Positions 1 to 64,000 of a DNA stretch of 64,000 bases are shown here, in pieces. Numbering within the stretch: position 1 is the stretch's first letter; each line of letters starts with the position of its first letter. Made by a program: the position numbers and the translations under genes. The notes under the pieces are model-generated. The model saw only the letters and a list, made by a program, of their open reading frames with translations, had not been told where the DNA came from and searched no databases. The DNA is from a candidate division Zixibacteria bacterium HGW-Zixibacteria-1 (GTDB lineage Bacteria > Zixibacteria > MSB-5A5 > GN15 > PGXB01): the NCBI GenBank assembly GCA_002838945.1, contig PGXB01000016.1, forward strand, positions 1 through 64,000. The letters are read 5' to 3'.

Positions 1-32
1 AAAGATCGATCAAATCTACGCCGCTTTTCCAT
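1..32 (-). CDS. Start of a transposase OrfA-like gene, cut by the window edge
   Basis: A minus-strand ATG at 32-30 is preceded by a strong ribosome binding site, AGGAGG (complement of 40-45), with good spacing. The visible product is MEKRRRFDRS, a basic start typical of IS3-family OrfA proteins, which bind the element ends through a helix-turn-helix. Only ten codons are in the window, so whether the gene is intact is unknown. Confidence 0.5.
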   Translation of the reverse strand, partial: MEKRRRFDRS

Positions 33-99
33 CAGGACACCTCCTGGATTAAATGTAATCCAACCTACTCAAAGTGTCCACTAAATTGGGGCAAGATCA
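1..99. mobile_element. Tip of an IS3-like insertion sequence (right part only)
   Basis: The 25 bases at 75-99, read on the minus strand, begin TGATCTTGCCCC and continue into AATTTAGTGGACA. This resembles the terminal inverted repeats of IS3-type elements. About 40 bases inside that end a minus-strand gene starts whose first residues look like an IS3 OrfA transposase. The element therefore enters from outside the window and its outer end lies near base 99. The other end and the target duplication are not visible. Family assignment rests on memory of typical IS3 ends and on ten residues of protein. Confidence 0.6.
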
Positions 100-192
100 C
101 TCCTGACCTACAAATTTTCATGTTTCGATGCAGTGGTGAGAATAAGCGGGATGGTGTGAGGCATTTTGAATGGCATCAAGGAGTTGACATAG

Positions 193-441
193 ATGTACCA
201 GGATATGGATGAGCCGGTCGAGGTGGTGGCATTGTTCGAAAACCACAAGATGAAGCCGGTCAGGTTTCGCTGGAATAACCGGGTGTACAAAATCAGCGAA
301 GTGACCGGCGACTGGAAAACCGATATAGGCGCCTATAAAGTGCATCATTATGCGGTGGTCGACAGCTCCTCGAATTTCTTTCAACTGACGTTCGATGAGC
401 GCCAGACAAGCTGGGTGATAAGCAAAATATGGGTGGAATAG
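193..441 (+). CDS. Small DUF6504-like protein upstream of dinB
   Basis: This 82-residue protein has no signal peptide or membrane segment. The segment PVRFRWNNRVYKISEV, followed by a tryptophan, resembles the DUF6504 family, small proteins often encoded beside translesion polymerase genes; the family name is a recollection, not a search result. The ATG at 193 follows AAGGAG at 178-183 with nine bases of spacing, one of the better ribosome sites in the window. The gene overlaps the dinB start by 13 bases, so the two are probably co-transcribed and translationally coupled. A role tied to lesion bypass is inferred from position only. No SOS box was recognised in the 90 bases upstream. Confidence 0.65.
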   Translation: MYQDMDEPVEVVALFENHKMKPVRFRWNNRVYKISEVTGDWKTDIGAYKVHHYAVVDSSSNFFQLTFDERQTSWVISKIWVE

Positions 442-1628
442 ACCGTACAAAAGAATGGGACAAGGTGATTATGCATGTCGATATGGATGCATTTTTCGCC
501 GCTTTCGAGGTCCGAAACTGTCCCCATTTGAAAGACAAGCCGGTTATTGTCGGGGGCTTCCTGGGACATCGCTCGGTGGTCTCGACCTGCTCGTATGAGG
601 CGCGCAAGTTCGGGGTTCATTCCGGGATGCCGATCACGCAGGCAAAGAGACTGTGCCCGCAGGCGGTGTTTATACCGGGAACGATGCGGGGCTATGTGTA
701 CACCTCGGCGATGCTTCAAAAAATATTCGAGCATTACTCGCCGATAGTGGAACCATTTTCTGTCGATGAGGCTTTTCTGGATTTGACCGGTTGTCATCGG
801 ATTTTCGGAACGGTGGAAAACCTGGTAGCACAAATGAAAGCGGAGATAAAAGAGAAATTGTCGCTGACCTGTTCGGTCGGCATTGCCCCGACCAGGTTGA
901 TTGCCAAGATGGGGTCGGGAGAGAATAAGCCGGACGGGTTGACGATTATGGATCGTGATGATTTCAAAAGATTGTTTTATCCCCGACCGGTCATTGCTTT
1001 GTGGGGGGTCGGCGAATCGACCCGGCAGGCGCTGGCCAAAATCGGAATCTGGACGGTCGGCGACTTGGCGGCCAAAAAAGAAAAGGAGTTGACCGCGCAT
1101 TTCGGGAAAAACGGGGAGTGGCTCTCGGTGGTGGCCTGTGGCCTTGACAGTTCGGAGGTGTACAATTATGAAAACCGGCCGAATGATAAATCGATGTCGC
1201 ATGAAACGACCATGCTGGCTGACCTTTCCGAAATCGACAAAATATATTCGACCTTATTATGGCTTTCCGATAAGGTGGCGAGACGGCTGCGAAAAGAAAA
1301 TTACTGGGGGCGAACCGTAACAGTCAAAATACGCTCATCGAGTTTTCAGACAATAACACGGGACAGGACCTTAACTGAGCCGACCGATCAGGCCAAGGTG
1401 ATTTTTGAGACGGCAAAACGGCTGATACCGAGAGATTATGGGCCCAGAATCAAGGTAAGGCTGCTCGGGATCAGGGTATCTCATCTCGAAAAGAAGGTTG
1501 AGAATTGCCAGTTGAGCCTGATTGAAAATTCCGCCTTGAATAAAATCAAAGATACCAGCAAAGCGATCGATCAGATCCGGGAGCGGTTCGGCGAATCGGT
1601 CATAAAATATGCCGGAACCAAGCTGTAA
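429..1628 (+). CDS. dinB: DNA polymerase IV, Y-family translesion polymerase
   Basis: DinB copies damaged templates with low fidelity and no proofreading. The 399-residue protein has the full Y-family layout. HVDMDAFFAAFE carries the first catalytic aspartate (D18) and the steric-gate phenylalanine (F23) that excludes ribonucleotides, and SVDEAFLD carries D113 and E114. Helix-hairpin-helix and little-finger domains follow. Near the C terminus QLSLIE fits a sliding-clamp binding motif. An in-frame ATG at 471 has an AAGGTG just upstream, but starting there would remove part of the first beta strand (DKVIMHVDMD), so 429 is preferred. It overlaps the DUF6504-like gene and is probably expressed with it. 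Confidence 0.95.
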   Translation: MGGIDRTKEWDKVIMHVDMDAFFAAFEVRNCPHLKDKPVIVGGFLGHRSVVSTCSYEARKFGVHSGMPITQAKRLCPQAVFIPGTMRGYVYTSAMLQKIFEHYSPIVEPFSVDEAFLDLTGCHRIFGTVENLVAQMKAEIKEKLSLTCSVGIAPTRLIAKMGSGENKPDGLTIMDRDDFKRLFYPRPVIALWGVGESTRQALAKIGIWTVGDLAAKKEKELTAHFGKNGEWLSVVACGLDSSEVYNYENRPNDKSMSHETTMLADLSEIDKIYSTLLWLSDKVARRLRKENYWGRTVTVKIRSSSFQTITRDRTLTEPTDQAKVIFETAKRLIPRDYGPRIKVRLLGIRVSHLEKKVENCQLSLIENSALNKIKDTSKAIDQIRERFGESVIKYAGTKL

Positions 1629-1629
1629 C

Positions 1630-1683
1630 CGGATTAAATCCATTCTTTTTTTATCCCATTTTTATGCTTTCCTGTTTAATCCG
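1630..1683 (+). terminator. Possible terminator after dinB
   Basis: CGGATTAAA at 1630-1638 can pair with TTTAATCCG at 1675-1683, and the sequence ATTTTTCTTTTT follows. The stem is a perfect nine pairs, but the 36-base loop is long for an intrinsic terminator, so this is tentative. Confidence 0.4.
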
Positions 1684-1700
1684 ATTTTTCTTTTTCCGGG

Positions 1701-1728
1701 TTGACTTCGACGGTCTATTTGTTATCTT
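1701..1728 (+). promoter_or_regulatory. Candidate sigma-70-type promoter for the aminotransferase
   Basis: TTGACT at 1701-1706 and TATCTT at 1723-1728 are 16 bases apart. The predicted start of transcription near 1735 would give a leader of about 36 bases before the ATG at 1771. The perfect TATAAT at 1764-1769 is too close to the start codon to be the -10 for this gene. Confidence 0.45.
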
Positions 1729-1770
1729 TATCACAAGCCAAATCAGAAACCTAAAAACGGGACTATAATT

Positions 1771-2994
1771 ATGGATAAAGAAATGTTAACAGAAGAAACG
1801 GCCAGGGCAGTTCCGGAGAAATGGCCCTTTACGCCGCATGTGATAAAATTGGAAACTTCAATCATTCGTGAAATTCTGAAAATCTCCTCGCAGCCGGGCG
1901 TCATTTCACTGGCCGGCGGTTACCCTTCGCCCGACAGTTTCCCTCTCGAAGACCTGAAAAAAGCGGCTGTTGATGCCATTGATGAATTCCAGTCGGCCGC
2001 CACCCAGTATTCATTATCGATGGGGATTGTCCCGCTGCGCGAAGCCATTGCCCGGCGCGAAACCAAATCGGGCGCCGAGACGAAGCTGGAGAATATCCTG
2101 ATCACTTCCGGCTCTCAGCAGGGCATTGAATTATGCGCGAGGGCCTTTATCGATCCCGGCGATTATATTATCACCGAGCATCCCACCTATGTCGGCGCCT
2201 TGCAGGCCTTCAATTTCTACCAGGCCAAATATGCATCGGTGGAAATGGATGAAAACGGCATGATTGTGGATCAGGTCGAAGATGCCATCAAAAAATATAA
2301 ACCCAAATTGATTTATACCGTGTCCACTTTTCAGAATCCAACCGGGATTACCATGAGCACCGACCGGAAGAAGGCGCTGATAGAGACGGCCCTTAAGTAC
2401 AATATTCCGATTGTCGATGACAATCCCTACGGCGAGCTGCGTTTTTCAGGCAAAGCGATTCCATCGATGAAGGCGCTCGGCGGCGACGCGGTGATATCTT
2501 TGGGGACATTTTCCAAGATTATCGCCCCCGGTTTGCGCATTGCCTGGATGAATTGCTCGACAAAAATTATAAATATTTTCGAGAAGGTCAAGCAGTGCGC
2601 CGATCTTCATGCCAATACTTTTACACAGTACATGATATTCAAATATATCCAGGCCGAAAAGCTGGACGATCATATTAAGAAGATTATTGTCAATTACGGC
2701 GCCAAGCGCAATCATATGCTGAAACTGATGGACAAGCATTTCCCTTCGGAAATAAAATGGACGCGCCCCGAAGGCGGTCTTTTCCTGTGGGGCGAGTTGC
2801 CGGAGCCGATGTCGGGCCGGGATTTGCTTCCCAAGGCGATTGAAAACAAGGTTACTTATGTTTACGGCCGGCCGTTTTTCCCGGACGGCTCCGGTGACAA
2901 CACTTTCCGCCTGAATTTCTCGAATGCATCACTGGAGACAATTACGCTGGCCATCGAGCGGCTGGGCAAAGTGTTCAGGGAAAATCTGCCCTGA
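1771..2994 (+). CDS. Class I PLP-dependent aminotransferase (2-aminoadipate/MocR-like branch)
   Basis: The 407-residue protein is a fold-type I aminotransferase transferring amino groups between an amino acid and a 2-oxo acid. The cofactor lysine is K249 in SLGTFSKIIAPGLR, and ISLAGGYPSPDSFP near the N terminus and FQNPTG in the middle are typical of the LysN/2-aminoadipate branch that resembles the catalytic half of MocR regulators. No DNA-binding domain is attached. It is followed by a good terminator, so it is probably a single-gene unit and not in an operon with the dapF-like gene. Substrate cannot be told from sequence; aromatic amino acids, 2-aminoadipate or branched-chain amino acids are all possible. 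Confidence 0.88.
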   Translation: MDKEMLTEETARAVPEKWPFTPHVIKLETSIIREILKISSQPGVISLAGGYPSPDSFPLEDLKKAAVDAIDEFQSAATQYSLSMGIVPLREAIARRETKSGAETKLENILITSGSQQGIELCARAFIDPGDYIITEHPTYVGALQAFNFYQAKYASVEMDENGMIVDQVEDAIKKYKPKLIYTVSTFQNPTGITMSTDRKKALIETALKYNIPIVDDNPYGELRFSGKAIPSMKALGGDAVISLGTFSKIIAPGLRIAWMNCSTKIINIFEKVKQCADLHANTFTQYMIFKYIQAEKLDDHIKKIIVNYGAKRNHMLKLMDKHFPSEIKWTRPEGGLFLWGELPEPMSGRDLLPKAIENKVTYVYGRPFFPDGSGDNTFRLNFSNASLETITLAIERLGKVFRENLP

Positions 2995-3018
2995 GACACG
3001 ATTAAATTTCGAGTTTTC

Positions 3019-3040
3019 AGCCCCGCCTTTGTGCGGGGCT
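3019..3040 (+). terminator. Intrinsic terminator
   Basis: A perfect eight-pair GC-rich stem (AGCCCCGC at 3019-3026 and GCGGGGCT at 3033-3040) with a six-base loop is followed by a T run to 3044. It closes the aminotransferase unit. Confidence 0.9.
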
Positions 3041-3042
3041 TT

Positions 3043-3072
3043 TTGCTTTACAAATATTATTAAAACTATATC
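3043..3072 (+). promoter_or_regulatory. Candidate promoter for the dapF-like gene
   Basis: TTGCTT at 3043-3048 and TATATC at 3067-3072 are 18 bases apart and lie directly after the terminator. Transcription would begin near 3079, only a few bases before the ATG at 3082, and there is no clear ribosome binding site. A leaderless message is therefore possible. Confidence 0.35.
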
Positions 3073-3081
3073 TTGAGCCTC

Positions 3082-3933
3082 ATGAAAAAGATTGAATTTT
3101 ACAAATATCACGGTCTGGGCAATGATTTTTTAATCATCGATCTGATGAAGAAACGCCCCGCTGTGCCGGACTATAATAAGCTTGCCGAAAAAATCTGCAA
3201 TCGCAGTTTCGGCGTCGGCGCCGACGGTATCCTGGTATTGACAAAAAGCCGCCGTGCCGATTGTTGCATTGACCTTTTCAATTCCGACGGTTCCTGGGCC
3301 GAAAAATCGGGCAACGGACTCAGAATTGTAGCGGCATATTTCCACAGCAATTACGCCCGAAAGAAAAAACTTGCTTTTGAAATCAATGATGAAATTGCCG
3401 ATGCGGAGATTATTAAAAGCGGTTCGAAAGGTTTTTCCATCAAAGTCTCTCTGGGCAAACCTGATTTTGAGACGAAACGGGTGCCGATGAAATCAAATGG
3501 GAAGTTTCATATCAATGCCCCGATCGAAATTGAAAAAACGAAATTTCCCGTAACCGTCTTGTCTGTCGGCAATCCGCATACGGTTCTGTTCGTGGACAGG
3601 TTTGATTTCGACTGGAAGGAACTGGGTAAGATAATTGAACACAGTAAATACTTCCCGCATCGCACCAATGTGGAGTTTGTCAATATTGTCAGCCGGTCCA
3701 AAGTCGTTCTGAATGACTGGGAACGCGGTGCGGGCGCGACCGGATCGTCCGGTACCGGCGCGGCGGCCGCGGTTGTTGCCGGTGTTGTTAATGGCTATAT
3801 AAATCGCAAGGTTGAAGTCGTTTTTCCTGCCGGGTCCCTTTATATCGACTGGTCCGAAAAGGATGATAATATTTACTTGACCGGGCCGGTTGCATTTATC
3901 TGCAAGGGCGAGTATCTATTTGACGCCGAATAA
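3082..3933 (+). CDS. Diaminopimelate epimerase homologue with both catalytic cysteines replaced by serine
   Basis: DapF normally interconverts LL- and meso-diaminopimelate using two cysteines as acid and base. This 283-residue protein is full length and keeps the substrate-contacting motifs: GLGNDF, FNSDGS, GNPH, TNVEF and ERGAG. The first catalytic position, normally CGNG, is SGNG (Ser TCG at 3307-3309). The second, normally CGTG, is SGTG (Ser TCC at 3748-3750). By family knowledge, cysteine-to-serine changes abolish epimerisation, so ordinary DapF activity is doubtful. It could bind diaminopimelate or a similar compound, or catalyse something else. A TTG at 3073 is in frame, but the ATG at 3082 begins exactly where DapF proteins usually start. 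The downstream MFS gene follows after 20 bases and is probably co-transcribed. Confidence 0.85.
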   Translation: MKKIEFYKYHGLGNDFLIIDLMKKRPAVPDYNKLAEKICNRSFGVGADGILVLTKSRRADCCIDLFNSDGSWAEKSGNGLRIVAAYFHSNYARKKKLAFEINDEIADAEIIKSGSKGFSIKVSLGKPDFETKRVPMKSNGKFHINAPIEIEKTKFPVTVLSVGNPHTVLFVDRFDFDWKELGKIIEHSKYFPHRTNVEFVNIVSRSKVVLNDWERGAGATGSSGTGAAAAVVAGVVNGYINRKVEVVFPAGSLYIDWSEKDDNIYLTGPVAFICKGEYLFDAE

Positions 3934-3953
3934 AACTCAATGGAGTATCAAAA

Positions 3954-5261
3954 TTGTCGGTCGAATGGAATAATACAGCGGGGCGCAATATATTCGGGAA
4001 AACATCGGCAGGAATTGCCGACTATTGGCGTCATCTGCAGCTTTTTTCTCGAAACGTCCGCCTATATCTGGCTGCCTCATTTCTGATCGGACTGACTTTT
4101 GCCGGTTACCAGCTTTTGCTTAATCTTTATCTTCGAGAGCAGGGTGCGGCGGAATCATTTATCGGAAACGTATTATCAGCCGGCGCGGTCGGGATGACCC
4201 TGACTTCGATTCCGGCGGCATTTATCCTGCGGCGAATAAAACTCAAAAAGATTCTCCTGATAAGTACTGCCATGTATGCTTTATCGATTTATGTCCTGAC
4301 CTGGCTGCCGGTGTCCTCATGGTTGATTGTCGTTTCATTTACAGCCGGTATCGCCACGACTTTTTATCGGGTGGCGGCGGCGCCTTTTTTTATGCGAAAC
4401 ACGACGCCGGAAGAAAGAACCTATGTTTTTTCGTTATCATTCGGGGTATCACTTCTGGCCAGCATCTTTGGCTCCATATTATTCGGCAAAATGGTGACCA
4501 CGCTGGCTCCGATGATAGGAGGAATGATTTCTGCTTATCGCTGGACCTTTGTGGCGAGTATCGGATTGGGGCTGACATCCTTGATTCCATTTGCGATGAT
4601 AAAGGCGGCCGATCCGGCCGCCGAAGACAAAAAGGCTATATTTTCGTTATCTTTGCTGAAAAGCCGGCTGGGGCTTTACTCCAGACTATTTTTACCATAT
4701 TTTGTGGTCGGTTTAGGTGCCGGGCTGATTATTCCGTTTCTCAATCTCTATTTTCGGGACCGTTTCGGGCAGCCTCCCGATAAGATCGGTCTGTTTTTTA
4801 CGGCGGTCCACGCGACCATGTTCCTTGGTATTCTGGCCGGCCCGGTTCTGGCCCGTAAATTGGGCATGGTTCGATCATTGGTCTGGACACAGGTGATTTC
4901 CATCCCGTTTATGGTGGTCCTGGCCTATACATATTCGCTGGAGTTGGCTTTTTTTGCGTTTCTTATCAGGGGGGGGCTGATGAATCTGGGGCAGCCGATC
5001 GGAACCAATTTCGGGATGGAGGTGGTCGATGAATCCGAGCAAGCCTTTGTCAATGCTTTATTTATGTTTGGGTGGAATTCTTCATGGATGGTATCAACCG
5101 TTGTCGGCGGCCGGCTGATCGAGGCTTACGGCTATACACTGCCGTTAATGATTACGGCAGGGCTTTACATGCTCTCTTCAATTTTGTATTATATATTTTT
5201 CAGGGACTCGGAACGGAAAACAGACAGCGGTTTTAAAGTAATAATGGCGGATAATGGCTAA
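3954..5261 (+). CDS. Major facilitator superfamily transporter
   Basis: This 435-residue inner-membrane protein has about twelve hydrophobic segments, after a cytoplasmic N-terminal stretch of roughly 35 residues. Overall shape and length fit MFS exporters; the substrate cannot be predicted. The start is TTG at 3954, supported by TGGAGT at 3941-3946. The gene lies 20 bases after the dapF-like gene and overlaps the next small gene by eight bases, suggesting one transcript running from 3082 through argS. If the unit is functional rather than accidental, the transported compound might be related to whatever the dapF-like protein binds, but this is speculation. Confidence 0.85.
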   Translation: MSVEWNNTAGRNIFGKTSAGIADYWRHLQLFSRNVRLYLAASFLIGLTFAGYQLLLNLYLREQGAAESFIGNVLSAGAVGMTLTSIPAAFILRRIKLKKILLISTAMYALSIYVLTWLPVSSWLIVVSFTAGIATTFYRVAAAPFFMRNTTPEERTYVFSLSFGVSLLASIFGSILFGKMVTTLAPMIGGMISAYRWTFVASIGLGLTSLIPFAMIKAADPAAEDKKAIFSLSLLKSRLGLYSRLFLPYFVVGLGAGLIIPFLNLYFRDRFGQPPDKIGLFFTAVHATMFLGILAGPVLARKLGMVRSLVWTQVISIPFMVVLAYTYSLELAFFAFLIRGGLMNLGQPIGTNFGMEVVDESEQAFVNALFMFGWNSSWMVSTVVGGRLIEAYGYTLPLMITAGLYMLSSILYYIFFRDSERKTDSGFKVIMADNG

Positions 5262-5589
5262 GATAAAATTCAAGCTGGAAAAGGATGAGGTCGCCCGGCA
5301 GATACATTTTATTCTGCGGGAGCTTTATCCCGATTTGAGCATTGATCCGAAGTTGGTTTATGAACTGGTGGTCGAGACTGTCCCCGACGGCGCCGGATTC
5401 CGTTTCGAGGCGGCTCGGCTTGCCGAGAGAATCGGTCTGGAAAAAAAACATTTGGCGGCCGGTCTTTATCGGGAGCTGGGTGTGGAATTCGAAAAAAACT
5501 GGCATGACAAATCATATTTTGAAATAAAGATGGTCGGAGAGTCGATTGGTTTTCAACTCCTGAATTGGAAAAAAGATGACAAAAGATAA
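5254..5589 (+). CDS. Small protein of unknown function wedged between MFS and argS genes
   Basis: I do not recognise this 111-residue protein. It is soluble, rich in charged residues, and predicted to be mostly helical, with a C-terminal strand-like stretch (KSYFEIKMVGESIGFQLL). It overlaps the preceding MFS gene by eight bases and argS by fourteen, and keeps a normal codon pattern, so it is very likely real. Its position directly before argS suggests a small partner of the synthetase, but there is no motif to support that. The synthetase has its own N-terminal domain, so this is not a split-off piece of it. Confidence 0.65.
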   Translation: MAKIKFKLEKDEVARQIHFILRELYPDLSIDPKLVYELVVETVPDGAGFRFEAARLAERIGLEKKHLAAGLYRELGVEFEKNWHDKSYFEIKMVGESIGFQLLNWKKDDKR

Positions 5590-7387
5590 ATTCAAAATTG
5601 CGATTTCCGAATGTACGGCTAAAGCATTCATTGAATTGCTGCCCTCGCTTTATGAAGAGCAACCCGATCATTATCTATTCGATGGCGGGCGACTGTATGA
5701 GATGCTCGAAACTCCCAAGAAACCGGAGATGGGCAATACCGCCCTGCCGCTGTTTTCGCCGGCCAAAGAAATCGGCAAAAATCCGATGGAACTTAATAAG
5801 CAATTGGCCGAAGCTCAAAATCGCATTACCCGAGATAATGATGATTACTCATTTCTGAGTTTTACCGCGGTGGGCGGGTTCAATAATGCCCGAATTGCCA
5901 CCGAGGCGCTGGCCTCGGCGACACTTCCCCTGATCATCAGCCAGGACGAGGATTATGGTTCATCGAATGAAGGCGGCGGCAGAAATATCGTCATCGATTT
6001 TTCATCGCCCAATATTGCCAAGCCTTTCGGCGTGGCGCATCTCAGGACGACGGCGCTGGGGCATTCGCTGTACCGGATATTCGAGAAACTGGGATATAAA
6101 TCAATCGGCATAAATCATCTCGGTGACTGGGGAACGCAGTTCGGGAAAATGATTGTCGCTTTCCGGAAATGGGGACGGGAAGAGGATCTTGAAAGGGACG
6201 CCGTTCTCAAGCTTTATGATTTGTATGTGAGATTTCATAGAGAAGAAGAAACCGATCCATCCCTAGCCGATGAGGCCCGTGAAGCTTTTCGAAGACTGGA
6301 ACAGGGTGAGCATGATGAGGCGCATCTATGGAATTTGTTCAAGGAAGTCTCACTGGAGGCCTTCAAGGAAACATATAAAATGCTCGGCATCCATTTCGAC
6401 TATTTTACCGGAGAGTCATTCTACAACGAAAAAATGCCGGAGGTGGTCGAAAGATTAAATAAAGCAGGGTTGACCCGGATTTCGGAAGGGGCGCTGATTG
6501 TCGATCTCGATAAATTCGGGCTACCGCCATGTATCCTGGCCAAAGGCGACGGAGCCACGCTTTATGCCACCCGCGATATAACCGGAGTCGTGTACCGCTG
6601 GGAGACTTTTAATTTTCACAAGGCTTTATATGTAGTCGGGACCGCCCAGCGGGATCATTTCAAGCAGGTCTTCAAGGTCATTGAATTGCTTGAAGAAGCG
6701 GAAAATGTTCCGCCGGAAAAGCGCTGCTCGCAAAATCTGGAACATGTTGAATTCGGATGGATCAAATTCAAGGATCAGACGATGTCCACCCGGAGGGGAA
6801 ATATTATTTTACTCGATGATGTCCTGGATAAAGCGATCACGCTCGCCCGCGAAAAGATCGCCGAGAAAAATCCGAATCTGGAGCTGATCGACCAGACCGC
6901 CCGGCAGATTGGCATCGGGGCGGTGTTATTTGCCGATATGTCGGCCCGCCGCATGAAAGATATCAATTTCGACTGGGATGAGGTTCTTAATTTCGAGGGA
7001 GAGACGGGGCCGTATCTGCAGTACACCCATGCCCGGCTGTCCTCGCTGCTGCGGCATTATGATATCGAGTCGTCGGCTGAGGTTAATTATTCGATGCTGG
7101 ATAATCCGGAAGAACATCGCGTTCTTGATTTACTCTATAAATTTCCGGAAACAATCAACGAGGCGGCGCGTAATTATGAGCCATACCTGATCGGTTCCCA
7201 TTTAATTGAACTGGCCGGGGCCTTTAATAAAGTGTATCAGCGCAAGGATGACACGGGTCGGATGGACAAAATTATATCCGATGATCCCGAGCTGTCGGCG
7301 ACCCGCATGGCGCTGGTCAAGGCGGTGAAAATTGTCATTCAGGAAGGTTTGTATTTAATGGGGATCGAGGCCCCCGATGAAATGTAG
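5576..7387 (+). CDS. argS: Arginyl-tRNA synthetase
   Basis: ArgS charges tRNA-Arg with arginine in the cytoplasm. The 603-residue protein has the additional N-terminal tRNA-binding domain, then SSPNIAKPFGVAHLR, in which the class I HIGH motif reads GVAH as in several bacterial ArgS proteins. The KMSKS loop is replaced by MSTRRGN, also typical of ArgS. The C-terminal anticodon-binding helical domain begins near FEGETGPYLQYTHARLSSLL. It overlaps the preceding small gene by 14 bases, and the next gene starts nine bases after its stop, so all are probably co-transcribed. Confidence 0.97.
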   Translation: MTKDKFKIAISECTAKAFIELLPSLYEEQPDHYLFDGGRLYEMLETPKKPEMGNTALPLFSPAKEIGKNPMELNKQLAEAQNRITRDNDDYSFLSFTAVGGFNNARIATEALASATLPLIISQDEDYGSSNEGGGRNIVIDFSSPNIAKPFGVAHLRTTALGHSLYRIFEKLGYKSIGINHLGDWGTQFGKMIVAFRKWGREEDLERDAVLKLYDLYVRFHREEETDPSLADEAREAFRRLEQGEHDEAHLWNLFKEVSLEAFKETYKMLGIHFDYFTGESFYNEKMPEVVERLNKAGLTRISEGALIVDLDKFGLPPCILAKGDGATLYATRDITGVVYRWETFNFHKALYVVGTAQRDHFKQVFKVIELLEEAENVPPEKRCSQNLEHVEFGWIKFKDQTMSTRRGNIILLDDVLDKAITLAREKIAEKNPNLELIDQTARQIGIGAVLFADMSARRMKDINFDWDEVLNFEGETGPYLQYTHARLSSLLRHYDIESSAEVNYSMLDNPEEHRVLDLLYKFPETINEAARNYEPYLIGSHLIELAGAFNKVYQRKDDTGRMDKIISDDPELSATRMALVKAVKIVIQEGLYLMGIEAPDEM

Positions 7388-7396
7388 ATTGTAATT

Positions 7397-8761
7397 ATGA
7401 ATACAAGAATATATCCGATTAAAATAATCCCCCCCTATCTGTCCTTTTCAGGAGACCACAATGCGACTCAGGCGGCTCTGATGCTGGCCGCATTGGCGAA
7501 GGGAAAGACGGTAATAAGAAATGCCGGAACCGGAGTCGATACCAACCGGACCATCGGCTTTCTAAAGAAGCTGGGTGTTGAATTCAGCCATGATGACAAC
7601 GGAATTACGGTGGAGGCAGACCGGAAGCTGAATGTCCCGGAAGATGATACGCTGGAGTACAAGGGCGGAATTTTTACGCTGTCATTGATTTTGGGCATGC
7701 TGACGGGATTGAATCGCTCCTGTTGTTTAAAGTATTCCGAAGTCGTCAATCATGATATTATTGACAGCATCGTCGAGGTCCTTAATGCCAACGGGATTGA
7801 CATCTTTCATGAAGCCGATTCGCGGACGGTGGTAATAAGGGCCGCGGCCGAGTTTCCGATCGACATTCGAATTACATCATCGTTGTCATTTTTGAAAAAT
7901 TGCCTGCTGATGTTCGGGCTGGTGTCGGGACAATCGGTTCTGATCCGTGAAATTCGGATTACCAATGACATTTTCCAGAATTATGTCGCGCGATTCGGTA
8001 CGGGTTTGGAAATGGACCGGCCCAAGCCGATTATTAAACCGGATCCCAATGACCCGCGAAAAAAAGTTAGAACGACTGGAGTGGATTACAGGCAGGAAAT
8101 CAGGCTGGCGTCCAATACGGAGTTGCAGGGGTTCGAGATCGACCTGCCGCCCGATTCGGACATGATAACCGCCCTGATGGCGCTGGCAATATTGAATAAG
8201 AAAAATATTACTTTCGACGGTATTCCGCTGGACAGAGTAAGAACGAAGTTTATCAATTATTTGAAGGCCTGTGGCATCGAGCCGGTCATCACCGACCGCA
8301 AGGCGGTTGACGGCATTCAGTTCGGCACGGTGACCTTAAAAGGAGCCGAGCTCAAGGTCCGCAAGACAGCCGGGGAGCAGGCGGCGGCCCTTATCGAAGA
8401 CATACCGTTTATGGCGGCGATGGCCTCGCTGGGAACGGGGACTTCGATAATCAGGGGAGTTCGCGAGTTTTCCGAGTGGGGAATCGATCCTTTCGTGGAG
8501 ATTGCCGGGAATCTCGAAAAGATTAATGTAAAATGCGGAATACTGGAAGATGGACTGGTAATAGAGGGCACCAATGAAATAACCGGCGCCGATTTTGGGC
8601 CGTTTCTGAATCCCAAAGTTGCCCTGGCCTTTTTTGTCCTGTCGCTGTCGGGGCAGGGCTGGTCAACGCTTGATAATTTTGAACTCATTTCCGATCATTA
8701 TCCTGATTTTATCAGCTTGGTGCAGGATTATTCGAAGGAGCCGGTTATTTCCCGGGATTAG
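7397..8761 (+). CDS. EPSP synthase-fold protein lacking the usual catalytic residues
   Basis: The 454-residue sequence aligns by eye along its length with 3-phosphoshikimate 1-carboxyvinyltransferase (AroA), for example AALMLAALAKGKTVIRNAG near the N terminus, EDIPFMAAMASLGTGTSIIRG in the middle and a terminal SDHYPDF. Active-site motifs are changed. The N-terminal GSKSxxxR reads GDHNATQA, so the lysine and arginine are lost. The KESDR loop reads SEWGIDP, and DHRxAM reads NPKVAL. The middle Asp of DIP is kept. Normal EPSP or MurA chemistry is therefore unlikely, and the protein may be a pseudoenzyme or have a new activity. It sits nine bases after argS; a MATE gene follows after 68 bases. Automatic annotation would probably call it AroA, which I would not accept. 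Confidence 0.75.
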   Translation: MNTRIYPIKIIPPYLSFSGDHNATQAALMLAALAKGKTVIRNAGTGVDTNRTIGFLKKLGVEFSHDDNGITVEADRKLNVPEDDTLEYKGGIFTLSLILGMLTGLNRSCCLKYSEVVNHDIIDSIVEVLNANGIDIFHEADSRTVVIRAAAEFPIDIRITSSLSFLKNCLLMFGLVSGQSVLIREIRITNDIFQNYVARFGTGLEMDRPKPIIKPDPNDPRKKVRTTGVDYRQEIRLASNTELQGFEIDLPPDSDMITALMALAILNKKNITFDGIPLDRVRTKFINYLKACGIEPVITDRKAVDGIQFGTVTLKGAELKVRKTAGEQAAALIEDIPFMAAMASLGTGTSIIRGVREFSEWGIDPFVEIAGNLEKINVKCGILEDGLVIEGTNEITGADFGPFLNPKVALAFFVLSLSGQGWSTLDNFELISDHYPDFISLVQDYSKEPVISRD

Positions 8762-8829
8762 TATTTCTTCTTCGGGCATATTCGGCAAAGCGGCGAAATT
8801 CCCATGTAATTCAGAGACCTGATTAAGAT

Positions 8830-10179
8830 ATGGCGAAAGTTGAACATATAACCGACGGTCCTATTCTGTCGACAATCCTCAGGCTGGCCTGGCCGGTGGT
8901 GACCGCCATGGCCCTGGAGTTTGCGCTAAATATAACCGACTATTTCTGGGTTGGTTTTCTGGGAACACCGGAGCAGGATGCCATCACCACATCGATGATT
9001 GTCACCTGGACGCTGTTTGCCGTGAGCGCCATTATTGTGACCGGACTGACGGCCATAATAGCGAGAGCTATCGGGGCCGGAAAAATGGAAGATGCCTCGT
9101 TCTATTCGCGCCAGGGGATAATAATGGCGATCAGCGTCGGCCTGATGGCCAGCGTGGTCGGCTTTATCTTTACTCCCGATGTTCTGTCATTCATGAAAGC
9201 CAGCCCGCAGGTCGTGGAACTGGGAATACCGTATCTCAGGATATTTTTTATAGCCATCCTGATATTATTCATCAATGATTCCCTGGGTTCGATTTTCCGG
9301 GCCTCGGGAGATACCAAGTCACCGACCATAGCCTTTGCCACCGGCACGGTTTTGAATTTGTTTCTCGACCCGCTTTTTATCTTTGGCTGGGGGCCATTTC
9401 CGGCAATGGGCGTGGCCGGTGCGGCCCTGGCCACCGCCATTTCGGTTTCGATAGCTTCCCTGGTCTTTTTGACTCTTATTTTAAGAGGAAGGCTTGATTT
9501 TTCGCTGGCAGGGCTTCATCGCACCAAACCACATTTCAAAGCGATGCTTAAAATCGCCAAAATCGGGATTCCGATTTCATTGCAGAATATAATCTTCGTC
9601 GTGGTCTACTGGTTCATTATTCAGATCGTTCATCACTTCGGAGATACGGCCGGGGCGGCGATGGGGATCGGCAATCGCATGGAGGCCCTGTCTTTTCTGA
9701 CGACCTTTGGGTTTTCCATGGCGGCGTCAACCATGGTGGGTCAGAATCTGGGGGCGGGCAAGCCGGATCGGGCGGCCAGATGCGCCTGGGGTTCGGTGGG
9801 AATTGTCGCGGTTATTACCTTCATAGTTTCGGTATTCTTCGTGACAGTTCCGGAGTTTATCGCCGGTATCTTTTCATCGGACCAGGCGGCAGTGGCCATA
9901 GCGGCCGATTATTTGTTCATTCTTGGTCTTTCGCAAGTCTTTATGGGGATAGAAATTACGCTGGAAGGAGCCTTCACCGGGGCCGGGAACACGCTGCCGC
10001 CGATGTTGGTATCTATTCCCGGCTCGATAGCCAGGTTGCCTCTGGCATATTTATTATGTTTCACTCTTGATGTCGGAATTAACGGGATCTGGTGGACCTT
10101 GACGATTACATCTTTTGCCAAAGCCATTGTCCTGGCCCTGTGGTTCAAAAAGGGGAACTGGAAAACAAAAAAGTTGTAA
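8830..10179 (+). CDS. MATE family multidrug/toxin efflux transporter
   Basis: This 449-residue inner-membrane protein has the twelve-helix MATE arrangement in two similar halves, with the typical RASGDTKSPTIAF and LDPLFIFGWGPFPAMGVAGAA segments in the first half. MATE carriers export drugs, metabolites or lipids using proton or sodium gradients. It lies downstream of the EPSP-synthase-like gene, and no ribosome binding site is obvious before the ATG at 8830. A second MATE gene lies at 45942; the two are clearly related but not near-identical. Substrate is unknown. Confidence 0.92.
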   Translation: MAKVEHITDGPILSTILRLAWPVVTAMALEFALNITDYFWVGFLGTPEQDAITTSMIVTWTLFAVSAIIVTGLTAIIARAIGAGKMEDASFYSRQGIIMAISVGLMASVVGFIFTPDVLSFMKASPQVVELGIPYLRIFFIAILILFINDSLGSIFRASGDTKSPTIAFATGTVLNLFLDPLFIFGWGPFPAMGVAGAALATAISVSIASLVFLTLILRGRLDFSLAGLHRTKPHFKAMLKIAKIGIPISLQNIIFVVVYWFIIQIVHHFGDTAGAAMGIGNRMEALSFLTTFGFSMAASTMVGQNLGAGKPDRAARCAWGSVGIVAVITFIVSVFFVTVPEFIAGIFSSDQAAVAIAADYLFILGLSQVFMGIEITLEGAFTGAGNTLPPMLVSIPGSIARLPLAYLLCFTLDVGINGIWWTLTITSFAKAIVLALWFKKGNWKTKKL

Positions 10180-10192
10180 CTTGTCTATTATC

Positions 10193-10221
10193 TTGACAGT
10201 CGGTCCCATCTGTCTTTACTT
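10193..10221 (+). promoter_or_regulatory. Candidate promoter giving a leaderless transcript
   Basis: TTGACA at 10193-10198 and TTACTT at 10216-10221 are 17 bases apart. The -10 ends nine bases before the ATG at 10231, so transcription would begin about three bases before the start codon. There is no Shine-Dalgarno sequence in that stretch. Confidence 0.5.
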
Positions 10222-10230
10222 GATAATATC

Positions 10231-11169
10231 ATGGAAGTTGGTCTGATTACACTGATTCAGGAAGCGAAACATCCGGCGCCATCAGGTCATCCGGAAAATG
10301 CCCTTCGCCTTAAACCGGCGGTTGATTTCATATTAAAATCGGATATTGCGGGGGATTTGGAATTAATTACGCCTGCCACCATTGAAACCGACTGTATCGA
10401 AATGGTCCACAGCCGGGATTATTTAAGGCGGATGCAGGACATATCTTCCCAAGGCGGCGGGTATCTCGATGGTGATACCTATCTATCCAAAGGTTCATTT
10501 TATGCCGCCATGGAAACGGCCTCGGCGGCAATAGGCGCCGCGGAAGCCATAATTCGGCAGGAATACCGGCGGATTTTTATGGCAGTAAGGCCTCCGGGGC
10601 ATCACGCCGAATTTGATCATGGAATGGGATTTTGCCTCATAAATAATGTCGCGGTGGCGGCGGAATACCTGATAAAAAAGGGTGGTCTTAAGCGGGTCGC
10701 GATTGTCGATTGGGATATTCATCACGGCAACGGCACCCAGCATTATTTTTATGAACGTGATGACCTCTTTTTTGTCTCCCTGCACCAATATCCTTTTTAC
10801 CCCGGTTCGGGCGCCGGCGCCGAACGCGGTTCCGGAGCGGGAACCGGATATACTCTTAATATTCCGCTTCCCGGCGGCTGCGGCGATGAAAAATATTTGC
10901 ATGAATTTGAAACTAAAGTAATTCCTGGATTGACTCGGTATAATCCGGAGTTTATAATAATATCCTGCGGATTCGATTCACATCGGGATGATCCGCTGGG
11001 TGGCATGATGCTGACGGAAAAGGCCTTCGGTCGAATGACCGAAAGACTGGTTGATGTAGCGAACAAGCATTGTAAGGGCATGGTTCTGTCGATATTGGAG
11101 GGCGGATATAACAGTAATGCCAACGGCTTGTGCCTGTATGAACATTTAAAGGAGATGCAAACGGGCTGA
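10231..11169 (+). CDS. Histone deacetylase-superfamily amidohydrolase (AcuC/acetylpolyamine type)
   Basis: Members of this zinc-dependent family remove acyl groups from acetyllysine, acetylpolyamines or similar amides; in bacteria the substrates are usually proteins or small molecules. The 312-residue protein has the paired active-site histidines in RPPGHHAE (H124, H125), zinc ligands D162 and H164 in DWDIHHGNG, and D249 in CGFDSH. The start ATG at 10231 lies close behind a promoter with no ribosome site. Its stop codon shares one base with the next start (TGATG), so it is coupled to the FAH-family gene. It is the first gene of an overlapping run reaching the lptD-like gene. Confidence 0.9.
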   Translation: MEVGLITLIQEAKHPAPSGHPENALRLKPAVDFILKSDIAGDLELITPATIETDCIEMVHSRDYLRRMQDISSQGGGYLDGDTYLSKGSFYAAMETASAAIGAAEAIIRQEYRRIFMAVRPPGHHAEFDHGMGFCLINNVAVAAEYLIKKGGLKRVAIVDWDIHHGNGTQHYFYERDDLFFVSLHQYPFYPGSGAGAERGSGAGTGYTLNIPLPGGCGDEKYLHEFETKVIPGLTRYNPEFIIISCGFDSHRDDPLGGMMLTEKAFGRMTERLVDVANKHCKGMVLSILEGGYNSNANGLCLYEHLKEMQTG

Positions 11170-11930
11170 TGGAAAGATATATCAGATTTGAAGCCGCGGA
11201 GGGGAGTCTGTGGGGGAAACTGGAAGAGGGACGAATCGAGAAGATTACCGGCAATCCGGTTCATGCCTATGAAGCGACCGGGCGATTTTACGATCCTTCT
11301 TCTGTAAGGTTGCTGGCGCCGGTGGAGCCGAGCAAAATAGTCTGTGTCGGGCTTAATTATAAAGAGCATGTCAAAGAGTCGCAGTCGGCCGACAAAATTC
11401 CCGAAGAGCCGGTGCTGTTTCTCAAACCGCCCTCGGCATTACTTGGTCCCGGAAGGAGAATCGAGTATCCCGATATGGCGGCGCGCGTCGATTATGAAGG
11501 CGAACTGGGTGTCGTGATTGGAAGAGAATGCCGTAATGTGGCCGCTATCGAGGCTGAGGATTATATTTTCGGCTTCACCTGCGTCAACGATGTCACCGCA
11601 CGCGATTTGCAGAAAAAGGATGTCCAGTGGACCCGGGCCAAAGGCTTTGATACCTTTTGTCCGGTCGGGCCGTGGATTGTCGATAAAATTAAATATGAAG
11701 ATATTCAGGTTGAATCATATCTAAACGGCGAATTAAGGCAGTCGGCGCGGACGTCGATGATGATATTTCCCATTCCGACGCTGATTGCTTTCATATCCAA
11801 GGTCATGACCCTTCATCCGGGCGATTTAATTTCGACCGGAACGCCTTCCGGCATCGGGCCGATGCAGCCCGGGGACAGGATCGAAGTCAGAATCGAAGGA
11901 ATTGGATCGCTTGTCAATGATGTTATCTAA
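11169..11930 (+). CDS. Fumarylacetoacetate hydrolase-family protein
   Basis: The 253-residue protein belongs to the FAH family, metal-dependent enzymes that cleave C-C bonds or decarboxylate or isomerise 2-oxo acids. The metal ligands appear as E110 and E112 in YEGELG and D141 in NDVTARD. The C-terminal STGTPSGIGPMQPGD is a family signature. Proteins of this type include oxaloacetate decarboxylase and homoprotocatechuate isomerase/decarboxylase; no aromatic-degradation genes are nearby, so oxaloacetate or acylpyruvate handling is more plausible than ring breakdown. It starts on the stop codon of the deacetylase-like gene and overlaps the following peptidase gene. Confidence 0.9.
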   Translation: MERYIRFEAAEGSLWGKLEEGRIEKITGNPVHAYEATGRFYDPSSVRLLAPVEPSKIVCVGLNYKEHVKESQSADKIPEEPVLFLKPPSALLGPGRRIEYPDMAARVDYEGELGVVIGRECRNVAAIEAEDYIFGFTCVNDVTARDLQKKDVQWTRAKGFDTFCPVGPWIVDKIKYEDIQVESYLNGELRQSARTSMMIFPIPTLIAFISKVMTLHPGDLISTGTPSGIGPMQPGDRIEVRIEGIGSLVNDVI

Positions 11931-13719
11931 AGCGGCAGGAATAATCCCGGCCATTTTGCTTTTGATTGCCGGGAACGCCTTTGCTTTTGATACTCTCCGG
12001 GTCGATGCATCCCTGGATACACTTAGAAAAGATATCAGCGGTTCGGTGACATTTGTTCTTCCGATGTCGCCGGATCTGTCTTCCTTCGAGCTTCAGCTTT
12101 TCCCCAATGTCTATGCTTCCGAAGATTCTCCATACTTACTGGAGAAGAAAATTCTCAGGGAGCAATTAAAGAGTTCAGGGAAATGGGGCGAGATGGTCCT
12201 GGATTCAATTCTGCTGGATGGAAACAACATCACAAACGGTGTGACGGTCGAATACACGCGGGCGGTCTATCGATCAAAGACCGGGAAAAATATTAACGGC
12301 GGACAAGTCGATGTTTATTTCCGTACCCGCTTGCCGGAGCGGGGCGACCGCTTGTCGACCTTTGGCGGGAATTATTTTCTGGACGGCTGGTTTCCATATC
12401 CGGCAATCGTTCAGGAGGACGGTTCATGGTACAATCCGGATTATAATTCCTTCGCGGAACTGGTCGGCAATTTTTATCAATATGAGATTAATCTGCGCCT
12501 GCCGGGCAATCTAAAAATCGCTTCGGCCGTGCCGCCTGAAATAATCGCAGCGGATGATTCGCTGGTGACAAATCATTTTTCGTTCGGCCCGGCTCATGAT
12601 TTCGGCCTGGTGCTGGCGCCTGATTTCGAGGTTGATTCCACTTCCATTGATGGAATCAATGTGGTTATTTATTACCGTCCGGGCGATCTGCCCGTGATCG
12701 AGAGAATCAGGACGGCGGCCGGCTATGTCATTGAATTCATGCAAGAAAATGTCGGGCCCTATCCATATGACCGCTTGACCCTGGCTGTTTTTGATCTGGT
12801 CACGGCGGGCGGGGTCGAAATGCCCGGCCTGATTGCACTCAATACATCTCATGGAGTCATGGCTAAGATGAGGATATTTGAAGTGCTGGTGGTTCATGAA
12901 ACACTTCATCAATGGTTCTACGGGGCCATATATTCGGACCAGGCGGCGGCTCCATGGATGGATGAAGCCATCAGCGATGTCTTCACTCTAAAAATTATGG
13001 AAAAAGTGTGGGGGATCGATGCCAATGTCCTGGATTTTGCCGGATTCAGGATTTCCGAAAGAGACCAGGTTCGGCTTGTTTCGCAAATGTCGGCCGATAA
13101 CGGCCCATTGAATCGCCCGACCTCGGAATTCATCGATGATGTCGATTATGTCGGGACAGTTTACATGCGCGGGGCGCTTCTGATCGAGACATTTGATAAT
13201 CTCCTGGGTGATTCTTTATCAATGCTTTTCTGGCACAGTTATTATGATCGTTATAAATTCGGCTGTCCGACACCGGACGATTTTGTCGAGCTGGCGGGCG
13301 AGATCGGAGGGGACGGGATTAAGAGCGCGGTCGATTATCTGGTTAACCATGCGGGGCAAATTGATTACGCCGTGAAAGGCCTAGCCAATAAGCAAATCGA
13401 TTCCGTGACTTATGAATCGGAGTTCGTCCTCAAGAAAAAGGGCGAGTTGAACCTGTCGATCGATTACAGGATGATTCTTTACAATGGAGACACCCTGGAT
13501 CAGGCGTGGGAGCCGCAGCGGAAGACCGAAAAAATGATTTTCCGACTTCCGGCGCCGGTCATGGAAGTGATCGTTGATCCTGACAATATTATTACTGTTG
13601 ACGATAATCTCGCCAATAATTCGATAACCGATAGGACCGACAGCCGCGCGGCCCTCAGGTTATCATCGGGAGTAATGTTTCTGATAGAGTCAATCTTCAG
13701 TTTTCTGGGCGGGTTATGA
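11917..13719 (+). CDS. Secreted M1-like metallopeptidase
   Basis: The product of about 600 residues has a cleavable signal peptide (MMLSKAAGIIPAILLLIAGNAFA) and a gluzincin active site: HETLH at H327-H331 and E350 after an 18-residue gap, as in M1 aminopeptidases. The stretch GGVEMPG resembles the substrate-binding GAMEN motif. The N-terminal third is a beta-rich domain as in M1 proteins. It probably acts in the periplasm or outside the cell. The track of open frame begins at a TTG at 11902, but the ATG at 11917 (with a second ATG directly after) gives a cleaner signal peptide; both overlap the upstream gene. The end overlaps the next start (ATGA). Confidence 0.87.
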   Translation: MMLSKAAGIIPAILLLIAGNAFAFDTLRVDASLDTLRKDISGSVTFVLPMSPDLSSFELQLFPNVYASEDSPYLLEKKILREQLKSSGKWGEMVLDSILLDGNNITNGVTVEYTRAVYRSKTGKNINGGQVDVYFRTRLPERGDRLSTFGGNYFLDGWFPYPAIVQEDGSWYNPDYNSFAELVGNFYQYEINLRLPGNLKIASAVPPEIIAADDSLVTNHFSFGPAHDFGLVLAPDFEVDSTSIDGINVVIYYRPGDLPVIERIRTAAGYVIEFMQENVGPYPYDRLTLAVFDLVTAGGVEMPGLIALNTSHGVMAKMRIFEVLVVHETLHQWFYGAIYSDQAAAPWMDEAISDVFTLKIMEKVWGIDANVLDFAGFRISERDQVRLVSQMSADNGPLNRPTSEFIDDVDYVGTVYMRGALLIETFDNLLGDSLSMLFWHSYYDRYKFGCPTPDDFVELAGEIGGDGIKSAVDYLVNHAGQIDYAVKGLANKQIDSVTYESEFVLKKKGELNLSIDYRMILYNGDTLDQAWEPQRKTEKMIFRLPAPVMEVIVDPDNIITVDDNLANNSITDRTDSRAALRLSSGVMFLIESIFSFLGGL

Positions 13720-14621
13720 TGGGTGCGATATTGACGCAATTTCGGCATCTTTTAAATATTAAATCTCTCTGGCTGTACTTGTATATTTTTAAGACCATCA
13801 TGGCATTTTTGGTGACCCTGCCGCTTTTCATCACGGTAGATTCGGCTTTGTCCACTTCACTTTTCGGCAAAAGTTTGATCGAATCCTGGGATGTCTCGGT
13901 CTTTACCGAATTGATAGCGCTGAAAAGTGATGCTATCGCGCCGATTATAATCTCGATTTTTATCGGACTGATAATTTATACTATTTTAATGCAATTTGCC
14001 AATGGCGGGCTTTATTATCTGGTGGTCTCAAGGAAATTGGCTGATCCGGGATGGAAAGATTTATTTGCCGAGGGGGGCGTCAATTTTTTCATCCATATGA
14101 AGATCACGCTAATAATGCTGATTGTTTACGCCCTCCTGATACCGGCAGGAATGTTCTTTGTCAATCTTCTCGGCCTGATCGGCGGGCAGATGTCGGGGAC
14201 ATCGGTTTTGTGGTTGATGTTGCTGAAGTTTTTAATCATGATGTTCATTCTGACGGCGGCGTCGATATTTTCCGACTCGGCCCGGGCCGCATCCGCGGCA
14301 TACCCTGGCAAGAATCTGCGGGAAATACTTCGGCACGGCGCCGATTTTTTCAAGCCGAGGCTGGGTCGGCTGTTTCTTTATTATATTGTCACATACCTGC
14401 CGTTTTTCATAATCTGGCTGTTGGTCGAATGGCTGGCGCTAAAGGCGACCGGTGGAATCGGCGGCATGGTCGGTATTATCATCGAATTCCTGCTGTTCCA
14501 ACTGGCGGCGGCCTCGAGATCCGGTCAGAAGCTGTGGTACCTCATTGTTCTTGGCAAGGAATTTCATTCTGTCAATCCCGGAAGATTTGTTCCCGAACAA
14601 ACCGAGTTGAGTTTTGACTGA
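13716..14621 (+). CDS. Multi-pass membrane protein of unknown function
   Basis: I do not recognise this 301-residue protein. It has about six hydrophobic segments, including FKTIMAFLVTLPLFITV, PIIISIFIGLIIYTIL, ITLIMLIVYALLIPAGMFF and a C-terminal FFIIWLLVEWLAL. No catalytic motif is evident. The start overlaps the stop of the peptidase gene by four bases (ATGA), and the end overlaps the DUF123 gene by eight, so it belongs to the same transcript. The coupling with a secreted peptidase suggests a partner in the cell envelope, but this is only context. Confidence 0.75.
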   Translation: MMGAILTQFRHLLNIKSLWLYLYIFKTIMAFLVTLPLFITVDSALSTSLFGKSLIESWDVSVFTELIALKSDAIAPIIISIFIGLIIYTILMQFANGGLYYLVVSRKLADPGWKDLFAEGGVNFFIHMKITLIMLIVYALLIPAGMFFVNLLGLIGGQMSGTSVLWLMLLKFLIMMFILTAASIFSDSARAASAAYPGKNLREILRHGADFFKPRLGRLFLYYIVTYLPFFIIWLLVEWLALKATGGIGGMVGIIIEFLLFQLAAASRSGQKLWYLIVLGKEFHSVNPGRFVPEQTELSFD

Positions 14622-14997
14622 GTGCGGGCCGGATTCCGGCTGTTATCAGATTGTGACCCGGCTGGACAGCCCATGTAAAGTCAGGATTGGCGCATTGGGA
14701 ATAATAAATTTCGAAACAGGTTTTTATATTTACACCGGGCGGGCCCAAAAAGGGCTTCAGATGCGGGTGCAGCGGCATCTACGCCACCGAAAAAAGAAAT
14801 TCCGGCATATTGATTATCTGCTGGAAAAACTCGAAATTGTTGATATATTTTATTTCCATGGGCGGTTGGATGAATGTATAATCAATATGGACAGTCTGAA
14901 GAGTCTGAAAAACGCCCGGATTATAAAGAAATTCGGATCATCCGACTGCCGCTGTCCGGGACATTTGATATGGACTGATGAAAGGCCCTCAACATGA
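14614..14997 (+). CDS. DUF123 GIY-YIG-like protein
   Basis: The 127-residue protein matches the DUF123 pattern: GCYQIV, then RIGALG, then GFYIYTGRA, RVQRHLRHRKKKFRHIDYLL and a C-terminal CRCPGHLIW. DUF123 is a GIY-YIG-related domain sometimes fused to endonuclease III in archaea and found alone in bacteria. A nuclease role is suspected but not established for the free form. The start is probably TTG at 14614, eight bases inside the preceding gene; the end overlaps the next start (ATGA). The flanking genes do not point to DNA repair. Confidence 0.75.
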   Translation: MTECGPDSGCYQIVTRLDSPCKVRIGALGIINFETGFYIYTGRAQKGLQMRVQRHLRHRKKKFRHIDYLLEKLEIVDIFYFHGRLDECIINMDSLKSLKNARIIKKFGSSDCRCPGHLIWTDERPST

Positions 14998-16196
14998 GTG
15001 AAAGACTGTATTACGACGACGCCTATTTGCTTGAATTCGAGTCGGCGGTTGCGGGTGCCCGGCACTCCGAGCGCGGTCATGAGATTCTTTTGAAGAAAAG
15101 CGCCTTCTATCCCGATTCGGGGGGACAATTGCACGATACCGGAATCCTCGATGGCGAGTCGGTTCTTGATGTCTTCGAAGATGAACATGGCGAGGTCGTT
15201 CATCTGGTGGAAAATTGGAAAGCCGGGGTCGGCGATAAAGTTGCAGGAGTGATTGACAGGGAGCGTCGCCTGGAGAATATGCGCAAACATACGGGGCAGC
15301 ATATTCTGTCACGCGCCTTTATCGAGGCGGCCGGCGCCGAAACGGTCAGCGCTCACCTTGGTGAAGTGGAATCGACGATCGAGCTGTCGGCCGCGGCGAT
15401 TGATGATGAGACCATGAATAAAGTCGAACGGCTGGCCAATCAGATAATTCTCGAAAATCATCCTGTCCGGATTGCCTATTATAACCGTGATGAATTGAAA
15501 AATATGCCGATCAGGAAAATTCCGGAGCTGGAAGGCAAGTACCGGATAATCCAGGTCGGGGAGTTCGATTATACCGCCTGTGGCGGCACGCATTGCCGCT
15601 TCAGCGCCGAAGTAGGCTTGGTGAAAATTATCGGCACCGCAAAATTACGCGGACACACGCGCGTGACATTCCTGGTCGGGTTGCAGGCCCTGGATGACTA
15701 TTCCGCCAAACATGCCATCATATCCGACCTGGCCGGTCGCTTCACCTGTCATTTTACCGGTATCGACGCCGCCGTAGTCAAATTGTCCGAGCAGAATGCG
15801 GAACTGCGCCGGGATATCGCCGCCCTCAATAAGAAGCTGATACCGATCGAGGTGGAACGGCTCAAGGAAAAAGGGGATGAGGTGCGCGGGATCAGAATTG
15901 TCATCCAGAGCTATGACGATCAGGACCCGAAAGATTTGAAGGATCTGGCGATGCAGGTCACAAAGGCCTATGACTCGGTGGCCATTCTATCATCGAATGA
16001 CAAGCTGCTGATTTCAGTTTCGGAAGGATTACCGACCAATGCCGCCAAGGTGGCCAAACTATTTATGGACAAATATCCCGGCAAGGGGGGCGGAAGCCCG
16101 GCTTTCGCGCAAATAGGGAATATCCCGCTCGAGCGAAGGGAAGAGTTTTTGCGATCTCTGGTCAATATAATCAAGGAAGAAATCAGCGGGGACTGA
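14994..16196 (+). CDS. AlaX-like alanyl-tRNA editing protein with DHHA1 domain
   Basis: Free-standing AlaX proteins hydrolyse tRNA-Ala wrongly charged with serine or glycine. The 400-residue protein has the AlaRS beta-barrel and editing domain with zinc ligands in HTGQH (H99, H103) and CGGTHC (C196, H200), then a coiled linker (about 255-285) and a C-terminal DHHA1 domain containing GKGGGSPAFAQ. The class II aminoacylation domain is absent, and the length fits the long AlaX form. The start overlaps the preceding stop by four bases and the lptD-like gene begins two bases after its stop. Confidence 0.9.
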   Translation: MSERLYYDDAYLLEFESAVAGARHSERGHEILLKKSAFYPDSGGQLHDTGILDGESVLDVFEDEHGEVVHLVENWKAGVGDKVAGVIDRERRLENMRKHTGQHILSRAFIEAAGAETVSAHLGEVESTIELSAAAIDDETMNKVERLANQIILENHPVRIAYYNRDELKNMPIRKIPELEGKYRIIQVGEFDYTACGGTHCRFSAEVGLVKIIGTAKLRGHTRVTFLVGLQALDDYSAKHAIISDLAGRFTCHFTGIDAAVVKLSEQNAELRRDIAALNKKLIPIEVERLKEKGDEVRGIRIVIQSYDDQDPKDLKDLAMQVTKAYDSVAILSSNDKLLISVSEGLPTNAAKVAKLFMDKYPGKGGGSPAFAQIGNIPLERREEFLRSLVNIIKEEISGD

Positions 16197-16197
16197 A

Positions 16198-19100
16198 GTG
16201 TACCGGACAGCTCGATTTTTCATATTCATAGTTTTATTATTTTGCGGGATGGCAGTCGCGGCCGACAAGACTCTGTACCTGGAGGAGTCGGATTCGTTTG
16301 AATTTATCCGCGGTCTTGACCGGGACACTGTTTTTATCACCGGGGCCGTTTTTCGTCAGGGTGCGGCTACCATTGTGGCCGATACCGCTATCTGGATAAA
16401 AGGTGAGAGAATCATCCTTGTCAAAGATGTATATATTGAAGACACCGTTTATAATCTGGCCGCTGACCGGGTTGTCTATGATTTGCGGCGTAACTCGGCC
16501 GATGCTATCGGCGATACGGTTGTGCTTATTTCTCATATGGATTCCATCCTGGCCAAAGGAACCAATGCTTTCTATAATCGCGACTCAAGTATTTTCAGAA
16601 TGTGGGATCGGCCGACGGTTTTTATAAATTTCCAGGACACGTCGGCAGTGACTCAGATCGATGCCGACAAGATCTCGATAGAATCCAAAAATAAGATCGG
16701 TTATGCCGACGGCAATGTCATTATCAAGCAGCAGGACTCGGAATCGAATTCGGGGCGGGCCATCATTTATGTCGATGATGAGATACTGCTTTTGCTGGAA
16801 AACCCCAAAATGATACGAGGTCAGTCGGAAATTATCGGCGACACGCTGATTCTATATGCCAAAGACTCGAAGCTTGAACGTGTGATGGTTTCCGGAAACG
16901 GCGTCGGCAATTTCAAGGAGCCGACCCAAAAAGATTCCACTGTCTTCGATATCACTAATCTGAAAGCGGCTGAGATAGATTTTCGCTTTAAGTATGGTCA
17001 GCTCGATAATATTCTGGCTTCAGGACAGGCCTATTCATTCTATAATCCGGGTTCCATTGACAGCACGGAGATCGTTAAAAATAATGTCTCGGGCGATACG
17101 CTCAGGCTGTTTATGAATAATGGTGAACTTTCGGTGGTCGAGGTGATCGGCGGCGCTGAAGGTGAGTATTTTACCGGCAAATATCAAACCAAAGACACGA
17201 TTAGATCATTTGTCGAAGATACGGTAGTATATGCTTCTGATTCCATCCGCTACTCGCTCACCGATTCGGTTATTACTCTCAACGGCGATGCTTCCGTGAA
17301 GAACAAGACGGTTGCGTTAACGGCCTATAAGATCAATTATAACACGGCGCGCGAACTGGTCACGGCGTATGATGACTCCACTGTGATTGATGATACGACT
17401 TTTGTCTATCGGCCGGTTTTGCTCAAGGATGGCAGCGAGGAAATACTCGGTTCATATCTGGAGTATTCCATGAACACCGAAAAGGGGATGATCCGGAAAT
17501 CCAGGTCGGAGTACGAACAGGCCTATTATCGGGGCGGAGAACTATTCAGGGAAGAAAAAGATGTTTACTACGTGGAGGACGGCTGTTATACCACCTGCGA
17601 CCACGAAGAGCCGCATTTTCATTTTCAATCGAAAAATATGAAGATGATTCAGGAAGATAAAATTATTGCCCGGCCGGTGGTCTTTTATGTCGAGAAGCTT
17701 CCGCTGTTCATCGTGCCGTATTATGTTTTTCCCACCAAACCGGGCCGCCATTCGGGATTTTTGCCGTTCAGTATCGGCAATTATCAGCGCGGTGACGGCT
17801 ATGTTCACAATGTCGGGTATTACTGGGCGGCCTCGGAATACTGGGATGTTCTGGGGGCGCTGGATTATACCGAAAATCTCGGGTTCAATTACAGGGGGCA
17901 ATTCAGGTATAATCTTCGCTATGTCCTGTCCGGCTCGGTGACCGGCAATTATGCCAATGAAGCGCGCTATATCGGAATAAATGAGCAGAAATCGAAACGG
18001 TGGAACCTGCGCTTCGATCATTCGCACACGTTATCGCCGACTTTCAGCATCAAGGCCGACGGGACCTTTATTTCGGATAAGAATTACTATTCGGATTATT
18101 CGACAAATCTGGATGACCGCACTAACAGGGTTATGCAAAGCAAGGCGTCTATTTCGAAAAAATTCGGGAATGCTTCGCTCTCGGCTCAGTTCACGCATGA
18201 TGATTATCTGGACCAGGAGCGGCGCGTGGACAGGCTCCCGACGGCCAGTTTCAGCCTTCCGACTATGGCGATTTTCGGCTCATCGGCCAAAGATGCCTCG
18301 GGCAAGAAAATCGACAAATGGTACAGTAAATTTACATTCGGCTATCGCGTGAACCTCAATAATTATAATGACCGGAAGACCGATACGACCGGTTTCAAAA
18401 GCCGTAAAGAATATCTCACGATGCATCATACGCCCACGATCGGCTTGCAGCAAATAAAGATCAGCTATCTCAAACTCGTTCCATCATTCAGTTATCAGGA
18501 ATCATGGTATAAAGTATTCGAGACCGATCAGAGTCTTGCGGCTGGAATCGATGCCTCGCAGGTTTACCGTCGGTATGCCTATAGTGCTTCAGTTTCCGCA
18601 TCAACCGATATGTACGGCACAATCGAGCCGAATTTATTCGGTTTGCAGGCACTCCGGCATGTCATTACGCCATCGGTGCGTTTTTCATGGGCGCCCGAAA
18701 TCACCATGAATGACGATGTCAAAAAATATACCGGGGTTGGCGCCGGTGGAGCGAAACAGAAAACCATGAGTTTCGGTCTTGATAATATTTTCCAGGCAAA
18801 GGTAAAATCCGGGGAAGAGTCGAAGAAGTACGATTTATTTTACGTTAATAGCTCGGCCAGTTATAATTTTGAAGCGGTCGGGCATAAGTGGTCCGGCCTG
18901 TCAACCTCATTCGGTTCAAGTATGCTGAAAAGTATTAACATGTTTATTTCGGCTTCGATGCTTCATGAACTCTATGAGCCGGGAACCGACAAACTTCGCT
19001 GGTGGTCGCCCTACTTGCAGAGGTTTTCCATATCCACCCGATTTAACACGGGCGGTATTTTCAGTGAGTATGCAACCGAGAGCAGATCTGATTCGACGAG

Positions 19101-19455
19101 AGCGGGCGCGGGAACCGGACGGCAAAGATGGAGCATATCAGTCAGTCATTCTTACAGTGAATCCGGGCGGGGAGCGTTGTTCAGCAAGGCGCATCAAATC
19201 AATTACAGCCTGCAACTGGCCCTGACGCCGACGACCGATGTCAGCTTCACGCAGAGCTATGATATCGCCAGGCAGAAATCGATCAATAAGAATCTCATGA
19301 TAAAGAAAAATCTGCACTGCTGGGAAGCCTCATTCAACTGGGTTCCGCAGGGCTCGAACCAGGGGTACTGGTTCAAAATAAATATTATTTCCATTCCTGA
19401 AATTAAGTACGAAAAGAGGGATTCAGGCACAATTACTCCGTTCAGTTCATCTTAA
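16198..19455 (+). CDS. lptD: LptD-like outer-membrane LPS assembly protein
   Basis: LptD forms the outer-membrane barrel that inserts lipopolysaccharide, taking it from the periplasmic LptA bridge. This 1085-residue protein has a signal peptide (cleavage after VAAA), two stretches of OstA/LptA-like repeats (about 30-260 and 270-430) rich in alternating hydrophobic residues, a Cys pair in DGCYTTCDHEEPHFHF, the conserved PLFIVPYYVFPTKPGRHSGFLPF segment, and then a long series of amphipathic strands ending in KFKINI-like barrel sequence. It is longer than E. coli LptD (about 780), as in other FCB-type bacteria. The start is GTG at 16198, two bases after the previous stop. Weak T-rich sequence follows the stop, but no convincing terminator. 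Confidence 0.88.
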   Translation: MYRTARFFIFIVLLFCGMAVAADKTLYLEESDSFEFIRGLDRDTVFITGAVFRQGAATIVADTAIWIKGERIILVKDVYIEDTVYNLAADRVVYDLRRNSADAIGDTVVLISHMDSILAKGTNAFYNRDSSIFRMWDRPTVFINFQDTSAVTQIDADKISIESKNKIGYADGNVIIKQQDSESNSGRAIIYVDDEILLLLENPKMIRGQSEIIGDTLILYAKDSKLERVMVSGNGVGNFKEPTQKDSTVFDITNLKAAEIDFRFKYGQLDNILASGQAYSFYNPGSIDSTEIVKNNVSGDTLRLFMNNGELSVVEVIGGAEGEYFTGKYQTKDTIRSFVEDTVVYASDSIRYSLTDSVITLNGDASVKNKTVALTAYKINYNTARELVTAYDDSTVIDDTTFVYRPVLLKDGSEEILGSYLEYSMNTEKGMIRKSRSEYEQAYYRGGELFREEKDVYYVEDGCYTTCDHEEPHFHFQSKNMKMIQEDKIIARPVVFYVEKLPLFIVPYYVFPTKPGRHSGFLPFSIGNYQRGDGYVHNVGYYWAASEYWDVLGALDYTENLGFNYRGQFRYNLRYVLSGSVTGNYANEARYIGINEQKSKRWNLRFDHSHTLSPTFSIKADGTFISDKNYYSDYSTNLDDRTNRVMQSKASISKKFGNASLSAQFTHDDYLDQERRVDRLPTASFSLPTMAIFGSSAKDASGKKIDKWYSKFTFGYRVNLNNYNDRKTDTTGFKSRKEYLTMHHTPTIGLQQIKISYLKLVPSFSYQESWYKVFETDQSLAAGIDASQVYRRYAYSASVSASTDMYGTIEPNLFGLQALRHVITPSVRFSWAPEITMNDDVKKYTGVGAGGAKQKTMSFGLDNIFQAKVKSGEESKKYDLFYVNSSASYNFEAVGHKWSGLSTSFGSSMLKSINMFISASMLHELYEPGTDKLRWWSPYLQRFSISTRFNTGGIFSEYATESRSDSTRAGAGTGRQRWSISVSHSYSESGRGALFSKAHQINYSLQLALTPTTDVSFTQSYDIARQKSINKNLMIKKNLHCWEASFNWVPQGSNQGYWFKINIISIPEIKYEKRDSGTITPFSSS

Positions 19456-19601
19456 GTAATAATAAAAATCGTCCAAAGCCGCTAAAAATCAGCCTTTTTT
19501 GGGGTTCCCTTCAATTTTTTATGTTGACTTCATATTTAATAATCATGTTTTTTTCATCAGAATCACATTAACCATTAACTTCATAGGATGAGGAAATTGG
19601 T

Positions 19602-19877
19602 ATGACCAAGGAAGAAATGATTGCCAAAGTCGCGACGGACGCCAAGATCAACAAACGCCAGGCGTCGGATGCCCTGAAAAGCTTCTTCGAGAATGTTACG
19701 ACCAATCTGAAAAAGGGCAAAAAAGTCAGTTTCGTCGGTTTCGGCACATTTACCACCAGCAAGAGAAAAGCTCGTGTCGGCCGTAATCCGCAGACCGGTG
19801 AAAAAATTAATATTCCGGCGGCCCGTGTTCCGCATTTCCGTGCCGGCAAAGCTTTGAAGGATGCCGTCAAAAAGTAG
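19602..19877 (+). CDS. HU/IHF-family DNA-binding protein
   Basis: This 91-residue basic protein has the whole HU fold: an N-terminal helical dimer region (MTKEEMIAKVATDAKINKRQASDAL) and a beta-arm with FVGFGTFTTSKRKARVGRNPQTG, including the conserved proline near the tip. HU compacts and bends DNA without strong sequence preference. It stands alone: 146 bases of AT-rich sequence precede it and a strong terminator follows. The ATG at 19602 is preceded by GATGAGGAAA, a modest ribosome site. Confidence 0.95.
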   Translation: MTKEEMIAKVATDAKINKRQASDALKSFFENVTTNLKKGKKVSFVGFGTFTTSKRKARVGRNPQTGEKINIPAARVPHFRAGKALKDAVKK

Positions 19878-19903
19878 TTCCGGTTTCCGGATATCTTTGA
19901 CAG

Positions 19904-19923
19904 GGCAGAGAGTGATCTCTGCC
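19904..19923 (+). terminator. Intrinsic terminator after HU gene
   Basis: GGCAGAGA (19904-19911) and TCTCTGCC (19916-19923) form a perfect eight-pair stem with a GTGA loop, followed by TTCTTTATTTT. Confidence 0.88.
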
Positions 19924-19936
19924 TTCTTTATTTTAG

Positions 19937-19965
19937 TTGACCTGAGGCGCTCATCCGATTAACTT
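19937..19965 (+). promoter_or_regulatory. Candidate promoter for the ftsK operon
   Basis: TTGACC at 19937-19942 and TAACTT at 19960-19965 are 17 bases apart, directly behind the HU terminator. The -10 hexamer is identical to the one before the TonB receptor gene. The leader to the ATG at 19992 would be about 20 bases. Confidence 0.5.
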
Positions 19966-19991
19966 AACTATCTGGTATAAAAGTTGGAAAT

Positions 19992-22316
19992 ATGGCAAAA
20001 CGCAGTAAAAAAAACGGCAATGAAGGGACGAAGAAGAAGATTCTGGGTATCCTTCTGATTCTTTTTTCGACCTTGATCCTGGTCTCTCTTTTCACGCATT
20101 CGGCCTGGGACGACCAGCGCTTCGAGGCCGAGAGTAATCCCTTTATGATTGATTACCGCAACCAGGTCGGAACAGTGGGGGCGTTGACTTCATATTTTCT
20201 TTTCTGGTTTTTCGGGTGGCTTTCCGTGTTTCTGCCTTTTATGCTGATTTTGCTTGCCCTTAAATTTCTCGATTTTAGCTGGCGGTCCAATTTTGGCCCG
20301 ATGATCTGGTTTGCCGCGTTTGTCTGCCTGCTGGTAACCATGATCGCCAATATTTATGAAATCGAAGCATCCGGGCGCACTATCGGGTATGCCGAGGGCT
20401 ACGGCGGCTACCTGTTTTTCAATTTGACTCTTTTGGCGGCCAAAATTATCGGCAAAACCGGCTCCGTGATATTATTGGGAGCATTAATTGCCGCCGCCCT
20501 GGTAGCGCTGGGCTACCGGTACCCCTGGCTGAGAATCAAATTCGGATTGCCGGTTAAATTCGATGTTGGGCGCATATTCCGAGGCATCGGAAGGACGCTT
20601 GCCGCAATCCCGGCCTTTATTATTTCCCTGTTCGAGGGGCGTGGAGAAAAAAGCGGGGAAAGGAGTCGGAAACCGCATCCTTCGCCGGAAGATTTTGATG
20701 AAATACTTCAGGAATCGCTGGAGCGGAATGAGGATGGTTTAAGTTTGTATGAAGGCGACAATGAAAGTGAATCTGACGACAAAGACGGGAAGAGAGAAAA
20801 GAAGAAAAGCGATAAGAAAAGCGAGCGGAAAGCGGTATCGACCGTGGCGGTAGGCCGCGAGACCAAAGATTTTATCTTCCCCGGCCTGGATTTGCTGAAT
20901 GATAATCCCGACAATGGGCCGACTGTCAGCCCGGAAGAACTATCATTTACGGCCAAGGCGCTGAAAGATACGCTTGAGACCTTCGGAGTGACCATTGACG
21001 GCCAGATAGAAAAATATCCCGGGCCGGTCATTACCCGGTATCAGTTCAAACCGGCCGCCGGAGTTAAGGTGCATCAGATTACCAATTTATCCGATGACCT
21101 GGCGCTGGCCCTGCAGGCCAAGCGGATTCGCATTATCGCCCCGATTCCGGGCAAGGCGGCTATCGGAGTCGAGATTCCAAATCGTAAGGCCAGAATGGTA
21201 TTTCTGAAAGATATTATCAATTCGGAAGTGTATGCCGACACGCGTAATTACCTTCCGCTGGCGCTGGGAAAGACTATATCGGGAAAACCGTACGTGACCG
21301 ATCTGGCCAAAATGCCGCACCTGCTTATTGCCGGAGCCACCGGATCGGGGAAATCGGTATGTATCAACGCACTTATTACATCACTTATTTTCCGGCTTCA
21401 TCCACGGGAACTGAAATTTATTTTCATTGATCCCAAGATGCTGGAGTTATCGGTTTATGCCGGAATACCGCATCTGGGCCGGCCGGTGGTGACCAATCCC
21501 AAACGGGCCGAAAAAGTACTCTCCGACGCGGTCGGGGAGATGGAAAGCCGGTATAAAAAGCTGGCGGGCGAAGCGGTCAGGAATATTCATGACTATAATG
21601 CCAAGCAGAAAAACATCGATGATAAAATGCCATACATTGTCATCATCGTGGATGAACTGGCTGACATGATGATGGCGGCCGCTTCTTCAAGAATTGAAAT
21701 GCTGATAACAAGACTGGCGCAGATGGCCCGCGCCGTTGGAATACATTTAATTCTGGCCACGCAACGGCCCTCGGTCGATGTTATCACCGGTCTGATAAAG
21801 GCCAACTTTTCGGCCCGTATCGGATTTCAGGTGGCCAGCAAGGTCGATTCCCGCACTATCCTGGATGCCAATGGAGCCGAAAAACTTCTTGGCAATGGCG
21901 ATATGCTTTTCTTGCAGACCGGTCAGCCGGAGCCGATACGGCTGCATGGGGCCTATTTATCAGGTGATGAAACCCAGAACATTGTCAAATTCATAACCGA
22001 TCAATTCCCCAAAATGGAAAAGGTCGAGGTGGCGGTCGAAGAAGAAGAGAGCGAAGAAGCGGACGATGTCGATCTTGATGATCCACTCTTTATCGAAGCG
22101 GCGCAGACGGTTGTCAGGCATAAACAAGGGTCGGTATCGCTTTTGCAGAGAAAGCTGGGCATCGGTTACCAGCGGGCGGCCCGGCTGATCGACAAACTCG
22201 AAGCGGCCGGTATTGTCTCGGCTTATGACGGCAGCAAGGCCCGGGAAGTGCTTGTGGACAGCTCCCATATCGAAAAATTGCAGTCATCCCGGTCGCTATC
22301 TGACCTGAACTCTTAA
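19992..22316 (+). CDS. ftsK: DNA translocase FtsK/SpoIIIE
   Basis: FtsK pumps chromosomal DNA through the closing septum and helps resolve dimers. The 774-residue protein has four to five N-terminal membrane helices (about 15-175), a charged acidic-basic linker (about 215-290) much shorter than in E. coli, the FtsK alpha and beta motor domains with Walker A GATGSGKS (448-455) and Walker B ending in D554 (IIVDELADMMM), and a C-terminal winged-helix gamma domain (QRKLGIGYQRAARLIDKLE). It appears to lead a long transcript continuing through bamD, polA and beyond. Confidence 0.96.
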   Translation: MAKRSKKNGNEGTKKKILGILLILFSTLILVSLFTHSAWDDQRFEAESNPFMIDYRNQVGTVGALTSYFLFWFFGWLSVFLPFMLILLALKFLDFSWRSNFGPMIWFAAFVCLLVTMIANIYEIEASGRTIGYAEGYGGYLFFNLTLLAAKIIGKTGSVILLGALIAAALVALGYRYPWLRIKFGLPVKFDVGRIFRGIGRTLAAIPAFIISLFEGRGEKSGERSRKPHPSPEDFDEILQESLERNEDGLSLYEGDNESESDDKDGKREKKKSDKKSERKAVSTVAVGRETKDFIFPGLDLLNDNPDNGPTVSPEELSFTAKALKDTLETFGVTIDGQIEKYPGPVITRYQFKPAAGVKVHQITNLSDDLALALQAKRIRIIAPIPGKAAIGVEIPNRKARMVFLKDIINSEVYADTRNYLPLALGKTISGKPYVTDLAKMPHLLIAGATGSGKSVCINALITSLIFRLHPRELKFIFIDPKMLELSVYAGIPHLGRPVVTNPKRAEKVLSDAVGEMESRYKKLAGEAVRNIHDYNAKQKNIDDKMPYIVIIVDELADMMMAAASSRIEMLITRLAQMARAVGIHLILATQRPSVDVITGLIKANFSARIGFQVASKVDSRTILDANGAEKLLGNGDMLFLQTGQPEPIRLHGAYLSGDETQNIVKFITDQFPKMEKVEVAVEEEESEEADDVDLDDPLFIEAAQTVVRHKQGSVSLLQRKLGIGYQRAARLIDKLEAAGIVSAYDGSKAREVLVDSSHIEKLQSSRSLSDLNS

Positions 22317-22339
22317 ACTTTAACTTCGTATAAAGATTA

Positions 22340-22954
22340 ATGAAATTGAATAATATAAAAGCATTATCGATTTATATCCTGATCCTGTTGGCGGTTGGAA
22401 TAAGCGCCACTGGCAGTAGTCTTGACTCGGTTATTTCCAAATACTCAGAAGCAAAAATGCTCACATTCGATGTCAGGATTATCGTGTTTTCGGACATTTT
22501 TGAGGATACCGATACGACCGAAGGGAATATCGTAATCGCGGATGACGGCCGTTATGCGGCCGACATCGGCGACGATCTTTATGTTTTCGACGGTCGCTGT
22601 ATCTGGGAATATTCGTCTGAAAATAATCAGGCCACCCGGGACTGCCTTAAACCGGGCGAAATGTTTGAAAATGAGCTTTTCTTTATAAAGAACCTCGAGA
22701 AATATTACAAAACGGTCAGCGAAGAAAAAGACACGTTGTTTTTAATGGTCAGAAAAGACACTCTCCACAGCCAGTTGCCCGATTCGCTTTATCTGACCCT
22801 GAACAAATCCCGCCTGACCACTCTTAAATATTATGATTTGAACCATGATCAGAATCAGGTTCATATTTTATCCGACAGCATTTTCAAGGCTGTGGAACCC
22901 TCGGCCTTCGATATCAACTTGCCCGACACTGTCGAAGTCATCACGCTTCCCTGA
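22340..22954 (+). CDS. LolA-like periplasmic lipoprotein carrier
   Basis: The 204-residue protein has an N-terminal signal sequence (LSIYILILLAVGISATGSS) and a beta-rich body in which MLTFDVRIIVFSDIF, GNIVIADDGRYAADIGDD and YVFDGRCIWEYSSENNQ follow the LolA pattern of successive strands and a conserved tryptophan loop. LolA shuttles lipoproteins from the LolCDE complex across the periplasm to the outer membrane. It lies 23 bases after ftsK, and the pairing of ftsK and lolA is also seen in proteobacteria. Identity with true LolA is not certain because the family is divergent. Confidence 0.75.
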   Translation: MKLNNIKALSIYILILLAVGISATGSSLDSVISKYSEAKMLTFDVRIIVFSDIFEDTDTTEGNIVIADDGRYAADIGDDLYVFDGRCIWEYSSENNQATRDCLKPGEMFENELFFIKNLEKYYKTVSEEKDTLFLMVRKDTLHSQLPDSLYLTLNKSRLTTLKYYDLNHDQNQVHILSDSIFKAVEPSAFDINLPDTVEVITLP

Positions 22955-22963
22955 AAAATCCTG

Positions 22964-24295
22964 ATGAAATTCTATATAAAAAAGCTGGGTTGTCCCAAGA
23001 ACGATGTCGACGGCGACTATATCGCCGGTATGCTTATATCAAGAGGATTGCAGCCGACGAATAATGATCTGGAAGCAGATATCGTTATTGTCAACACTTG
23101 CGGTTTTATTCTTCCGGCCAAAGAAGAGTCAATCAATGAAATCCTTAATTATGAACAGCAAAAAGAGCGTGGGCAGATCAAGAAATTATATGTTACCGGC
23201 TGTCTGCCACAGAGATATGGTGATGAGCTAACAGCCGACATGCCTCTCATCGACGGTTTTTTCGGGCTGGGTAAAATCGAAGCGCTGGCTGATGCAATCA
23301 TCGGCAATAATGCCGGCGGTCCCATTTTGGTCAGGGATAAGGCTTCGGAACTGACTTATCTGTCCGGCGGATTACGTCATGTGGATACCGCCAGACCTTA
23401 TGATTATGTAAAAATCGCCGATGGCTGCGACCGCTATTGCTCATATTGTGCTATTCCGCTGATACGCGGTCGGTATCGAAGTCGGCCCATGAGCGAAATT
23501 ATCGACGAGACGCAGATGCTTGCCTCCAAAGGTAAAAAGGAAATAATCCTGGTATCACAGGAGGGAACCGGTTACGGGCGGGATTTTGACAAGGGCCCCG
23601 ACATTCCGGCACTCCTGAGGAAGCTTGAGGAGGTGGAGGGGATCGAGTGGATTCGCCTGATGTATCTTCATCCCGAGGCGGTCACCGAAGAGCTGATTGA
23701 TTTTATGACATTTTCCGGGAAGGTTCTAGGCTATTTCGATATTCCATTGCAGCACATTAACGATAGAATTCTTTCATCTATGAATCGGCGGACAAATCGC
23801 TCCGAAATAGAGAATACTTTATATAAAATCAGAGATAAATCGGCGGATAATATTATTCGGACAACGTTCATTACCGGTTTTCCTGAAGAGACAGAGAAAG
23901 AATTTGGCGAATTAAAGCGGTTTATCGAGGAGTTTAAATTTGACCGGCTGGGGGTATTCAAGTATTCTTCCGAAGAGGGCACGCGGGCGGCGGGGATGAA
24001 AAATCAAATTTCCGATGCCGTGGCCGAAGCGCGCCAAGATGTCTTAATGAGTGTCCAGCAGGAGATTGCGTTTGACAAAAATATTGCCTTGATTGACAAA
24101 ATTCAACAAGTTATAATTGATGAAGTTAAACCGGATGCTCAGGCTGTTGGTCGGACAAAGGGCGACTGCCCCGAAATCGACCAGCAGGTGTATATAGACG
24201 GCGAGAATCTTACGGTGGGCGACATTTTAGAGGCCCGGGTGGTTATGGCCGAGGGGTATGATTTAATCGCCAAAGCGGAGGTATCAGGAAAATGA
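22964..24295 (+). CDS. rimO: Ribosomal protein S12 methylthiotransferase
   Basis: RimO adds a methylthio group to an aspartate of ribosomal protein S12. The 443-residue protein has the N-terminal UPF0004 domain with cluster cysteines in LGCPKND, VNTCGF and VTGCLPQ, the radical SAM cluster CDRYCSYC (C155, C159, C162), and a C-terminal TRAM domain. The start KKLGCPKNDVD matches RimO rather than MiaB (MiaB has TFGCQMN). It begins nine bases after the lolA-like stop, and its stop overlaps the next start (ATGA). Confidence 0.95.
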   Translation: MKFYIKKLGCPKNDVDGDYIAGMLISRGLQPTNNDLEADIVIVNTCGFILPAKEESINEILNYEQQKERGQIKKLYVTGCLPQRYGDELTADMPLIDGFFGLGKIEALADAIIGNNAGGPILVRDKASELTYLSGGLRHVDTARPYDYVKIADGCDRYCSYCAIPLIRGRYRSRPMSEIIDETQMLASKGKKEIILVSQEGTGYGRDFDKGPDIPALLRKLEEVEGIEWIRLMYLHPEAVTEELIDFMTFSGKVLGYFDIPLQHINDRILSSMNRRTNRSEIENTLYKIRDKSADNIIRTTFITGFPEETEKEFGELKRFIEEFKFDRLGVFKYSSEEGTRAAGMKNQISDAVAEARQDVLMSVQQEIAFDKNIALIDKIQQVIIDEVKPDAQAVGRTKGDCPEIDQQVYIDGENLTVGDILEARVVMAEGYDLIAKAEVSGK

Positions 24296-24936
24296 TCCAG
24301 TCAAATCGTTTGGGACTGTTTTTGTCGAAGCCGGTGGCAATTTTCTTTGTTCTGATATATCTCTCGCAATCGGTCCTTATAATTTATCTGGTCCGGGAAA
24401 AATTCGATCTCGAAAAGCAAATTGATTTTCAGCGCAAGCGGATATCGGAACTCGAAGAAAAGCTGCAGATATTGCAGGTGATTGAGGATTTTCAGATCGG
24501 TTTCAGCGATGAAGAGGAGCAGCAGTTGACGGAAGTTATTTATTCGGAGTGCAAGAAATATGATTATGATCCGTTATTCCTGCTGGCGCTGATTTTCACC
24601 GAATCATCATTCAAGCGCGGCCAGGTATCATCGGCCGGAGCGGAGGGGCTGATGCAAATCAGGCCGTTCGTCGGCCGGTCGCTGGCTGATAAGATGGGTG
24701 TCGACTGGAAGGATTCCACGACGCTTTTTCAACCGGAGTTGAATATCAAAATGGGATCGTTGCACCTGTTCGAGATGATTCTTAAATTCAAAGATGTCCG
24801 CAAGGCGGTCATTTCATATAATCTGGGCGAATCCGCCCTCAGGGACCGGGTTCGTTTGAACAAGCCGCTTCCCAAGTCATACCTCAATAAAGTTATGGAT
24901 AATTATAAAACGTTTAAGGAGAAATATCAGATCTGA
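24292..24936 (+). CDS. Membrane-anchored lytic transglycosylase (SLT domain)
   Basis: These enzymes cleave the MurNAc-GlcNAc bond of peptidoglycan, leaving anhydro ends. The 214-residue protein has one N-terminal membrane helix (PVAIFFVLIYLSQSVLIIYLV), a short coiled coil (about 40-65) and an SLT domain with catalytic E104 in FTESSF, followed by SAGAEGLMQI and the AYNxG-like SYNLGE. It is probably anchored in the inner membrane with its domain in the periplasm. Start and stop overlap both neighbours (ATGA and TGATG), linking it to rimO and bamD. Confidence 0.9.
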   Translation: MIQSNRLGLFLSKPVAIFFVLIYLSQSVLIIYLVREKFDLEKQIDFQRKRISELEEKLQILQVIEDFQIGFSDEEEQQLTEVIYSECKKYDYDPLFLLALIFTESSFKRGQVSSAGAEGLMQIRPFVGRSLADKMGVDWKDSTTLFQPELNIKMGSLHLFEMILKFKDVRKAVISYNLGESALRDRVRLNKPLPKSYLNKVMDNYKTFKEKYQI

Positions 24937-25721
24937 TGAGTAAAGTATTGGTTTCCATCGCGATTTCCTTAATGATCATCTGGGTCGCCGGTTGCGGCGC
25001 GCCGGGGATTAAGCTTGAATCAAATGCCCAGGATCAATTTGCGCTTGCCAAAGCGGAGTTTGACAAAAACCACTGGTTGAAGGCAATCGAAGGTTTCCAG
25101 AAAGTGATTTTCAATTTTCCCGGGGCGGATATTGTCGATACGGCGCAGTTTTATCTGTCCATGTCATATTATAATAATAAGGACTATGAGCTGGGAGCAG
25201 TGGAGTTCCGCCGGTTGATGACTAATTACCCGCAGTCCGCCTTTTATGCGGAGTCGCAGTACATGACCGGTGTCTGTTATTTGAAAAACACGCCGGGCCA
25301 TTATTCGCTCGACCAGGAAGATTTGAAAAAGGCGATTCAGCAGCTTCAGGATTTCATAATTGATAATCCCGATTCGCCTCTGGTAGAGCAGGCACAGCAG
25401 GCAATAACCGAAGGTATGACCAAACTGGCGCACAAAGAATATGATAACGGGATGCTTTATTTCAAATTGTATCAATATAAATCCGCGGCAATATATTTTC
25501 AGTACGTGATTGATACTTATACTGGAACTTCATATGCCGCCGCATCACTTTATCGGCTGGCCGAGATCAGCTTCAAAAAATCGGAATATGCCGAGGCGCT
25601 GTCGAAATTCAATAGTTTTATCACCGTTTATCCCGAGAATGAACTGGTCCCTAAGGCGGAAGAGTATATCGAGCAGATTCACCGCCTGCTGGAGACGGCA
25701 GATGTTTCGGACAAATCTTGA
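24936..25721 (+). CDS. bamD: Outer-membrane assembly lipoprotein BamD
   Basis: BamD is the essential lipoprotein of the BAM complex that folds outer-membrane barrels. The 261-residue protein has a lipoprotein signal with lipobox VAGC (C20) and about five TPR-like repeats, including AKAEFDKNHWLKAIEGFQKV and YYNNKDYELGAVEFRRLM. Length and repeat layout match BamD/YfiO. The start shares a base with the preceding stop, and nadD begins 20 bases before its end. Confidence 0.92.
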   Translation: MSKVLVSIAISLMIIWVAGCGAPGIKLESNAQDQFALAKAEFDKNHWLKAIEGFQKVIFNFPGADIVDTAQFYLSMSYYNNKDYELGAVEFRRLMTNYPQSAFYAESQYMTGVCYLKNTPGHYSLDQEDLKKAIQQLQDFIIDNPDSPLVEQAQQAITEGMTKLAHKEYDNGMLYFKLYQYKSAAIYFQYVIDTYTGTSYAAASLYRLAEISFKKSEYAEALSKFNSFITVYPENELVPKAEEYIEQIHRLLETADVSDKS

Positions 25722-26307
25722 AAAGGCCGGTAACTGGGGAATTATGGGCGGGATCTTCGATCCCATCCACAATGCCCATCTTCTCCTGGCCGAGTCGGCT
25801 GCCGCCGCGTATGACCTTACCGGCGTTCTTTTCGTGGTAAGTTACAATCCGCCGCATCGCGATCAAAAACCGGTCGCTTCATTCGAAATCCGTCTTAAAA
25901 TGGTCGAGGAGACGATCAAAGACAATAATGTGTTTGTTGTCTCGGATATGGAAAAAGATTTTGACCGGCCGGCCTATACGGTCAATATAATCGATGCCCT
26001 GAAAATCGAATATCTCGATATAAAATGGCATTTAATTCTCGGCGCCGATAATATCGCCACTTTTGACACTTGGTACAGGCCGGATGAACTTGTTAAAAAA
26101 GTCAAAATAATCGTAGCCGGACGACCCGGCTATGAGAGCCTGGAACGACAATCGAAATGGCTGGATAAAGTGGAACGATTTGAAATGCCGCTGATGGATA
26201 TTTCCTCGACCATGATCCGCAGGAGGGTCCGAGAAGGGCGGTCGATCCGTTACCTGGTTCCGGAAAATGCCAGGCAGACAATTATTCGGGAGGGGCTGTA
26301 TAGATGA
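25702..26307 (+). CDS. nadD: Nicotinate-nucleotide adenylyltransferase
   Basis: NadD transfers AMP from ATP to nicotinate mononucleotide in NAD synthesis. The nucleotidyltransferase signature GGIFDPIHNAH sits at residues 16-26, and the C-terminal ISSTMIRRRV is the second ATP-binding motif. The open frame extends 64 codons upstream through bamD, but that part is unlike any NadD and is an out-of-frame reading of bamD, so the ATG at 25702 is chosen (201 residues; a later ATG at 25744 would also keep the motif). It overlaps bamD by 20 bases and polA by four. Confidence 0.93.
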   Translation: MFRTNLEKAGNWGIMGGIFDPIHNAHLLLAESAAAAYDLTGVLFVVSYNPPHRDQKPVASFEIRLKMVEETIKDNNVFVVSDMEKDFDRPAYTVNIIDALKIEYLDIKWHLILGADNIATFDTWYRPDELVKKVKIIVAGRPGYESLERQSKWLDKVERFEMPLMDISSTMIRRRVREGRSIRYLVPENARQTIIREGLYR

Positions 26308-29036
26308 ACGGTAAGACGCTTTATCTGGTCGATGGTTCGGCAATATTCTATCGTGCGTATTTTGCTTTTATCAGAAATCCGCTGATAAATTCGAAGGGTG
26401 AAGATACATCGGCCACATTCGGCTTTGTTAACTCGATATTGAAAGTCATCCGGGAGGAAAACCCTGACTACCTGGCGGTCATATTTGATACCAAGGCTCC
26501 GACCTTCCGGCATAAGATGTCGCCCGAATATAAATCGACCCGGGCCAAGATGCCGGAAGAACTGATTATGCAATTGCCGCGAATCAAAGAGGCCACCGAG
26601 GCGCTCGAACTGCCGGCATTTGAAATGGAAGGCTTCGAGGCAGACGATATTATCGGAACTCTGGCCAAAGCGGGCGAAAAGAAGGGCATGGATGTCTGGA
26701 TCGTTACCGGCGATAAAGATATGTTTCAACTGGTCACCGATAAGGTGAAAATATACAACCCGCAGAAGGGATCAACACCGCCCGAGAAACTGGACAAAAA
26801 AGGTGTTGAAGACAAGTTCGGGGTCCCTCCGGAATTGGTTATTGATACCCTGTCTCTTATGGGTGATGCTTCGGATAATGTTAAAGGTGTTCCGGGAATC
26901 GGCCCCAAAACGGCTCGGTTGCTGCTCAAGGAATTCGGCAGCCTCGATGCTATTCTGGAAAATCCGGAAAAAATCAAGGCCAAAGGGGTCCGCACCAAGA
27001 TAATGGAAAATATCGAGAGCGCCCGCCTGGCCAGAAAATTGGTTACGATCGACATATCGGTTCCGGTCGAATTTTCGCTGAAAGATATGAGAAGGGGAAA
27101 AATCGACTTCGACAAGGCCAAGAAATTTTTCCTCGAGATGGAATTCAACCGCCTGCTTGAAGAACTGGCCAAATTGACCGGGCGCCTCGATCTCATGCTG
27201 GATCTTGATGACAAGGAAAAAGTAATGGGCGGTTCAAAGGCCGATTATATCTGCCTGGAGGATATTGAAGCGCTGGAGAAATTGATCGGGGCGCTTTCCT
27301 CAAAAAAAGAAGTGGCGGTTGATACCGAGACAACTTCGCTGAATGCCCTTGAAGCTGATCTGGTGGGTGTTTCGCTTTGCGCTGAAGCCGGCAAAGCTTA
27401 TTATATTCCAATCGGTCATGAAGACAAAAAACGCAATCTTCCGCGGGAGAAGGCGCTTAAATTGTTATCCAAATTACTGGCCGACCGTAAGGTTCAAAAA
27501 TTCGGGCAGAATATAAAATATGATCTGGAAGTACTGCACCGGGCCGGCCTGGATATCGACCCTGTTTCTTTTGATACCATGCTGGGATCATATGTAATCA
27601 ATCCATCGGGCCGCCAGAATGGTCTCAATGCACTGGCCCTGGAGCATTTCAATTACAGTATGCAGCCGATTACCGATCTGATCGGATCGGGCAAAAAACA
27701 GATTTCGTTTGCCAAGGTTGATGTCGATAAAGCGGCCTGGTATGCCGCCGAAGATGCCGATTATACGTACCGGTTGCGCGGTGTTCTGGCGCCGAAAATC
27801 GATGAGTTGAAACTGCACAATCTTTATTACAATATCGAAATGCCCCTGATAAAAGTGCTGGCCTCGATGGAAGAGGCCGGCGTCAGGGTCGATCCGGAGT
27901 ACCTGGCCGATTTTTCACTGGAACTGGAGAAGCAGCTTGATAAACTGACAGGGGAGATTTATATCGAAGCCGGGATGGAGTTTAACATCAATTCCACACA
28001 GCAGTTGTCGCATATTCTATTCGAGAAGCTGAATCTTCCCACCAAGGGAAAAACGGCCAAGAAAACCGGTTTTTCGACCGATGTTCGCGTTCTTGAGGAG
28101 TTGGCCGGAATTCACAAGCTCCCGCGTCTGATTCTTGAATACCGGCAGCTTGGAAAGCTGAAAAGCACTTATGTTGATGCTATTCCGGCCCTGATAAATC
28201 CTGAAACCGGCCGGGTTCATACCTCGTTTAACCAGACCATTGCCGCTACCGGCAGGCTTTCATCGACTGATCCCAATCTTCAGAATATCCCGGTGCGAAC
28301 CGAAATCGGCCGCAGAATAAGAAGGGCCTTTCTGCCGCGCGACGAAAATTACCGGCTGCTGGTGGCCGATTATTCACAGATCGAGCTGCGGATACTTGCA
28401 CATTTTTCCGACGATAAGACGCTGATCCAGGCTTTCAAGAACAATGAGGACATTCATGCCCGAACAGCTGCCGAGGTGTATGGTGTCGATATGAAGAAAG
28501 TGACACCGGAGATGCGGCGCGCCGCCAAAACCGCCAATTTTGCGGTCATTTATGGGGTCAGCGCCTATGGGCTTTCGATGCAGTCGGAACTGGATGTGGC
28601 TCAATCCAAAGAATTTATTGAGACCTATTTTTCACGCTATCCCGGAATCAAAAAATATATGGAAGAAACCAAACAATTTGCGCGGGATAATGGATATGTG
28701 ACGACGTTATTCAATCGAATCAGGTATCTGCCCGAAATTAACGCCAAAAATTTCCAGGTGCGCCAGTTTGCCGAAAGGACCGCCATAAACACGCCGATAC
28801 AGGGCACCGCCGCCGACATGATTAAATTGGCCATGATTGATATTTATGGAAAAATATCCGGGATGAAATCGAAGATGATTCTGCAGGTGCATGATGAATT
28901 GATTTTCGACGCACACAAAGACGAGATAGATAAGTTGCGAAATATTGTAAGAGACGGCATGGAAAAAGCGGTTAGCTTAAAGGTCCCGATTGTGGCCGAT
29001 ATGGGGGTCGGCGACAACTGGCTGGAAGCGAAATAG
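26304..29036 (+). CDS. polA: DNA polymerase I
   Basis: PolA fills gaps and removes RNA primers. The 910-residue protein has all three activities in order. The 5'-3' exonuclease (about 1-290) includes GVPGIGPKTARLLL. The 3'-5' exonuclease has intact motifs: DTE at 340-342, NIKYD and YAAEDADYTY. The polymerase has motif A with D689 (VADYSQIELR), motif B RRAAKTANFAVIYG and motif C VHDE with D864 and E865. Proofreading therefore looks functional, unlike in some PolA lineages. The start overlaps the nadD stop (ATGA), and coaE follows after three bases. Confidence 0.97.
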   Translation: MNGKTLYLVDGSAIFYRAYFAFIRNPLINSKGEDTSATFGFVNSILKVIREENPDYLAVIFDTKAPTFRHKMSPEYKSTRAKMPEELIMQLPRIKEATEALELPAFEMEGFEADDIIGTLAKAGEKKGMDVWIVTGDKDMFQLVTDKVKIYNPQKGSTPPEKLDKKGVEDKFGVPPELVIDTLSLMGDASDNVKGVPGIGPKTARLLLKEFGSLDAILENPEKIKAKGVRTKIMENIESARLARKLVTIDISVPVEFSLKDMRRGKIDFDKAKKFFLEMEFNRLLEELAKLTGRLDLMLDLDDKEKVMGGSKADYICLEDIEALEKLIGALSSKKEVAVDTETTSLNALEADLVGVSLCAEAGKAYYIPIGHEDKKRNLPREKALKLLSKLLADRKVQKFGQNIKYDLEVLHRAGLDIDPVSFDTMLGSYVINPSGRQNGLNALALEHFNYSMQPITDLIGSGKKQISFAKVDVDKAAWYAAEDADYTYRLRGVLAPKIDELKLHNLYYNIEMPLIKVLASMEEAGVRVDPEYLADFSLELEKQLDKLTGEIYIEAGMEFNINSTQQLSHILFEKLNLPTKGKTAKKTGFSTDVRVLEELAGIHKLPRLILEYRQLGKLKSTYVDAIPALINPETGRVHTSFNQTIAATGRLSSTDPNLQNIPVRTEIGRRIRRAFLPRDENYRLLVADYSQIELRILAHFSDDKTLIQAFKNNEDIHARTAAEVYGVDMKKVTPEMRRAAKTANFAVIYGVSAYGLSMQSELDVAQSKEFIETYFSRYPGIKKYMEETKQFARDNGYVTTLFNRIRYLPEINAKNFQVRQFAERTAINTPIQGTAADMIKLAMIDIYGKISGMKSKMILQVHDELIFDAHKDEIDKLRNIVRDGMEKAVSLKVPIVADMGVGDNWLEAK

Positions 29037-29039
29037 GGA

Positions 29040-29639
29040 ATGCTGATAGGTATCACCGGACAAATCGGGTCAGGGAAGACCGAAGCGGCGAAGATTTTCG
29101 CCAAATACGGAGCCTATGTCATATCGGCCGACAAGATAGGCCGGGATGTGGTCGAAAACAGCCCTGTCGTTCTGAAAAAGCTTATCAGGGCATTTGGGCA
29201 AGAAATACTGACTCCTTCCGGTAAATTAAGAAGAAAATACCTGGCTCGTCTGGCCTTTGCCGACAGCAACCATAAGGATAAGCTCAATCGTATCGTCCAT
29301 CCGGTTCTCCTGAAGGAACTTGGACGTCAAAGCAGGGCAGCTCTTAAGAAGTATAAAATTGTCATAATTGATGCGGCCCTGCTGCTGGATTGGGGTTGGG
29401 ATAAAATGGTTGACTTGACTATTGTCGTTCATTCCACGGACAGGGCCAAAATTTCCCGTCTGGTAGAAAAAGGATATACCATGGAGGAGGCAAAAATGCG
29501 GCTGCGTTCGCAGTTGAAATTGGCCGAATTCAGGGCTCGTGCCGACATAATAATACAAAACAATAAATCTCTTAGTTCTCTTGAACTTAGAATAAAGAAA
29601 ATCCTTCAAAATGTCATCCCGAAAAGGGTTGACTGTTGA
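29040..29639 (+). CDS. coaE: Dephospho-CoA kinase
   Basis: CoaE phosphorylates dephospho-CoA in the last step of coenzyme A synthesis. The 199-residue protein has the P-loop GQIGSGKT at 7-14, the substrate lid and DxxGR-like SADKIGRDVV, and IDAALLLDWGWDKMVDLTIVV, all in the expected positions. The close polA-coaE pairing is common in bacteria. It begins three bases after the polA stop. Confidence 0.95.
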   Translation: MLIGITGQIGSGKTEAAKIFAKYGAYVISADKIGRDVVENSPVVLKKLIRAFGQEILTPSGKLRRKYLARLAFADSNHKDKLNRIVHPVLLKELGRQSRAALKKYKIVIIDAALLLDWGWDKMVDLTIVVHSTDRAKISRLVEKGYTMEEAKMRLRSQLKLAEFRARADIIIQNNKSLSSLELRIKKILQNVIPKRVDC

Positions 29640-29706
29640 ATCTCAAACTGATATATTCCCCGAAGAAGTAAGTTACGAAATTCACAAAGTACGAGTTGGA
29701 GGTAAA

Positions 29707-31716
29707 ATGCCGCTTATAGACTCAAAATCCGGCAGTATTATCAAAGAATACTCGATAGATGAGTTGAAGAAAATGGCCAATCGCATGCGCGGATTGGATA
29801 TGATTTCATTATGTTCGGCCAAATCCGGGCATTCGGGCGGGACACTCTCGATGATGGACATCCTCGCTGTTCTGTATTTGAAAATCGCCCGGCATGATCC
29901 GAAAAATCCATCATGGATCGGCCGCGACCGCATCATCTGGTCGGCCGGTCACAAGGCTCCGGCCCTGTATGTTTCTCTGGCGGTTTCGGGATATTTCGCC
30001 GAAACGGAACTGGCTAAGTTGAGAATGCTCGGCTCCCCTTTGCAGGGGCATCCGCATCACAAAGATTTACCCGGCGTGGAGATTTCATCGGGATCTCTCG
30101 GTCAGGGGATGTCGGTTGGTGTCGGAATTGCCCTGGCCGCCAGGCTGAATAAAAGCGACCATCGTGTCTTTACCATAACATCGGACGGCGAGCATCAGGA
30201 AGGTTCGATATGGGAAGCGGCGATGGAAGCGGGAAACTTCAAGCTCAATAATTTCATAAATATCCTTGATCTCAATCGCCTGCAAATAGACGGTTATACC
30301 AAGGATGTACAATGTCTGGACCCGATTGCGGACAAGTATCGCGCCTTCAACTGGAACGTCATTGAAGTTGACGGCCATGATATTCCGGCGCTTGTAAAGG
30401 CTTTTGAAGCTGCCTGTAATTCAAAGGATAAACCGACGTTGATACTGGCGCACACGATCAAGGGCAAAGGGGTCAGCTTTATGGAAGATGTGGCCGGCTG
30501 GCACGGCAAGCCGCCGAATCAGGAAGAAATGAAGAAGGCCCTGGCCGAGCTGGGATTATCGGATGCCTTCGATATCGATAAATTCTTCAAAGTCGGCAGT
30601 GATCACCAGGCCGAAGTTGAGAAACGTCTTGAGGCGAAACTGCCCAAATTCTCCAATAATTTCTGGTGGAACAAGCAGCCCAATATGAAAACCGAAATGG
30701 ATCCGACCCGTAAAGGTCTGGGCCGGGCTCTTGATCAATATGGTGATGATGAGCGCATCGTCTGCATCGGGGCCGATATTTCCGATTCAATCACGATCTC
30801 CGATTTTTACAAAAATCATCCGGAAAGAAAAAATCGCTGGATTTCTGTCGGTGTCGCCGAGCAGGGCGGGACAACCGTTGCGGCCGGGCTGGCCAAAGAA
30901 GGGAAGATTCCGGTTTTTGGCACCTATGGCGTCTTCTCATCGGCCCGAAATTTGGATCAATTGCGTGTCTCAGTTTGCTATGCCGACTTTAATGTCCTTA
31001 TTGTCGGCGCCCATGGTGGTGTTTCGGTTGGTCCGGACGGAGCGACCCATCAGGAACTGGAAGCCCTTTTCCAGATGTGCGGTCTGCCCAATATGCGCGT
31101 GGGAGTACCGATTGATTCCGTGGAGACGAAGAAAATGACGCATGCCATGCTTTTCGATATTGTCGGTCCGAAATACATCCGGTTCGCCCGCGAGGCCACG
31201 CCGATTGTCTCGGATGATAAGACGCCATTTAAATTCGGGGTGGCCAATATTTATCGTTTCCGCGGCGAGAAAGAGATGTTCAAGGACGCCTTTGATATCA
31301 AACTTTCAACCGATTATGTCAATGAAAATGAGGACCTGACGATTATATCATGCGGTCCCGAAGCGGCCGAATCGCTGCGGGCCGCCTGGATTCTTAAGAA
31401 GGACTATAATATCGAGACCCGCGTCATCAATATGCACACCGTCAAGCCGCTGGATAAAGAAGCCATCGTGAAAGCCGCCCGTGAAACCGGGGCAATCATT
31501 ACTGCCGAGGAACATCAAATCGGGGGGCTGGGCAATCTGGTGGCCGCGGCTGTCCTGGATGGAGCTTCATCAGACGGGAAATTGCTGCCGTTCGGTATGG
31601 TCGGCGTGAAGGATCGCTTTGGTGAATCGGGTATGCCGTGGCAGTTGATTAAGGAATTCGAAGTTGCCGCGGAGCATATCGCCGATAAGGCCAGGAAACT
31701 TTTGAACCTGGGTTAA
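29707..31716 (+). CDS. tkt: Transketolase
   Basis: Transketolase moves two-carbon units between sugar phosphates in the pentose phosphate pathway, using thiamine diphosphate. The protein is a single chain of 669 residues. The cofactor site is SDGEHQEGSIWEAAMEAG followed by the asparagine of LDLNRLQIDG. The pyrimidine domain has the catalytic glutamate region WISVGVAEQGG, and a C-terminal regulatory domain completes it. The frame is open from 29611 inside coaE, but the ATG at 29707 has GGAGGT at 29698-29703 and starts the homologous region. The aspartate-aminotransferase-like gene follows after 34 bases. Confidence 0.94.
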   Translation: MPLIDSKSGSIIKEYSIDELKKMANRMRGLDMISLCSAKSGHSGGTLSMMDILAVLYLKIARHDPKNPSWIGRDRIIWSAGHKAPALYVSLAVSGYFAETELAKLRMLGSPLQGHPHHKDLPGVEISSGSLGQGMSVGVGIALAARLNKSDHRVFTITSDGEHQEGSIWEAAMEAGNFKLNNFINILDLNRLQIDGYTKDVQCLDPIADKYRAFNWNVIEVDGHDIPALVKAFEAACNSKDKPTLILAHTIKGKGVSFMEDVAGWHGKPPNQEEMKKALAELGLSDAFDIDKFFKVGSDHQAEVEKRLEAKLPKFSNNFWWNKQPNMKTEMDPTRKGLGRALDQYGDDERIVCIGADISDSITISDFYKNHPERKNRWISVGVAEQGGTTVAAGLAKEGKIPVFGTYGVFSSARNLDQLRVSVCYADFNVLIVGAHGGVSVGPDGATHQELEALFQMCGLPNMRVGVPIDSVETKKMTHAMLFDIVGPKYIRFAREATPIVSDDKTPFKFGVANIYRFRGEKEMFKDAFDIKLSTDYVNENEDLTIISCGPEAAESLRAAWILKKDYNIETRVINMHTVKPLDKEAIVKAARETGAIITAEEHQIGGLGNLVAAAVLDGASSDGKLLPFGMVGVKDRFGESGMPWQLIKEFEVAAEHIADKARKLLNLG

Positions 31717-31750
31717 GTTGGAAATATTAAGACAGATATAGGAGTATGGG

Positions 31751-32917
31751 ATGAAGTTCGCAGAACGCATGAAGCGGCTTGGAACCGAGACGGCTTTTGA
31801 AGTTCTGGTCAGAGCCAAACAGCTCGAAGCCAAGGGTAAGGATGTAGTGCATCTTGAAATCGGTGAGCCCGATTTCGCTACGCCCCGGTATATTACCGAT
31901 GCCGCGATCAAGGCTCTGAATGATGGATACACCCATTATAACCCGGCCCCGGGTTATCCGGAAGTTCGCAAAATCATCTCCGACGAGATCAATCGAACCC
32001 GCGGAATTAAGACGAAACCGGAGCAGGTGGTTATCACCCCCGGCGGCAAGCCGATAATGTTTTTTGTTATTTATGCACTGGTTGATGCCGGCGATGAAGT
32101 CATTTACCCCAATCCCGGGTTCCCCATTTATGAATCGCTGATAAATTTCGTCAATGCCAAACCGGTGCCGATTCCGCTCCGGGAGGAAAATGATTTCAGG
32201 CTGGATGTCAAAGAACTTAAGTCGCTGGTGACTCCAAAAACGAAATTGATGATTATCAATTCGCCCCAGAATCCGACCGGCGGCGTCTTGACGCATGACG
32301 ATCTCGAGGAAATTGTCCGTATCGCCGTGGAAAATGATATCTGGATTCTCTCGGACGAGATTTACTCCCGCATCATTTATGAGGCCAGATTTGAATCTTT
32401 GACGCAATTTCCGGGCGCGCAGGAACGTACGGTCATCCTGGACGGCATGTCCAAAACGTATGCCATGACCGGCTGGCGCCTGGGATACGGTGTCATGAAT
32501 GAAGCGCTGGCGGCCGCGGTGGCCCGCCTGCAGACAAACTGCACGTCGTGTACGGCGGCCTTTTCGCAAATCGCCATGGGCGCCGCGATCACCGGCCCTC
32601 AGGGAGAATCCGAGAAAATGGTGGCGGAATTCAAGAAACGGCGCGATGTCATCGTGGATGGTCTTAATGGCATAGATGGTATCACCTGCAGGAGACCTCT
32701 TGGTGCATTCTATGTTTTTCCCAATATCAAGGCGCTGGGGAAAACTTCGAAGCAGATGGAGGAGTTGCTTCTTGAAGAATATGGCGTCGCGGCTCTGGCG
32801 GGGACATCATTCGGGAAGTACGGCGAAGGGTATCTTCGTTTTTCCTACGCGAATTCGGTCGAAAACATCAAAAAAGCAATTGCGAGAGTGGCCGAAGCCG
32901 CGATGAAAATTGGCTGA
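31751..32917 (+). CDS. Class I aminotransferase, aspartate-aminotransferase-like
   Basis: The 388-residue enzyme is a fold-type I PLP aminotransferase of the AspC/alpha group found in thermophiles and many bacteria. It has HLEIGEPDFATP near the start, INSPQNPTGG, the cofactor lysine in DGMSKTYAMTGWRLGY, and the substrate-binding arginine in YLRFSYANS. Aspartate/glutamate-oxaloacetate exchange is the most likely reaction, but other amino acids are possible. A GGAG at 31741-31744 precedes the ATG at 31751. A terminator follows the gene. Confidence 0.9.
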   Translation: MKFAERMKRLGTETAFEVLVRAKQLEAKGKDVVHLEIGEPDFATPRYITDAAIKALNDGYTHYNPAPGYPEVRKIISDEINRTRGIKTKPEQVVITPGGKPIMFFVIYALVDAGDEVIYPNPGFPIYESLINFVNAKPVPIPLREENDFRLDVKELKSLVTPKTKLMIINSPQNPTGGVLTHDDLEEIVRIAVENDIWILSDEIYSRIIYEARFESLTQFPGAQERTVILDGMSKTYAMTGWRLGYGVMNEALAAAVARLQTNCTSCTAAFSQIAMGAAITGPQGESEKMVAEFKKRRDVIVDGLNGIDGITCRRPLGAFYVFPNIKALGKTSKQMEELLLEEYGVAALAGTSFGKYGEGYLRFSYANSVENIKKAIARVAEAAMKIG

Positions 32918-32941
32918 ACCGCTTAATTATTTATAAAATAT

Positions 32942-32986
32942 TCCGATTTTTATACTGGATGTGGAATAAAAAGTATAAAAATCGGA
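32942..32986 (+). terminator. Intrinsic terminator ending the core operon
   Basis: The 14-base arms at 32942-32955 (TCCGATTTTTATAC) and 32973-32986 pair perfectly around a 17-base loop, and a T-rich run follows to 32996. The stem is AT-rich. It ends the transcript before the TonB receptor promoter. Confidence 0.75.
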
Positions 32987-32997
32987 TTGTTTTTTTG

Positions 32998-33026
32998 TTG
33001 ACAATATTTTTGCTGAAATCTAACTT
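32998..33026 (+). promoter_or_regulatory. Candidate promoter for the TonB receptor operon
   Basis: TTGACA at 32998-33003 and TAACTT at 33021-33026 are 17 bases apart and lie directly behind the terminator. Transcription near 33033 would give a leader of about 215 bases. Confidence 0.55.
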
Positions 33027-33248
33027 ACTTGCGGCGTATATATTTACAGTGAAGAAGGCCTTTCAATACGGGCGCTTCAGGCTTTTTGTGGATAGTGATA
33101 AAGCTAAGATTTATTTGGAAAATATAATGTAAGCCTAAACATTATTATCGGATTAGCAGCACAAGGAGGTGAGAGGAAGAGAGAAAAAAACCTTTTCTGT
33201 TTTTCCCTGGGAAAATTCAATTTTTAAAACCAAAGGAGGTTATAGAAA
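33027..33248 (+). promoter_or_regulatory. Long 5' leader of the TonB receptor gene
   Basis: The 331 bases between 32917 and 33249 hold the terminator and promoter listed separately and then this leader. It contains a weak hairpin, AAGGCCT at 33055-33061 with AGGCTTT at 33079-33085, followed by a short T run, which could attenuate transcription. AAGGAGGTGAG at 33163-33173 is a perfect match to the 16S rRNA anti-Shine-Dalgarno region, yet no good start codon stands behind it. The true ribosome site AAAGGAGG is at 33232-33239. No known riboswitch such as a cobalamin element was recognised. Why the leader is so long is unclear. Confidence 0.35.
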
Positions 33249-36158
33249 TTGGTTAAAAAACTTTTTTCTATGGCGATAATGCTTGGTCTGACACTTGGAT
33301 TACTGCTGCCGCAGGCGATCCTTGCCGGTGTCACGGGTAAGATCTCCGGTGTCGTGGCCGATACCGAGACCGGTGAGCCTCTTCCCGGCGTAGCAGTATC
33401 AGTAGTCGGGACCAAGCAGGGCGCTTTGACCGATGAAAATGGTGAATACTATATTCTGAATGTTCCGGTAGGAACATATACGGTCAAAGCATCACTGATT
33501 GGTTTTGCCCCTGTTGATATTACCAACGTCGGCGTTTCCGCTGATTTGACGGCGTACACTGATTTTACTCTGTCCAAGGAAGCGCTTGATCTGGGCAAAA
33601 CAATCGTGGTTAAAGCCGAAAGACCTCTTGTCACCAAAGATAAGACTACCACAGTCAATATCGTGTCAAGAGATGAGCTGCAGCAAATGCCGGTCAGAGG
33701 ATATGACCAGGTCGTGGGTCTGCAGAACAGCGTTGTACGTATGAATTCCAACGTTGATATACGTCAGCGCGGTGGTCGTGAATCATTGGCCAATGGGCCG
33801 GAAATTAACCTGCGCGGCGGCCGTCCGTCCGAGGTAGCCTACTATGTCGATGGCTTCTCGCAGCAGGATCCGCTGTCGGGTATATCGACAGCCAACATCA
33901 ATAACAATGCTATTAAGGAGGTAAAGGTTACATCAGGCGCCTTCTCGGCGGAATACGGACATGTGGCGTCAGGAATTGTGAACGTAGTGACCAATTCCGG
34001 TTCTGATGAATACCATGGCAACCTCGAATTGATAAGTGACAATCCGGCCACCGTGGTCGGCTATGACAGCTATGACCAGAACTGGTATTCGGGCGACTTC
34101 AGCGGCCCCATTCCGGGTCTGGAGAAGGCATATTTCTTCGTCTCAGGCGAGCGGCGCTGGATGGCCGATCGGACGCCTTCCGTTACCACGAAGGACGTTT
34201 ATGAAAAATTCGGCCTGGCGCAGTATTTTGATGAGCCGCAGAGACTGCCGAACAATTTCCTTAAGGGCTGGTCCTACCAGGGCAAGCTTGATTTCCAGCT
34301 TAAAGAGAACATCAAGCTGGCCTTTAATGGAAACGGTTCCTATGATAAGTGGCAGGAATACCGCCATTATTTCCTTAATCCGGCTTTTATCGATCAAGTC
34401 GAGCATACGCCGATGTACATCGACAAGAACTACGGTATCAATGCCAAGATGACTCATACGCTTAACCCCGAAACATACTATAACCTGAGCGTCTCGTATT
34501 TCATGACGGAAAGAACGCGCGGCGACGGCGTCTTGTTCGAAAATTATCTGGATTATGAAAGAACCAATGCGAATCCGGAATATGATTTTCATAATCTGTT
34601 CCGCGAAGGCGACAGCCTGACGGCCAGCGATTTCAATCCGGCCGATACCGGTGATGTGGATACTTTTGTCACTTTCTATGAATCGTACTGGCAGAATTTC
34701 CTGCATCGGAAATCGTCATATATCGGAGTCAAGGGCGACCTGACCAGTCAGGTAACCCGCGCTCATACACTCCAATTCGGATTCGATTTCCAGCGTCATA
34801 CACTGCGCTATTTCGAAAATCTGAACTCGACCCAGGGATTCCTGTCGGAACGCGTCAACCGTTATGGTTTTGATTCTCTCGGCAATGAATCCGACAGTCA
34901 AGACTTCATGAATAATACCAAGCACCCGATCAACCTGGGTGTATATCTTCAGGACCGCTTCGAATGGCGCGATTTCGTGGTCAATGCCGGAGTCCGCTTT
35001 GATTATTTCGATTACAAGGCGGAACGTTTGAGAAACCTGAGCAATCCCTTTGATCCGAATAACACCGAGGACGCGAATAGCGGGACGATTCAGCTTTCGG
35101 ATCTGGAAGCCAGCAAAAAGTTCACCCGGGTATCGCCGCGTCTGGGCATATCATTCCCCGTCAGCGACCAGACCCAGGTTTACATGAACTATGGCAAGTT
35201 CTATCAGCGTCCCGATCTGGTCAGACTTTATGCCGGATACGACTTCCTTGAAGCGCGCGTCGGCGCCGGGTCTTATTATCCTTTCCCGAGTCCGAATCTG
35301 GAACCGGAAAAGATTACGCAGTATGAATTCGGTATCACGCGCCAGCTTGGGGAATTTACCGCTATCGATATAGCGGCATATTACAAGGATGTCGAGGGAT
35401 TGACCCAGATTTATCATCAGGCGGCCATTCCTTATGCCTATGATTTCTTTGCCAATGCCGATTATGGCACGATCAAAGGTGTCGATTTCAACTTGACCAT
35501 GAGACGGAACCGGAACATGAGCATTAACTTGAAGTATTCCCTAAGTTATGCCACCGGCACCGGTTCATACGCTCAGTCAACTTACAACATCGCCTGGAAG
35601 AATTCGCAGGGTATACCCAAGACGACCAATCCGCTCGATTATGATCAGCGGCACAGTCTTATCGGTATGTTCGATCTGCGCACGACCAAGGGTGAAGGGC
35701 CGATGCTCGGCGATATGTATCCGCTCGAAAATGTCGGCCTGAATACGATTATTCAGGTGGCCAGCGGTCTGCCTTATACGCCGATGAAGGTGTATGACGG
35801 CGTCAGCCCGAATGCTTCGGTACAGCAGGAACCGACCGGCGGTATCAATTCCGCCAATCTGGACTGGACATTCACGATTGACATGAAACTGGAAAAGACA
35901 TTCATGTTCGGCGACTACAAGTTGGTCCCGTATGTCTGGGTGAAGAATCTGCTTAATACCCAAAACGAAACGGCGGCCTATGAAGGAACCGGTAAGGCGA
36001 ATGTCTCCGGTTACCTGGAAACGGCCGAGGGCCAGGTTCGTGCTACAAATCCTGATACCGGTGAGGAATTTGCTTATAGATATGATCTGGGCCAGAACAA
36101 CCCGAAAAACTATGCCAATCCCAGGATAATTTATCTTGGACTGAGGTTGTCATTCTGA
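33249..36158 (+). CDS. TonB-dependent receptor with carboxypeptidase-regulatory-like N-terminal domain
   Basis: The 969-residue outer-membrane protein has a signal peptide (ending LLLPQAILA), a carboxypeptidase D regulatory-like domain (about 28-115: GKISGVVADTETGEPLPGV), a plug domain (about 120-240, with VEDGFSQQDPLSG-like and SGAFSAEYGHVASGIVNVVTNSG), and a 22-strand barrel ending in RIIYLGLRLSF with a terminal aromatic residue. The arrangement resembles SusC-like receptors, but no SusD partner is present. The start is TTG at 33249, nine bases after AAAGGAGG. The next two genes are close and are probably co-expressed. The ligand is unknown. Confidence 0.92.
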   Translation: MVKKLFSMAIMLGLTLGLLLPQAILAGVTGKISGVVADTETGEPLPGVAVSVVGTKQGALTDENGEYYILNVPVGTYTVKASLIGFAPVDITNVGVSADLTAYTDFTLSKEALDLGKTIVVKAERPLVTKDKTTTVNIVSRDELQQMPVRGYDQVVGLQNSVVRMNSNVDIRQRGGRESLANGPEINLRGGRPSEVAYYVDGFSQQDPLSGISTANINNNAIKEVKVTSGAFSAEYGHVASGIVNVVTNSGSDEYHGNLELISDNPATVVGYDSYDQNWYSGDFSGPIPGLEKAYFFVSGERRWMADRTPSVTTKDVYEKFGLAQYFDEPQRLPNNFLKGWSYQGKLDFQLKENIKLAFNGNGSYDKWQEYRHYFLNPAFIDQVEHTPMYIDKNYGINAKMTHTLNPETYYNLSVSYFMTERTRGDGVLFENYLDYERTNANPEYDFHNLFREGDSLTASDFNPADTGDVDTFVTFYESYWQNFLHRKSSYIGVKGDLTSQVTRAHTLQFGFDFQRHTLRYFENLNSTQGFLSERVNRYGFDSLGNESDSQDFMNNTKHPINLGVYLQDRFEWRDFVVNAGVRFDYFDYKAERLRNLSNPFDPNNTEDANSGTIQLSDLEASKKFTRVSPRLGISFPVSDQTQVYMNYGKFYQRPDLVRLYAGYDFLEARVGAGSYYPFPSPNLEPEKITQYEFGITRQLGEFTAIDIAAYYKDVEGLTQIYHQAAIPYAYDFFANADYGTIKGVDFNLTMRRNRNMSINLKYSLSYATGTGSYAQSTYNIAWKNSQGIPKTTNPLDYDQRHSLIGMFDLRTTKGEGPMLGDMYPLENVGLNTIIQVASGLPYTPMKVYDGVSPNASVQQEPTGGINSANLDWTFTIDMKLEKTFMFGDYKLVPYVWVKNLLNTQNETAAYEGTGKANVSGYLETAEGQVRATNPDTGEEFAYRYDLGQNNPKNYANPRIIYLGLRLSF

Positions 36159-36178
36159 GCATGATAAGGAGTAATGAA

Positions 36179-39100
36179 ATGAAAATAAAATATTTAGTCT
36201 GTGTTATTGTGCTCCTTTTTGCTCTGTCGTCTGTGGCGGCACCGCCTGCCGGCAGACTGCCCATGGCATATAAAGGCAGTGCAGCAATGCGGGTAGATAA
36301 CACAACATATATCGATGCCAACCGCATCCTTATGTTTGTCACCAACCACGGCAACTTCGGCCGGGATTTATCCGACCTGTTCGGATATGATTACGGAACC
36401 TGGTTCCCGTACACCGGCGATACCGCCGACATTGGCGGCAATATCGACAAGGCCGGTGACTTCTCTCCTTACTATGCCGGCGGATTGTGGATTGGGGCCA
36501 TCGATTCGGCGTCTGATTCAGCCCTGGTCATAATTTCCGAATATAGTGACGAGTATGTTCCGGGGCCGATGGTCGGGGGTACCTTCCAGGAGGATGGCCC
36601 GGCATTTAAGGTCTACAAGTTGTTTCGGGACAGTCTTGCAAATAATCCCAATCAGGCCTACCTGGATTACCTGGCCAATGCCATCGGTCAGGGCGCCCCG
36701 TATCTGGTGACCAACGAGGGCGACACCATTCCGGATATGATCGGTGATCAGATGTGCTGGTCGGTTTTCAATGATGCTGATCCTGATCAACATGTCAATG
36801 ATGCCGGTTGGACGAGTCCTCTCGGAATCGAAGTCAGAAATACTACTTTTGCCTTTGATAGACAGGGTTCGCTGGGCAATATCGTGATTATCCGGCTCCA
36901 TGTGTTTAACAAAGGCAATCGTGTCCTCAAGAACTGCTATTTCTCGATATGGTCGGATCCCGACCTGGGCAGCGCCGGTGATGACCTGGTCGGCTGCGAC
37001 ACCACGCTTGGTCTTGGTTATGTGTATAACGATTCCAATAATGACAGCCAGTATGGTGAAGCGCCGCCGGCGCTTGGTATCGACTTTTTCCAGGGTCCGC
37101 TTGTTGCGGGTAATCCGACCGATACCGCTTTTATGTGGGGTGATACTATCCCCGGATTTAGGAATCTGGGAATGACTTCGTTTAATAAGTATATCAACGG
37201 TACCGACCCGGATAATAATGATGAAACTTATTATTATATGCGCGGTTTGAATCGTGATGGTACCAATTATATTTATAATGGCCAAGTATTGAAGTTCGTC
37301 CATACCGGTAATCCCGTCACCGAAAGCGGCGACCTCGATATCGCTCCGGCCGACCGCCGCTGGATGCAGAGCACCGGCCCGATCACGTTCCGGCCGGGTG
37401 ACAGCACTGAAATTCTGGCCGCGATCATCGTCGGACAGGGCAACAACAATTTGAATTCAATCACTGTTGTCAAGCAGCTCGATGATTTCGCCCAGCAGTT
37501 GTATGAAAACGGATTCAATCCGCCGAAACCGCCGGCCAGACCGGTTGTTTCGCTTACCAAACTTCATAAAGAGCTGGTTCTGACCTGGACCGACGTCTCG
37601 GAAACGGATCCGGGTGATTTCGACTTCGAAGGTTACTCGGTATGGCAGGGAACGTCCGCCTCGGGTCCGTGGACCTTGGTCAAGACCTGGGATGTCATTA
37701 ATGATTATGATAAGGCCCTGGTCGATAGTTTGACCGATCTCGAAACCGGCCTTGTTCTGCCTGACATCAAGCGGGCCGTCAAGAACACCGGTTTGGCTTA
37801 TTCATATACGATTGATAAGGACGCTCTTCTCAATGAGGACCTGAAAGACGTTACGACTTATTATTTCAGGGTTACCGCTTTCTCGTTCGGCTACTACTAT
37901 AATGGTAAATTGGTTCCCAATCAGGACCGTTTCCTTGAGAGCCAGACGATCGTTAGGGCGCAGCCCCAGGCGGCGCCGGCCGGTATTAATTTCAGCAACA
38001 ATCCTCATGACATGCTGGAAGTGACGCATGCCACCGGAGCTTCCGATGGTTACCTTGAACCGATTGTGACCGATCCCTGGGCTCTGACCGGTGATTCCTA
38101 CCTGGTCGATTTCGGCCTGGATACGGTCGTCGAGGTAGATGAATATACTGACGACTATTATACCGTCGATACCACCATCGGACCCGATACATGTGATGCC
38201 GACTGGGATGTCACCGGCGATTCTATTATAGTGTATCTTTGTGAATATTATGATTCGACTCTGGATTCATCCATCTTCCATTCGGATACAACCACTGTTA
38301 TTAGTACTTTCTGGAACGCCTATAATACGACCACCAATGACACCCTGGTTCAGAGAAACTTCAATCTCTCGGGTGATGATGCTTACCAGATTTATGACGG
38401 GTTCCAATTGAAGGTCATCGGACCTCCTCTGGCAGGCAAGCGCTATACTTATGCCGGCGCCGATCCGCCGAATCTCAGCCCGGTCGCTGTGGCCGAGCAG
38501 GATTATGAAGGCGGCCGCTGGATCACGGGTGGAAACCATGGCGGCGAAATCTTCTTCGGCGGTGTCTTTATGGAGCCGAATTTCTGGGGGCCGACATCGC
38601 TTGATCCTATGATTGATTATCCGGTCATGGAAGTTCACTTCCGTCCGATGGCCTCCTATACCGATCTTAATGGAGATGGCGTGTATACCATCGGTGAACC
38701 GTATGTGGTCGATGATCCGAGTGAAACGCAGAATGCATTTATGTATCAGACCTTCTCAGGTGGCGCCTATCTGGGCTTTAATCCGGTTCCATTTACGGTA
38801 TGGGATGTGACCGATCCAGATAATCCGAGACAAGTCAATGTCGTTGTCCGCGATCGTGACCAGAACGGCCAGTGGGATCTTAATTATGCACCACTGGTAC
38901 CGGATCCACTTTTACCGAATAATGGCGACATGCAGTATAACTATTGCTGGCTGCTGAACACCGATTATGATCCGACCGGAACATATTATGGTGACGGCAC
39001 CGGCGGAAGTATCGACTTCTGGAGCTATGCCAACGGCAATGGTGTCTGGGATGCTGCCTGGTGTCTGTGGGTCAATGACCGCGGGACCGGCGGTATGCTC

Positions 39101-39523
39101 GCCGAGGAAAGTTATTTTACACTTTATCCGAATATCGTAATCAAGGCCGACGACTCTTATACCTTCTCGAGTGAGGCCAATACTAAATCGTACAGTGAAT
39201 CCGAACTCGATGCCATTAAGGCGGTTCCGAACCCGTTCTATATGGTCGGTCCGTACGATCCATCACCCGGCAGTTATCAGGTATGTTTCCATCATCTTCC
39301 TGAAAAGTGCAACATCGAGATTTATAATCTCGGCGGCGACCTGATCAGGACGCTTGAAAAGGATGACCCCACGACGGCGATTGCCTGCTGGGATATCCTG
39401 ACCGAGCAGGGCTTACCGGTGTCTTCCGGTATATACATTTATGTTGTTAACGCTGAAGGCTTCGGCACGAAGATCGGCAAGATGGCGGTCTTTGTCCAAG
39501 AAGAAGTGCTTAACATCTACTAG
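36179..39523 (+). CDS. Large secreted protein with FlgD/type IX-like C-terminal domain
   Basis: This protein of about 1114 residues has a signal peptide (MKIKYLVCVIVLLFALSSVAA). The middle has fibronectin III-like stretches (for example PARPVVSLTKLHKELVLTW near 450) and many acidic, Asp-rich turns that could bind calcium. The C-terminal 85 residues match FlgD-like Ig or type IX secretion C-terminal domains: VPNPFY, IEIYNLGGDLIRTLE, WDILTEQGLPVSSGIYIY and KMAVF. I recognise no enzyme motif. An ATG at 36161 is in frame, but the ATG at 36179 follows AAGGAG at 36166-36171 with ideal spacing. It lies between the TonB receptor and the PorV-like gene, so export through a type IX-like route or assembly at the surface is likely. 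Confidence 0.8.
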   Translation: MKIKYLVCVIVLLFALSSVAAPPAGRLPMAYKGSAAMRVDNTTYIDANRILMFVTNHGNFGRDLSDLFGYDYGTWFPYTGDTADIGGNIDKAGDFSPYYAGGLWIGAIDSASDSALVIISEYSDEYVPGPMVGGTFQEDGPAFKVYKLFRDSLANNPNQAYLDYLANAIGQGAPYLVTNEGDTIPDMIGDQMCWSVFNDADPDQHVNDAGWTSPLGIEVRNTTFAFDRQGSLGNIVIIRLHVFNKGNRVLKNCYFSIWSDPDLGSAGDDLVGCDTTLGLGYVYNDSNNDSQYGEAPPALGIDFFQGPLVAGNPTDTAFMWGDTIPGFRNLGMTSFNKYINGTDPDNNDETYYYMRGLNRDGTNYIYNGQVLKFVHTGNPVTESGDLDIAPADRRWMQSTGPITFRPGDSTEILAAIIVGQGNNNLNSITVVKQLDDFAQQLYENGFNPPKPPARPVVSLTKLHKELVLTWTDVSETDPGDFDFEGYSVWQGTSASGPWTLVKTWDVINDYDKALVDSLTDLETGLVLPDIKRAVKNTGLAYSYTIDKDALLNEDLKDVTTYYFRVTAFSFGYYYNGKLVPNQDRFLESQTIVRAQPQAAPAGINFSNNPHDMLEVTHATGASDGYLEPIVTDPWALTGDSYLVDFGLDTVVEVDEYTDDYYTVDTTIGPDTCDADWDVTGDSIIVYLCEYYDSTLDSSIFHSDTTTVISTFWNAYNTTTNDTLVQRNFNLSGDDAYQIYDGFQLKVIGPPLAGKRYTYAGADPPNLSPVAVAEQDYEGGRWITGGNHGGEIFFGGVFMEPNFWGPTSLDPMIDYPVMEVHFRPMASYTDLNGDGVYTIGEPYVVDDPSETQNAFMYQTFSGGAYLGFNPVPFTVWDVTDPDNPRQVNVVVRDRDQNGQWDLNYAPLVPDPLLPNNGDMQYNYCWLLNTDYDPTGTYYGDGTGGSIDFWSYANGNGVWDAAWCLWVNDRGTGGMLAEESYFTLYPNIVIKADDSYTFSSEANTKSYSESELDAIKAVPNPFYMVGPYDPSPGSYQVCFHHLPEKCNIEIYNLGGDLIRTLEKDDPTTAIACWDILTEQGLPVSSGIYIYVVNAEGFGTKIGKMAVFVQEEVLNIY

Positions 39524-39540
39524 ACAAGGAGGATAAGTAA

Positions 39541-40530
39541 ATGAAAAATAAAGTTCTTATTCCGTTGATTGTTCTCCTTGTAATAAGCCTTTGTTCGGCT
39601 TATGCGGAGAACGTCCCGCGAATCGGCACTGCGGGTGCACAGGAATTGCGTATCCCGGTGGGATCGCGAGGAACTGCCATGGGTGGTGCCATAATCTCCG
39701 ATGTCTCCGGTGTGGAGTCCATGTATTGGAATCCCGCCGGTCTGGCCGGCCTTGCAGGAACCGAGGTGATGTTCAGTTATCTTCCTTATATAGCTGACAT
39801 CAACGTCAATTTCTTCGGGGCCGCCACCAACATCGCGGATTTTGGCACAATTGGCGTAGGTGCCAAGATCGTGGCAGTCGGTGATATGGAAGAAACCACC
39901 AATTATGAACCGGATGGAACCGGTCGAATATTTAATCCGACCTTTTCGGTTCTCACCCTGACTTATGCCAGGGAATTAACCTATCGGGTTTCATTCGGTC
40001 TGACCGGAACTTTCATTCATGAAAGCATATTCGAAGCCAGTGCCACCGGTTTCGCTTTTGATGTCGGTTTCATATATGATCCCGGTTGGCGCGGATTGAA
40101 GGTCGGCATGGTGATAAAGAACTACGGTCCCGAGATGAATTTCGGCGGCCGTGGTTTTGATCAGGTCCTGAATGACAATCCGGTTCGCCCCATTTCGGCC
40201 CCATTCGATCTGCCGAGTTCGTTTAATCTGGGCGTTTCATATAATTTCTTTGAAAACGAAAGAAACGTCGCCATGTTGTCGAGCAATTTCATGTCCAACA
40301 ACTATTCGAACGATCTGTGGCAGGGCGGTCTTGAATATGTTTTTGACGGCAAATATTCACTCCGGGCCGGATATAATTACTCCGACCAGGATGCTTATTT
40401 GTATGGTGCCAGCTTCGGCGCCGGTCTGATATTCAGAATCGCCGGGACCGATGTGAATTTCGAATATTCCTGGACTGAGACTGAAACTTTTGACGCTAAC
40501 CAGTATTTTACGGCTAAAATCAACTTCTAA
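39541..40530 (+). CDS. PorV/UPF0164-like outer-membrane protein
   Basis: The 329-residue protein has a signal peptide (MKNKVLIPLIVLLVISLCSAYA) and a FadL-like barrel. The N-terminal RIGTAGAQELRIPVGSRGTAMGGA and ESMYWNPAGLAG segments are typical of PorV/PorQ and UPF0164 proteins. In type IX secretion PorV escorts cargo with C-terminal sorting domains at the outer membrane. The neighbouring secreted protein carries such a C-terminal domain. No other Por or Gld gene is in the window, so a full type IX system is not shown. The gene follows after 17 bases, with GGAGG at 39528-39532. Confidence 0.82.
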   Translation: MKNKVLIPLIVLLVISLCSAYAENVPRIGTAGAQELRIPVGSRGTAMGGAIISDVSGVESMYWNPAGLAGLAGTEVMFSYLPYIADINVNFFGAATNIADFGTIGVGAKIVAVGDMEETTNYEPDGTGRIFNPTFSVLTLTYARELTYRVSFGLTGTFIHESIFEASATGFAFDVGFIYDPGWRGLKVGMVIKNYGPEMNFGGRGFDQVLNDNPVRPISAPFDLPSSFNLGVSYNFFENERNVAMLSSNFMSNNYSNDLWQGGLEYVFDGKYSLRAGYNYSDQDAYLYGASFGAGLIFRIAGTDVNFEYSWTETETFDANQYFTAKINF

Positions 40531-40550
40531 CTCCTTGTGCGTTAGTGACG

Positions 40551-40580
40551 GCCGGGTGACCACTTTGATGGTCGCCCGGC
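40551..40580 (+). terminator. Intrinsic terminator after the outer-membrane trio
   Basis: GCCGGGTGACCA (40551-40562) and TGGTCGCCCGGC (40569-40580) form a twelve-pair stem with one wobble pair and a six-base loop, followed by TATTTTTTTA. Confidence 0.93.
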
Positions 40581-40590
40581 TATTTTTTTA

Positions 40591-40620
40591 TTGATTAATT
40601 AACTCTCAAGACTATTTATT
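40591..40620 (+). promoter_or_regulatory. Candidate promoter of the peptidoglycan-fragment operon
   Basis: TTGATT at 40591-40596 is followed 16 to 18 bases later by TATTTA or TTTATT (40613-40620). Transcription would begin within about ten bases of the ATG at 40628, and there is no ribosome site, so this message may be leaderless. Confidence 0.35.
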
Positions 40621-40627
40621 GACGCAT

Positions 40628-41428
40628 ATGAATTATGGCATAATTATCAGGAACTGCACCGATCTCAGGGCCGGACCGGCCTTCCGAACCGAGCGCAGGA
40701 GCCAGTTGCTTTTCAACGAACCGGTTAAGATCGGGGCGGAGCGAAAAGGCTATTATAAAGTATATCAAAATGACGGCTATGAAGGCTGGGTAGATACGCG
40801 GGCTTTACTGAAAATAACGACCAAGGAGTTTCGGCAAAAGTGTGATAGTCTCAATTACCTGGTTATATCAAAAACGGCACGAGTGATGTCTGGTAAATCC
40901 GAAAGTTCGACGTGCCCGGCTCTCCTTTTTTACGGCACTAAATTGGCTGTCAGGAGAAACTCGGGCGCTAAGATCGTTTTTGATATGCCCGGTGGCGGGC
41001 GTGCGACGATTTCGAAAAAAAATATCGCAACGATTGCCGGGCACAAGTCGCCGATAAATGTTCACTCCGGCGTTATTAAAGAAGCGCGGAAGTTCCTTGG
41101 AACGCCCTATCTTTGGGGCGGCGTGACACCCTTCGGGTACGATTGTTCGGGGTTGGTGCAGGCAATATATGGCAGGTTCGGAATCATACTGCCTCGCGAT
41201 AGTATTGATCAACGCCAATGCGGTCGTGAAGTCAATAGAGAAGAGGTGAAAAGGGGCGACTTGCTGTTCTTCAAGGGGCATGTCGCGATTGCCATTGATG
41301 AGTATCGCATTATTCATTCATCTCTCGGCGAAGGGGGAGTGGCGGAAAACAGTCTTCTTCCGGGAGCGTTCGGCTTTCGGCAGGATTTATTCGATTCCTT
41401 CATTACCGCCAGGAGGGTAGTGCCATAG
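40628..41428 (+). CDS. SH3-NlpC/P60 cysteine peptidase for cell-wall peptides
   Basis: The 266-residue protein has two SH3-like domains (about 1-130) and an NlpC/P60 domain with catalytic C173 (YDCSGL), H218 (GHVAI) and H230 (IIHSS). The layout is that of YkfC-type gamma-D-glutamyl-L-diamino acid endopeptidases, which trim peptides released from peptidoglycan. No signal peptide is visible, which fits an intracellular recycling enzyme. A TTG start at 40619 is possible; the ATG at 40628 is preferred. The next gene, an L-Ala-D/L-Glu epimerase homologue, is the classic neighbour of YkfC in Bacillus. Confidence 0.88.
   Translation: MNYGIIIRNCTDLRAGPAFRTERRSQLLFNEPVKIGAERKGYYKVYQNDGYEGWVDTRALLKITTKEFRQKCDSLNYLVISKTARVMSGKSESSTCPALLFYGTKLAVRRNSGAKIVFDMPGGGRATISKKNIATIAGHKSPINVHSGVIKEARKFLGTPYLWGGVTPFGYDCSGLVQAIYGRFGIILPRDSIDQRQCGREVNREEVKRGDLLFFKGHVAIAIDEYRIIHSSLGEGGVAENSLLPGAFGFRQDLFDSFITARRVVP
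41411..41417 (+). promoter_or_regulatory. Ribosome binding site that decides an unusual start
   Basis: AGGAGGG at 41411-41417 lies inside the last codons of the NlpC/P60 gene. Seven bases after it comes ATA at 41425, in frame with the epimerase and overlapping the TAG stop (ATAG). No ATG, GTG or TTG in that frame occurs until TTG at 41650, far inside the conserved domain. Confidence 0.6.
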
Positions 41429-42447
41429 CCATCGACATTTTTGCCCTGAAACTGCCCCTGAAGCAAACCTTTCGGGTCTCCGCCGGATCAGCCGATTTCA
41501 GAAAAAATTATTTTATATCGATCGATGACAAAACATTCGGCGAAGCGGCCGGTTCGGTTTTTTACGGGCCCGATGAAAAGGCGATTCTTGCCGACCTGCA
41601 GATTGCCCGTTCGTTTCTGGAGGAGACAAATCCGGGGTCGGCGGATGCCTTGAATGATCTGACCGGGCTTGAAATCAATCCGGTCTCCAAGGCGGCTGTT
41701 TCCGGTCTTATCGTGAATTATCTTTCAAAGACGAAATCGATATTTCCCTGGAAGGTCATAGGTCTTGATGCGCCGCCTCGAATGAAAACCTCATTTACGG
41801 TAAGTCTCGATGATACCGATAAAATGTATGATAGTATTGCCTCCTCGCCTTATCCCATTATTAAAATTAAACTGGGATCGCCGGACGATGAAAAATTGAT
41901 TCTCAGGCTTTCAGAAATTTCGGGCAAGGTCTTTCGTATTGACGCCAATGGCGGCTGGCAGCCCGATATGGCGGAGAGGATGGTTTATTTGCTCAATCGT
42001 CTTGATGTCCAATTGATAGAACAGCCGACCGATCTCAAATATATCCGCGACTGGAAATACATTAAGGATCATTCGAAGGCCTCTCTCATTTTAGATGAGG
42101 GTTTGAGCACACTTGATGATTACCGGAATTACAGTGATTATATCGACGGTGTTAATATAAAAATGGCCAAATCGGGAGGAATCACCGAAGCGGTCAGAAT
42201 CGCCCGTCAGGTGCGCCGGGATAAACTGAAGGTTATGCTGGGATGTATGGTGGAATCATCGGTAGCGCTGTCCCAGGCGGTTTATATGGCATCCCTGGCC
42301 GATTACCTTGACTTTGATGGACCATTACTTCTAAAAAGCATGATTGCCGGCGGAATTGATTTTAATCTTGAAAATGTTTATGTCGATGAAGATATTATTG
42401 GCGGCCCAAAAATAAAAAAGGAATTTCTGGATGCCCGGACGCGATAA
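41425..42447 (+). CDS. L-Ala-D/L-Glu epimerase (enolase superfamily), apparent AUA start
   Basis: This enzyme epimerises L-Ala-D-Glu to L-Ala-L-Glu so that murein peptides can be reused. Counting from the ATA at 41425 the protein has 340 residues, the normal length. It keeps the enolase-superfamily site: KIK at K147 and K149, metal ligands D173 (DANGGW), E199 (IEQP) and D224 (DEG), and K246 in the NIKMAKSGG region. The stretch before the first conventional start (TTG at 41650) encodes the usual N-terminal capping domain, beginning AIDIFALKLPLKQTFRVSAG, so a start at 41650 would remove an essential part. The alternative is a sequence error or a true start at the ATC at 41431. It overlaps the amidase gene by 17 bases. 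Confidence 0.85.
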   Translation: MAIDIFALKLPLKQTFRVSAGSADFRKNYFISIDDKTFGEAAGSVFYGPDEKAILADLQIARSFLEETNPGSADALNDLTGLEINPVSKAAVSGLIVNYLSKTKSIFPWKVIGLDAPPRMKTSFTVSLDDTDKMYDSIASSPYPIIKIKLGSPDDEKLILRLSEISGKVFRIDANGGWQPDMAERMVYLLNRLDVQLIEQPTDLKYIRDWKYIKDHSKASLILDEGLSTLDDYRNYSDYIDGVNIKMAKSGGITEAVRIARQVRRDKLKVMLGCMVESSVALSQAVYMASLADYLDFDGPLLLKSMIAGGIDFNLENVYVDEDIIGGPKIKKEFLDARTR

Positions 42448-44323
42448 AATGAGTCTGACGGCCCTGCTGATAGTCGGAATATGGATCATCACGATTTCCG
42501 CCTCAGCCGGTATTAAGGTCATCTATCCCAAGCCGAACGGCAATATTGCTGCTGTCGATTCCACCTTTATACTTGGATCGGTGCCGCCGGGTGCGCTTTT
42601 GACAATCAACGGAAGGGAAGTCAAGGTCCATTCTGACGGCGGTTTCATAGCCTTTCTCCCGATCCAGCCGGGACTTTTCAATTTCGAACTGGCGGCCGCG
42701 TTTGGCAGCAATGACAGCATTATTGTTGAACGTCTGACCCTGCCGGTGAATGTCCCTAAGCCGCTCAAATCCCTGCCTTATGACAGTCTTTATATTGTCG
42801 AAAGAAACAGTTTTGCGGGCAACATCTCGCTTGCCGAGGGAGATATGCTGACGGTGGAAATACAGGGGACCCCCGGCTGCGATGCTTTTTTCTCGATTCC
42901 GGGTTATGTCGATTCGGTTCCGATGGCCGAGATGCCGCCACGAATTCAGCCATACTGGGGCGAATCGGTATTCGGTGCCGGGGCCGTGCCGGAATCGCTC
43001 AAAATTCGAGGGTATTACGCCGGCTTCATAATTATTGACGCTAAACGGCTGCCCGATTCCAGTCGAATTTATTATCACCTCAGGTCACCCGACCTTGACC
43101 GACTGCTTGAAAAATTGGTGACCAGCCAGGCTGCGGATTTTGATTTCTGGGCGCTGAAATTGCTTAAAATTCCTGAGCAGGAAAATCTGGACAGCTCTTC
43201 GATTTTCCTCAGAATCAATCCGCCGGAGTTCCCCCGGACCGTGTTATTCACCGATACCGTTCAAATCGTCAGGGTCGGACCCCGCCGGGGCTATCTGACG
43301 ATATTTCAACCGGAGGGGGTTCAGGCTCTCGCCGTCGGTCGGGAAGGGGAGTGGGTTAAGTTACGGCTGTCAAGTGGTCATACCGGCTGGGTGAGTGACA
43401 AATCAATCCGTTTTCTGGATCCGGGATGGCCGCCGCCCAAGTCATATTTGAAGGTTATTCGAAGTCAGTCGGAAGACGATCACCTGACGATTGAAATGCC
43501 GCTGTCGGCCAGGCATGCTTTTCGGGTTGAGGAAGAAGACACCGATATATTGACTTTGTATTTGTATGGCGTAATATCCGATACCGACTGGATAAGGTAT
43601 GATTTCGGCGATGATCGGCTCAGGCTGGCGCAATGGTCGCAAATAGAACCTGACTTGTATTGTTTGAAGCTTTACTTTAACGAGCCCATATGGGGCTATG
43701 ATGTTTTTTATGTCGGCAATGCATTAAAGTTACAGATTAATAAACCACCGCAAGATATTGATAAGCTTAAGTATAAAGTAATAATAATTGATCCTGGTCA
43801 TTCGCCGGACCCGGGAGCGGTAGGGCCGACCGGGCTTACCGAATCAACTGCAAATCTGGATATTGCCCTGGCGCTGAAGAAGGAACTGGAGAGCAAAGGG
43901 GCGAGGGTTATCATGACCCGCGATGATATGAAAGCTCTGCCTCTGTATGACCGACCGAAAATTGCCCGGGAGGCCGAGGCCGACCTCTTTGTTTCAATTC
44001 ACAATAATGCCCTGCCTGATGGCGTGAATCCTTTTGTCAATAATGGTGTGTCCACCTACTATTATCACCCTCATTCGATAAACCTGGCCCGCTCAATACA
44101 GGCCGAGTTGCTTAAAGAAACCGGATTAAATGACTACGGGCTTTATCACGGCAACCTGGCGGTCAACCGTCCGACCCAGTATCCGGCCGTCCTGATCGAG
44201 TGTGCCTTTATTATCCTGCCGGAGCAGGAAGCGCTTTTGAAAACGGAAGACTTTCAAAAGACGACCGCCAAAGCCATCAGGAAGGGGATTGAGAATTTTT
44301 TAAAGGGATACGATCATGAGTAA
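42431..44323 (+). CDS. N-acetylmuramoyl-L-alanine amidase (Amidase_3) with SH3 domain
   Basis: The 630-residue enzyme cleaves the bond between MurNAc and the stem peptide. It has an N-terminal signal sequence (SLTALLIVGIWIITISASA), Ig-like and AMIN-like beta domains (about 25-430) with an SH3-like part near GEWVKLRLSSGHTGWV, and the catalytic domain with zinc ligands H457 (DPGHSP), E471 and H524 (VSIHNN) and catalytic E590 (LIECAF). It therefore acts in the periplasm, whereas its two upstream neighbours probably work on the released peptides. A later ATG at 42449 would give a shorter signal peptide. It overlaps both neighbours. Confidence 0.9.
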   Translation: MPGRDKMSLTALLIVGIWIITISASAGIKVIYPKPNGNIAAVDSTFILGSVPPGALLTINGREVKVHSDGGFIAFLPIQPGLFNFELAAAFGSNDSIIVERLTLPVNVPKPLKSLPYDSLYIVERNSFAGNISLAEGDMLTVEIQGTPGCDAFFSIPGYVDSVPMAEMPPRIQPYWGESVFGAGAVPESLKIRGYYAGFIIIDAKRLPDSSRIYYHLRSPDLDRLLEKLVTSQAADFDFWALKLLKIPEQENLDSSSIFLRINPPEFPRTVLFTDTVQIVRVGPRRGYLTIFQPEGVQALAVGREGEWVKLRLSSGHTGWVSDKSIRFLDPGWPPPKSYLKVIRSQSEDDHLTIEMPLSARHAFRVEEEDTDILTLYLYGVISDTDWIRYDFGDDRLRLAQWSQIEPDLYCLKLYFNEPIWGYDVFYVGNALKLQINKPPQDIDKLKYKVIIIDPGHSPDPGAVGPTGLTESTANLDIALALKKELESKGARVIMTRDDMKALPLYDRPKIAREAEADLFVSIHNNALPDGVNPFVNNGVSTYYYHPHSINLARSIQAELLKETGLNDYGLYHGNLAVNRPTQYPAVLIECAFIILPEQEALLKTEDFQKTTAKAIRKGIENFLKGYDHE

Positions 44324-44555
44324 TGCAAAGGCTGGAAACAATGTTTTATGGCTGATCTATTTATCTCTTGCCCTGGCCGGATTGATATTACTTGGTGATG
44401 CGCTCAGGATTCAGATTCTTTCCAAATTGACGGCAAGACTGGGAATTGCCCTGATATTTTCAGCCATCGCCCTGATAATCGCCAAAGACCGGCCGCCCGG
44501 AATAATCGCGATTGCTATAACCTGGATGGCCGTTCTGATAACCATCTTCAACTGA
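44316..44555 (+). CDS. Small membrane protein of unknown function
   Basis: This 79-residue protein consists of three hydrophobic stretches: VLWLIYLSLALAGLILLG, LGIALIFSAIALIIA and GIIAIAITWMAVLITIF. It resembles nothing I can name. It overlaps the amidase stop by eight bases, so it is probably the last gene of the peptidoglycan-fragment operon. Confidence 0.6.
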   Translation: MSNAKAGNNVLWLIYLSLALAGLILLGDALRIQILSKLTARLGIALIFSAIALIIAKDRPPGIIAIAITWMAVLITIFN

Positions 44556-44586
44556 ATTACCCTTCGGTATTTTAATCCGAATTGAT

Positions 44587-44592
44587 TATATT
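44587..44592 (+). promoter_or_regulatory. Possible -10 element of a leaderless larA message
   Basis: TATATT lies six bases before the ATG at 44599, with no ribosome site between. The -35 region is poor, so this is tentative. Confidence 0.3.
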
Positions 44593-44598
44593 CAAGCC

Positions 44599-45882
44599 AT
44601 GACGGCAAGAATAGAGCGGGTTCGGCTTGATTATGGGCATTCGGGAGTCAACGTCGATCTTGACTGGAAAATCGCGGATTATGACATAATCGAGCCGAAA
44701 AACCTTCCGGCACTTCAGGAGCCGGACAGAACTTTTCTTGATTCTGTTTCCGGTCCGGTTGGATCGGCTACATTGGATAATATTGTTTTACCTTCAGATG
44801 AGCTTGTCATTGTTACCGCCGACGGGACCCGCCCGGTTCCGAACAAGTTTCTCATACAGGCCATTATTGATTTCTGCCGGCTGGATCCGGGAAAAGTAAC
44901 GGTCCTGGTCGGTACCGGTTCGCATCGCCCGCACAGTAAAGATGAATTGATTGAGCTTTTGGGCCATGAAGTCGTTAATAATTGCCGGGTTTTGTGCCAT
45001 GATGCGACCAATAAGGGCATGCTTCAGTTTCTGGGAACGACCTCTCATGGTATACCTGTTTATATGAATAAAATATATGTCGAGGCGACCAAACGGATCG
45101 TCATCGGCTTTATTGAGCCGCATTTTTTTGCGGGGTATTCCGGCGGTGCCAAAGGAATTTGTCCCGCTATCTGCGGAATGGAAACGATTAACGCCTTCCA
45201 TTCATATGAGATAATCGGTCATCCGGATTCGGATTATGGATTCCTTGAGAATAACCCGCAACAGGCGGCAGCCCGGGAGGTGACGGCGCTGGCCCCGCCT
45301 GATTTTCTGGTAAATGTAATATTGAATCATCAAAAGGACATGAGTCATATTTTTGCCGGGCATTTTATCGAGGCCCATCGGGCCGGCTGCCGGGCCGCGG
45401 CCGAAACGGCCGTCGTCCGGCTCGGACAAAAATATCCGATTGTCGTCACCTCCAATTCCGGCTACCCGCTTGATCAGAACCTTTATCAGACCGTCAAGGG
45501 CATCGCCGCGGCCTCTCTGATAACCGAAGCGGGCGGGACGATTATTGTTGCTTCCGAGTGCATCCGGGGAGTTCCGGATGACGGAAATTTTGCCAAAATT
45601 CTGACAGCCCGGTCCGATCCCGAATCTCTGCTTGATATGATGAGTAAAAGCGAGTTCAGGATGATGGATCGCTGGCAGGCTCAAAAACTGGCCATGATTT
45701 TGAAGAGAATGAAGGTCATGGTTTATTCCTCACTGGGGCGCGACCGGATCGAAAAATGCAAAATGTTCAAGATTGATGATATTCAATCGACCCTTGCCGA
45801 TGAGATTGCGGCGCTCGGATACCGCCCCCGCGTGGCGGTAATGCCTCGAGGCCCACTGACCATCCCTCAATTGATAAAATAA
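44599..45882 (+). CDS. larA: LarA-family nickel-pincer 2-hydroxyacid racemase
   Basis: LarA interconverts D- and L-lactate using a nickel pincer cofactor tethered to a lysine; related proteins act on other 2-hydroxy acids. The 427-residue protein keeps the functional residues with a constant offset of one from the well-studied Lactobacillus enzyme: H109 (TGSHRPH), H175 (IEPHFF), the cofactor lysine K185 (GYSGGAKG) and H201 (NAFHSY), and DQNLYQTVKG supplies the Gln and Lys near the C-terminal domain. No larB, larC or larE is in the window, so cofactor supply must be elsewhere. It appears separately transcribed from the amidase operon. Confidence 0.87.
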   Translation: MTARIERVRLDYGHSGVNVDLDWKIADYDIIEPKNLPALQEPDRTFLDSVSGPVGSATLDNIVLPSDELVIVTADGTRPVPNKFLIQAIIDFCRLDPGKVTVLVGTGSHRPHSKDELIELLGHEVVNNCRVLCHDATNKGMLQFLGTTSHGIPVYMNKIYVEATKRIVIGFIEPHFFAGYSGGAKGICPAICGMETINAFHSYEIIGHPDSDYGFLENNPQQAAAREVTALAPPDFLVNVILNHQKDMSHIFAGHFIEAHRAGCRAAAETAVVRLGQKYPIVVTSNSGYPLDQNLYQTVKGIAAASLITEAGGTIIVASECIRGVPDDGNFAKILTARSDPESLLDMMSKSEFRMMDRWQAQKLAMILKRMKVMVYSSLGRDRIEKCKMFKIDDIQSTLADEIAALGYRPRVAVMPRGPLTIPQLIK

Positions 45883-45941
45883 TCGAAACAAGAACGCCCC
45901 CAATTGAGTATATTAGCTATTTATTTGTGTAAAGGCGAGTG

Positions 45942-47315
45942 ATGGCGACTAGGCTTGAAAAGAAGAAAACAGACTATACCGAAGGCTCGATTATACAGTC
46001 CATATTTAAAATGGGCGTTCCCTCGATGATCGGTTTCCTGGCCAGCCACATATATTACATGGTCGATATGTACTGGGTGTCGCATCTTCCCGAGCGTGAG
46101 ACGGCCGTGGCGGCGGTCACGATTTATTCGAATATCGCCTGGGTCTTTTTCTCATTCAACAGTCTGATCGGGACCGGTTCGGTTGCGATTATTTCAAGGC
46201 GGTACGGCGAAAAAAAATATGATGCGACCGAGACTGCGATTAAAGAGACTTTTCTGCTTAAATGGCTGAGCGGGATGCTGCTCGGGCTGGTAGGATATTT
46301 CTTTATAGATCAGCTTGTTTATATCGGAGGCGCCAGGGATGAGACACTTCGCATGGGCATCGAATATGGGCGGGTGATTTTCCTGGGAATGGGTTTTTCA
46401 TATGCCACCTATTCCGTTTATACGGCCATGCGCGGCATTGCCAATCCCAAACTGGCCATGGGGATCATGCTGGGTTCGACCGTCCTGAATATGCTTCTGG
46501 ATCCGCTGTTCATATTCGGTTATCTGGGGTTCCCCAAAATGGGTGTGGCTGGAGCGGCCGTGGCCTCGATCACGTCTTACGCTCTGACTTTCCTTATCGG
46601 CATGGGCATTCTGTACACCGGCGTGACCAATGTATCGCTTCATTTGAGGGGCCGGGTTCCGATGTCATTGAAGACGATGGTCCAAATTGTCAAAATCGGC
46701 GTTCCATCCTGGATAGGTGACATGTCCTACTCGGGCGCCCGTTTCATTATCATGCCGATGATTGCGATATTCGGCAATTCGGTCGTTGCCGCTTATGGAG
46801 TCGGGATGCAGATCTCGGCCATAGGTATTTCAATCCTGGTGGGAATCGGTTTGGGTCTGGCGGCCCTGATCGGGCATAATCTTGGGGGAGAAAAAAAGGA
46901 GCGGGCCCAAAAAACGGCCGGCCAGGCAATATTGCTTGGAATCGGGATCATGACCGCACTCGGCCTGCTGGTTTATTTCTTCGGCGGATCGATTATGTCA
47001 CTCTATTTCGAATCGGTCGAGACGGTCAGTCATGGCGCCGCGCTTCTCAGGATTTTTGCTTTCGGTTTTCCCTTTATCGGTGCTCTGATAATGATAGAGC
47101 AGATTTATGCCGGCGTCGGATTGAATGTTCCGGCCATGATAACGAATGCCGGAAATGCCTGGGTGCTTCAAATTCCGGCCATTTATGTTCTGACCCAGTT
47201 TCTTAATTTCAACCAGGAATCGGTCTGGTGGTCGATAAATGTTTCGTCAATGATTGCCGTAATCGGATTGTATATGTATTTTCGCCGCGGGCAGTGGCTG
47301 CATGTAAAAGTCTGA
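45942..47315 (+). CDS. MATE family efflux transporter
   Basis: The 457-residue protein has the twelve-helix MATE fold, with the typical FLASHIYYMVDMYWVS, TVLNMLLDPLFIFGYLGFPKMGVAGAAVAS and GYFRRGQW-like end. It may start at GTG 45939 or ATG 45942. It lies 59 bases after larA with no terminator between, so read-through is possible, but there is no functional link to see. Substrate unknown. Confidence 0.92.
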   Translation: MATRLEKKKTDYTEGSIIQSIFKMGVPSMIGFLASHIYYMVDMYWVSHLPERETAVAAVTIYSNIAWVFFSFNSLIGTGSVAIISRRYGEKKYDATETAIKETFLLKWLSGMLLGLVGYFFIDQLVYIGGARDETLRMGIEYGRVIFLGMGFSYATYSVYTAMRGIANPKLAMGIMLGSTVLNMLLDPLFIFGYLGFPKMGVAGAAVASITSYALTFLIGMGILYTGVTNVSLHLRGRVPMSLKTMVQIVKIGVPSWIGDMSYSGARFIIMPMIAIFGNSVVAAYGVGMQISAIGISILVGIGLGLAALIGHNLGGEKKERAQKTAGQAILLGIGIMTALGLLVYFFGGSIMSLYFESVETVSHGAALLRIFAFGFPFIGALIMIEQIYAGVGLNVPAMITNAGNAWVLQIPAIYVLTQFLNFNQESVWWSINVSSMIAVIGLYMYFRRGQWLHVKV

Positions 47316-47346
47316 TCTCAATATTCACCGATTGAAATATAAAAGA

Positions 47347-47368
47347 GAAGCCGCCCGAAGGCGGCTTC
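47347..47368. terminator. Terminator between convergent genes
   Basis: GAAGCCGCC (47347-47355) and GGCGGCTTC (47360-47368) form a perfect nine-pair stem with a CGAA loop. On the minus strand it is followed by TCTCTTTTATAT, on the plus strand by no T run. It probably serves the minus-strand dockerin gene mainly, and may stop both. Confidence 0.8.
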
Positions 47369-47445
47369 CCGATCTGATTAATCTGTCGTTTCCGCCGTTG
47401 AAACCTTCCGATCAGGCCCGCAACGGCATCACAACAGGATTGTGC

Positions 47446-50400
47446 CTATATGCCGGTGCACAAGTTACATGACAAAGCAGGGCACTTGGGTGCCGCGCCG
47501 CCCTTGTACAAGTAACCGATCGTATAGGTCACATCAAGAATATTGATCGAACAGTTACCATTGGCATCGGCCTCAGCCGGACACGGTGGAGCCGCGCCAC
47601 CTTTGTAAAGGTAACCGATGGTAAAGGTACAATCAAGAATATTAACTCCGCCATTGTTATTGGCATCACCGGGCAAATTACAGCAGCAGGTAACGGAAAC
47701 TTCGGGCCAGGTGAAGATGTCCGGACGTGCCATAATCCACATTCTGGCTTTGTCAATATTCATCTGGAGCGGCATCAAACCGGAGTTCGAAGTCGATAGA
47801 ATTTTGACAAAAACCAGGGTATCGTTCGGATTCAGGGTCTTCTGAGTAAAGACCGAAATCATATGAAGATCCTGGTAGAGCGAATCTTCCATTCCCGGAT
47901 CGCTCGATTCCCATGGATTATATCCGGAAATATTGGACATCAACCGGTACATCTCGCCCGAGACGAAGCCGCCTGTCGGATAAACATAATCGGCATTCAT
48001 CCTGGTCCACATGGCGCGAGGCGCCAGGAACCTGTCATTGACCTCACTGGTATGCGGCAGCTTGAATCCGGCGTAGTACGCCATACCGCCGAGACGCTGG
48101 TCGGCCAGCACGCAGTCATTGTTTACAATGCTGTCGGCATCATACTCGGCGCCATAGCAGTACATCAGCATCCGAGTAGCGTCAAAATCGGAGCCGTTCT
48201 CACTGCCGGAATCAGACGGAATATCCCAATCGATGGCGTCGCCAAAGAACATATTATTGTATGTCTTTGAGGAATTGTTGACAATCCGCTGTTTCATCAC
48301 AATAAAGCTGCATGAATCGGGATGTGACGGGGCGAAATATTCACATTCCAGGGCAAGATTGGAATCTTTTGACAGGAATTGACCGGAATAGCCATACTGA
48401 TAATCGGGATAGGTGGTCGAATCGGCAAAGGGACTTTCAATCGGGCGGAAGCCGTCTGCATCCAGCCAGTTAGCATTGAACATATAATAATTCATGACCG
48501 TGTCGGCACCATCAATATAGCAGATAAACGGACTGCCGCTATAGAGATAGACCGTGGCCAGGTCATCGGCTCCGGAGACGTTATTGGTGGTATCGCAGTC
48601 GTTGAAGAAGTTCATATTGTAGCCGCCGTTGCCGTTATAACCGCCGGCGCCGCCAATATTACCGGCATTGCTGAAAATAAGCCGTTTGCAGTCGGTGCGG
48701 ATATCCATCTGTTCGGGGAACTGCACCGTATCGGCCACAATCAAATCGATTGGTATGTAGCCGGTACCGTTAGCCGCGTCGGACTCAATCTGGACATATC
48801 CTGAGACAACCGCCGGTCCGGTCTGAATGGTTCCGCCGGCATTCAGGTAAAGGCTGAATTGTATTGAATTGGGGGTTAAATGCGAAATTGTTACCGGGCC
48901 GTAATTACTGACATCGAGCCAGCCCGGATCGCCGTTTGTTTCGACCGTGGAAATGGATGATACATGCAGTTCGGCATTACCAATGTTTTCAATCGTGACC
49001 GTTTCCGTAATCGTCTCGCCCGGTTTAACCCATGTCGGTGCGCCGATTTCTCTGGGATAAATAACAATAACCGGGTTGGGAACCGGTGCCACGCACGGCA
49101 CCCGGAACCACTTGACCGGGTTGGTGGTCCAGATTGCGGCATCCTGCTGACAGGCGCCGGGGAATTTATCGTTTACGTAGAGAACGTCAAGATACCAGTC
49201 TCCGGAATATCCTCCCGACGGATCCACAACCGGGACGATACCGAAGTCGTCGGAGACACCAACCTGCATTCCAAAGCGGGAGATAGCCGGCCATTGATCG
49301 GATTCGCACGCGTAGGGGGTTCCGCTGGTATCGCAGAGAGGAGTCGGCGTATTGGTCAGGTTACGTGCGATATCCCAGTTGTAACCGCCGTTATCGGAAA
49401 CGGAAATATACAACTCGCCGTTGGCGGTTCCACGATAGCCGGCGCCTCCCCAGCGAAGGGCCGCGCAGTCATTATAGTTACCGTTGTCAAGGTCAAGGAA
49501 TTGCACGAATAAGGCGTAAAATTTACCGTCGCATTCGGCGATCTGCGGTTTGACAATACTCATTTCATTCCAGGCACCGCCGGTACAGGTGCTGTCATTG
49601 ATGGCGTCATCGGCAATATTCCAGTTGGCGTCCTTGACAGTACGGATTTCATTGTTGAAATCATCCCAGTGCAGCAGTCGCGATCCCCAGAAATATGTAT
49701 AGGCGCCGAGGCCGCCGACCGCCGGATCGGGAGCAGTAATAACGCGGGCGTCCCATAGTATGTGGAGCCTGTCCTGCGTATCGATCAGGGCGGAAATATC
49801 GCTGTGCCCCAGGTAACCGCCGGTGGTGGAGTCATAGGCGCTGATATTCTGTTTGGCGCCCCATGAAGCTCCCATATTTCCGGAAGTCTTGATATAGACG
49901 TCATTGGTTCTCTGGTTGACACCCAGGCCGGGGTCGACCCAGTCACGAGCCCATGATTCCGGGTCACCGGGGTATGCTCCGGGAGGAGCCATCCAGACCA
50001 GAGCCACCTTGGCGCTGTTGCGCGAGGCGACCACGATCTGCGAAATACAGGGGATAGTATCGACAAGCATGGGCGGATAATCCCAGCTGCCGAGTGTATC
50101 GGAACCGATTCTGCGGAAATAATGAACAAAGGATTCATCAATTTCATTTTCAAGCTGCATGGCAAAGACATGCGTGACGGTGTCGCCGTCATAAACCTGA
50201 TAAGCCATATCCGGCCATACAAATCGGAACTCGCCCGAGGTGATCTGATTGGCCGGGACGCCGTATTTCATAGTAGAATCGGGAACTCTTCTCTTGTATG
50301 GTGAGAAGAAGCAGTTCATGACGTCAAAGTCGTACCAGACCGTGGAGGCATAGCCGGCACCTTCATCATGATGGTTGGCGATGACCGCCTTGCCTTCGGT

Positions 50401-50904
50401 ATCGACATCCAGGGCGATATAGCCGGAAAAATTGACTCCGCTGCCCGAACGGGGATGAATATCGCAGCCGCCGCCCGTTCCCTGAAATATGAAACTTCCA
50501 TCAGACGGGTCAAATGCTTCATAACCGGTGCCGCCGTCACCGCCGGCAATAAAATCGGTCTGCTTGAACCAAATCAGATGGACTACCTGGCTTCCCCGCC
50601 AGTCAACCTGCCGATTGGTCCGGCCGTTGTGCTGGAAGTCATGGGTGGTAATTCCAACATTTATGCCGGGGGAAGCCGCATTGAAGTCGCTGAAGCCCAG
50701 AGAGGCGGCGTTGGCGCCATTCTGCGCGGGAACATAATTGAGTGCCCGCTCGGCTCCGGCGAGCTTGGCTTTGGAATTCTTTTCAAGATATTCCCGGTAC
50801 TTCCAAACGTTATTATCGGCAGATTGTGAGGCGGATGCATTAATAGCCAGAAAAGTCAGCAACAGTAGGGAGATTAAAATTGTCGCCGATAGTTGCCTTG
50901 ACAT
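47446..50904 (-). CDS. Large secreted protein with BNR-like repeats and C-terminal dockerin pair
   Basis: The 1152-residue protein has a signal peptide (MSRQLSATILISLLLLTFLAINASA). The first half contains Asp-box (BNR) motifs, SGNMGASWGA and SDNGGYNWDI, as in sialidase-like propellers, though no sialidase active site was recognised. An Ig-like domain follows at about 650-760 (PTWVKPGETITETVTIENIGNAEL). The last 75 residues hold two dockerin repeats, GDANNNGGVNILD and ADANGNCSINILD, each followed by a GYLYKGGAAP tail and flanked by cysteines. A TTG start 15 bases upstream is possible, but AAGGAG lies seven bases before the ATG at 50904. It is transcribed alone. A role at the cell surface or in adhesion is inferred. 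Confidence 0.85.
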   Translation of the reverse strand: MSRQLSATILISLLLLTFLAINASASQSADNNVWKYREYLEKNSKAKLAGAERALNYVPAQNGANAASLGFSDFNAASPGINVGITTHDFQHNGRTNRQVDWRGSQVVHLIWFKQTDFIAGGDGGTGYEAFDPSDGSFIFQGTGGGCDIHPRSGSGVNFSGYIALDVDTEGKAVIANHHDEGAGYASTVWYDFDVMNCFFSPYKRRVPDSTMKYGVPANQITSGEFRFVWPDMAYQVYDGDTVTHVFAMQLENEIDESFVHYFRRIGSDTLGSWDYPPMLVDTIPCISQIVVASRNSAKVALVWMAPPGAYPGDPESWARDWVDPGLGVNQRTNDVYIKTSGNMGASWGAKQNISAYDSTTGGYLGHSDISALIDTQDRLHILWDARVITAPDPAVGGLGAYTYFWGSRLLHWDDFNNEIRTVKDANWNIADDAINDSTCTGGAWNEMSIVKPQIAECDGKFYALFVQFLDLDNGNYNDCAALRWGGAGYRGTANGELYISVSDNGGYNWDIARNLTNTPTPLCDTSGTPYACESDQWPAISRFGMQVGVSDDFGIVPVVDPSGGYSGDWYLDVLYVNDKFPGACQQDAAIWTTNPVKWFRVPCVAPVPNPVIVIYPREIGAPTWVKPGETITETVTIENIGNAELHVSSISTVETNGDPGWLDVSNYGPVTISHLTPNSIQFSLYLNAGGTIQTGPAVVSGYVQIESDAANGTGYIPIDLIVADTVQFPEQMDIRTDCKRLIFSNAGNIGGAGGYNGNGGYNMNFFNDCDTTNNVSGADDLATVYLYSGSPFICYIDGADTVMNYYMFNANWLDADGFRPIESPFADSTTYPDYQYGYSGQFLSKDSNLALECEYFAPSHPDSCSFIVMKQRIVNNSSKTYNNMFFGDAIDWDIPSDSGSENGSDFDATRMLMYCYGAEYDADSIVNNDCVLADQRLGGMAYYAGFKLPHTSEVNDRFLAPRAMWTRMNADYVYPTGGFVSGEMYRLMSNISGYNPWESSDPGMEDSLYQDLHMISVFTQKTLNPNDTLVFVKILSTSNSGLMPLQMNIDKARMWIMARPDIFTWPEVSVTCCCNLPGDANNNGGVNILDCTFTIGYLYKGGAAPPCPAEADANGNCSINILDVTYTIGYLYKGGAAPKCPALSCNLCTGI

Positions 50905-51487
50905 ATTTGCTCCTTTCAAAATCGTTATCCTATTTCGCTGAGACGAATATTGGTCGATTTTGTCAGAAAGAATAAATCTTTGCTGATTTTATCAAAATCA
51001 ACCTGATTTTGCGTTTTGGTCGTTCACCACCTCCCTTCCACAGTTTGTGCAATATGTTAAGAATAGAAGTCAAAAAAACTCATAAATCAATCACTAATCA
51101 TGGTTACAGCCGATGTAACCTTAACGATTTTAAGTATGGCGGTTTATTAAGTGTTATGTTACTCAAGTCTGCCTGACACCAACACAAGCGAGAAAATTCC
51201 TCTTAACTAAATATTAAAAATTGTTGTTAATTTGTCAATGATAAAGTTGGCACAAAGGGCGGTTCTTTCGGCGGTGAAAACCGAGGGAAAGAAGCCAGAG
51301 GATGTAAGTATTCGGCGCTCCATCATTGACACAAAAATGCCCGACTGCGGTTATCACATAAAGTAGATAATGTTTACTCTTAAAGTGTTTGTGAGGCTCT
51401 CACCTTTCCAACTTTTCCTATCCAAAAGGTGCACTTTTATTCATAATCTGCCAAAAGAAAATCAAATCCGGGAATCGTATCTTGTTT
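50905..51487. other. Divergent intergenic region between dockerin and sigma factor genes
   Basis: About 580 AT-rich bases without a gene. On the minus strand a weak promoter for the dockerin gene may be TTGATT (complement of 51085-51090) with TCTATT (complement of 51062-51067), 17 bases apart, giving a leader of about 150 bases. In that leader AAGGGAGGTGG (complement near 51027-51037) resembles a ribosome site without a good start. A perfect dyad at 51102-51120 is listed separately. TTGACA occurs near 51327 on the plus strand without a convincing -10. No tRNA or known RNA element was found. Confidence 0.5.
51102..51120. promoter_or_regulatory. Operator-like inverted repeat
   Basis: GGTTACA and TGTAACC are perfect seven-base arms around GCCGA. 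The site lies just upstream of the possible dockerin promoter. A dimeric regulator could bind here, but none is known. Confidence 0.4.
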
Positions 51488-51519
51488 TTTTGAATCCTTT
51501 TGAGTAAATTCAAGTCTAA
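51488..51519 (+). promoter_or_regulatory. ECF-type promoter-like sequence at the sigma factor gene
   Basis: TTTTGAATC at 51488-51496, TTTT two bases on, and TCTAA at 51515-51519 recur at exactly the same distances before the pump gene at 52547-52578. The layout fits ECF promoters (a GAAxC-type -35 and TCTAA -10). Here TCTAA overlaps the ATG of the sigma gene, which is hard to reconcile with initiation downstream of it. Confidence 0.45.
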
Positions 51520-52106
51520 TGAGTGAAAAGACACTGATAAAACGGGCGCAGAGCGGCGATTTTGAAGCTTTCAACCTTCTGATAAAGGACCATAAAGACA
51601 AAATATATCGTCTGGCCCTGAAACTTTCGGGAAACCGGGAAGATGCTGAAGATATTGTCCAGGAAACACTTATGAAGGCAATCGATGCCATAGATAAATT
51701 CCGGATGGAAGCTTCGTTCGGAACTTGGCTATATTCGATAGCGCTGAATAATATTCGGGCTCATGTCGGGGATCGAAAGAAGGCGGCCCTGAAACCGATT
51801 GATGATTATTTACCGAATTCGCATTCCGAAACGGTAAATTCAGGACTTTATGATTGGGGCGACCCGCACCGACTCTTTGAGCGTAAACAGTTAAATAATA
51901 TTATTGAATCATCGCTGGCCGAATTACCGCTTAAGTACAGTGTCCCTTTTACGTTGAGATATTTGGAAGAAATGCCGGTCAAGGAAGTGGCCAGAGTTCT
52001 TAGGCTGTCGCTTCCGGCGACAAAGTCAAGAATTTTGCGCGCCCGACTTGCTTTGAGAGAAAAGCTGGGCGATATTTTCCGGGAGAAAAACCATGAAAGG
52101 GTGTAG
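51519..52106 (+). CDS. ECF-family RNA polymerase sigma factor
   Basis: The 195-residue protein has only sigma regions 2 and 4, as in ECF factors. Region 2 is YRLALKLSGNREDAEDIVQETLMKAIDAI, and region 4 is LAELPLKYSVPFTLRYLEEMPVKEVARVLRLSLPATKSRILRARLAL. Such factors direct RNA polymerase to stress or envelope genes when released from an anti-sigma factor. The next gene, overlapping by 14 bases, encodes a zinc-finger anti-sigma protein, and the pump operon follows after a terminator. A promoter-like sequence shared with that operon suggests that it regulates both. Confidence 0.93.
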   Translation: MSEKTLIKRAQSGDFEAFNLLIKDHKDKIYRLALKLSGNREDAEDIVQETLMKAIDAIDKFRMEASFGTWLYSIALNNIRAHVGDRKKAALKPIDDYLPNSHSETVNSGLYDWGDPHRLFERKQLNNIIESSLAELPLKYSVPFTLRYLEEMPVKEVARVLRLSLPATKSRILRARLALREKLGDIFREKNHERV

Positions 52107-52344
52107 CAAACATATTCAGCAAATCGCCGAGTATATCGACGGCGAATTGGATGTTACTCTCTGCGCCCGGCTTGAAGAGCATTTGAGCGAATGTAAAAAT
52201 TGCCGGATTATGGTGGATACGCTCAAACAGACGGTTGTCTTGTGTCGGGAGGGCAAAAAAGAAAGACTTCCAAAAGATATCGAATCGAAACTTAACGACG
52301 CCCTCAGGAAAAAGTGGAATAAAAAATTCGGTTTGAAAATATAA
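52093..52344 (+). CDS. Soluble zinc-finger anti-sigma factor
   Basis: The 83-residue protein has the ZAS signature HLSECKNC, with zinc ligands H30, C34 and C37 and an upstream Cys or His as the fourth ligand. ZAS domains clamp ECF sigma factors and often release them under oxidative stress. Unlike many, it has no membrane helix, so sensing would occur in the cytoplasm. The gene overlaps the sigma gene by 14 bases, and its start at 52093 is translationally coupled. A terminator follows. Confidence 0.88.
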   Translation: MKGCSKHIQQIAEYIDGELDVTLCARLEEHLSECKNCRIMVDTLKQTVVLCREGKKERLPKDIESKLNDALRKKWNKKFGLKI

Positions 52345-52359
52345 TCTCTCAAAAGATTG

Positions 52360-52378
52360 AAAGGCCATGCCGGCCTTT
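52360..52378 (+). terminator. Probable terminator after the anti-sigma gene
   Basis: AAAGGCC (52360-52366) and GGCCTTT (52372-52378) pair around a five-base loop, then ATTTC. The T tail is short. Confidence 0.6.
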
Positions 52379-52546
52379 ATTTCAGGTTCGCTTATCTGCA
52401 TCTATTATCACTCTGCTTTTTTCCAGACAATATTAATTGATCAAGTCCGATATCCTAATAATCGATTGGAATTCAGCATATTTCCAATATTCGCCATGTT
52501 ACTGAATCCCTTGTGGTTATATCAATTCGGATAAAAATAGTATTTA

Positions 52547-52578
52547 TTTTGAATCGTTTTCGAGCCTTTCCTATCTAA
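52547..52578 (+). promoter_or_regulatory. ECF-type promoter for the pump operon
   Basis: TTTTGAATC at 52547-52555 and TCTAA at 52574-52578, with TTTT and TTC between, match the sequence before the sigma gene at the same spacing. Transcription would start near 52585, giving a 34-base leader with AGGAAAGG before the ATG at 52619. Confidence 0.55.
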
Positions 52579-52618
52579 TAGGTAAAATGCGGGAAAAAAA
52601 TCAGGAAAGGATGTGTAA

Positions 52619-54961
52619 ATGAAACGATTTCTTACGGAATATTCTATTAATCATCCCTGGGTGGTGATTTTCGGAGTGGTTCTGATTACGGCCTTCTTCG
52701 CCATCCAGTTACCTAATATTAAAATAGACACGGATCCCGAGAACATGCTCGAGGCTCATGAGCCGGCGCGCATTTTTGATCACGAAGTCAAGGAGGAATT
52801 CAGCTTACATGACTTTGTCGCGGTCGGATTGGTGGTCGAAAACGGCGCCTTTACAAAGGAGCACCTGACTCATGTCTATAATATAATCGATGAAGTATCC
52901 GATATCGACGGCGTTATTGTCGATGACATCATGGCGCCGTCAACGGTCGATGATATCAGGCAGGGAGACGATGGCATCCTGAGGGTATCGACATTGCTCG
53001 GGGAAGAACCTGAAAGCGATGAACAGGCAAAATATATCCTGGGCCGGATAAAGGATAATCCGATTTTTCGGGGCAAGCTGGCTTCAGATGACGGCCGGGC
53101 CATCGCCATGTTCATACCGATTGAATCAAAAAACATGTCGCACCGTATTGCCGGGGAAATCCAAACCATAATTGACAAATATTCGACTCCGAACGAAAAA
53201 TATTTCATAGCCGGACTGCCGCTGGCGGAGGACAGCTTCGGCGCCGAAATGTTCAAGCAGATGGCGGTTTCGGCGCCGCTGGCGGGAATCATTATTTTTC
53301 TCCTGATGCTGATGTTCTTCCGCAACCTGAAAATTGTCATTGCCCTAATGATCGTGGCCATCGCATCGGTCATCTGGGCGATGGGCCTGTTGATTCTCAC
53401 CGGCAACACGGTTCATATAATGAGTTCGATGATACCGATATTTCTAATACCGATTGCGGTTTTGAATTCGATTCATATTATCTCGTCATTTCATGATCGT
53501 TATCAGAGATACAAACATAAAAAGACAACCATAAGAAATACCATCGCCGAGTTGTTTATTCCCATTCTGTTTACCACGATTACAACCATCGTCGGCTTTC
53601 TCTCGCTGGCTCTGACACCGATTCCGCCGGTCCGGGTTTTCGGGATATTTGTGGCTTTCGGTATTTTTGTGGCCTGGCTCCTGTCGATTACTTTTAATCC
53701 GGCTTTTGCGGTGCTGATATCGGAAAAGGCGCTGCGTAATTTCGGTCATAATGATGACAGTCGTGGTTTGTTGTCACGCATTATGCATCTGTTCCGTGAT
53801 TTTAGCTGGAAATATTACAAGGGCATCCTGTTCGGAACGGCTGTCATAATGGTGGTCGCGGCGATCGGCCTGAGCCTGATTGTCGTCAATGACAATCCTG
53901 TCAAGTGGTTCAAGAAAAACCATCCTTTGCGCGTGGCCGACCGGACCCTCAATCAGCATCTGGCCGGAACTTACATGAATTACCTGGTGCTCGACGGCGG
54001 CGAACCCGATGCCATGAAGGACCCGGAGACCCTTAAGTACATCGAGAAGCTGCAGAGGCATCTCGAGAAAAATAAAGTGGTCGGAGCGGTAACCGGCGTG
54101 ACCGATGTCGTCAAAAAAGTCCGCTACGAAATGTTTAACAGCGATCCCGACAAATTCGCCATTCCCGATAACCAGGATGAAGTGGCGCAGGACCTGTTCC
54201 TGTATGAGATTTCGGGCGGCGATCCGGATGATTTATTCAAATTTATCACGCAGGATTACGCCAAAGCCAATCTCTGGGTTCAGTTGCGCGAAGGTGACAA
54301 TGAATCGGTGGTTTCGGTTATTAATGAAGCAAAAGCGTTTATGGCCGATAATCCGCCGCCGGTCCAAATGGCGGCCAACTGGGCCGGACTGCCTTATGTC
54401 AATGTCGTCTGGCAGGAAAAAATGGTGGGTGGCATGCGCTCGGCGCTTCTCAGTTCGTTCGCGGTTGTCTTTATCATGATGATATTCCTGTTCCGGTCGT
54501 CGATACTGGGTTTGATTTCGATGCTGCCGCTCAGCATCACCATTATGGCCATCTATGCGGCTATCGGGTATATCGGTAAACCTTACGATATGCCGGTGGC
54601 GGTGCTGTCGTCCCTTACGCTCGGTTTGTCGATTGACTTTGCCATCCATTTTATTAAACGAGCTAAGTATATTCATGAAACGACCGGGGATTTCAATGAG
54701 ACATTTCCATTGCTGTTCGAGGAATTGGGCCGGGCGATCGGCCGAAATGTCCTGGTCATTGCGATCGGATTTGTGCCGATGTTCTTTTCGACGCTGGTTC
54801 CATATATCACGGTCAGCTCGTTTTTCTTCGCCATTATGATGGTTTCCGGGGCCGTGACGATGCTGCTTCTGCCTTCGATTTTCATTGTCATGCGCAAGCG
54901 CCTTTTTCCCGATATCGAAATCGCCGAAAGGAAACATCATCAAGTTGCAGTGACCGAATAA
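52619..54961 (+). CDS. RND/MMPL-type transporter, COG1033-like
   Basis: The 780-residue inner-membrane protein has the RND plan: one N-terminal helix, a large periplasmic loop (about 35-210), a bundle of about five helices (220-380), a second loop and a final bundle (about 615-770). No separate membrane fusion partner is present. RND proteins of this group export lipids, hopanoids or other hydrophobic molecules. The following two genes encode a LolA-like periplasmic protein and an outer-membrane barrel, so the three could move a lipid from the inner to the outer membrane. Its promoter suggests control by the neighbouring sigma factor. Confidence 0.9.
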   Translation: MKRFLTEYSINHPWVVIFGVVLITAFFAIQLPNIKIDTDPENMLEAHEPARIFDHEVKEEFSLHDFVAVGLVVENGAFTKEHLTHVYNIIDEVSDIDGVIVDDIMAPSTVDDIRQGDDGILRVSTLLGEEPESDEQAKYILGRIKDNPIFRGKLASDDGRAIAMFIPIESKNMSHRIAGEIQTIIDKYSTPNEKYFIAGLPLAEDSFGAEMFKQMAVSAPLAGIIIFLLMLMFFRNLKIVIALMIVAIASVIWAMGLLILTGNTVHIMSSMIPIFLIPIAVLNSIHIISSFHDRYQRYKHKKTTIRNTIAELFIPILFTTITTIVGFLSLALTPIPPVRVFGIFVAFGIFVAWLLSITFNPAFAVLISEKALRNFGHNDDSRGLLSRIMHLFRDFSWKYYKGILFGTAVIMVVAAIGLSLIVVNDNPVKWFKKNHPLRVADRTLNQHLAGTYMNYLVLDGGEPDAMKDPETLKYIEKLQRHLEKNKVVGAVTGVTDVVKKVRYEMFNSDPDKFAIPDNQDEVAQDLFLYEISGGDPDDLFKFITQDYAKANLWVQLREGDNESVVSVINEAKAFMADNPPPVQMAANWAGLPYVNVVWQEKMVGGMRSALLSSFAVVFIMMIFLFRSSILGLISMLPLSITIMAIYAAIGYIGKPYDMPVAVLSSLTLGLSIDFAIHFIKRAKYIHETTGDFNETFPLLFEELGRAIGRNVLVIAIGFVPMFFSTLVPYITVSSFFFAIMMVSGAVTMLLLPSIFIVMRKRLFPDIEIAERKHHQVAVTE

Positions 54962-54998
54962 ATTGAACAATATCGAAAAAAAGTAGATGGAGGATATA

Positions 54999-55802
54999 AT
55001 GAAATTTCAGAAGATTATTTTTGCTCTGGCACTGGTCCTGATTGCCGGTTCGATCAATCTCTTTGCCCAGGATAATCAGGCCGAAGAAATTATGAAGAAA
55101 TCTCACCTGGCCCTGTTTTATTCCGGTGATGACGGCGCCGCCGAAGTTACTATGAAGATTGTTAATTCCAAAGGGAAGGAACGCCAGCGCGAGTTCACCA
55201 TGCTGCGTCTCGACATAGAGGAGGGCGGCAAGCAGGATTATTATACTTACTTCAAACAACCCAGCGATGTTTCCCGGCTGACCTTCATGGTTCACAAGAT
55301 TCCGTTTGCGACCGATAACCGCTGGCTGTACATTCCTTCGGTCGATCTGGTCAAGCGCATCGCGGCCGACGACAAGAACTCTAGTTTTGTCGGTTCCGAT
55401 TTTACCTATGAAGATGTCTCGGGGCGGCACTGGAGCGAAGATAATCACAAGTTAATCGGCGAAGAAAAATATAATGATCGTGATGTATATGTTATCGAAT
55501 CGATTCCCAAAGAAGCTTATAAGGGTTTTTCCCGTAAAGTGTCTTATATCGACAAGGAAAACTCCCTGCCCTTGAAAGAAGAATACTACGACAAAAAGGG
55601 AGAACTCGAGCGCGTTTTTACGGCGGAGAAAGTCGATGTAATTGACGGAATCGTGACAGCGACTGTTCGCAAGATGGCCGATGTCCGGAAAAATCAGTAT
55701 TCGACGGTGGAATTCAGCAGTATCAAATATAATGTCGGTATGAACGAGGATGTCTTCACCGAACGTTATCTCAAGAACCCGCCGCGCGAGTTTATTCAGT
55801 AG
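54999..55802 (+). CDS. LolA-like outer-membrane lipoprotein-sorting family protein
   Basis: The 267-residue protein has a signal peptide (MKFQKIIFALALVLIAGSINLFAQ) and a LolA/LppX-like half-barrel: EFTMLRLDIEEGGKQDYYTYFKQPSDVSRLTFMV and RWLYIPSVDLVKRIAADDKNSSFVGSDFTYEDV are characteristic of the family annotated as outer membrane lipoprotein-sorting protein. These proteins are routinely encoded beside RND transporters and probably shield a hydrophobic cargo in the periplasm. An earlier ATG at 54987 is in frame, but GGAGG at 54989-54993 points to 54999. It lies between the pump and the barrel genes. Confidence 0.88.
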   Translation: MKFQKIIFALALVLIAGSINLFAQDNQAEEIMKKSHLALFYSGDDGAAEVTMKIVNSKGKERQREFTMLRLDIEEGGKQDYYTYFKQPSDVSRLTFMVHKIPFATDNRWLYIPSVDLVKRIAADDKNSSFVGSDFTYEDVSGRHWSEDNHKLIGEEKYNDRDVYVIESIPKEAYKGFSRKVSYIDKENSLPLKEEYYDKKGELERVFTAEKVDVIDGIVTATVRKMADVRKNQYSTVEFSSIKYNVGMNEDVFTERYLKNPPREFIQ

Positions 55803-55819
55803 AGGAGGGAGACCGTACG

Positions 55820-57079
55820 ATGTCGATACATAAAATTTCAGGACTTCTTTTTGCTCTGCTTTTGCTCATGGGAACTCCCGCAACCAAAGCCGGGGAGGTA
55901 ATGCTCTCCGGCTTCCTCCAGGGGTTGTATGGTGGCGGGCTTGATTCCAATAATCCAACAGCAAGTGACCTGACGGCTTCCGAATCCCGGTTGCAAATGC
56001 GCTTGGAATCATACTCAGAGGGAGCGGAGTTTTTCGGGCGGTTGGATTTTGTTTATGATGATTATAATAATCCCGGTTACGATTTTGAACTTCGCGAGGG
56101 TTATGCCAAGTTTAAGGTCGGCAATAATATGGATTTCAAAATCGGCCGACAGATCATCACCTGGGGCACCGGCGATCTGATTTTTATCAATGACCTTTTT
56201 GCCAAGGACTACCGCTCGTTTTTTACCGGACGCGATGATCAATACTTAAAGGCCCCGCAGAACACCATCCGGGCCGCCTGGTACACCGGTCCGGGTACAT
56301 TTTCCTTGATTTATACGCCCCGTTTTACGCCTAATCGAATCCCGACCGGGGAGAGGTTAAGCTACTTCAATCCGATGGTTGGAGAAATTGTCGGGGGTGA
56401 GGATAATTATTTCGAGGGACGGATGCCGGAGGCCAAATTCAGGAACGGCGAAATCGCCGCCCGCTTCAGCCGATATTTCGGCTCCGCCGACGTGGCTCTT
56501 TACTTCTATCACGGGTTTTATAAGAACCCGGTCGGAATGGACATGGCCAATTTGGCGGCCTATTATCCTCGCCTGAATGTTTTTGGGGCATCGGCCCGGA
56601 TGCCGGTGCTGGGCGGGATCGCCTGGCTGGAATCAGGCTATTTTGATTCGCGGGATGACTCTTCCGGTTATGATCCGACGGTTCCCAATTCTTCCATCAG
56701 CAGCATGATCGGGTTCGAGCGCCAGTTGACCTCGACTCTGACGGCCAATTTGCAGTATCAGAACAGGACGATGCTGGATTACGATAATTATACCGGGAAT
56801 CTGCCGCCGGGAAGTATTGAATCAGACGAAATGTATCACCTGTTGACCAGTCGGTTGACTAAGCTTATGTTTATGGAAACGCTGACCCTGTCCGGTTTCG
56901 CGTTTTATTCACCCTCTGATGAAGATTTTTACGGCCGGTTCTCCATCAATTATAAATATACCGACGCCCTGACACTGACCCTGGGCGCTAATATATTTGA
57001 CGGAAACCATGAATATACCGATTTCGGCGCCTTCCAGAAAAATGACAATATTTATGCAAAAATTACATATGGTTACTAA
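55820..57079 (+). CDS. Outer-membrane beta-barrel protein (DUF1302-like)
   Basis: The 419-residue protein has a signal peptide (ISGLLFALLLLMGTPATKA) and many amphipathic strands with aromatic ends. LREGYAKFKVGNNMDFKIGRQIITWGTGDLIFINDLF is the hallmark of the DUF1302 type of porin-like barrels, which occur together with COG1033 RND proteins. The last residues, YAKITYGY, fit a barrel ending in an aromatic. It would form the outer-membrane end of the export path. GGAGG precedes the ATG at 55820 and the gene follows the LolA-like gene after 17 bases. Confidence 0.82.
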   Translation: MSIHKISGLLFALLLLMGTPATKAGEVMLSGFLQGLYGGGLDSNNPTASDLTASESRLQMRLESYSEGAEFFGRLDFVYDDYNNPGYDFELREGYAKFKVGNNMDFKIGRQIITWGTGDLIFINDLFAKDYRSFFTGRDDQYLKAPQNTIRAAWYTGPGTFSLIYTPRFTPNRIPTGERLSYFNPMVGEIVGGEDNYFEGRMPEAKFRNGEIAARFSRYFGSADVALYFYHGFYKNPVGMDMANLAAYYPRLNVFGASARMPVLGGIAWLESGYFDSRDDSSGYDPTVPNSSISSMIGFERQLTSTLTANLQYQNRTMLDYDNYTGNLPPGSIESDEMYHLLTSRLTKLMFMETLTLSGFAFYSPSDEDFYGRFSINYKYTDALTLTLGANIFDGNHEYTDFGAFQKNDNIYAKITYGY

Positions 57080-57091
57080 GGAGATTTCTAT

Positions 57092-57280
57092 ATGAGCTTG
57101 GAAAACAGCATCAGACTTCTGGCCGGGATTTTGATATCTGCGTCGTTGGCTCTTGGCTATTTTATTTCGCCTTACTGGTTTCTGTTGACGGCCTTTGTCG
57201 GGTTTAATTTGATACAGTCGTCTTTTACCAGATTTTGTCCGGCAGAGATAATAATAGGCAAGTTGTTTTATAAAAAATAA
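57092..57280 (+). CDS. Small DUF2892/YgaP-like membrane protein
   Basis: The 62-residue protein has two membrane helices (SIRLLAGILISASLALGYF and WFLLTAFVGFNLIQSSF) and a conserved FCPAE near the end, the pattern of DUF2892 proteins and of the membrane part of YgaP. No rhodanese domain is attached. It follows the barrel gene after 12 bases with AAGGAG at 57078-57083, and ends the export operon. Confidence 0.82.
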   Translation: MSLENSIRLLAGILISASLALGYFISPYWFLLTAFVGFNLIQSSFTRFCPAEIIIGKLFYKK

Positions 57281-57299
57281 ACTATACGATTAATGATTT

Positions 57300-57318
57300 G
57301 GGGCGAAAATTTCGCCCC
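57300..57318 (+). terminator. Intrinsic terminator after the export operon
   Basis: GGGGCGAA (57300-57307) and TTCGCCCC (57311-57318) form a perfect stem with a three-base loop, followed by a T run. Confidence 0.93.
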
Positions 57319-57358
57319 TTTTTCATGCCCGTGAAACATATCACATTTTTCAATTATA

Positions 57359-57387
57359 TTGACATAACCGCCCGATTATCTTATCCT
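57359..57387 (+). promoter_or_regulatory. Candidate promoter of the phosphatase-kinase operon
   Basis: TTGACA at 57359-57364 and TATCCT at 57382-57387 are 17 bases apart. The leader would be about 100 bases; no strong ribosome site precedes the ATG at 57493. Confidence 0.45.
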
Positions 57388-57492
57388 TGCTTGAGCCAAT
57401 CATTTTATAAAAATATTTTTGCTATTGGTGACGCGATTGCGTATCACTATGCATAACTAAAACTTAAGCAATTCTGGGAACAAAGATTTATT

Positions 57493-59142
57493 ATGATAAA
57501 AATTTTAGGAACAGATGGTACGCAGTTTTATTCTCTTCAACTAAAACCCGGGAAATACCACGTGGGGCGCAATCCTGACTCGGAACTTTCCATCAGGCAT
57601 AAAACCGTCTCGAGAAATCATGCCGAGATTCATGTCAATGAAGATGGCGCAATATTTTCCCTGCTCGATCTGGATAGCCGCAACGGGACATTTGTCAATG
57701 GCAATCAGATAAGGGGGCGTGTTCCGATAAAAATCGGGGATAAGATCATGTTCGGTCACACCGAATTCAGGCTGGAAACGGTTAGCAGCGAGGATGAGGC
57801 CGCGTCTGCGAAGCCCGGGCTGAAATTTTCCGAGACGACACCACAGAATTCCGTCTTTCTATCAATCGAAGAGGCCTTGAAGCCTATGTCGAGGCGGACC
57901 ACTGAAGAGCGTGAACTTCTTCCCACAATTTTTGAAATGGCCAAAATGCTGGTAATGTCGGATCCAAGAGAGGTGATGCTCGAAAAATCGCTGGGAATGA
58001 TTGCAGGAGTAATTCCGGCAGAAAGACTGGCTGTTTTATTTGTCTCGGCCGACGGCGACATATACCCTGCCGCCAAGCTTCTTCCTGGCGGCCGTGATCC
58101 GGGTGAATTCAGACTGTCCCGGACGATTATTAACCAGATAATTACGCAAAAATCGGCAATTCGAATCAGTGATCCGCTACAGGACCCGTTGTATGCGCAA
58201 CAGCAGTCTATCATAATGTCGGAATTAAAGTCGGCCATGGCCGCTCCGTTATTCGATGAGGGCAAGGTCCTGGGAATTTTGTATGTCGACACCAACAGCC
58301 CGCGGCATCATTATAGCGACGAGCATCTCCGGATTCTGGCCACATTCGGAAATATTATTGCATCACGTCTGCTGAATTATGAACTTCTTGAAGAAAGAGA
58401 GCAGAAGCAGATAATCGATGCCGAGCTCAGTCGGGCCTCGGGGATACAGAAGAATCTCCTCGTGACCAATCCTCCCGAAACCAAAGGTTATCGTTTATGC
58501 ACCTTTCAGGAGCAATCACGCTCGGTCGGGGGGGATTTGTATGATGTCAGTCGCCTGCCCGACGGACGAACCCTTTTTCTTCTGGCCGACGTATCGGGCA
58601 AGGGAATGGGCGCGGCGCTTTTGATGGCCAATATTTTGGCTTCATTCAGGATATTGTATGATTCATCCGATTTCGATTTGTGCCGGGCTGTCCGCAGGGT
58701 TTCCGAACAGATGTATAAATTCAGCGATCCGGGGGATTTTGCCACGCTCATGATCGGGCTGCTTGATCCGAACAGCAATCAGGTCCGTTATGTTAATGCC
58801 GGACACAACCATCCCCTGCTGGTCCGGAGCGGCGGCGAAATCGAATACCTTCCGGATACCGGAATCGTTATCGGGGTGATCGACGGAATTGCCTGGGAGG
58901 AGAAAACGGTCCAATTGAATAACGATGATCTGATCTTTATCTTTACCGACGGCGTCACCGAGGCACAACGGGATGATGAGCAATATGGCGACAAGCGGAT
59001 GGAAGACATTGTCGTTGCCACCAGGGACAAGATACCGCGGGAAACAGTTGACATTCTTATGAAAGATATAAATGATTTTATGGGAGATGCGCCCAGATCT
59101 GACGATATAACCATTTTGGCAATTAAAAAGGTGGAAGAATAA
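57493..59142 (+). CDS. FHA-GAF-SpoIIE/PP2C protein phosphatase
   Basis: The 549-residue cytoplasmic protein has three domains. An FHA domain (about 1-95, with VGRNPDSELSI, SRNHAEI and DSRNGTFVNG) should bind phosphothreonine. A GAF domain (about 150-300) probably senses a small ligand. A SpoIIE-type PP2C domain (about 320-545) has metal ligands in GGDLYDV, LADVSGKGMGAAL and RSDDITILAIKK. It could reverse phosphorylation by the kinase encoded next, whose ATG shares the last base of its TAA stop. Binding of the FHA domain to the autophosphorylated kinase is likely but inferred. Confidence 0.92.
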   Translation: MIKILGTDGTQFYSLQLKPGKYHVGRNPDSELSIRHKTVSRNHAEIHVNEDGAIFSLLDLDSRNGTFVNGNQIRGRVPIKIGDKIMFGHTEFRLETVSSEDEAASAKPGLKFSETTPQNSVFLSIEEALKPMSRRTTEERELLPTIFEMAKMLVMSDPREVMLEKSLGMIAGVIPAERLAVLFVSADGDIYPAAKLLPGGRDPGEFRLSRTIINQIITQKSAIRISDPLQDPLYAQQQSIIMSELKSAMAAPLFDEGKVLGILYVDTNSPRHHYSDEHLRILATFGNIIASRLLNYELLEEREQKQIIDAELSRASGIQKNLLVTNPPETKGYRLCTFQEQSRSVGGDLYDVSRLPDGRTLFLLADVSGKGMGAALLMANILASFRILYDSSDFDLCRAVRRVSEQMYKFSDPGDFATLMIGLLDPNSNQVRYVNAGHNHPLLVRSGGEIEYLPDTGIVIGVIDGIAWEEKTVQLNNDDLIFIFTDGVTEAQRDDEQYGDKRMEDIVVATRDKIPRETVDILMKDINDFMGDAPRSDDITILAIKKVEE

Positions 59143-62100
59143 TGTTGGAAGCCGGTCAATCTTTCGGACATTTTAAAATCATCAAGAAACTCGGCGAGGG
59201 TGGCATGGGTGAGGTGTACCTGGCCGAGGATCAAAAACTGAACCGCAATATTGCGCTGAAAATTCTTCAGCCGGCGTTTCTTGATGACGCCGACCGTTTG
59301 CAGCGTCTGATCCGGGAAGCACGAACGGCCGCCAAAAATTCACATCCCAATGTCATGGCTATATATGATTTGGATTCCGCCCGGGATGAGAGCAGCGGAA
59401 AAGATCTTAGATACATTGTCATGGAATATGTCAGCGGGCAGTCGCTGACCGATTATCTGGAAACGCGCAAGCCGGGTATTGCCGATTCGCTGCGGCTCGC
59501 CGAAAAAATCGCCGCCGGTCTGTCCGCGGCTCATAAGCTCAATATTGTCCATCGCGATATAAAGACCGACAATATCCGCATTGACGATGACGGCGATCCC
59601 AGAATTCTCGATTTCGGATTGGCCAAACCGCTGGATGCCACCTTCGCGGGGGATAATAATGATATCACCGATTCCCTGTCCAATGATCTGACCCAGGAAG
59701 GAAAGATTATGGGAACGGTGAATTATATGTCGCCGGAGCAGGCGCGGGGCGAAGCGGTGGATTCGCGGTCGGACGTATTCTCGTTCGGGATTCTGATGTA
59801 CCGCATGTTCACCGGTGAATTTCCCTTTGCGGGCCAGGAGAAAGTATCCATCCTGGCCAAAATTCTGGAATCGAAGCATGCTCCCATGCGCGATAAGAAT
59901 GAATCGATTCCGGCGGAGCTGGAACGGATCGTTGATAAGTGCCTGCAGAAAAATCCGAATGATCGTTATCAGGATACCCGTGATCTCGTCATCGATATCC
60001 GGAGTCTCAGGCGGCAGTTTGAAAGTTCTATATCGGATTCCAGCACGATCCTGGCAGGAAAACCGGAAGGAATGAGCAGAAGCTATATATTCAAACTCTC
60101 GCGACCCAAACGGATAGCCATTGTCCTCGTTGCCATTCTAATACCGATGTACATCATATTCAAGTCCGGGAAAGAAAGCCCTTCAACAGAGGTGCGCGGC
60201 CTTCAGGCCAAAGAAAATGCCATGGCCATTCTCGGTTTCCAGAATAAAACCGGCGATGCCGATCTGGATTGGCTTCAAGCCGGTTTACCGGAAATATTAT
60301 TGACCGACCTGGCTCAGGGCGGGGCGATTAATATAATCAGCCGAAGCCGCGTTCTTGACTGCCTGGGAGATAAAATCGAAAATATCAACGAAATCGAAGT
60401 GCATAAGAAATGTATCGATGCCGCCAGGTCCCTTGGTGCCGCCACTGTTCTATCCGGGTCGTTTTATAAAATGGGGGATAATATCCGCATCGATGCTCGT
60501 CTCGAGGAAGTCGAATCCGGAAAAATAATTCTGGGAGAGAAGGTGATAGGGAGTGATCCCTTTGCCCTTGTGGACAGCCTGACTCAGAAGATCGCCACGT
60601 CGCTGAATGTCCAGGAAGTGCTGGCCAATAACAGGGGCGTCTCCGAGTTCATGTCATCGTCTCCCGAAGCCTTTCGCTACTATATACAGGGTATGGAGAA
60701 ATTTTCGGCCAGCAACTATGACGAAGCCAATGTGCTGTTCGAGAAGGCTCTGGAGATTGATTCCACCTTTGCCCTTCCCTATATGAGAATCGGTATGTCA
60801 TATGCCTTGCAGGCAAGAGGGATGCAGGGTGCGCCATATTTCGAAAAGGCCAAGAAATATGAAAGCAAGCTCCCGGTCAAAGAAAAGAACCTGCTGGATA
60901 TTTATTCCGACCTTTGGCTGAAAGTCAGCTACGATGAAGCCCTGACCAAGATGAAGACCTTTGTAAGTAATTATCCTGATGATAAGGAAGGCCGGACATT
61001 TAATGCCGTCCTTAAATACGCTTTGCAGCGCGATACCGATGGCGCCATGGCCGAACTGGATACGGCCCTGTTGCTTGACCCGCAATATCAATTGGCCCTT
61101 ATGTTTTATGTGGAATTATTTATGGAACAGAAGAAATATGATGAAGCCATAGCCAAAGCCAAATTGGTGCGTGATTATTATCCCGATTCGCCCGAGGGAT
61201 ACAGGGCTCTCTCGGAGATTTACTACCTGCAACAGAAGCTGGATGAGGCCATGGAAGAAGGCCGGATGCTGCTTCAAAGATTCCCGGATAATGAAATCAT
61301 TTTGGGCCGCCTGATCAGTATTCAGATTCATAAGCGAAATTTCGACGAGGCGCACAAATTTAACGAATATATCAAGGAACGTCATGGTGACGATCCTTAC
61401 TTGATGGTTGATTATTATTATAATCTGGCCAACTTCGATATCTGGAAGGGGCGCTTCCGGTCAGGGCTGGACAATTTGAAAAAAGCCGCGGCATTGGCCG
61501 AGCCAACCGGAGACAGCGTCCTTATTTATGGCCAATACGACCTTCTCAGCGATTATTATGAGAGCCTGGAAATGTTGGACAGCGCCTTATATTTCAATAA
61601 GAAGGGATTCGACTGGGCGACCGGCTTCCGGTCTTTCAGCTACCCGCTGATGATGGTCAAAGCTGATCCCGCAACGGAGCCCGAAGCGCGCGAGATCTTC
61701 GAAAAAGCTCTCCAGAATTTCAAGTCGCGGCTGCCTTCGGAGTTGTGGGGTATTGGGGATGTCCTGAAAGAAAGGTTTGACGCGCTTTGTGTCGGCGATA
61801 CGCTCAAAATTATGGAGGCTTCGCGTAAAATGGTCGAGGAACAGAATCAGGGTTCGACAGGAAATAGAATCTCTCTTGGAAAATATTATGTATTGACCGG
61901 GCATTATGCCGAGGCCAAAAAAGAACTCGAAAATGTTACTTCTCCGACAGGCCAGAATCAAACTTCACGGGCCATAAGTTATATGACGGCGGTTTATTAT
62001 CATGGCCGGGCCTGTGAGGCGCTTGGCGATACGGAAACGGCTGTTGCTGATTACCGTGAGGTTCTCAAGTACTGGGGCCAGGCCGATATGAAGCTCGACT

Positions 62101-62144
62101 TGATCACCGACTCCCGCGCCCGCCTGGATAAGCTGATAAGTTGA
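59142..62144 (+). CDS. Eukaryotic-like Ser/Thr protein kinase with TPR C terminus
   Basis: The 1000-residue protein has an active-looking kinase domain (about 8-285): glycine loop GEGGMGEVY, K40 (ALKIL), catalytic D139 (HRDIKTDN) and D157 (DFGLA), then PEQARGE. A membrane helix follows at about 325-341 (IAIVLVAILIPMYIIF). Outside lies a TolB/FlgO-like beta-alpha domain (about 360-490: AILGFQNKTGDADLDWLQAG) and about ten TPR repeats. The sensing half is therefore periplasmic or outside the membrane. It overlaps the phosphatase by one base. No target is known. Confidence 0.93.
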   Translation: MLEAGQSFGHFKIIKKLGEGGMGEVYLAEDQKLNRNIALKILQPAFLDDADRLQRLIREARTAAKNSHPNVMAIYDLDSARDESSGKDLRYIVMEYVSGQSLTDYLETRKPGIADSLRLAEKIAAGLSAAHKLNIVHRDIKTDNIRIDDDGDPRILDFGLAKPLDATFAGDNNDITDSLSNDLTQEGKIMGTVNYMSPEQARGEAVDSRSDVFSFGILMYRMFTGEFPFAGQEKVSILAKILESKHAPMRDKNESIPAELERIVDKCLQKNPNDRYQDTRDLVIDIRSLRRQFESSISDSSTILAGKPEGMSRSYIFKLSRPKRIAIVLVAILIPMYIIFKSGKESPSTEVRGLQAKENAMAILGFQNKTGDADLDWLQAGLPEILLTDLAQGGAINIISRSRVLDCLGDKIENINEIEVHKKCIDAARSLGAATVLSGSFYKMGDNIRIDARLEEVESGKIILGEKVIGSDPFALVDSLTQKIATSLNVQEVLANNRGVSEFMSSSPEAFRYYIQGMEKFSASNYDEANVLFEKALEIDSTFALPYMRIGMSYALQARGMQGAPYFEKAKKYESKLPVKEKNLLDIYSDLWLKVSYDEALTKMKTFVSNYPDDKEGRTFNAVLKYALQRDTDGAMAELDTALLLDPQYQLALMFYVELFMEQKKYDEAIAKAKLVRDYYPDSPEGYRALSEIYYLQQKLDEAMEEGRMLLQRFPDNEIILGRLISIQIHKRNFDEAHKFNEYIKERHGDDPYLMVDYYYNLANFDIWKGRFRSGLDNLKKAAALAEPTGDSVLIYGQYDLLSDYYESLEMLDSALYFNKKGFDWATGFRSFSYPLMMVKADPATEPEAREIFEKALQNFKSRLPSELWGIGDVLKERFDALCVGDTLKIMEASRKMVEEQNQGSTGNRISLGKYYVLTGHYAEAKKELENVTSPTGQNQTSRAISYMTAVYYHGRACEALGDTETAVADYREVLKYWGQADMKLDLITDSRARLDKLIS

Positions 62145-62188
62145 TTAAGAATGACATTACGCTCTCGTACTTGGTCCGGGAATAAAAT

Positions 62189-62809
62189 ATGAAAAATAAA
62201 GAAACAGTCAGGGCCGGATACAATGCAATTGCCAATGCCTACCTGGCCACCCGTAAACCGGATTCCGAAGATGTGCGACTGCTTGATGAGCTTGTCCAGC
62301 GGCTCCCGCGAGGCGCGCGGGTTCTTGATGCCGGTTGCGGCGCCGGTGTACCTGTGGCCCAGTACTTAAGTCGCTATTTTGATGTTGTAGGTGTCGATTT
62401 CGCCGAGGCACAGCTTCAACTGGCGCGTCAACTGGTTCCACAGGCACAGTTCGTGTGCCAGGACCTCACGGAATTAAGCTTTCCCGACGCTACTATCGAC
62501 GCCATCTGTTCCTACTATGCCATTATTCATATTCCCCGAAAAGAGCATGAGGCGATCCTCAATGATTTCTATCGGTTGCTTAAGCCATCCGGTCTGGCTC
62601 TGTTATGCTTGGGGGCCGATGATCTGGAAGATGACATCGTCGAAGATTATCTTGGCGCCCGGATGTATTGGAGCCATTACGATGCCGAGACAAATCTGGG
62701 CATGATCAAAGCCTGTGGATTTGAATTAATCTGGTCGAAAATAGTGGCCGATGCCACTTCGCCCGGTTCGGGCCACCTCTTCGTTCTGATACAGAAAAAA
62801 CCTGCCTGA
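62189..62809 (+). CDS. Class I SAM-dependent methyltransferase
   Basis: The 206-residue protein has the Rossmann methyltransferase motifs: VLDAGCGAGVPVAQYL (motif I), DVVGVDFAEAQLQLAR, and DAICSYYAIIHIPRKEHEAIL (motif IV and post-I). It resembles small UbiE/Tehb-like methyltransferases acting on metabolites. Substrate is unknown. It starts 44 bases after the kinase stop with no terminator between, so it might be read with it, though no functional tie is visible. Confidence 0.85.
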   Translation: MKNKETVRAGYNAIANAYLATRKPDSEDVRLLDELVQRLPRGARVLDAGCGAGVPVAQYLSRYFDVVGVDFAEAQLQLARQLVPQAQFVCQDLTELSFPDATIDAICSYYAIIHIPRKEHEAILNDFYRLLKPSGLALLCLGADDLEDDIVEDYLGARMYWSHYDAETNLGMIKACGFELIWSKIVADATSPGSGHLFVLIQKKPA

Positions 62810-62908
62810 CAGCGGCGCTTATCCACTCGCTTCCTTTCTTGCTTTACCTTACATTACTTCCATCCCTGCGGCTTCACCAAATGGAGATTCCGGGCGTTAT
62901 TAAAACTC

Positions 62909-62937
62909 TTGCGTTTCAATTCGAATCTGTGTAATTT
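62909..62937 (+). promoter_or_regulatory. Candidate promoter for tRNA-Leu
   Basis: TTGCGT at 62909-62914 and TAATTT at 62932-62937 are 17 bases apart, and the mature tRNA starts 18 bases after the -10. Confidence 0.4.
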
Positions 62938-62955
62938 CCGGCCGTAAAGCTGTCT

Positions 62956-63041
62956 GCCGGAGTGGTGGAATTGGTAGACACCAGGGACTTAAAATCCCTT
63001 GGATCGCAAGGTCCGTGCCGGTTCGAGTCCGGCCTCCGGCA
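62956..63041 (+). tRNA. tRNA-Leu (anticodon UAA)
   Basis: An 86-base class II tRNA. The acceptor stem GCCGGAG (62956-62962) pairs with CTCCGGC (63034-63040), and A63041 is the discriminator base. The anticodon stem AGGGA (62983-62987) pairs with TCCCT (62995-62999), with loop CTTAAAA giving anticodon TAA at 62990-62992. The long variable arm and T arm (GCCGG, TTCGAGT, CCGGC) fit leucine tRNA. CCA is not encoded. Confidence 0.96.
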
Positions 63042-63050
63042 TTGATTATT

Positions 63051-64000
63051 TTATCTGGAAAGCAATCGACTCTTAATTCCTAAGATTTCGTTTACCAGGG
63101 CCGAATCCTCGCCGACCTCAAGATACCTGTCAAAGAAGAAAATCGCTTTGGAAGTATCGCCGAATTTAAGGCCGCTCAGGCCGAATTTGTAATAAAGCCC
63201 GTATGGATAAACCTTTGCCCTGCCGGGAATAAGGCCGAAGTAATAACGGGCCGAGTCTGCCTTGCCCCGCTCATAGAAATAATTGGCGATTTCGAAATAG
63301 GGAAAAGGATTGATGGCATCATAACGGATGCTTCGGCTAAACAGCTCCAGCGCCCTGTCCGGTTGGCCAAGTTTCTGGTAAATGTCCCCCATAAAATAGT
63401 TGTTTTCCGAATTGTAGGGATTCAGGGCGTCGGCGATTTTGAAGTTCTCCAAAGCCGGTTCATATTTGCCGCGCGCCAGCTGGACTCTGGCCTTAAGCTG
63501 ATAACCCCTGAAAAAGGACCGGTTCTCTTCGATGGCTTTATCGATCAACTTTTCCGCGCCATCAAGATTGCCCGCCAGAAGGTATCCTTCGCTCTGCCGG
63601 ACCATTTCAGTTTCCGGATAATTAGCCGCGCAGAATTTTTTCAGCTGTTCCGCTTCACCCGGTGATCCTTGTTCCCGAAGCATCGAAACCATCGTATAAA
63701 GCCCGGTCCGGCCATGCTTGGGATCTTGTTTCATAATATCAATCGCATATCGTCTCAAACCGTCGGGAGAATTGTTGAGCGTCAGCCAGGGGATAAAAAT
63801 AGACAGATTCAAGACTATCAGCAGGAGTGTGGCCGGTTGAAAGCTCTTATTAGATTCGTAATAAACAGTCCACAGGTATATGCCGGCTAATTGCGCGGGA
63901 ATCAGCATGGTCGAAAACAGATCCCAGTCACGGGCCATGCCCAGCTTGGGCTCGATAATAAAGGCGGCCAATGCTCCAATAACGGCCGAAATAAAAATAA
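63051..64000 (-). CDS. Membrane protein with TPR domain, cut by the window edge
   Basis: The frame is open from the right edge to the TAA at 63053-63051, so the start is outside the window. At least 315 residues are visible. The first 90 contain two or more membrane helices (LIPAQLAGIYLWTVYY and ATLLLIVLNLSIFIPWLTL), which probably end a larger multi-pass domain. The rest is about six TPR repeats, for example NYFMGDIYQKLGQPDRALELFSRSI. Similar proteins (membrane domain followed by TPRs) include O-mannosyltransferase-like proteins, but the catalytic part is not in view. It converges on the tRNA gene. Confidence 0.75.
   Translation of the reverse strand, partial: IFISAVIGALAAFIIEPKLGMARDWDLFSTMLIPAQLAGIYLWTVYYESNKSFQPATLLLIVLNLSIFIPWLTLNNSPDGLRRYAIDIMKQDPKHGRTGLYTMVSMLREQGSPGEAEQLKKFCAANYPETEMVRQSEGYLLAGNLDGAEKLIDKAIEENRSFFRGYQLKARVQLARGKYEPALENFKIADALNPYNSENNYFMGDIYQKLGQPDRALELFSRSIRYDAINPFPYFEIANYFYERGKADSARYYFGLIPGRAKVYPYGLYYKFGLSGLKFGDTSKAIFFFDRYLEVGEDSALVNEILGIKSRLLSR

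What the first reader, a model, noticed from the sequence alone, without database searches (positions are those of the whole stretch)
3082..3933. DapF homologue in which both catalytic cysteines are serine
The sequence keeps every recognisable substrate-binding motif of diaminopimelate epimerase (GLGNDF, FNSDGS, GNPH, TNVEF, ERG) but has SGNG and SGTG where CGNG and CGTG should be (codons TCG at 3307-3309 and TCC at 3748-3750). DapF uses those two thiols as acid and base, and serine substitution is known to abolish epimerisation. The gene is otherwise intact and has its own promoter and terminator behind it. It could be a diaminopimelate-binding protein, a new isomerase or an enzyme with serine chemistry. 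An MFS transporter follows in the same unit.
Basis: partly seen in the sequence, partly recalled or inferred. Interest (0 to 1): 0.75.

Follow-up and report, generated by a model that had tools for sequence, protein, structure and literature searches.

The report
Cysteine-free DapF relative in Zixibacteria
A whole group of uncultured bacteria (Zixibacteria) carries a relative of the cell-wall enzyme DapF in which the two "essential" catalytic cysteines have repeatedly been exchanged for serine and for nothing else, although these bacteria lack the pathway that makes DapF's usual substrate, so the protein probably does related but different chemistry that can be tested directly.

Summary
Window 3082-3933 encodes an intact 283-aa DapF homologue with Ser76 (TCG 3307-3309) and Ser223 (TCC 3748-3750) at the two catalytic positions. 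It is neither an error nor a decaying gene. It is the only copy in this Zixibacteria MAG, and all 55 complete homologues read from its order have Ser at one or both sites (52 at both). Across 92 homologues from the phylum the two sites hold only Cys or Ser (61 Ser/Ser, 16 Cys/Ser, 4 Ser/Cys, 11 Cys/Cys), with at least 8 changes of state on the tree. No other equally variable column is limited to two residues. The rest of the ligand pocket is nearly invariant, including the essential His and Glu; dN/dS is about 0.09-0.18. DapB was found in 0 of 67 genomes; DapA, DapL, LysA and LysX are essentially absent, yet MurE (DAP-type) and MurI are present. So it is not the classic DapF of a DAP/lysine pathway. 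Best reading: a functional, thiol-optional member of the DapF fold acting by proton transfer on a DAP-like amino acid, with Ser replacing Cys as in some hydroxyproline epimerases and dehydratases. Substrate and activity are unproven.

The parts
3082..3933 (+). DapF homologue with Ser/Ser active site (283 aa); an in-frame TTG at 3073 is an alternative start
   Evidence: TIGR00652 241.5 bits over cut-off 114.65; AlphaFold model pLDDT 96, nearest PDB entry DapF 9mro, rmsd 1.8
3307..3309 (+). Ser76 codon TCG at the first catalytic Cys position (SGNG for CGNG)
   Evidence: only Cys or Ser in 92 homologues; lies just before the helix 77-90 in the model
3748..3750 (+). Ser223 codon TCC at the second catalytic Cys position (SSGTG for ACGTG)
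   Evidence: only Cys or Ser in 92 homologues; lies just before the helix 224-236 in the model
3577..3579 (+). His166 (GNPH), equivalent of the His described as essential in DapF
   Evidence: 89 of 92 His, 3 Gln; PMC5885031
3721..3723 (+). Glu214 (ERG), equivalent of the Glu described as essential in DapF
   Evidence: 92 of 92; PMC5885031
1771..2994 (+). PLP aminotransferase related to LysN / 2-aminoadipate aminotransferase; conserved upstream neighbour of dapF across most of the class
   Evidence: PDB 1wst, 1x0m, 3aov, 2egy at 271-333 bits; synteny
3019..3040 (+). intrinsic terminator (8-bp stem plus T tail) ending the aminotransferase unit, upstream of dapF
   Evidence: and sequence
3954..5261 (+). 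MFS transporter, 20 bp after dapF; directly follows dapF in several families (f1, f2, f5, f10, f17)
   Evidence: Pfam MFS_1; synteny
5576..7387 (+). argS, conserved downstream gene of the block
   Evidence: TIGR00456 435 bits; synteny

Best explanation
This is a functional, selectively maintained member of the DapF fold family whose two acid/base thiols have been replaced by serine hydroxyls. Across Zixibacteria the two positions switch between Cys and Ser and never take another residue, so a protic side chain of that size seems to be required there (shown for the sequences sampled). Everything else in the ligand pocket is kept, including the His and Glu described as essential in DapF and the residues that hold both amino-acid ends of diaminopimelate (shown by alignment; ligand contacts taken from DapF structures). 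The genomes have no recognisable route to DAP, so the ligand is inferred to be a DAP-shaped amino acid that is scavenged or made another way (DAP itself, lanthionine, cystathionine or similar). The inferred mechanism is alpha-proton transfer on that ligand, an epimerisation or a one-base lyase/dehydratase variant. Ser76 and Ser223, at the N-termini of two facing helices and with His166 and Glu214, would take over the role of the thiols, as Ser already does in a Ser/Cys 4-hydroxyproline epimerase and a Ser/Thr trans-3-hydroxyproline dehydratase of the related proline racemase superfamily. Ligand identity, reaction and rate are not shown.
For: Sites 76 and 223 hold only Cys/Ser in 92 homologues, with at least 4 and 5 changes on the tree. 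Of 245 columns with 4 or more changes these are the only two with two residue types. Cys occurs nested inside Ser/Ser clades (L007, L040/L045). Pocket residues K8, N14, D48, G49, N67, D69, N78, R81, P165, N196, E214, R215, T220 and G226 are invariant, H166 is 89/92. dN/dS is about 0.09-0.18 in Ser/Ser pairs, as in a Cys/Cys pair (0.13). Model pLDDT 96, nearest structure DapF 9mro, TM 0.90, rmsd 1.8. One copy in the genome, in a conserved gene block. No dapB in 67 genomes, no dapL, lysA or lysX over cut-off, dapA in 1 of 37, but murE and murI present. Precedent for catalytic Ser in the related superfamily: PMC4113996.
Against: Engineered Cys to Ser changes in DapF-type racemases leave under 0.1% activity (PMC8225329) or greatly reduced turnover (PMC11602996). 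The published Ser precedents keep one Cys or use a substrate other than DAP; no Ser/Ser pair with epimerase activity was found in the papers searched. Ser is also a good helix N-cap, which could explain part of the Cys/Ser restriction without catalysis. Family f16 has no detectable homologue, so the function is dispensable in the phylum. No substrate has been identified.
Confidence: 0.45

Rival explanations
1. Non-catalytic ligand-binding or regulatory protein: the fold and pocket are kept to bind a DAP-like amino acid or peptidoglycan fragment, epimerase activity is lost, and Ser is kept because it caps the two helices.
For: Both thiols are lost, and Cys to Ser variants of this fold are nearly inactive (PMC8225329). 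The pocket is invariant. No DAP pathway is left to serve.
Against: Ser changes back to Cys within Ser/Ser clades and never to Ala, Thr, Gly or Asn. The partners His166 and Glu214 are kept. There is no DNA-binding or other output domain in the 283 aa.
Confidence: 0.25
2. A lyase or dehydratase: one Ser with its His or Glu partner removes the alpha-proton and a beta-leaving group departs from a beta-substituted, DAP-like amino acid (for example lanthionine, cystathionine or a beta-hydroxy analogue). This is a narrower form of the best explanation.
For: A trans-3-hydroxyproline dehydratase of the related superfamily carries Ser/Thr instead of Cys/Cys (PMC4113996) and matches the model at TM 0.75 (4k7g). 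A one-base reaction does not need a second thiol.
Against: No substrate evidence. Both positions stay Cys or Ser, whereas the known dehydratase has a non-catalytic Thr at the second position.
Confidence: 0.15
3. An ordinary DAP epimerase that works well enough with Ser/Ser to supply meso-DAP from scavenged LL-DAP for a DAP-type peptidoglycan.
For: MurE has the DNPR motif and passes the DAP-ligase model NF001126, 518 bits against cut-off 373. The DAP-binding residues are intact. It is the only DapF in the genome.
Against: No DAP synthesis genes. Ser variants have under 0.1% activity. Family f16 makes a DNPR-type MurE without any detectable DapF homologue.
Confidence: 0.12
4. A decaying or mis-sequenced dapF.
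For: Loss of both catalytic residues, taken alone, could suggest a dead enzyme.
Against: Ser is found in dozens of independent MAGs, the reading frame is open in all but one of 97 homologues examined, and dN/dS is about 0.1-0.18.
Confidence: 0.02

Closest known systems
Diaminopimelate epimerase DapF (TIGR00652; PDB 9mro, 3ejx, 2otn, 1bwz)
   Same: Fold, length, substrate-pocket motifs and the essential His/Glu
   Different: Both catalytic Cys are Ser; no recognisable DAP biosynthesis genes in the genome
Engineered DapF C73S and C217S (PDB 2q9h, 2q9j)
   Same: Ser at one of the same two sites
   Different: Single laboratory mutants; here both changes are natural and lineage-wide
Ser/Cys 4-hydroxyproline epimerase and Ser/Thr trans-3-hydroxyproline dehydratase of the proline racemase superfamily (PMC4113996; PDB 4k7g)
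   Same: Related fold; natural Ser in place of a catalytic Cys, still active
   Different: About 10-15% identity; proline-type substrates; a Cys or a Thr at the second site, not Ser/Ser
Histidine racemase HisR of Fusobacterium nucleatum (PMC11602996; PDB 9cr1)
   Same: DapF-fold protein in an organism without DAP synthesis
   Different: Keeps and needs both Cys; match only 15-17% identity, TM 0.66
PhzF isomerase family (PDB 9f96, 1u1w)
   Same: Same fold with different chemistry that does not depend on the Cys pair (general knowledge)
   Different: 11% identity, different catalytic residues and substrate; the Zixibacteria protein keeps the DapF motifs

Membership tests
DapF (diaminopimelate epimerase, EC 5.1.1.7) | Sequence family model TIGR00652 over cut-off | tested here: met
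   241.5 bits against 114.65
DapF (diaminopimelate epimerase, EC 5.1.1.7) | Two catalytic cysteines (PROSITE signature with Cys; CGNG and CGTG) | tested here: not met
   Ser76 and Ser223; Cys is part of the signature quoted in PMC8225329
DapF (diaminopimelate epimerase, EC 5.1.1.7) | Substrate-pocket residues and the essential His and Glu | tested here: met
DapF (diaminopimelate epimerase, EC 5.1.1.7) | DapF fold | tested here: met
   predicted model, TM 0.90 to 9mro
DapF (diaminopimelate epimerase, EC 5.1.1.7) | Presence in a DAP/lysine pathway | tested here: not met
   no dapA, dapB, dapL or lysA over cut-off in the genome; murE present
DapF (diaminopimelate epimerase, EC 5.1.1.7) | LL-/meso-DAP epimerase activity | not testable with these tools
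   needs purified protein
Ser-type proline racemase superfamily enzymes | Ser at the first catalytic position | tested here: met
   Ser76; feature described in PMC4113996
Ser-type proline racemase superfamily enzymes | Sequence membership of the proline racemase family | tested here: not met
   the only Pfam hit is DAP_epimerase PF01678; 10-15% identity to those structures
Cofactor-independent histidine racemase (HisR/CntK) | Both catalytic Cys required | tested here: not met
PhzF family | PhzF sequence family | tested here: not met
   no PhzF Pfam hit; 11% identity by fold; the catalytic Glu of PhzF itself was not examined

The most novel reading that the evidence does not exclude
A natural cofactor-independent amino-acid epimerase or racemase that uses a Ser/Ser pair (with His166 and Glu214) instead of two thiols, on a DAP-like substrate, in a phylum that has a DAP-type MurE but lacks the known DAP pathway.
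Probability: 0.2. Interest if true: 0.88.

Novelty: new variant of a known kind. Interest (0 to 1): 0.68.

Why it matters
The thiol pair is treated as the defining feature of DapF-type racemases, and automatic annotation calls these proteins DAP epimerases. Here is a natural set of 92 sequences in all four Cys/Ser combinations, on otherwise nearly constant pockets, that makes the question "can hydroxyls replace thiols in 1,1-proton transfer?" directly testable. It also exposes a second open question: Zixibacteria have a DAP-type MurE but none of the DAP synthesis genes searched for, so what stands at position 3 of their peptidoglycan, and where it comes from, is unknown.

Tried and rejected
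(1) Second Cys-containing dapF in the genome: none, one match even at E up to 10. (2) DapL bypass: best hits are about 110-140 bits against a cut-off of 365, general aminotransferases. (3) LysA: the 180-bit hit in G000 is below cut-off and lies next to a gene that reads like a spermidine synthase, so it is probably an ornithine/lysine-type decarboxylase; three f2 genomes have a stronger LysA-like gene (262-274 bits), still below cut-off. (4) AAA lysine pathway via LysX: none over cut-off. (5) Glutamate racemase replacement, as in Chlamydia DapF: MurI is present in 35 of 36 genomes. (6) One dapA over cut-off (G006) sits beside genes that look like aromatic catabolism and was not counted as DAP synthesis. 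(7) Operon with the upstream aminotransferase: in the window they are separated by a strong terminator, although in Cys/Cys families f14/f15 the gap is only about 20-60 bp. (10) Papers: no report of a natural Ser/Ser DapF or of Zixibacteria lysine/DAP biosynthesis was found.

Full report
What is in the sequence. The ORF at 3082-3933 is intact and encodes 283 aa. It is over the cut-off of the DapF equivalog (241.5 against 114.65 bits) and its nearest solved relatives are DAP epimerases. The first catalytic Cys is Ser76 (TCG 3307-3309) and the second Ser223 (TCC 3748-3750). The genome (Zixibacteria, 3.83 Mb, 96.7% complete) has only this copy (the phylum name comes from the 70%-identical record L031).

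It is a family trait. Homologues were read from the order, the class and five outgroup genomes. Of 92 Zixibacteria sequences 61 are Ser/Ser, 16 Cys/Ser, 4 Ser/Cys and 11 Cys/Cys; the five outgroups are Cys/Cys. All 55 complete homologues of the window's order have Ser at one or both sites: 52 Ser/Ser, one Cys/Ser (L007) and two Ser/Cys (L040, L045). Ser/Ser also occurs in f5 and, far away on the tree, in f18. Cys/Cys is found in f6, f8, f14, f15 and one member of f17. Parsimony on an IQ-TREE tree needs at least 4 changes at site 76, 5 at site 223 and 8 for the pair. Many deep branches are weak, so the number and order of events is approximate, and the two trait columns were not left out when the tree was built. 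Fourteen further readable homologues from plasmid and phage collections are all Cys/Cys; a viral contig carries Ser/Ser.

Cys or Ser and nothing else. Of 276 columns tested, 245 have at least 4 changes; exactly two of these hold only two residue types, and they are the two catalytic columns. Purifying selection is strong and not visibly relaxed in Ser/Ser lineages (dN/dS about 0.09-0.18, Cys/Cys pair 0.13). This argues against neutral decay after loss of function. Ser is also a common helix N-cap, so the restriction alone does not prove catalysis.

The pocket is unchanged. K8, N14, D48, G49, N67, D69, N78, R81, P165, N196, E214, R215, T220 and G226 are invariant, N164 is 91/92 and H166 89/92. 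In DapF the alpha-carboxylate of the ligand is held by the backbone after the two catalytic residues (PMC12039745; here G77/N78 and G224/T225), and the His and Glu equivalent to H166 and E214 are described as essential (PMC5885031). The AlphaFold model (pLDDT 96) places both Ser immediately before two helices and matches DapF 9mro at TM 0.90 and rmsd 1.8, a structure in closed, ligand-bound form.

There is no recognisable DAP pathway. DapB was not found in any of 67 different genomes of the phylum (30 and 38, G000 in both), while 11 of 14 control genomes were positive. DapA was found over cut-off in 1 of 37, in what looks like an aromatic-catabolism cluster. DapL and LysA were over cut-off in 0 of 40, LysX in 0 of 38. 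MurI is present in 35 of 36. MurE is present, with the DNPR motif in every MurE whose motif the scripts picked up, whatever the DapF state (the pattern missed a few), and the window genome's MurE passes the DAP-ligase model. Family f16 has MurE but no detectable DapF homologue. Other DAP genes (dapD, dapE, ddh) were not searched; all known bacterial routes to DAP need the DapA and DapB products (general knowledge). The organisms therefore probably obtain lysine, and the third residue of their peptidoglycan, in another way.

Gene context. The block polIV - aminotransferase - dapF - MFS - argS is conserved in whole or in part over most of the class, Cys/Cys families included. The aminotransferase belongs to the LysN / 2-aminoadipate aminotransferase group. 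In the window a strong terminator separates it from dapF (3019-3040), so co-transcription there is unlikely; dapF and MFS are 20 bp apart. Because the block also contains unrelated genes (argS, polIV), context is weak evidence for function.

How it most likely works. Natural Ser in this fold superfamily can be catalytic: a Ser/Cys 4-hydroxyproline epimerase and a Ser/Thr trans-3-hydroxyproline dehydratase are active (PMC4113996). Against this, Cys to Ser mutants of DapF-type racemases have under 0.1% activity (PMC8225329). The most economical reading is a thiol-optional DapF-fold enzyme whose ligand is DAP-like but whose reaction tolerates a hydroxyl at both sites. F. nucleatum is a precedent for a DapF-like protein with another substrate in an organism without DAP synthesis (PMC11602996). 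Steps shown: sequence, distribution, conservation, pathway absence by model search. Steps inferred: ligand class, reaction, role of Ser.

Verdict. It is a new variant of a known kind; its function is open but can be tested with ordinary assays.

Noticed in passing
L172 / L192 (viral contig IMGVR_UViG_3300035326_000440) 2923-3768: A phage-like element carries its own Ser/Ser DapF homologue (35% identical, with GNPN for GNPH), beside a serine recombinase whose end overlaps a truncated sigma factor resembling sporulation SigG. Looks like an element inserted in a sporulation gene of a Firmicute.
   Followed up: partly
G000 and 66 further Zixibacteria genomes: DapB was found in none of 67 genomes of the phylum, and DapA, DapL, LysA and LysX are essentially absent over cut-off, while a DAP-type MurE is present: the source of lysine and of the third peptidoglycan residue is unknown.
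   Followed up: partly
G104-G107 (family f16): One Zixibacteria family has no detectable DapF homologue although MurI (G104, G105) and MurE (G104, G105, G106) are present.
   Followed up: no
window 7397-8761: aroA/MurA-like protein far below all cut-offs (118 bits against 287), in the dapF-argS block of many relatives; possibly a divergent EPSP-synthase-fold enzyme.
   Followed up: no
window 5254-5589: 111-aa ORF between MFS and argS without a Pfam match, conserved at 37-55% identity in several relatives.
   Followed up: no
L057-L059 (G018, G021, G015; family f2): LysA-like decarboxylase at 262-274 bits, just under the LysA cut-off of 297.9, in genomes without dapB (G018 also without dapA); in G018 it lies next to a transporter-like gene.
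   Followed up: no
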